Assembly: GCA_025351615.1 (NCBI GenBank)
Contig: JANXVP010000387.1
Location: 1 to 12,246 of the forward strand
Direction of reading: 5' to 3'
Origin: Ramlibacter sp.
GTDB lineage: Bacteria; Pseudomonadota; Gammaproteobacteria; Burkholderiales; Burkholderiaceae_C
DNA length: 12,246 nt
The notes under the pieces were generated by a model that worked only from the letters and a program-made list of their open reading frames with translations, had not been told where the DNA came from and ran no database searches. The translations under genes were made by a program, and so were the position numbers. How positions within the stretch are numbered: the stretch's first letter is position 1; each line of letters begins with the position of its first letter. Positions 1-12,246 of the stretch are shown here, in pieces.

Positions 1-51
1 GGCGGCGAACCGGACGCTTGACAGAACTTTACATGCGGCGCGTCAGCCCAC

Positions 52-95
52 TTGCATTTTGAGTCGTTGACGAGATAATGGGAAAACTACCCATT
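52..95 (+). promoter_or_regulatory. Possible sigma-70 promoter with overlapping inverted repeat upstream of the DUF1800 gene
   Basis: A -10-like GATAAT at 74-79 (five of six consensus bases) lies 16 bases after a weak -35-like TTGCAT at 52-57. The repeat AATGGG-N7-CCCATT at 77-95 overlaps the end of the -10 element and the likely start site, which is where a repressor would bind. Its right half contains TACCCAT, which fits the heptamer TACYYMT known for NarL/LuxR-type regulators, but the arms are not in the standard 7-2-7 arrangement. The first 143 bases show no gene in either strand. The promoter and operator readings are inference. Confidence 0.35.
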
Positions 96-143
96 CACTG
101 ATGGCCGCTATCCCGCTGGCCGCAGAATTTCAGGAGCTGCCCA

Positions 144-1871
144 ATGGTCACCATTCAGGACTACCTCTGTGCCGATGCGCCCCCGGACGCCAATCCAATG
201 CCCGGTTTTGCGGCGCTGCCGTCTTCACTCGCAGCGGCGGTACTTCTGGCTTCCTGTGGCGGGGGTTCTGGAGGCGGAGATGTTGCTGCGCCGGTGTCGG
301 GCACAACGCCTGCGCCGGCGCCAGTTGCCGGCACGCCCGATCCAAAACCGCAGAATCTGTCTGCGAGTGACGCCTCGCGCTTCCTGGCGCAAGCCACACT
401 GGGGGCGGGCAAGAGCGACATCGCGGCAGTGCAGGCCGGCGGTGTGGCGGCATGGATCGACGCGCAATTTGCGATTCCCCAGACCCAGAGCCACTACGAC
501 TGGCTGGTCGCGAAGGGCTACAACGCCGAAACCTTCCGGAACAGCGCAAGCGGCCTGGACAACTCGATCTGGCGCAAGCTGATCGCCAGCCCCGACGCGC
601 TTCGCCAGCGCGTCACGCTGGCACTTTCGGAAATGTGCGTGGTTTCGGTGCTGGGCGTTGCGGCGCCATGGCGGCAGTTCGCGGTCGGCAACTACCTCGA
701 CCTGCTCGAAGCGAACGCCTTCGGCAACTACCGGACCCTGCTGGGGCAGATCTCCCTGAGCACTGCGATGGGGTACTACCTCACGTTCCGCGGCAACGTC
801 AAGGCCAATCCGGTCACCGGCAGCCAGCCCGACGAAAACTATGCGCGCGAGCTGATGCAGCTGATGACCGTCGGCCTGTACAAGCTCAACACGGATGGCA
901 GCGCGCAGGCCGCGGAGACCTACGGGCAGTCCGACGTCAGCGGACTCGCCCGCGTGTTCACCGGCTGGGACCTCGATGTCGCCGGCCTGGCGAGTCCGCT
1001 TCCGCCCGACGTCCATCGCCGGCCGATGGCCCAGGTGGCCAGCCGCTACGAGACTGGCAGCAAGAGCTTCCTGGGAGTCACGGTACCGGCCGGTGCGTCG
1101 GCTGCGGCCGGCCTGGGCACGGCGCTCGACACGCTGTTCGCGCATCCCAACCTGCCGCCCTTCATCAGCCGCCAATTGATCCAGCGGCTGGTCACCAGCA
1201 ATCCGGGCAGTGGCTATGTCGCCCGTGTGGCGGCGATTTTTGCGGACAACGGCGCTGGCGTGCGCGGCGACATGAAGGCGGTGATCCGTGCCATCCTGCT
1301 GGACAGCGATGCACGCAGCGGGGCCAATGCTTCGTCCACCACATTCGGCAAGTTGCGAGAGCCGGTGACGCGCTTCCTGAACTGGGCCCGGGCCTTCAAC
1401 GCAACGTCCAGGGGCGATACCTGGGCAATCAACGACCTGTCCGATCCGGCGACGAAGCTGGGCCAGAGTCCGATGCGCTCGCCTTCCGTCTTCAACTTTT
1501 TCCGACCCGGGTATGTGCCGCCCAACAGCGCGATCGCGGCGCAAGGCCTGACTGCGCCGGAGTTCCAGATCACCACCGAATCGTCGGTCGCGGGATATGT
1601 CAATTTCATGCAGAAGGCGGTGAGCGGCGTCAATGTCGGCGACGTGAAGTCGGACTACGCGACGCTGCTGCCCCTGGCTGCCGATTCACGCGCCCTGCTG
1701 GACGAACTCAACCTGGTGCTCGCGGCCAGCCAGATCCCGGCCGCGACCCTGGGCGTCCTGCAGGCCGCTCTGGATTCCATCCCGGCCACGACCGACACGG
1801 GCAAGCTCAATCGCGTCTGGGCGGGCTTGACCCTGGTGTTGGCGGCGCCCGAATACATCGTCCAGAAATAA
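144..1871 (+). CDS. DUF1800 family protein, probable lipoprotein
   Basis: A 575-residue protein of the DUF1800 family, whose biochemical role is unknown. Residues 31-38 form a hydrophobic run ending in a lipobox, Leu-Ala-Ser-Cys38, followed by a Gly/Ser-rich stretch and a Pro/Ala-rich linker to about residue 70. The conserved domain fills the rest: the family opening ASRFLAQATLG near residue 77, ENYAREL at 231-237 and VFTGW at 271-275. The start at 144 has a good Shine-Dalgarno, AGGAG at 132-136 with a 7-base gap. An ATG at 198 would instead give a conventional 19-residue lipoprotein signal, but without a basic residue. It is read with the DUF1501 gene 9 bases downstream, a pairing often seen in bacteria. 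The family call is secure; membrane anchoring is inferred from the lipobox. Confidence 0.88.
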   Translation: MVTIQDYLCADAPPDANPMPGFAALPSSLAAAVLLASCGGGSGGGDVAAPVSGTTPAPAPVAGTPDPKPQNLSASDASRFLAQATLGAGKSDIAAVQAGGVAAWIDAQFAIPQTQSHYDWLVAKGYNAETFRNSASGLDNSIWRKLIASPDALRQRVTLALSEMCVVSVLGVAAPWRQFAVGNYLDLLEANAFGNYRTLLGQISLSTAMGYYLTFRGNVKANPVTGSQPDENYARELMQLMTVGLYKLNTDGSAQAAETYGQSDVSGLARVFTGWDLDVAGLASPLPPDVHRRPMAQVASRYETGSKSFLGVTVPAGASAAAGLGTALDTLFAHPNLPPFISRQLIQRLVTSNPGSGYVARVAAIFADNGAGVRGDMKAVIRAILLDSDARSGANASSTTFGKLREPVTRFLNWARAFNATSRGDTWAINDLSDPATKLGQSPMRSPSVFNFFRPGYVPPNSAIAAQGLTAPEFQITTESSVAGYVNFMQKAVSGVNVGDVKSDYATLLPLAADSRALLDELNLVLAASQIPAATLGVLQAALDSIPATTDTGKLNRVWAGLTLVLAAPEYIVQK

Positions 1872-1880
1872 GGAGTTGCC

Positions 1881-3287
1881 ATGAACCACTTCCCCACGAT
1901 CCGTCCCGACAACGCCGCGCGCCGGGCCTTCCTGCAGCGTGGAGCCGCCCTGTCGCTGGCAGCCGGCGCTGCGCCCTGGGCGCTCAGCCTCGCCGCGATT
2001 GGAGAGGCCGCCGCGGCAACGGCGACCGACTACAAGGCGCTGGTGTGCGTGTTCCTCTACGGCGGCAACGACTATGCGAACACCCTGGTTTCCTATGACA
2101 GCGCAAGCTACAGCGCCTACCAGGGCTTTCGCGGCAACATCGCGATCGATCGCAACGCACTGGCGGCCACGGTGCTCAATCCGGCGATCCCTTTCGCTGA
2201 CGGCCGCCAGTTCGCCCTCGCGCCGGGCCTGGGACCGCTGGTGCCGCTGTTCGACGCCGGCAAGATGGCTGTGCTGCTGAACGTCGGGACCTTGATCCAG
2301 CCGACCAGCAAGCTGCAGTACACCAACAACTCGGTGCCGTTGCCGCCGAAGCTGTTCTCGCACAACGATCAGCAGTCGTTCTGGCAGTCGTCGTCACCCG
2401 AGGGAGCTGCGTCGGGCTGGGGCGGGCGGATGGGCGACTTGTATGCCGCCGGCAATGGCAACGCCACGTTCACATGCGTCAGCGTCACCGGCAACGCGGT
2501 GTTTCTCTCCGGCAAGAGCGCAGTGCAGTACCAGGTCACGCCGGCCGGACCGGTACCGGTGGCGGGAATCAAGGGCCCGCTGTTCGGCTCCGCCGCCTGC
2601 TCGCAGGCGCTGCAAAACCTGATGACGCAGCCGCGCACCCACCTGTTCGAGAGCGAATACGCGCGGGTTTCCAGCCGGTCGATCGATGCCAACGACCAGC
2701 TCTCCGCCGCGCTTGCAGGCGCCAATGTTGCAACCGCCTTTCCGCCAGGCAACGGTCTGGGAGACCAGCTGAAAATGGTGGCCCGGATGATCGCGGCCCG
2801 TGGCGCCACGGGTGCGAAGCGGCAGGTGTTCTTCGTGTCGCTCGGCGGCTTTGACAACCACGACGGTCTCGCGACGGCGCATCCGGCGCTGATGACCAGT
2901 GTCGGCGATGCGCTCGCCGCTTTCTACCAGGCAACCGTGGACCTGGGCGTGGCCGACCAGGTCACGACCTTCACCGGTTCCGACTTCGGCCGGACACTGG
3001 TCAGCAACAACGACGGGTCGGACCACGGTTGGGGCAACATGCACTTCGTGCTTGGGGGCCAGGTGCAGGGCAAGTCGTATGTCGGCAGCGCTCCGACGCT
3101 GGCCAACAACGGGCCGGACGATGTCGGGCAGGGGCGCTTGCTGCCGGCCATTGCGGTGGACCAGCTGGCTTCGACCCTAGCGACCTGGTTCGGTGTCTCG
3201 CCCACGGACCAGACCAGCGTGTTGCCCAATCTGGGCAACTACAGCGCGCGGGATCTCGGGTTCATGTCGGCAAAAGCTGCCGCCTGA
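1881..3287 (+). CDS. DUF1501 family protein, Tat-exported
   Basis: A 468-residue member of the DUF1501 family, which is related in fold to alkaline phosphatases and sulfatases but has no settled substrate. The N-terminus carries a twin-arginine signal (ARRAFLQRG from residue 13, then a hydrophobic Ala/Leu-rich stretch to about residue 47), so the protein is probably folded before export to the periplasm. Family landmarks are the YGGND motif around residues 60-64, SHNDQQSFW from residue 160, GGFDNHDG at 322-329, and Asp368-Phe-Gly-Arg with Asp381-His-Gly-Trp. These Asp/His clusters are where metal ligands would be expected. AAGGAG at 1870-1875 lies 5 bases before the ATG and overlaps the stop of the DUF1800 gene, so the two genes form an operon and probably act together in the envelope. 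Substrate unknown. Confidence 0.88.
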   Translation: MNHFPTIRPDNAARRAFLQRGAALSLAAGAAPWALSLAAIGEAAAATATDYKALVCVFLYGGNDYANTLVSYDSASYSAYQGFRGNIAIDRNALAATVLNPAIPFADGRQFALAPGLGPLVPLFDAGKMAVLLNVGTLIQPTSKLQYTNNSVPLPPKLFSHNDQQSFWQSSSPEGAASGWGGRMGDLYAAGNGNATFTCVSVTGNAVFLSGKSAVQYQVTPAGPVPVAGIKGPLFGSAACSQALQNLMTQPRTHLFESEYARVSSRSIDANDQLSAALAGANVATAFPPGNGLGDQLKMVARMIAARGATGAKRQVFFVSLGGFDNHDGLATAHPALMTSVGDALAAFYQATVDLGVADQVTTFTGSDFGRTLVSNNDGSDHGWGNMHFVLGGQVQGKSYVGSAPTLANNGPDDVGQGRLLPAIAVDQLASTLATWFGVSPTDQTSVLPNLGNYSARDLGFMSAKAAA

Positions 3288-3664
3288 GGACTCGCCGAAG
3301 GGGGCGCCGCAGACGAAGCGGAGCACGCGTTTTCCAGCGGGCTGTGACGGGATGAAAAAGCCCGAGGCAGCAGGCCGTGAAACCTGCTGGCGATGTCGAA
3401 CAGGGCCTCGCGCGCCTTCGCTTCACCCTGCAGTGCCGCCAGGACGACCATGAGGTCGGCCCGGAGGTACCACAACTCCTGCAGGTCTTGGGCCGACTCG
3501 ATCCTGCGAGCGATGCCCAGCGCGGCGACCGCGACAGGCCGCCCCAAGGCTGCGTTCATGGATCGCCGGATGTCTGCCATCGCGTCCTCCAGGGCCGGCG
3601 TTGCCTGCGACCCTGCGCCAATCACGCTACAGATGCTGCCAAGCGTCGAGTTCCAGATGCGCAT
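3239..3664 (-). CDS. Hypothetical protein, overlapping the DUF1501 gene tail to tail
   Basis: A 141-residue protein that I do not recognise. It is likely real: a clear Shine-Dalgarno GAGGA lies 6 bases before the ATG, and residues 1-100 have balanced composition with helical, amphipathic character (for example ALEDAMADIRRSM and RRIESAQDLQELWYLRADLM), unlike the Arg/Pro-rich shadow frames nearby. No signal peptide or membrane span is evident. From about residue 102 the sequence turns into a low-complexity Ser/Ala/Pro tail whose last 16 codons run into the 3' end of the convergent DUF1501 gene (3239-3287). That tail may be a read-through extension after loss of an earlier stop. The helical body could suggest a small cytosolic scaffold or phasin-like protein, but this is only a guess. 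Confidence 0.6.
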   Translation of the reverse strand: MRIWNSTLGSICSVIGAGSQATPALEDAMADIRRSMNAALGRPVAVAALGIARRIESAQDLQELWYLRADLMVVLAALQGEAKAREALFDIASRFHGLLPRAFSSRHSPLENACSASSAAPPSASPQAAAFADMNPRSRAL

Positions 3665-3792
3665 GCTGTGTCCTCGGTGAATGTTTGTCGAGCGGGTCCA
3701 GCATCGCAGGGAGCGGCCGACGCGTGTGTGATGCAGTGGGGGACTCCTGCGGAGTTAGTTCACCGAAAATGGAAGGCGAGAGAAAGAAACCA

Positions 3793-3972
3793 ATGGACCT
3801 GAATCCCGCCGGCCTCCTGATCGCCGCAGTGGCGTTTGCCATCGCCTTCGGCGTGGCGAAGCTCATCACCCGGGGCAAGCGCCGGCGCGAAAGCGAAAGG
3901 CAACGACAGGTCGAGCGGAAGCCGGAGAGTCGCCAGGTGCGGCGGACGCGGGAGCGCCGTACCGGCCGTTAG
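3793..3972 (+). CDS. Small single-pass membrane protein with basic tail
   Basis: A 59-residue ORF: a hydrophobic segment at residues 6-24 (PAGLLIAAVAFAIAFGVAKL) followed by a very basic tail of about 33 residues rich in Arg, Lys, Glu and Gln. This predicts one membrane helix with the tail in the cytoplasm by the positive-inside rule. An in-frame ATG at 3769 would add eight residues, including two more lysines. Neither start has a strong Shine-Dalgarno; GGAG at 3751-3754 lies 14 bases before the upstream ATG. The Arg-rich tail in a high-GC genome leaves some chance of a spurious ORF, but the membrane segment argues for a gene. It is transcribed away from the minus-strand gene ending at 3664 and is followed by the dyad at 3993-4021. 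Function unknown. Confidence 0.5.
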   Translation: MDLNPAGLLIAAVAFAIAFGVAKLITRGKRRRESERQRQVERKPESRQVRRTRERRTGR

Positions 3973-3992
3973 GGATGGTCTACGCGCGCGTC

Positions 3993-4021
3993 CTACCCCC
4001 TGTCAAACATGACAGGGGTAG
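3993..4021. repeat. Strong intergenic inverted repeat (terminator-like or operator)
   Basis: CCCCTGTCA at 3997-4005 and TGACAGGGG at 4010-4018 are perfect inverted copies separated by AACA. Beyond one unpaired C, CTA and TAG extend the pairing to 3993-4021, giving 12 base pairs. It lies 21 bases after the stop of the small membrane protein gene and about 220 bases before the binding-protein gene. No T-run follows on either strand, so it is not a classical intrinsic terminator. It could be a Rho-associated 3' hairpin or an operator. The rest of 3973-4241 holds no gene or clear promoter that I can support. Confidence 0.55.
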
Positions 4022-4241
4022 CGCCGACCTTGCCCGCTTGTGATTCCTTTTCCCCTTTCAAGGCGTGCTCTGGGACTGGCTTTGATGCTCCTGTATTCAT
4101 AGCGCATCTCTAACAGCCCGGTCTGGAAACAAAGCGTAATAAGCGCGAAAGAGGAGACTTCGTCGGTTGAGTCAGGAGCGCGGCCGCGCGAATACTGTGG
4201 CATCAGGCGGCCCTTCCGTGCCTGTCACCGCAGGAGTTTTC

Positions 4242-5372
4242 ATGAAGCGCAGAATTTTTCTCAACGGCAGCGGCTCCTTTGCGCTCGCGGCTGCAGTCTC
4301 CGCTCCTTGGAGTGGCGGGGTTCACGCTTCGGCGCCCGTCGTGCTGGGTCAATCGGCGGCACTGACTGGACCGCAAGCGGGCTTCGGCTCCGCCCTGCGC
4401 GATGGCATCCAGGCGGCGCTGCAGGCTGCCAACCGCGCTGGCGGCGTCGGCGGCCGGCAGGTCACCCTGCTGTCGCTCGACGACCAGGGAGACAAGGCGA
4501 GGACCGAGGCCAACGTGGCGGCACTCGTTGCCAACCGCCATGTGGTGGGGATGACGGGCTTCACCACCCGCCCTTGCTCCGAAGCCGCCGCGCTGATGGC
4601 GGCGAGTCATGGCATCGCGCTGGTCGGCGCTTTCTCGGGCACGCCGCTGTTGTACGGACCCAAGGCGGCAACCACGTTCACCACCCGCGCGAGCTACGAG
4701 CGCGAGCTGGAGGCGATCGTGCAGCACTACCGCTTCCTCGGCGCGGAGCGGTTCGGCTTTGCGCACCTGGAGGACGCCCGTTCCACCAACGTGCCCCTGC
4801 TCGAATCCATTCTCGGGCGCCTCGGCGGCAAGTTGACGGTGACGGCCGGCGTGGACCGGAAGGGACCGGCCATGAATGCGGCGGCCATCAAGACGCTGGA
4901 AGCGAACAAGCCCGAGGTGTTGATCATCCTGGCCAACAACGCGCCGCTGACGGGCTTGCTGCGCGACTACGCGCCGCGCACGCTGGTGCTCCCGAAGATG
5001 GTGATCTCCTTCGTCGATCGGGAAAAGCTGCTGGCGGACCTGGGCAAGGACGCTGCGGGCGTCGGCTTCAGCGTCGTGGTGCCTGAATACACCAGGGAGA
5101 AATACAGCGTCGTACGCAGCTTCGTGCCGCTGGCGCGCGAGATGAAGGTCGCCGTGACCCCGGTCTCGCTGGAAGGCTACATCACGGGACTGGCCGTGCT
5201 GGAAGGCTTGCGCGAGTCGAGGGCGGAGAGCCGCACCGGATTCATCGAAGGCATGTCCCGGGTCAGCGCGCTCGACCTCGGTTACACCGCGATCCGCTTC
5301 AGCCGCAGCGAAAGAACGGGGTCGCGTTTCGTGGATTTGTCGCTCGCTTCGCGCACGGCCGGCCTGGTCTGA
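4242..5372 (+). CDS. ABC transporter periplasmic substrate-binding protein (branched-chain amino acid type)
   Basis: A 376-residue periplasmic binding protein of the Leu/Ile/Val-binding type (Peripla_BP_6). It has an N-terminal signal with two arginines (KRRIFL, residues 2-7) and a hydrophobic stretch to about residue 30, so export by Sec or Tat is possible. The mature part begins with the family signature GQSAALTGPQAGFG and continues with AANRAGGVGGRQV and a DDQGD motif before the second strand. The ATG at 4242 is chosen because AGGAG at 4232-4236 lies 5 bases upstream and because it puts the signal peptide at the N-terminus. A TTG at 4167 would place 25 polar residues ahead of the signal. 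No permease or ATPase gene is nearby, so it must borrow a transporter encoded elsewhere or act as a sensor. The dioxygenase gene starts 9 bases downstream. Ligand unknown; amino acids, amides or aromatic acids are all seen in this family. Confidence 0.88.
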   Translation: MKRRIFLNGSGSFALAAAVSAPWSGGVHASAPVVLGQSAALTGPQAGFGSALRDGIQAALQAANRAGGVGGRQVTLLSLDDQGDKARTEANVAALVANRHVVGMTGFTTRPCSEAAALMAASHGIALVGAFSGTPLLYGPKAATTFTTRASYERELEAIVQHYRFLGAERFGFAHLEDARSTNVPLLESILGRLGGKLTVTAGVDRKGPAMNAAAIKTLEANKPEVLIILANNAPLTGLLRDYAPRTLVLPKMVISFVDREKLLADLGKDAAGVGFSVVVPEYTREKYSVVRSFVPLAREMKVAVTPVSLEGYITGLAVLEGLRESRAESRTGFIEGMSRVSALDLGYTAIRFSRSERTGSRFVDLSLASRTAGLV

Positions 5373-5381
5373 GGAGTTTCG

Positions 5382-6260
5382 ATGTCGATCCATTTTTCTC
5401 CCATCACCCCCGCGCTGGGTGCGGCGATCCAGGGCATTTCGCTGGCGACCATCGACTCCGCCCAGTTCGACGCGCTGTATCGCATCTGGCAGAAGCACCA
5501 TGTCGTGGTCCTGCGCGGGCAGGCGCTGACCAATCCCCAGTTCGAACGTTTCTCGGCGATGCTTGGCGAGCTGGACCCCCCGCCCAACCAGGGGGCGGGG
5601 CGCAAGAGCGTGCCGGGGCATGCCAACCTGTACGTCGTGTCTAACCGGAAAAACGGCGCCGGCGAGCCGCTCGGTGCGCTCGGTGACGGCGAGGCCCTTT
5701 GGCACACGGACATGTCGTACCTGGCGCGGCCGCCGTTCGCATCGATGTTGTGGGCGATCGAACTGCCGGAGTCGGGCGGGGATACCTGTTTCGCGAGCAT
5801 GCCCGCGGCACTGCGCTCCATGCCTGATGCACTGGTCGAGCGCATCGGGCGGCTGGCGATCAAGCATGACGGCACCTATGACAGCGCCGGTTTCGTCCGC
5901 AAGGGAATGTCGCCGAACGACGACCCGATGGCCTCGGTGGGCACCACCCATCCAATCGTGATCGAGCAGCCGGAAACCGGCGAACACACGCTCTACCTCG
6001 GACGCCGGCGCAACGCTTACATCCCGGGGCTTTCGCTGCCGGAGTCGGAAGCGCTGCTCGATCGGGTCTGGCAGTATGCGACGGCGCCGCAGGTGGTCTT
6101 GCGCCACCAATGGCGGCTGGGCGACGTGGTGTTGTGGAACAACCTGACCACGATGCACCGGCGCGACGCCTTTCCCGCGGACCAGTTTCGCACCCTGCAT
6201 CGTTCGCAGATCAAGGGCAGGTACGTCCCCACCGCCACAGCGCAAAAGGAGGCCGCATGA
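5382..6260 (+). CDS. TauD/TfdA family Fe(II)/2-oxoglutarate-dependent dioxygenase
   Basis: A 292-residue enzyme of the TauD/TfdA family, cytoplasmic, with no signal peptide. These enzymes couple decarboxylation of 2-oxoglutarate to hydroxylation of a substrate, often a sulfonate, phenoxyacid or other carboxylate. The iron triad is complete: His108 and Asp110 in WHTDMSY, and His259 in TTMHRRDAF. Arg270 and Arg274 follow the distal His by 11 and 15 residues, the spacing of Arg266 and Arg270 after His255 in E. coli TauD, where they contact 2-oxoglutarate and the taurine sulfonate. An acidic substrate is therefore plausible. The gene sits between two periplasmic binding protein genes, with a 9-base gap upstream and a 4-base ATGA overlap downstream, so the three are probably co-translated. 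The true substrate cannot be read from sequence. Confidence 0.9.
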   Translation: MSIHFSPITPALGAAIQGISLATIDSAQFDALYRIWQKHHVVVLRGQALTNPQFERFSAMLGELDPPPNQGAGRKSVPGHANLYVVSNRKNGAGEPLGALGDGEALWHTDMSYLARPPFASMLWAIELPESGGDTCFASMPAALRSMPDALVERIGRLAIKHDGTYDSAGFVRKGMSPNDDPMASVGTTHPIVIEQPETGEHTLYLGRRRNAYIPGLSLPESEALLDRVWQYATAPQVVLRHQWRLGDVVLWNNLTTMHRRDAFPADQFRTLHRSQIKGRYVPTATAQKEAA

Positions 6261-7264
6261 TCTCGCGCCGCAACTTCAGCACGGCTTTGGCCGCTGGCCC
6301 GCTGGGCCTCGCGGTCGCGGCGCGCGCCGAGGAAAGTTATCCGAACCGTCCGATCCGGCTGTTGGTGGGCCTGGCCCCGGGCGGCATCGCCGACATCACG
6401 GCGCGGTTCATCGCGCCGCGCCTGGGCGAGATCCTCGGCAGGCAGGTGATCGTGGAAAACCGAACTGGCGCCGGCGGCGCCATCGCCACCCGCACGGTCG
6501 CCGCCAGCGCGCCCGATGGCTACACGCTGCTGATGGCGTTCGACGGCACGCACGTGACGCTGCCGGCGGCCAATCCGGGAATCGGCTTCGAGCCACTGGT
6601 CGATTTCGCGATGATCGGCAAGGTCGTCGACGCGCCGGTGATGATCACGGCGCACCCGAGTTTTCCGGCCCGCGACTTCGGCGAGTTCATAGCCCTCTCG
6701 CGCCAGTCCATCCGCTCCGGATCCGGCACCCGGGTGTACGACTACGGCACATCGGGCGTGGCGAGCACCGGACACCTCACGATGGAACTGCTCAAGCAAC
6801 GCTTTGGCCTCTATGCAGTGCACATTCCCTACCGAGGAGGAGGGGACGCGCGCGCCCAGGTGCTCGGGCGCCAGATTCCGATGATGCTGGCGGCGGTGCC
6901 CGCCACCTCCGGGGACGTCCGTGCCGGCAGCCTCAAAGGGCTGGCAGTGACCAGCGCCCAGCGGTCGCCGGTCCTGCCCGGCGTGCCCACCCTGGCCGAG
7001 CTGGGATACAAGGAAATCGCCGGGCTCGACATCAATTCCTGGGTCGGCTTGATGGCGCCTGCGCGCACGCCCCCTGCGATCGTGGGAAAACTGGATGCCG
7101 CATTGCGCCAGACGATCGCCACCGACGACGTGCACGCACGCCTGCTCAACGCGGGATCTACGCCTGTCCAGAGTTCGCCCGAGCTGTTCAAGGCACAGAT
7201 CGCGGGCGACCTGGCACGCTGGAAAGGCGTGATCCGCGACGCGCACCTGCGGCTCGAAGCCTGA
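6257..7264 (+). CDS. Bug/TctC family tripartite tricarboxylate transporter substrate-binding protein
   Basis: A 335-residue periplasmic binding protein of the Bug (TctC) family, which is greatly expanded in Burkholderiales and binds carboxylates and related small molecules. A twin-arginine-like signal (SRRNFSTAL, residues 3-11) precedes a cleavage region near AARAEE. Family landmarks follow in order: YPNRPIRLLVGLAPGG, VIVENRTGAGG, APDGYTLL, VHIPYRGGG, LAVTSAQRSPVLPGVPT and WVGLMAP. The start at 6257 is chosen for the strong AAGGAGG at 6246-6252 and the ATGA overlap with the dioxygenase stop. The membrane partners TctA and TctB are absent, which is common for Bug proteins. With the ABC-type binding protein and dioxygenase it forms an operon that probably captures and oxidises one acidic compound. 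Confidence 0.93.
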   Translation: MISRRNFSTALAAGPLGLAVAARAEESYPNRPIRLLVGLAPGGIADITARFIAPRLGEILGRQVIVENRTGAGGAIATRTVAASAPDGYTLLMAFDGTHVTLPAANPGIGFEPLVDFAMIGKVVDAPVMITAHPSFPARDFGEFIALSRQSIRSGSGTRVYDYGTSGVASTGHLTMELLKQRFGLYAVHIPYRGGGDARAQVLGRQIPMMLAAVPATSGDVRAGSLKGLAVTSAQRSPVLPGVPTLAELGYKEIAGLDINSWVGLMAPARTPPAIVGKLDAALRQTIATDDVHARLLNAGSTPVQSSPELFKAQIAGDLARWKGVIRDAHLRLEA

Positions 7265-7293
7265 GGTCGCTGCGTTCGCCAGCCCAAGGAGGG

Positions 7294-7653
7294 CTAGAAG
7301 CCGATCGCCAGCAGGCTGGCGGCGGCAATCAGCGTGATCGCCATCGCGCCGCCATAGCAAACCAGCTTGGCGCCGGCGCCGGTCCGGATGCCGACGTCAT
7401 GCAGGCTGTGGTAAATGCGGTGGACCGCGTGCCACGCGAACAGCATGATGACGGCGAAGATGAAGCCCTTGCCGATCCAGTGCTGCGCAAACGCCAGCAC
7501 GCGCGGATAGGCCATGAACTGCGGCCCGAAGGGCCAGGCCAGCGGAGCTGCGATCCCGGTGAGGAACACCAGCATGGTCCCGAACAGCGCAGACAACATG
7601 CCACCGGCGCCGAACAGCAGCCAGAAGATCGGGGCGTTGGAGCGCTTCTTCAT
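7294..7653 (-). CDS. frdD: Fumarate reductase membrane anchor subunit D
   Basis: A 119-residue integral membrane protein that with FrdC anchors the FrdAB dimer to the inner membrane and forms the quinol site. It closely follows E. coli FrdD: APIFWLLFGAGGM near the N-terminus, YPRVLAFAQHWIG at 49-61, and HRIYHSLHDVGI from residue 78. His78 aligns with the E. coli FrdD histidine (His80 in the usual numbering) known to matter for quinol oxidation. Three membrane helices are expected at about 13-38, 58-80 and 96-117. The start at 7653 is the Met that aligns with the family N-terminus, and its ATG overlaps the frdC stop as ATGA. It is the last gene of the operon and ends 29 bases from the convergent Bug gene, with no good intrinsic terminator between them. 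Confidence 0.93.
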   Translation of the reverse strand: MKKRSNAPIFWLLFGAGGMLSALFGTMLVFLTGIAAPLAWPFGPQFMAYPRVLAFAQHWIGKGFIFAVIMLFAWHAVHRIYHSLHDVGIRTGAGAKLVCYGGAMAITLIAAASLLAIGF

Positions 7654-8060
7654 GGCGCCAGCCACCACGCGAGCGCCAGCAGGGCGATCGATGCGGCGAC
7701 GGTCGCCGTCCAACCGGTGCGCATGATCGCTGCCTGCGTCACCCTGCGCCCGCCAATGAACAACATCGGCATGGTCTTGGGCATGATCTCGAACCAGCTT
7801 TGTGCATGGACCACCATCGCCAGCAGCAGCACGAGGTGCAGCAGGATCGACCAGGGTGACCGCAGTGCCGCCAGCCATCCGTTCCATGCCGCTTCACCCT
7901 GTGCCAGCCGGAGCACGCCGATCAGCAACACCATGGCGTACAAGAGCACCGCGAACGCCGTGGCTTCGCGTGCCATGTAGCGCATGAAGAAAGGGTCGGT
8001 GCGCCACCAGCCCTGCATGGGCCGCACATAGCCTCGGCGCGAAGTTGGCTTGCCGTGCAT
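7650..8060 (-). CDS. frdC: Fumarate reductase membrane anchor subunit C
   Basis: A 136-residue integral membrane subunit of quinol:fumarate reductase, homologous to E. coli FrdC over its whole length. YVRPM at 11-15 and the RYMAREATA segment match the E. coli start. Glu32, Ala35, His85 and Trp89 are the counterparts of E. coli Glu29, Ala32, His82 and Trp86, residues placed at the quinol site by mutagenesis. Three hydrophobic segments are visible (about 33-52, 67-84 and 113-134). Like E. coli FrdCD this is the heme-free anchor type, not the single-chain diheme cytochrome b of Wolinella-type enzymes. The ATG overlaps the frdB stop by one base (TGATG), and the gene's own stop overlaps frdD. Confidence 0.93.
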   Translation of the reverse strand: MHGKPTSRRGYVRPMQGWWRTDPFFMRYMAREATAFAVLLYAMVLLIGVLRLAQGEAAWNGWLAALRSPWSILLHLVLLLAMVVHAQSWFEIMPKTMPMLFIGGRRVTQAAIMRTGWTATVAASIALLALAWWLAP

Positions 8061-8809
8061 CACTCGGATCCTTTCGGGGCCAGGAATCGCAAAAAGTAAT
8101 CCTTCGCGCTGTTCATCTTGTTCTGGTTGATCGCGTTTGCCGGGTCGACGTGTTTGGGACAGACGACCGAGCAGTAGCCCACCGCGGTGCAGGTCCAGAC
8201 GCCTTCTTCGGTGTTGATGAACTCCATGCGCTCGGCACGGCCGCCGTCGCGCGAATCCGCGTTGTAGCGATGCAATAGCGCCAGCACCCCGGGCCCGGTG
8301 AAATCCGGATCGAGGCCGAACTGCGGGCAGGCGGAATAGCACAGCATGCAGTTGATGCACGAGCTGTACTGCTCGAACTGCGCCAGCTGGTGCGGTGTCT
8401 GCAGGTATTCGCCCTGGGCCAGCGTCCGCGGTTCCTTGGGAATGAGGTAAGGCTTGATGGCCTGGAGCTTTTCGATGAAAGGTTCGACGCTCACCACCAG
8501 GTCACGCTCGATCGGAAAGTGTGTCAACGCCTCGACCCGCACCGGGCCGGGGTGCAAATCGCGCAGGAAGGTCTGGCAGGACAACCTTGGCTTGCCGTCG
8601 ACCATCATGCCGCAGCTGCCGCAGATCGCCATGCGGCACGACCAGCGAAAGCTCAGCGTGCCATCGAGTTCGTCCTTGATGTATTGCAGGCCCTGCAGCA
8701 CCGACATGTCGTCGCTGTAGGACACCTCATAGCTTTGCCACACCGGCCGGCTTTCTTCCTCCGGCCGGAAGCGCAGCACCTGGATCTCGATGCGTTGGCC
8801 GTCATGCAT
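8060..8809 (-). CDS. frdB: Fumarate reductase iron-sulfur subunit B
   Basis: A 249-residue electron-transfer subunit carrying electrons from the quinol site to FAD in FrdA on the cytoplasmic face. All three cluster motifs are intact. Cys58, Cys63, Cys66 and Cys78 bind [2Fe-2S] (SCRMAICGSCG), at the same numbers as in E. coli FrdB. Cys151, Cys154, Cys157 and Cys217 bind [4Fe-4S]. Cys161, Cys207 and Cys213 bind [3Fe-4S], the latter two in CTAVGYCSVVCPKHVDP. The similarity to E. coli FrdB (for example FPIERDLVV, ACPQFGL, HRYNADSRD) and the FrdC/FrdD-type anchors identify it as fumarate reductase rather than succinate dehydrogenase. The start overlaps the last 8 bases of frdA, suggesting coupled translation and equal stoichiometry. 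Confidence 0.96.
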   Translation of the reverse strand: MHDGQRIEIQVLRFRPEEESRPVWQSYEVSYSDDMSVLQGLQYIKDELDGTLSFRWSCRMAICGSCGMMVDGKPRLSCQTFLRDLHPGPVRVEALTHFPIERDLVVSVEPFIEKLQAIKPYLIPKEPRTLAQGEYLQTPHQLAQFEQYSSCINCMLCYSACPQFGLDPDFTGPGVLALLHRYNADSRDGGRAERMEFINTEEGVWTCTAVGYCSVVCPKHVDPANAINQNKMNSAKDYFLRFLAPKGSE

Positions 8810-10592
8810 GGACTGGCTCCTTGGCTTGCCGGTCCGCTTCTTCGCCAGCGGCGCCGTAAGCGCGTGTTCCCGGTTCCGACGTGGTGATTTTCACTGGACC
8901 ATAGTCGATGCGAGGGGCATCGGCCCCGCTGTAGCGCGCCAGCGAATGCTTGAGAAAATTGGCGTCGTCACGCTGTTCGAAGCCGTCCAGCCGCTGGTGC
9001 GAGCCGCGCGACTCGCGACGTTCCAGCGCCGAATGCGCCATCGCCTGCGCCACGTCCAGCAGGTAGCCGAGCTCGATGGCCAGCAGCCACTCGGTATTCC
9101 AGCCGCGGGAATGGTCATCGAGCTGCACGCTGCGGTAGCGCTGCTTCAGTTCGGCCAGCTTGTCGCAAGTGGTTTGGATGGCGGTGGCGGTGCGGTAGAT
9201 GCCGCAACCATCTTCCATGCTTTTGGCCATTTCCTTGCGCAGCGTGGCAATGCGCTCGTGGCCGTCGGTCCTGGCCACGATCCCCTGCGCGCGGCGCGCG
9301 GCTTCGTTGGCGAGCATGCCGATCCGGGTTGGGTCGCCGGGCGCTCTGGTCCTGGCGTACGCTGCCGCCTCGGTACCCGCCACCTTCCCGAACACCAGCA
9401 GCTCGGTCAGCGAGTTGGAGCCGAGCCGATTGGCGCCATGGATGCCGACACTGGAGCATTCGCCGGCCGAGAAGAGGCCGGGCAGCGTCGACGCGGTATG
9501 ACCGTCCGCGATGATGCCGCCCATGGTGTAGTGGACTGCCGGCAGGACCGGGATCGGCTCCCTGGCCGGATCGACGCCGAGGTATTCGACCGCGAGTTCG
9601 TAGATCTGCGGCAAGCGCTCGCGCAGCGTCTGTTCGCCCAGGTGCCGCAGGTCGAGGTACACGACGTCACCATGGGGCCCCTTGATCGTTCTGCCTTTCT
9701 GTTTCTCGTGCCAGAAGGCCTGGCTCAGGCGGTCGCGCGGGCCCAGCTCCATGGCCTTGTTGCGCGGCGTCGGCCCGGCGGGCCCGAGGCCGTAGTCCTG
9801 CAGGTAACGGTAGCCGTCCTTGTTCACCAGAAAGCCGCCCTCGCCACGACAGGCTTCCGTGAACAGCAGCCCGGTTCCGGGCATGCAGGTTGGGTGGTAC
9901 TGCACGAATTCCATGTCCCGCAACGGCACGCCGTGCCGGTAGGCCAGGGCCATGCCGTCGCCGGTCACGATGCCGCCGTTGGTGTTTTCGCGGAACACCC
10001 GCCCGGCGCCACCGGTGGCGATGATCACCGACCTGGCCTGGATCAGCCGGAACTCGCCGGTGCCGATTTCGACGCAGACCACGCCTTGAACCTGCCCGTC
10101 GTCGACCACCAGGTCGACGCAGAAGTGCTCGTCGAAGCGCCGGATCGAGGGGTATTTGATCGAAGTCTGGAACAGCGTGTGCAGCATGTGGAAGCCGGTT
10201 TTGTCGGCTGCGAACCAGGTGCGCTCGATCTTCATGCCGCCAAAGGCACGCACGTTGGCGCGGCCATCGGCCTTGCGGCTCCAGGGGCAGCCCCAGTGCT
10301 CCATCTGCACCATCTCCTCAAGCGCCTGGCCGACGAAGAACTCGACCACGTCCTGCTCGCAGAGCCAGTCGCCGCCGCCGACTGTGTCGTGGAAGTGAGC
10401 ATCCAGGCTGTCGTGGGCTTGCGTTACAGCGGCGGCCCCGCCTTCGGCTGCGACGGTGTGGCTGCGCATCGGATAGACCTTGGAGATCAGGGCGATGGTG
10501 AGCTTGGGGTCCGCCTCGGCCACTGCGATGGCAGCCCGCAGGCCGGCGCCGCCGGCACCGACAATCACGACATCTGCGTGGAAGGTTTCCAT
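8802..10592 (-). CDS. frdA: Fumarate reductase flavoprotein subunit A
   Basis: A 596-residue catalytic subunit that reduces fumarate to succinate, close in length to E. coli FrdA (602). The N-terminal dinucleotide-binding motif VIVGAGGAGLRAA is at residues 9-21. His45 in MRSHTVAAEGG is the covalent FAD attachment histidine. Further conserved blocks are the FHDTVGGGDWLCEQ region, FGGMKIERTWFAADKTGFH, TGGAGRVFREN, FVQYHPT, ELGPRDRLSQAF, HYTMGGI and HGANRLGSNSLTELLVFG, which contain the substrate-binding His and Arg residues. The C-terminal domain keeps MEDGCGIYRT and ESRGSHQR. The gene starts 10 bases after the rquA stop with GAGGG as Shine-Dalgarno, and it overlaps frdB. Placement right behind rquA suggests it works with rhodoquinol. 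Reversal to succinate oxidation is possible for this enzyme class. Confidence 0.96.
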   Translation of the reverse strand: METFHADVVIVGAGGAGLRAAIAVAEADPKLTIALISKVYPMRSHTVAAEGGAAAVTQAHDSLDAHFHDTVGGGDWLCEQDVVEFFVGQALEEMVQMEHWGCPWSRKADGRANVRAFGGMKIERTWFAADKTGFHMLHTLFQTSIKYPSIRRFDEHFCVDLVVDDGQVQGVVCVEIGTGEFRLIQARSVIIATGGAGRVFRENTNGGIVTGDGMALAYRHGVPLRDMEFVQYHPTCMPGTGLLFTEACRGEGGFLVNKDGYRYLQDYGLGPAGPTPRNKAMELGPRDRLSQAFWHEKQKGRTIKGPHGDVVYLDLRHLGEQTLRERLPQIYELAVEYLGVDPAREPIPVLPAVHYTMGGIIADGHTASTLPGLFSAGECSSVGIHGANRLGSNSLTELLVFGKVAGTEAAAYARTRAPGDPTRIGMLANEAARRAQGIVARTDGHERIATLRKEMAKSMEDGCGIYRTATAIQTTCDKLAELKQRYRSVQLDDHSRGWNTEWLLAIELGYLLDVAQAMAHSALERRESRGSHQRLDGFEQRDDANFLKHSLARYSGADAPRIDYGPVKITTSEPGTRAYGAAGEEADRQAKEPVHA

Positions 10593-10602
10593 GCTCTTGC
10601 CC

Positions 10603-11337
10603 TCAGCGGACCAGGACCAGTTTCTGGTACAGCCCGCCGTAGTAAGTGAGCTTCTCGATCGACGCCGGACGTGTGCCGGCCGGCAGGAAGTCCTCGACCT
10701 CGCGCTGCCACAGGTCCATCGCGTACGGTTCGAGCTTGCGGAACACGCCGGTCATCAACAACCGCAGCGGATGCATCCTGACCGGCCGGTGGTAATCCAC
10801 GATCACTATCTTGCCGCCCGGCCTGACCACGCGCATGGCCTCGGACAGCGTGGCCCGGCGCACCTGCTCCGGTTGCTCGTGCAGCAGGAAGAACAGCAGC
10901 GCCTGGTCGTAGCTTGCGTCGGCAGCGGCAAGCGACGATGAATCGCATTGCACGAGCGCGACGCGTGGGTCGGCGGGTAGCTTGCCGGCGAGGTTCTTCA
11001 ACTGGATGGGCAGGATGTCGACGATGTCCAGGCTGGCATCCGGCGCCAGCCTTTGCTGCAGCTTCGGTGTGAGATTGCCGTACACGCAGGCGATCTGCAG
11101 CGTCTTGCCGGTCACCTCGGCGCCGAGATCGGCCAGTGCCGCGTCGCGCAGGCGCCCGTAGTTGCCGAACAGGATCAGGTTGACCAGCCATTCGCGCTCG
11201 AAGAGCTGGACCGCCTTGGGATGCACATAGGCCCACCAGTAGACCTGCTCCAGGTAGCGGGGGATGACCGGAGCGCGGGGCACCGGCCGTGCCAGTGAAG
11301 GCAGCGCCGCTGCGACGCCAAAAGCAGGAGGTGTCAT
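10603..11337 (-). CDS. rquA: RquA, rhodoquinone biosynthesis enzyme (SAM-dependent, methyltransferase fold)
   Basis: A 244-residue member of the RquA family, which converts ubiquinone to rhodoquinone by replacing a ring methoxy group with an amino group; published work on Rhodospirillum rubrum RquA indicates that SAM supplies the nitrogen. Recognisable family blocks are QVYWWAYVHPKAV at 31-43, FEREWLVNLILFGN at 46-59, LQIACVYGNLTPKL at 80-93, DILPIQLKNL at 107-116, LLFFLLHEQP at 147-156, PGGKIVIVDYHRP at 173-185 and TYYGGLYQKLV at 231-241. The usual Gly-rich SAM motif of class I methyltransferases is replaced by CVYG, typical of RquA and unlike UbiE or UbiG. There is no signal peptide; an inner-membrane-associated cytoplasmic site is expected. 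Its ATG overlaps the stop of the cytochrome gene (ATGA), and frdA follows 10 bases after its stop. Identification is from memory of the family, without alignment. Confidence 0.88.
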   Translation of the reverse strand: MTPPAFGVAAALPSLARPVPRAPVIPRYLEQVYWWAYVHPKAVQLFEREWLVNLILFGNYGRLRDAALADLGAEVTGKTLQIACVYGNLTPKLQQRLAPDASLDIVDILPIQLKNLAGKLPADPRVALVQCDSSSLAAADASYDQALLFFLLHEQPEQVRRATLSEAMRVVRPGGKIVIVDYHRPVRMHPLRLLMTGVFRKLEPYAMDLWQREVEDFLPAGTRPASIEKLTYYGGLYQKLVLVR

Positions 11338-11915
11338 TCGTCGGGGTCCTTGTATTCCCTGGGCAGCTGGTGGGCCACGCCCTTGTGGCAGTCGATGCAG
11401 GTCTTGCCTGCCTGTCGGGCCGCGATGTGCTTGTCGTAGACCGTTTTTTTCTGGACGTCCGGGCTCATCGCTTCGAAGCTGTGGCAGTTGCGGCATTCGC
11501 GCGAGTCGCTGGCCTTCATCTTGTCCCACTGGTGCTGCGCCATCTGCATCCGCCGCGCCTCGAACTTCTCGGGCGTGTTCACGCTGCCCATGAGCTCGTG
11601 GTACACGTCGGACGAGGCCCCGATCTTGGCCATCACCTTGTGCGCCCAGTCGCGCGGCACATGGCAGTCGGAGCACACAGCGCGCACCCCTGTCCGGTTC
11701 GCGTAATGCACGGTGGTCTTGTATTCCTTGAACGAGTTGTCCAGCATCGTGTGGCACCCGGTGCAGAACTCCAGCGAGTTGGTCGCTTCCATCGCGGTGT
11801 GGAAGCCGCCCCAGAACAACACGCCGCTGACAAATCCGACGACAAGGATCGCCAGGAGCGAATATTTCGCGCTCGGCCGCGCCAAGAAATTCCAGCAGCG
11901 CCGCAAGGTGCTCAC
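11334..11915 (-). CDS. NapC/NirT family tetraheme c-type cytochrome (quinol dehydrogenase)
   Basis: A 193-residue membrane-anchored tetraheme cytochrome c of the NapC/NirT/CymA group, which oxidises quinols in the inner membrane and passes electrons to periplasmic partners. After a short cytoplasmic start (RRCWNFLARPSAKYS) comes one membrane helix at about 19-38. The periplasmic domain has four CXXCH heme sites beginning at Cys51, Cys81, Cys141 and Cys173. Family text such as EATNSLEFCTGCH and CIDCHKGVAH is clear. I chose GTG at 11915 because it places the membrane helix as in the family and overlaps the stop of a leader ORF (GTGA); GTG at 11921 is an alternative. Upstream codons to 12149 are polar and do not resemble the family. 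Its partner is not in the window: fumarate, nitrate or metal reductases all use such proteins. Confidence 0.9.
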   Translation of the reverse strand: MSTLRRCWNFLARPSAKYSLLAILVVGFVSGVLFWGGFHTAMEATNSLEFCTGCHTMLDNSFKEYKTTVHYANRTGVRAVCSDCHVPRDWAHKVMAKIGASSDVYHELMGSVNTPEKFEARRMQMAQHQWDKMKASDSRECRNCHSFEAMSPDVQKKTVYDKHIAARQAGKTCIDCHKGVAHQLPREYKDPDE

Positions 11916-11965
11916 AGCCACAGGATCCACTGGATCAGGTTTTTCTTCAGGGGTGCGGTTTTCAT
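11912..11965 (-). CDS. 17-codon leader ORF coupled to the cytochrome gene
   Basis: ATG at 11965 opens MKTAPLKKNLIQWILWL, whose TGA stop overlaps the GTG start of the tetraheme cytochrome as GTGA. The cytochrome GTG has no good Shine-Dalgarno of its own, and a small hairpin GATCC-ACT-GGATC (11924-11936) lies just ahead of it, so reinitiation after this ORF would explain its translation. The peptide has a basic N-terminal half and a Trp/Leu/Ile-rich end, and could also be a tiny membrane-associated protein in its own right. Its Shine-Dalgarno is weak (GGAA). Too short to recognise. Confidence 0.45.
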   Translation of the reverse strand: MKTAPLKKNLIQWILWL

Positions 11966-12032
11966 GTCGTGGTTTCCGGCGCGTGGGCTTTCCGGCGGTT
12001 GGGCCCGTCGTCGACGCCTGTGCAGTGTCTAC

Positions 12033-12050
12033 GTGCCGAGACAGCGGCAC
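12033..12050. repeat. Inverted repeat next to the FNR-type site
   Basis: GTGCCG-AGACAG-CGGCAC is a perfect 6-6-6 inverted repeat directly beside the FNR-type site. For the minus-strand operon it lies between that site and the expected -10 region, so it could be a second operator. Chance occurrence cannot be excluded. Confidence 0.4.
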
Positions 12051-12064
12051 TTGACATAGATCAA
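12051..12064. promoter_or_regulatory. FNR/ANR-type binding site controlling the cytochrome-rquA-frd operon
   Basis: TTGACATAGATCAA matches the FNR consensus TTGAT-N4-ATCAA at nine of ten defined positions. Its centre is about 92 bases upstream of the leader ORF start on the minus strand. If it acts at -41.5, transcription would start near 12016, and a weak -10-like TAGACA at 12031-12026 is close to the expected place. It also lies 70 bases before the plus-strand ORF at 12128, so it could serve both directions. An oxygen-sensing activator fits the anaerobic functions encoded downstream. CRP/FNR relatives such as DNR bind nearly the same sequence. Confidence 0.65.
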
Positions 12065-12127
12065 CGCTGCTTCGTTCAGGCGTCCGAAAGGATCGACGGG
12101 TTGCTGCGTGAACTGCACACTCGCCCC

Positions 12128-12235
12128 ATGACTTCTGTGAACGGTCCAAGCCGACTGACCCGCGCGATTGCCGCTTTGGCTGCGGTGAGCTTCGCGCTGC
12201 CCAAGGACATGCCCCTGATCAAGGAAAGCAAATGA
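12128..12235 (+). CDS. Small ORF with hydrophobic segment, divergent from the frd operon
   Basis: A 35-codon ORF with basic residues (Arg9, Arg12) before a hydrophobic run at about 13-24 and a charged end KDMPLIKESK, resembling a short signal-like or single-pass membrane peptide. Its stop overlaps the ATG of the next gene as ATGA, which supports it being translated. No good Shine-Dalgarno precedes the ATG at 12128. I do not recognise it. It is transcribed divergently from the cytochrome-rquA-frd operon and may share the FNR-type site. Confidence 0.4.
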   Translation: MTSVNGPSRLTRAIAALAAVSFALPKDMPLIKESK

Positions 12236-12246
12236 AAACAGTCCGC
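12232..12246 (+). CDS. Start of a gene cut off by the window end
   Basis: ATG at 12232 has a good Shine-Dalgarno, AAGGA at 12221-12225, and overlaps the stop of the small ORF as ATGA. Only five codons (MKTVR) are inside the window, so its function cannot be judged. Confidence 0.45.

Follow-up and report, generated by a model that had tools for sequence, protein, structure and literature searches.

The question raised by this locus is which respiratory partners are served by a rhodoquinone biosynthesis gene, rquA, that lies in one tight operon between the gene for a tetraheme cytochrome of the NapC/NirT family and the four genes of a fumarate reductase. The window, that is the whole stretch of 12,246 nucleotides analysed, is one entire contig (C397) of a fragmented metagenome-assembled genome (MAG) of Ramlibacter sp. 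(583 contigs, 91.1% complete, 2.65% contamination). The reading that we favour, and consider fairly probable, is that the locus constitutes an anaerobic respiratory module around its own low-potential quinone, serving both FrdABCD and a NapC-MtrAB conduit. The relevant features are as follows:

11334..11915, minus strand: napC, membrane-anchored tetraheme quinol dehydrogenase of the NapC/NirT family (profile match and four CXXCH motifs)
10603..11337, minus strand: rquA, rhodoquinone biosynthesis enzyme (ubiquinone to rhodoquinone; NF038261)
8802..10592, minus strand: frdA, fumarate reductase flavoprotein (NF006686)
8060..8809, minus strand: frdB, fumarate reductase iron-sulfur subunit (NF009051)
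7650..8060, minus strand: frdC, membrane anchor (PF02300)
7294..7653, minus strand: frdD, membrane anchor (NF003977)
11912..11965, minus strand: 17-codon open reading frame (ORF), probable 3' relic of a monoheme cytochrome c gene
12051..12064, no strand assigned: FNR-type box TTGACATAGATCAA, in the presumed napC-mtrA divergent spacer of 316 bases
12232..12246, plus strand: first five codons of mtrA, a gene that most likely goes on in contig C159

The minus-strand operon napC (tetraheme)-rquA-frdABCD extends from 11915 to 7294, and every junction is a gap or overlap of at most 10 bases: napC and rquA overlap by 4 bases, rquA and frdA are separated by 10, and the subsequent frd junctions are overlaps of 8 (frdA/frdB), 1 (frdB/frdC) and 4 (frdC/frdD). 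The arrangement is real and not a product of chance. The earlier note had placed RquA and FrdABCD in one such operon with spacing of this order, and both statements were borne out, the former by the coordinates and family profile scores, the latter from napC through frdD.

RquA (244 aa) scored 296.4 bits with the curated equivalog model NF038261, thereby passing the cut-off of 175. Across 22 aligned sequences Asp107 was invariant and Asp132 nearly so (at least 90%), and their spacing of 25 residues equals that of Asp118 and Asp143, described as the SAM-site aspartates of R. rubrum RquA (PMC9814641), the correspondence being one of spacing and not of alignment to the R. rubrum protein. The window enzyme is thus predicted to form rhodoquinone from ubiquinone. 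FrdA scored 1036.8 bits with NF006686 (cut-off 854), as against 562.2 bits with the SdhA equivalog model, under its cut-off of 727.35; FrdB (396.5 bits with NF009051, cut-off 333) and FrdD (129.4 bits with NF003977, cut-off 60) also passed, while FrdC fell under its NCBIfam cut-off (105.3 of 143) but gave 147.8 bits with PF02300 (cut-off 24.2). Four adjacent genes, including those for the FrdC and FrdD anchors, identify a quinol:fumarate reductase which resembles E. coli FrdABCD (1kf6) in having four subunits, two of them anchors, and an FrdC that could be aligned over some 127 positions, the Arg-Glu pair of E. coli FrdC (1kf6_C) among them. We take this pair to be numbered 28-29 in E. coli, and its role to be tied to the use of low-potential quinol. 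The donor to the E. coli enzyme is menaquinol, whereas rhodoquinol is the expected donor in the window system. SdhA exceeded its cut-off in 26 of 30 rquA-positive genomes of the family; it was not found over cut-off in the window's own genome, for which loss or an assembly gap are both possible.

The supposition that the host lacks menaquinone genes was checked with a favourable outcome: MenD gave matches below its cut-off only and MqnA/D none, so that no menaquinone route was found in the draft genome. Among the 30 rquA-positive genomes, MenD over cut-off and MqnA/D were each recorded in none (0/30). Matches to MenD at E <= 1e-10 were present in 47 of 48 genomes, G785 giving none, and only in G592, which is MtrB-positive and rquA-negative, did the match exceed the cut-off; the sub-cut-off matches were not counted as a sign of menaquinone and were taken to be presumably other thiamine-diphosphate enzymes. 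Potentials of +100, -63 and -80 mV are quoted for ubiquinone, rhodoquinone and menaquinone, respectively (PMC6529003), and ImoA, a tetraheme cytochrome of the NapC kind for which an operating range of 0 to -400 mV is given, draws electrons from the menaquinone pool when in Shewanella, its own host having ubiquinone genes only (PMC13390432).

The mtrAB genes enter through the end of the window, where bases 12217-12246 are identical to bases 4276-4247 of contig C159 read in reverse. Since this 30-mer occurs in the genome at just these two contig ends (backwards-read control, 0 times), mtrAB and the operon are most likely divergent neighbours separated by a 316-base spacer. The plus-strand mtrA start at the right window edge had been overlooked in the earlier note. 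C159 encodes MtrA (349 aa, 10 CXXCH; 271.7 bits with TIGR03508, cut-off 192.2) and then MtrB (801 aa; 356.1 bits with TIGR03509, cut-off 240.05), and 6r2q (chains A and B) was the only PDB entry matched by their sequences. With a decaheme MtrA and a porin MtrB, and no TIGR03507 match for MtrC/OmcA at E <= 1e-15 in this 91.1% complete genome, the conduit is classed as MtrAB-type and not MtrCAB. Several points here count against the module reading: no MtrC/OmcA was found as a partner outside the cell, the proposed join consists of a single 30-base overlap between contigs of a fragmented MAG, and where napC immediately precedes rquA in other genomes (three loci), mtrAB is codirectional and not divergent. 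In a tree of MtrB, the protein from the window genome fell with L087 inside a wider ten-row set shared by rquA-positive and rquA-negative genomes, and MtrB type alone therefore does not predict rquA; rows L263 (G493, without rquA) and L266 of that tree came from NapC loci, and its change counts were not used.

The napC gene has a GTG start and codes for 193 residues with four CXXCH motifs (CTGCH, CSDCH, CRNCH and CIDCH); its product scored 241.7 bits with PF03264 (cut-off 24.1) but only 270 with the NCBIfam model napC_nirT (cut-off 310.6). Lys97 and Asp103 align with NrfH, and presumably represent the quinol-pocket Lys and Asp as in that protein. In a tree built without CymA or ImoA sequences, the window NapC grouped with NapC proteins encoded beside mtrAB conduits, in a seven-row set with SH-aLRT support of 95 (window, L105, L108, L080, L042, L266 and L255); the inclusion of L255, from the rquA-negative genome G592, counts against the module reading. 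With mtrAB as its most likely divergent neighbour, the window NapC is itself most likely a conduit-associated quinol dehydrogenase, a partner of the CymA/ImoA type. What the earlier note described as an unusual third partner is, in view of the grouping with mtrAB-linked NapC proteins and of the probably adjoining mtrAB contig, not an isolated oddity.

The only site in the window with at most one mismatch to TTGAT-N4-ATCAA, which we take to be the FNR-type consensus, is that at 12051..12064, where shuffles, mononucleotide only, led to an expectation of 0.07. The better control is the comparison of upstream regions with other positions: in 110 loci of relatives, the interval 30-600 bases before rquA held FNR-type boxes at a 7-fold higher density than the remaining sequence. 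No box was present in that interval in 82 of the 110, and one was present in 10 of 32 loci with the order rquA-frdA.

According to the module reading, RquA would make rhodoquinone from some of the ubiquinone present, and dehydrogenases such as complex I would reduce it to rhodoquinol. One outlet for the rhodoquinol would be FrdABCD, with reduction of fumarate, and the other the tetraheme NapC, which would trade electrons across the periplasm with the divergent MtrAB conduit and through it be connected to extracellular acceptors or donors; under low oxygen, both arms would be turned on from the FNR-type box that lies between them. From sequence we infer that the contigs join, that the enzymes are active, that rhodoquinone is made and that NapC uses rhodoquinol, as well as the mode of regulation, and the whole suggests that rhodoquinone links an outer-membrane conduit with fumarate respiration. 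Outward electron flow through NapC-MtrAB is slightly favoured. A possible, if clearly less probable, alternative is electron uptake, the second of the two directions named in the earlier note, in which MtrAB and NapC would import electrons from Fe(II), Mn(II) or another cell to reduce rhodoquinone, with onward transfer to fumarate via FrdABCD or a reverse flow like that of Mto/Pio systems. MtrAB and NapC without a detected MtrC is the make-up of Mto-type uptake systems, and, according to PMC8805035, mtrCAB of Ramlibacter lithotrophicus RBP-2 is expressed when the strain is co-cultured on Mn(II), while FrdABCD might serve both directions. However, the missing MtrC may be an assembly gap, an FNR-type box and a low-potential quinone better fit electron disposal under anoxia, and passage from an outside donor through rhodoquinone to fumarate would give little energy. 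To our knowledge, neither enzyme of that route is known to pump.

An unlikely alternative has RquA serving FrdABCD alone, with the neighbouring NapC and mtrAB relying on ubiquinone or another donor, and here distribution is informative. In a sample of 399 genomes of the family (30 rquA-positive, 369 rquA-negative), the tightest association of rquA was with FrdC (21/30 versus 2/369; by genus, 15/20 versus 1/121), MtrB being found in 22/30 versus 11/369 (15/20 versus 5/121). A tie between rquA and complex II had already been reported (Stairs 2018, PMC5953543), and in 15 of the 32 rquA-frdA loci, the window included, the stretch covered, which sometimes ends early, contains no mtr gene. By way of contrast, of 35 mtr-bearing loci 17 have no frd near rquA, three of the 17 (L042, L059 and L197) ending within 1.4 kb downstream of it; rquA stands directly behind napC, again with no frd near, in three other loci; and FrdC at E <= 1e-6 was absent from three genomes with both RquA and MtrB (G512, G587 and the 87% complete G785). 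As counted by hand from coordinates, 17 of 21 genomes carrying both genes have FrdC no farther than 10 kb from rquA; for MtrB this holds in 11 of 22, and additionally for the window via the adjoining contig, several remaining pairs being split over contigs of fragmented genomes.

The association is not strict. No MtrB over cut-off was recorded in 8 of the 30 rquA-positive genomes, which counts against the module reading, and NapC was not found in three of the 22 with both rquA and MtrB (G405, G415 and G446). MtrB porins can exist without rhodoquinone, since 11 of 33 MtrB-positive genomes have no rquA over cut-off; four of the 11 belong to one genus (g190), and are without MtrC or NapC. PMC6529003 quotes Stairs 2018 to the effect that a broader profile revealed no gene that co-occurs with rquA, a further point against the module reading. 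Locus counts were made by tblastn on 111 non-redundant rquA loci, window included; gene maps were based on a codon-position GC score, less prone than plain ORF calls to confusion by the long antisense frames of GC-rich DNA, and were used for order only, because some starts were placed late and rquA was missed in 11 loci. The order rquA-frdA recurred in 32 of the 111 (31 of the 110 others), often with mtrB just upstream (Ramlibacter lithotrophicus and Caenimonas koreensis are relatives in which mtr, rquA and frd stand together), while the exact order napC-rquA-frd occurred in none of the 110, a result that counts against the module reading; of the conserved order cytochrome-rquA-frdABCD envisaged earlier, the rquA-frdA part is thus shared and the full order was seen in the window only. 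The five sampled congeners (5/5) were without RquA, MtrB, FrdC and NapC, and such sporadic presence fits the earlier proposal of a transferable unit.

It is very unlikely that NapC instead supplies a periplasmic reductase (nitrate, nitrite or TMAO) encoded elsewhere in the genome, the kind of partner for which the NapC/NirT family is named, as this NapC is the sole family member found there, groups with conduit-linked NapC and most likely adjoins mtrAB. Least credible is that the mtrAB link is an artefact, the overlap being an assembly-graph repeat or C159 a contaminant in an assembly that comprises 583 contigs and has 2.65% contamination, when the 30-mer is confined to two contig ends, fails to occur in the backwards control and contains the mtrA start, and mtr genes adjoin rquA in relatives, divergently in L042, L056 and L059.

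The occurrence of frdABCD beside mtrCAB in Burkholderiales (Baker 2022, PMC8805035) and of rquA near complex II (Stairs 2018, PMC5953543) is already published. The former work describes Group 4 mtrCAB clusters which, like the module proposed here, have CymA homologs and carry frdABCD, together with ccm, as passenger genes; it reports that frdABCD is missing from mtr-lacking relatives and that the clusters spread horizontally, holds that a recipient of mtrCAB/cymA requires menaquinone genes, and contains no occurrence of rquA or rhodoquinone in its main text. The present case differs in having rquA inside the cluster, hosts in which no menaquinone route was found and, in the window, mtrAB with no mtrC found. 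In Stairs 2018, many bacteria are reported to have rquA no more than 15 genes away from genes of complex I, II or III and from cytochromes, and the text consulted names no Mtr conduit or tetraheme partner, whereas the window rquA lies inside a tight FrdABCD-NapC operon. With Shewanella CymA-MtrCAB the proposed module shares a tetraheme quinol dehydrogenase passing electrons from a low-potential quinone to an outer-membrane decaheme-porin conduit, and the position of cymA upstream of menECHD (PMC8805035) parallels that of napC before rquA; unlike Shewanella, the expected quinone is rhodoquinone, one enzyme away from ubiquinone, and the fumarate reductase is FrdABCD and not FccA. The Mto system of Sideroxydans lithotrophicus, with ImoA and PmcA/MtoD, is similar by description (MtrAB-type conduit, NapC-family tetraheme, monoheme, menaquinone-less host), but inward flow is proposed there and the window adds rquA and frdABCD (PMC13390432). 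PMC10715153, a candidate for an earlier link of rquA with a tetraheme, was set aside because the passages concerned deal with photosynthetic cytochromes and not with conduits, and no paper that connects rhodoquinone with Mtr conduits came up in our literature searches.

We would give an even chance to the wider proposition that rhodoquinone is the dedicated quinone of conduits in menaquinone-less Burkholderiales, with mtr, tetraheme, rquA and frdABCD forming a mobile, self-sufficient set. If so, such a set would give a ubiquinone-only aerobe extracellular exchange and fumarate respiration in one step, rhodoquinone, known mainly from fumarate respiration, would also serve extracellular electron transfer, and a one-gene quinone supply would help to explain movement of the cluster between ubiquinone-only bacteria. 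How conduits with CymA-like partners function in menaquinone-less hosts is a question posed in PMC8805035 and PMC13390432, to which rquA inside mtr clusters offers an answer; that proposed in PMC11707229, whether gain of a low-potential quinone is accompanied by gain of fumarate reductase, becomes testable with FrdC nearly confined to rquA-positive genomes (21 of 23 in the family sample).

Upstream of napC, the 17-residue ORF 11965-11912 (minus strand; MKTAPLKKNLIQWILWL), previously described as a leader, terminates in KNLIQWIL plus two residues. Similar C-termini occur in a 44-member cluster of monoheme cytochromes c, 26 of the 44 queries matching the site at E <= 0.05 (best 2.8e-4, 446-base target) over only about 8 residues. 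A gene relic is preferred here to a leader peptide: the ORF probably preserves the 3' end of a gene for such a monoheme cytochrome, an intact copy of which stands directly before napC in L084 and other loci.

The neighbourhood of rquA recurrently includes genes for fumarate reductase, outer-membrane electron conduits and tetraheme quinol dehydrogenases, the hosts being ones in which no menaquinone route was detected. In the window, gene order, tight packing (gaps or overlaps of at most 10 bases throughout) and profile scores bore out the napC-rquA-frdABCD operon proposed in the earlier note, the fumarate part being well supported by context. The relevant features are:

11965-11912, minus strand: 17-residue ORF, the 'leader' of the earlier note, with C-terminus KNLIQWIL plus two residues
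11915-11334, minus strand: napC, NapC/NirT family tetraheme cytochrome with four CXXCH motifs, above the Pfam cut-off and below that of NCBIfam
11337-10603, minus strand: rquA, 296.4 bits against a cut-off of 175 (curated equivalog model)
10592-8802, minus strand: frdA, over the curated cut-off
8809-8060, minus strand: frdB, over the curated cut-off
8060-7650, minus strand: frdC, over the Pfam cut-off and under that of NCBIfam
7653-7294, minus strand: frdD, over the curated cut-off
12051-12064: FNR-type box, the only one in the window
contig C159 (4,276 bases): mtrA, MtrA-type decaheme cytochrome of 349 aa with 10 CXXCH motifs
contig C159: mtrB, MtrB/PioB porin of 801 aa

The flanking plus-strand genes (144-7264) are ordinary: a DUF1800 and DUF1501 pair, a periplasmic binding protein, a TauD/TfdA dioxygenase and a TctC receptor.

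The host's metagenome-assembled genome (3.86 Mb, 91.1% complete) is divided among 583 contigs, of which the window is one complete contig (C397), and the final 30 bases of the window matched exactly one end of C159, the 30-mer occurring in the genome at these two contig ends only. Since this unique overlap contains the start codon of mtrA, mtrAB most likely lies divergent from the napC-rquA-frd operon across a 316-base spacer, within which the FNR-type box is located. In the loci of 110 relatives, such boxes occurred 30-600 bases upstream of rquA at a density of 0.456/kb versus 0.065/kb elsewhere, a seven-fold difference, and were present in that interval in 28 of the 110. Matches of MtrA and MtrB to PDB sequences were confined to chains A and B of a single entry, 6r2q, which we take to be the Shewanella baltica MtrCAB complex; its chain A carries the label 'Cystathionine beta-synthase'. 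At the other end of C159 (1-549, plus strand), a partial 182-aa protein convergent with mtrB matched neither Pfam nor NCBIfam models at E 0.001.

Comparison with relatives also bore on the supposed leader. In their loci, 44 monoheme cytochromes c form a cluster, some rows of which are copies of one genome, with C-termini such as KNLVQWIL and VRNVIQWIL, and 26 of the 44 matched the end of the ORF at E <= 0.05 (best 2.8e-4, the match being short). An intact gene of this kind immediately precedes napC in locus L084, and the same arrangement is evident on the gene maps of L058, L069, L078, L183, L185 and L197. Because of this C-terminal match and the intact gene in relatives, the ORF is likely to be the last part of a monoheme cytochrome c gene, a remnant rather than a leader.

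The locus sample comprised 80 named loci, the best by RquA similarity of 493 relatives, together with stretches around RquA matches in further genomes of the order and family; of 149 loci left after removal of duplicates, 111 (window included) scored at least 150 bits to the window RquA, and 38 weaker ones were dropped. Many of the 111 are cut by contig ends, only 60 having 8 kb on both sides, and within that constraint frdA lay downstream of and codirectional with rquA, at most 600 bases away, in 32, frdD similarly preceded rquA in 14, and rquA faced frd on the opposite strand in four. The exact napC-rquA-frdABCD order, whose conservation the earlier note had proposed to check, was seen among the 111 in the window alone. 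Using curated models on representatives and similarity for the remainder, a gene for MtrA, MtrB or MtrC was located within 10 kb of rquA in 35 of the 111 loci, the window not being counted, with MtrB upstream on the same strand within 1.5 kb in 23; for NapC, the same 10-kb limit gave 16 loci. No frd was near in 17 of the 35 with mtr genes, and three of these 17 (L042, L059, L197) end within 1.4 kb downstream of rquA. Besides the window, napC directly precedes rquA in L080, L105 and L108, each with mtrAB before napC in the same direction and no frd near.

In a quick-search tree comprising 43 NapC sequences of the genomes compared here, the window NapC fell within a seven-member set (SH-aLRT 95) with those of L105, L108, L080, L042, L266 and L255. 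In L042 and L266 napC lies beside mtrB, the distance in L266 (genome G716) being 90 bases, while L255 derives from G592, which has MtrB and MenD without rquA. A lysine and an aspartate of the window NapC align with those of the quinol pocket of NrfH. Other NapC/NirT proteins were not found in the window's genome.

Co-occurrence was assessed by searching one set of 399 genomes from the host's family for RquA, MtrB and FrdC, which were over cut-off in 30, 33 and 23 of them, respectively. MtrB was present in 22/30 rquA-positive versus 11/369 rquA-negative genomes (Fisher p ~1e-21) and FrdC in 21/30 versus 2/369 (p ~7e-26), the latter two being G721 and G746. Counting by genus, which removes shared ancestry only in part, gave 15/20 versus 5/121 for MtrB (p ~3e-12) and 15/20 versus 1/121 for FrdC (p ~4e-15). 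The genomes with MtrB and no rquA over cut-off were G592, which has MenD; G555, in which a contig end holds a fragment of rquA; G730, 61% complete; G547, G627, G695 and G754, of one genus and without MtrC or NapC; G424 and G731, near-complete (99%) and simply without rquA; and G493 and G668. Conversely, rquA occurred without MtrB in G423, G516, G542, G598, G599, G615, G733 and G744. Five congeners of the host in this sample, each reported as 100% complete, had no RquA (E 1e-30), MtrB (1e-20), FrdC (1e-6) or NapC (1e-10), and the absence of all four from them is consistent with the host species having acquired the set.

Among 48 genomes examined, MenD was over cut-off only in G592 and MqnA/D in none; by these two markers a menaquinone route was detected in none of the 30 rquA-positive genomes. 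SdhA was over cut-off in 26 of the 30, so that fumarate reductase is usually additional to succinate dehydrogenase; none was over cut-off in the window's own genome, perhaps because of its incompleteness.

RquA would convert ubiquinone to rhodoquinone, and the resultant rhodoquinol could have two outlets: FrdABCD, with fumarate, or NapC, which would pass electrons onward to MtrAB. Reported potentials are -63 mV for rhodoquinone and +100 mV for ubiquinone (PMC6529003). ImoA, a NapC-kind cytochrome, titrates between 0 and -400 mV; it works with the menaquinone pool in Shewanella, and its own host has ubiquinone genes only (PMC13390432). Judged by the potentials of ImoA, another protein, ubiquinol would be a poor donor for such hemes and rhodoquinol a fitting one. 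Flow may alternatively be reversed, with electrons moving inward through MtrAB and NapC: no MtrC was found in the window's genome, an absence common to Mto-type uptake systems, and FrdABCD has been proposed to support both directions in a paper on Mtr transfer (PMC8805035). Rhodoferax ferrireducens, an Fe(III) reducer with MtrCAB, is named as a rhodoquinone producer in PMC6529003, a statement that needs checking because one of its two references dates from 1984, earlier than the species itself, and the second is the species description.

Prior work observed frdABCD adjoining Burkholderiales mtrCAB and its absence from mtr-less relatives (Baker et al. 2022, PMC8805035); the same paper requires menaquinone genes of an mtrCAB recipient, and its main text mentions neither rhodoquinone nor rquA. 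Proximity of rquA to complex II has been described (Stairs et al. 2018, PMC5953543), and PMC11707229 calls for testing whether frd arrived together with the quinone. A link of rhodoquinone to outer-membrane conduits was not found in searches of open-licence literature, judged mostly from listings; the parts are of known kinds, and their combination with rhodoquinone appears undescribed in the literature covered.

Several loci carried additional genes. In L087 (Herbaspirillum sp. ST 5-3), four mtrA-mtrB-like pairs plus monoheme cytochromes surround rquA in an unusually large conduit cluster without frd. Genes of the same three clusters follow rquA or frdD in L033, L049, L050 and L190, one cluster being CcmB (Pfam, checked in L033 only); some rquA/frd copies may therefore also carry haem-attachment machinery, as reported for mtrCAB clusters (PMC8805035). 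In L067, L070, L075, L083, L095 and L114, the gene after rquA encodes a protein of ~184 aa, whose hemerythrin domain was verified in L067 alone, and FNR-type boxes flank rquA on each side. L081 and L106 each have a tandem pair of RquA-like genes opposite frdDCBA on the other strand. The host itself encodes a second RquA-like protein (C155:7008-7643, locus L130; 110 bits, under the cut-off of 175), and 14 of the family's 399 genomes had full-length proteins of this kind, at 110-120 bits (E <= 1e-30), accompanied in 11 of them by RquA over cut-off.
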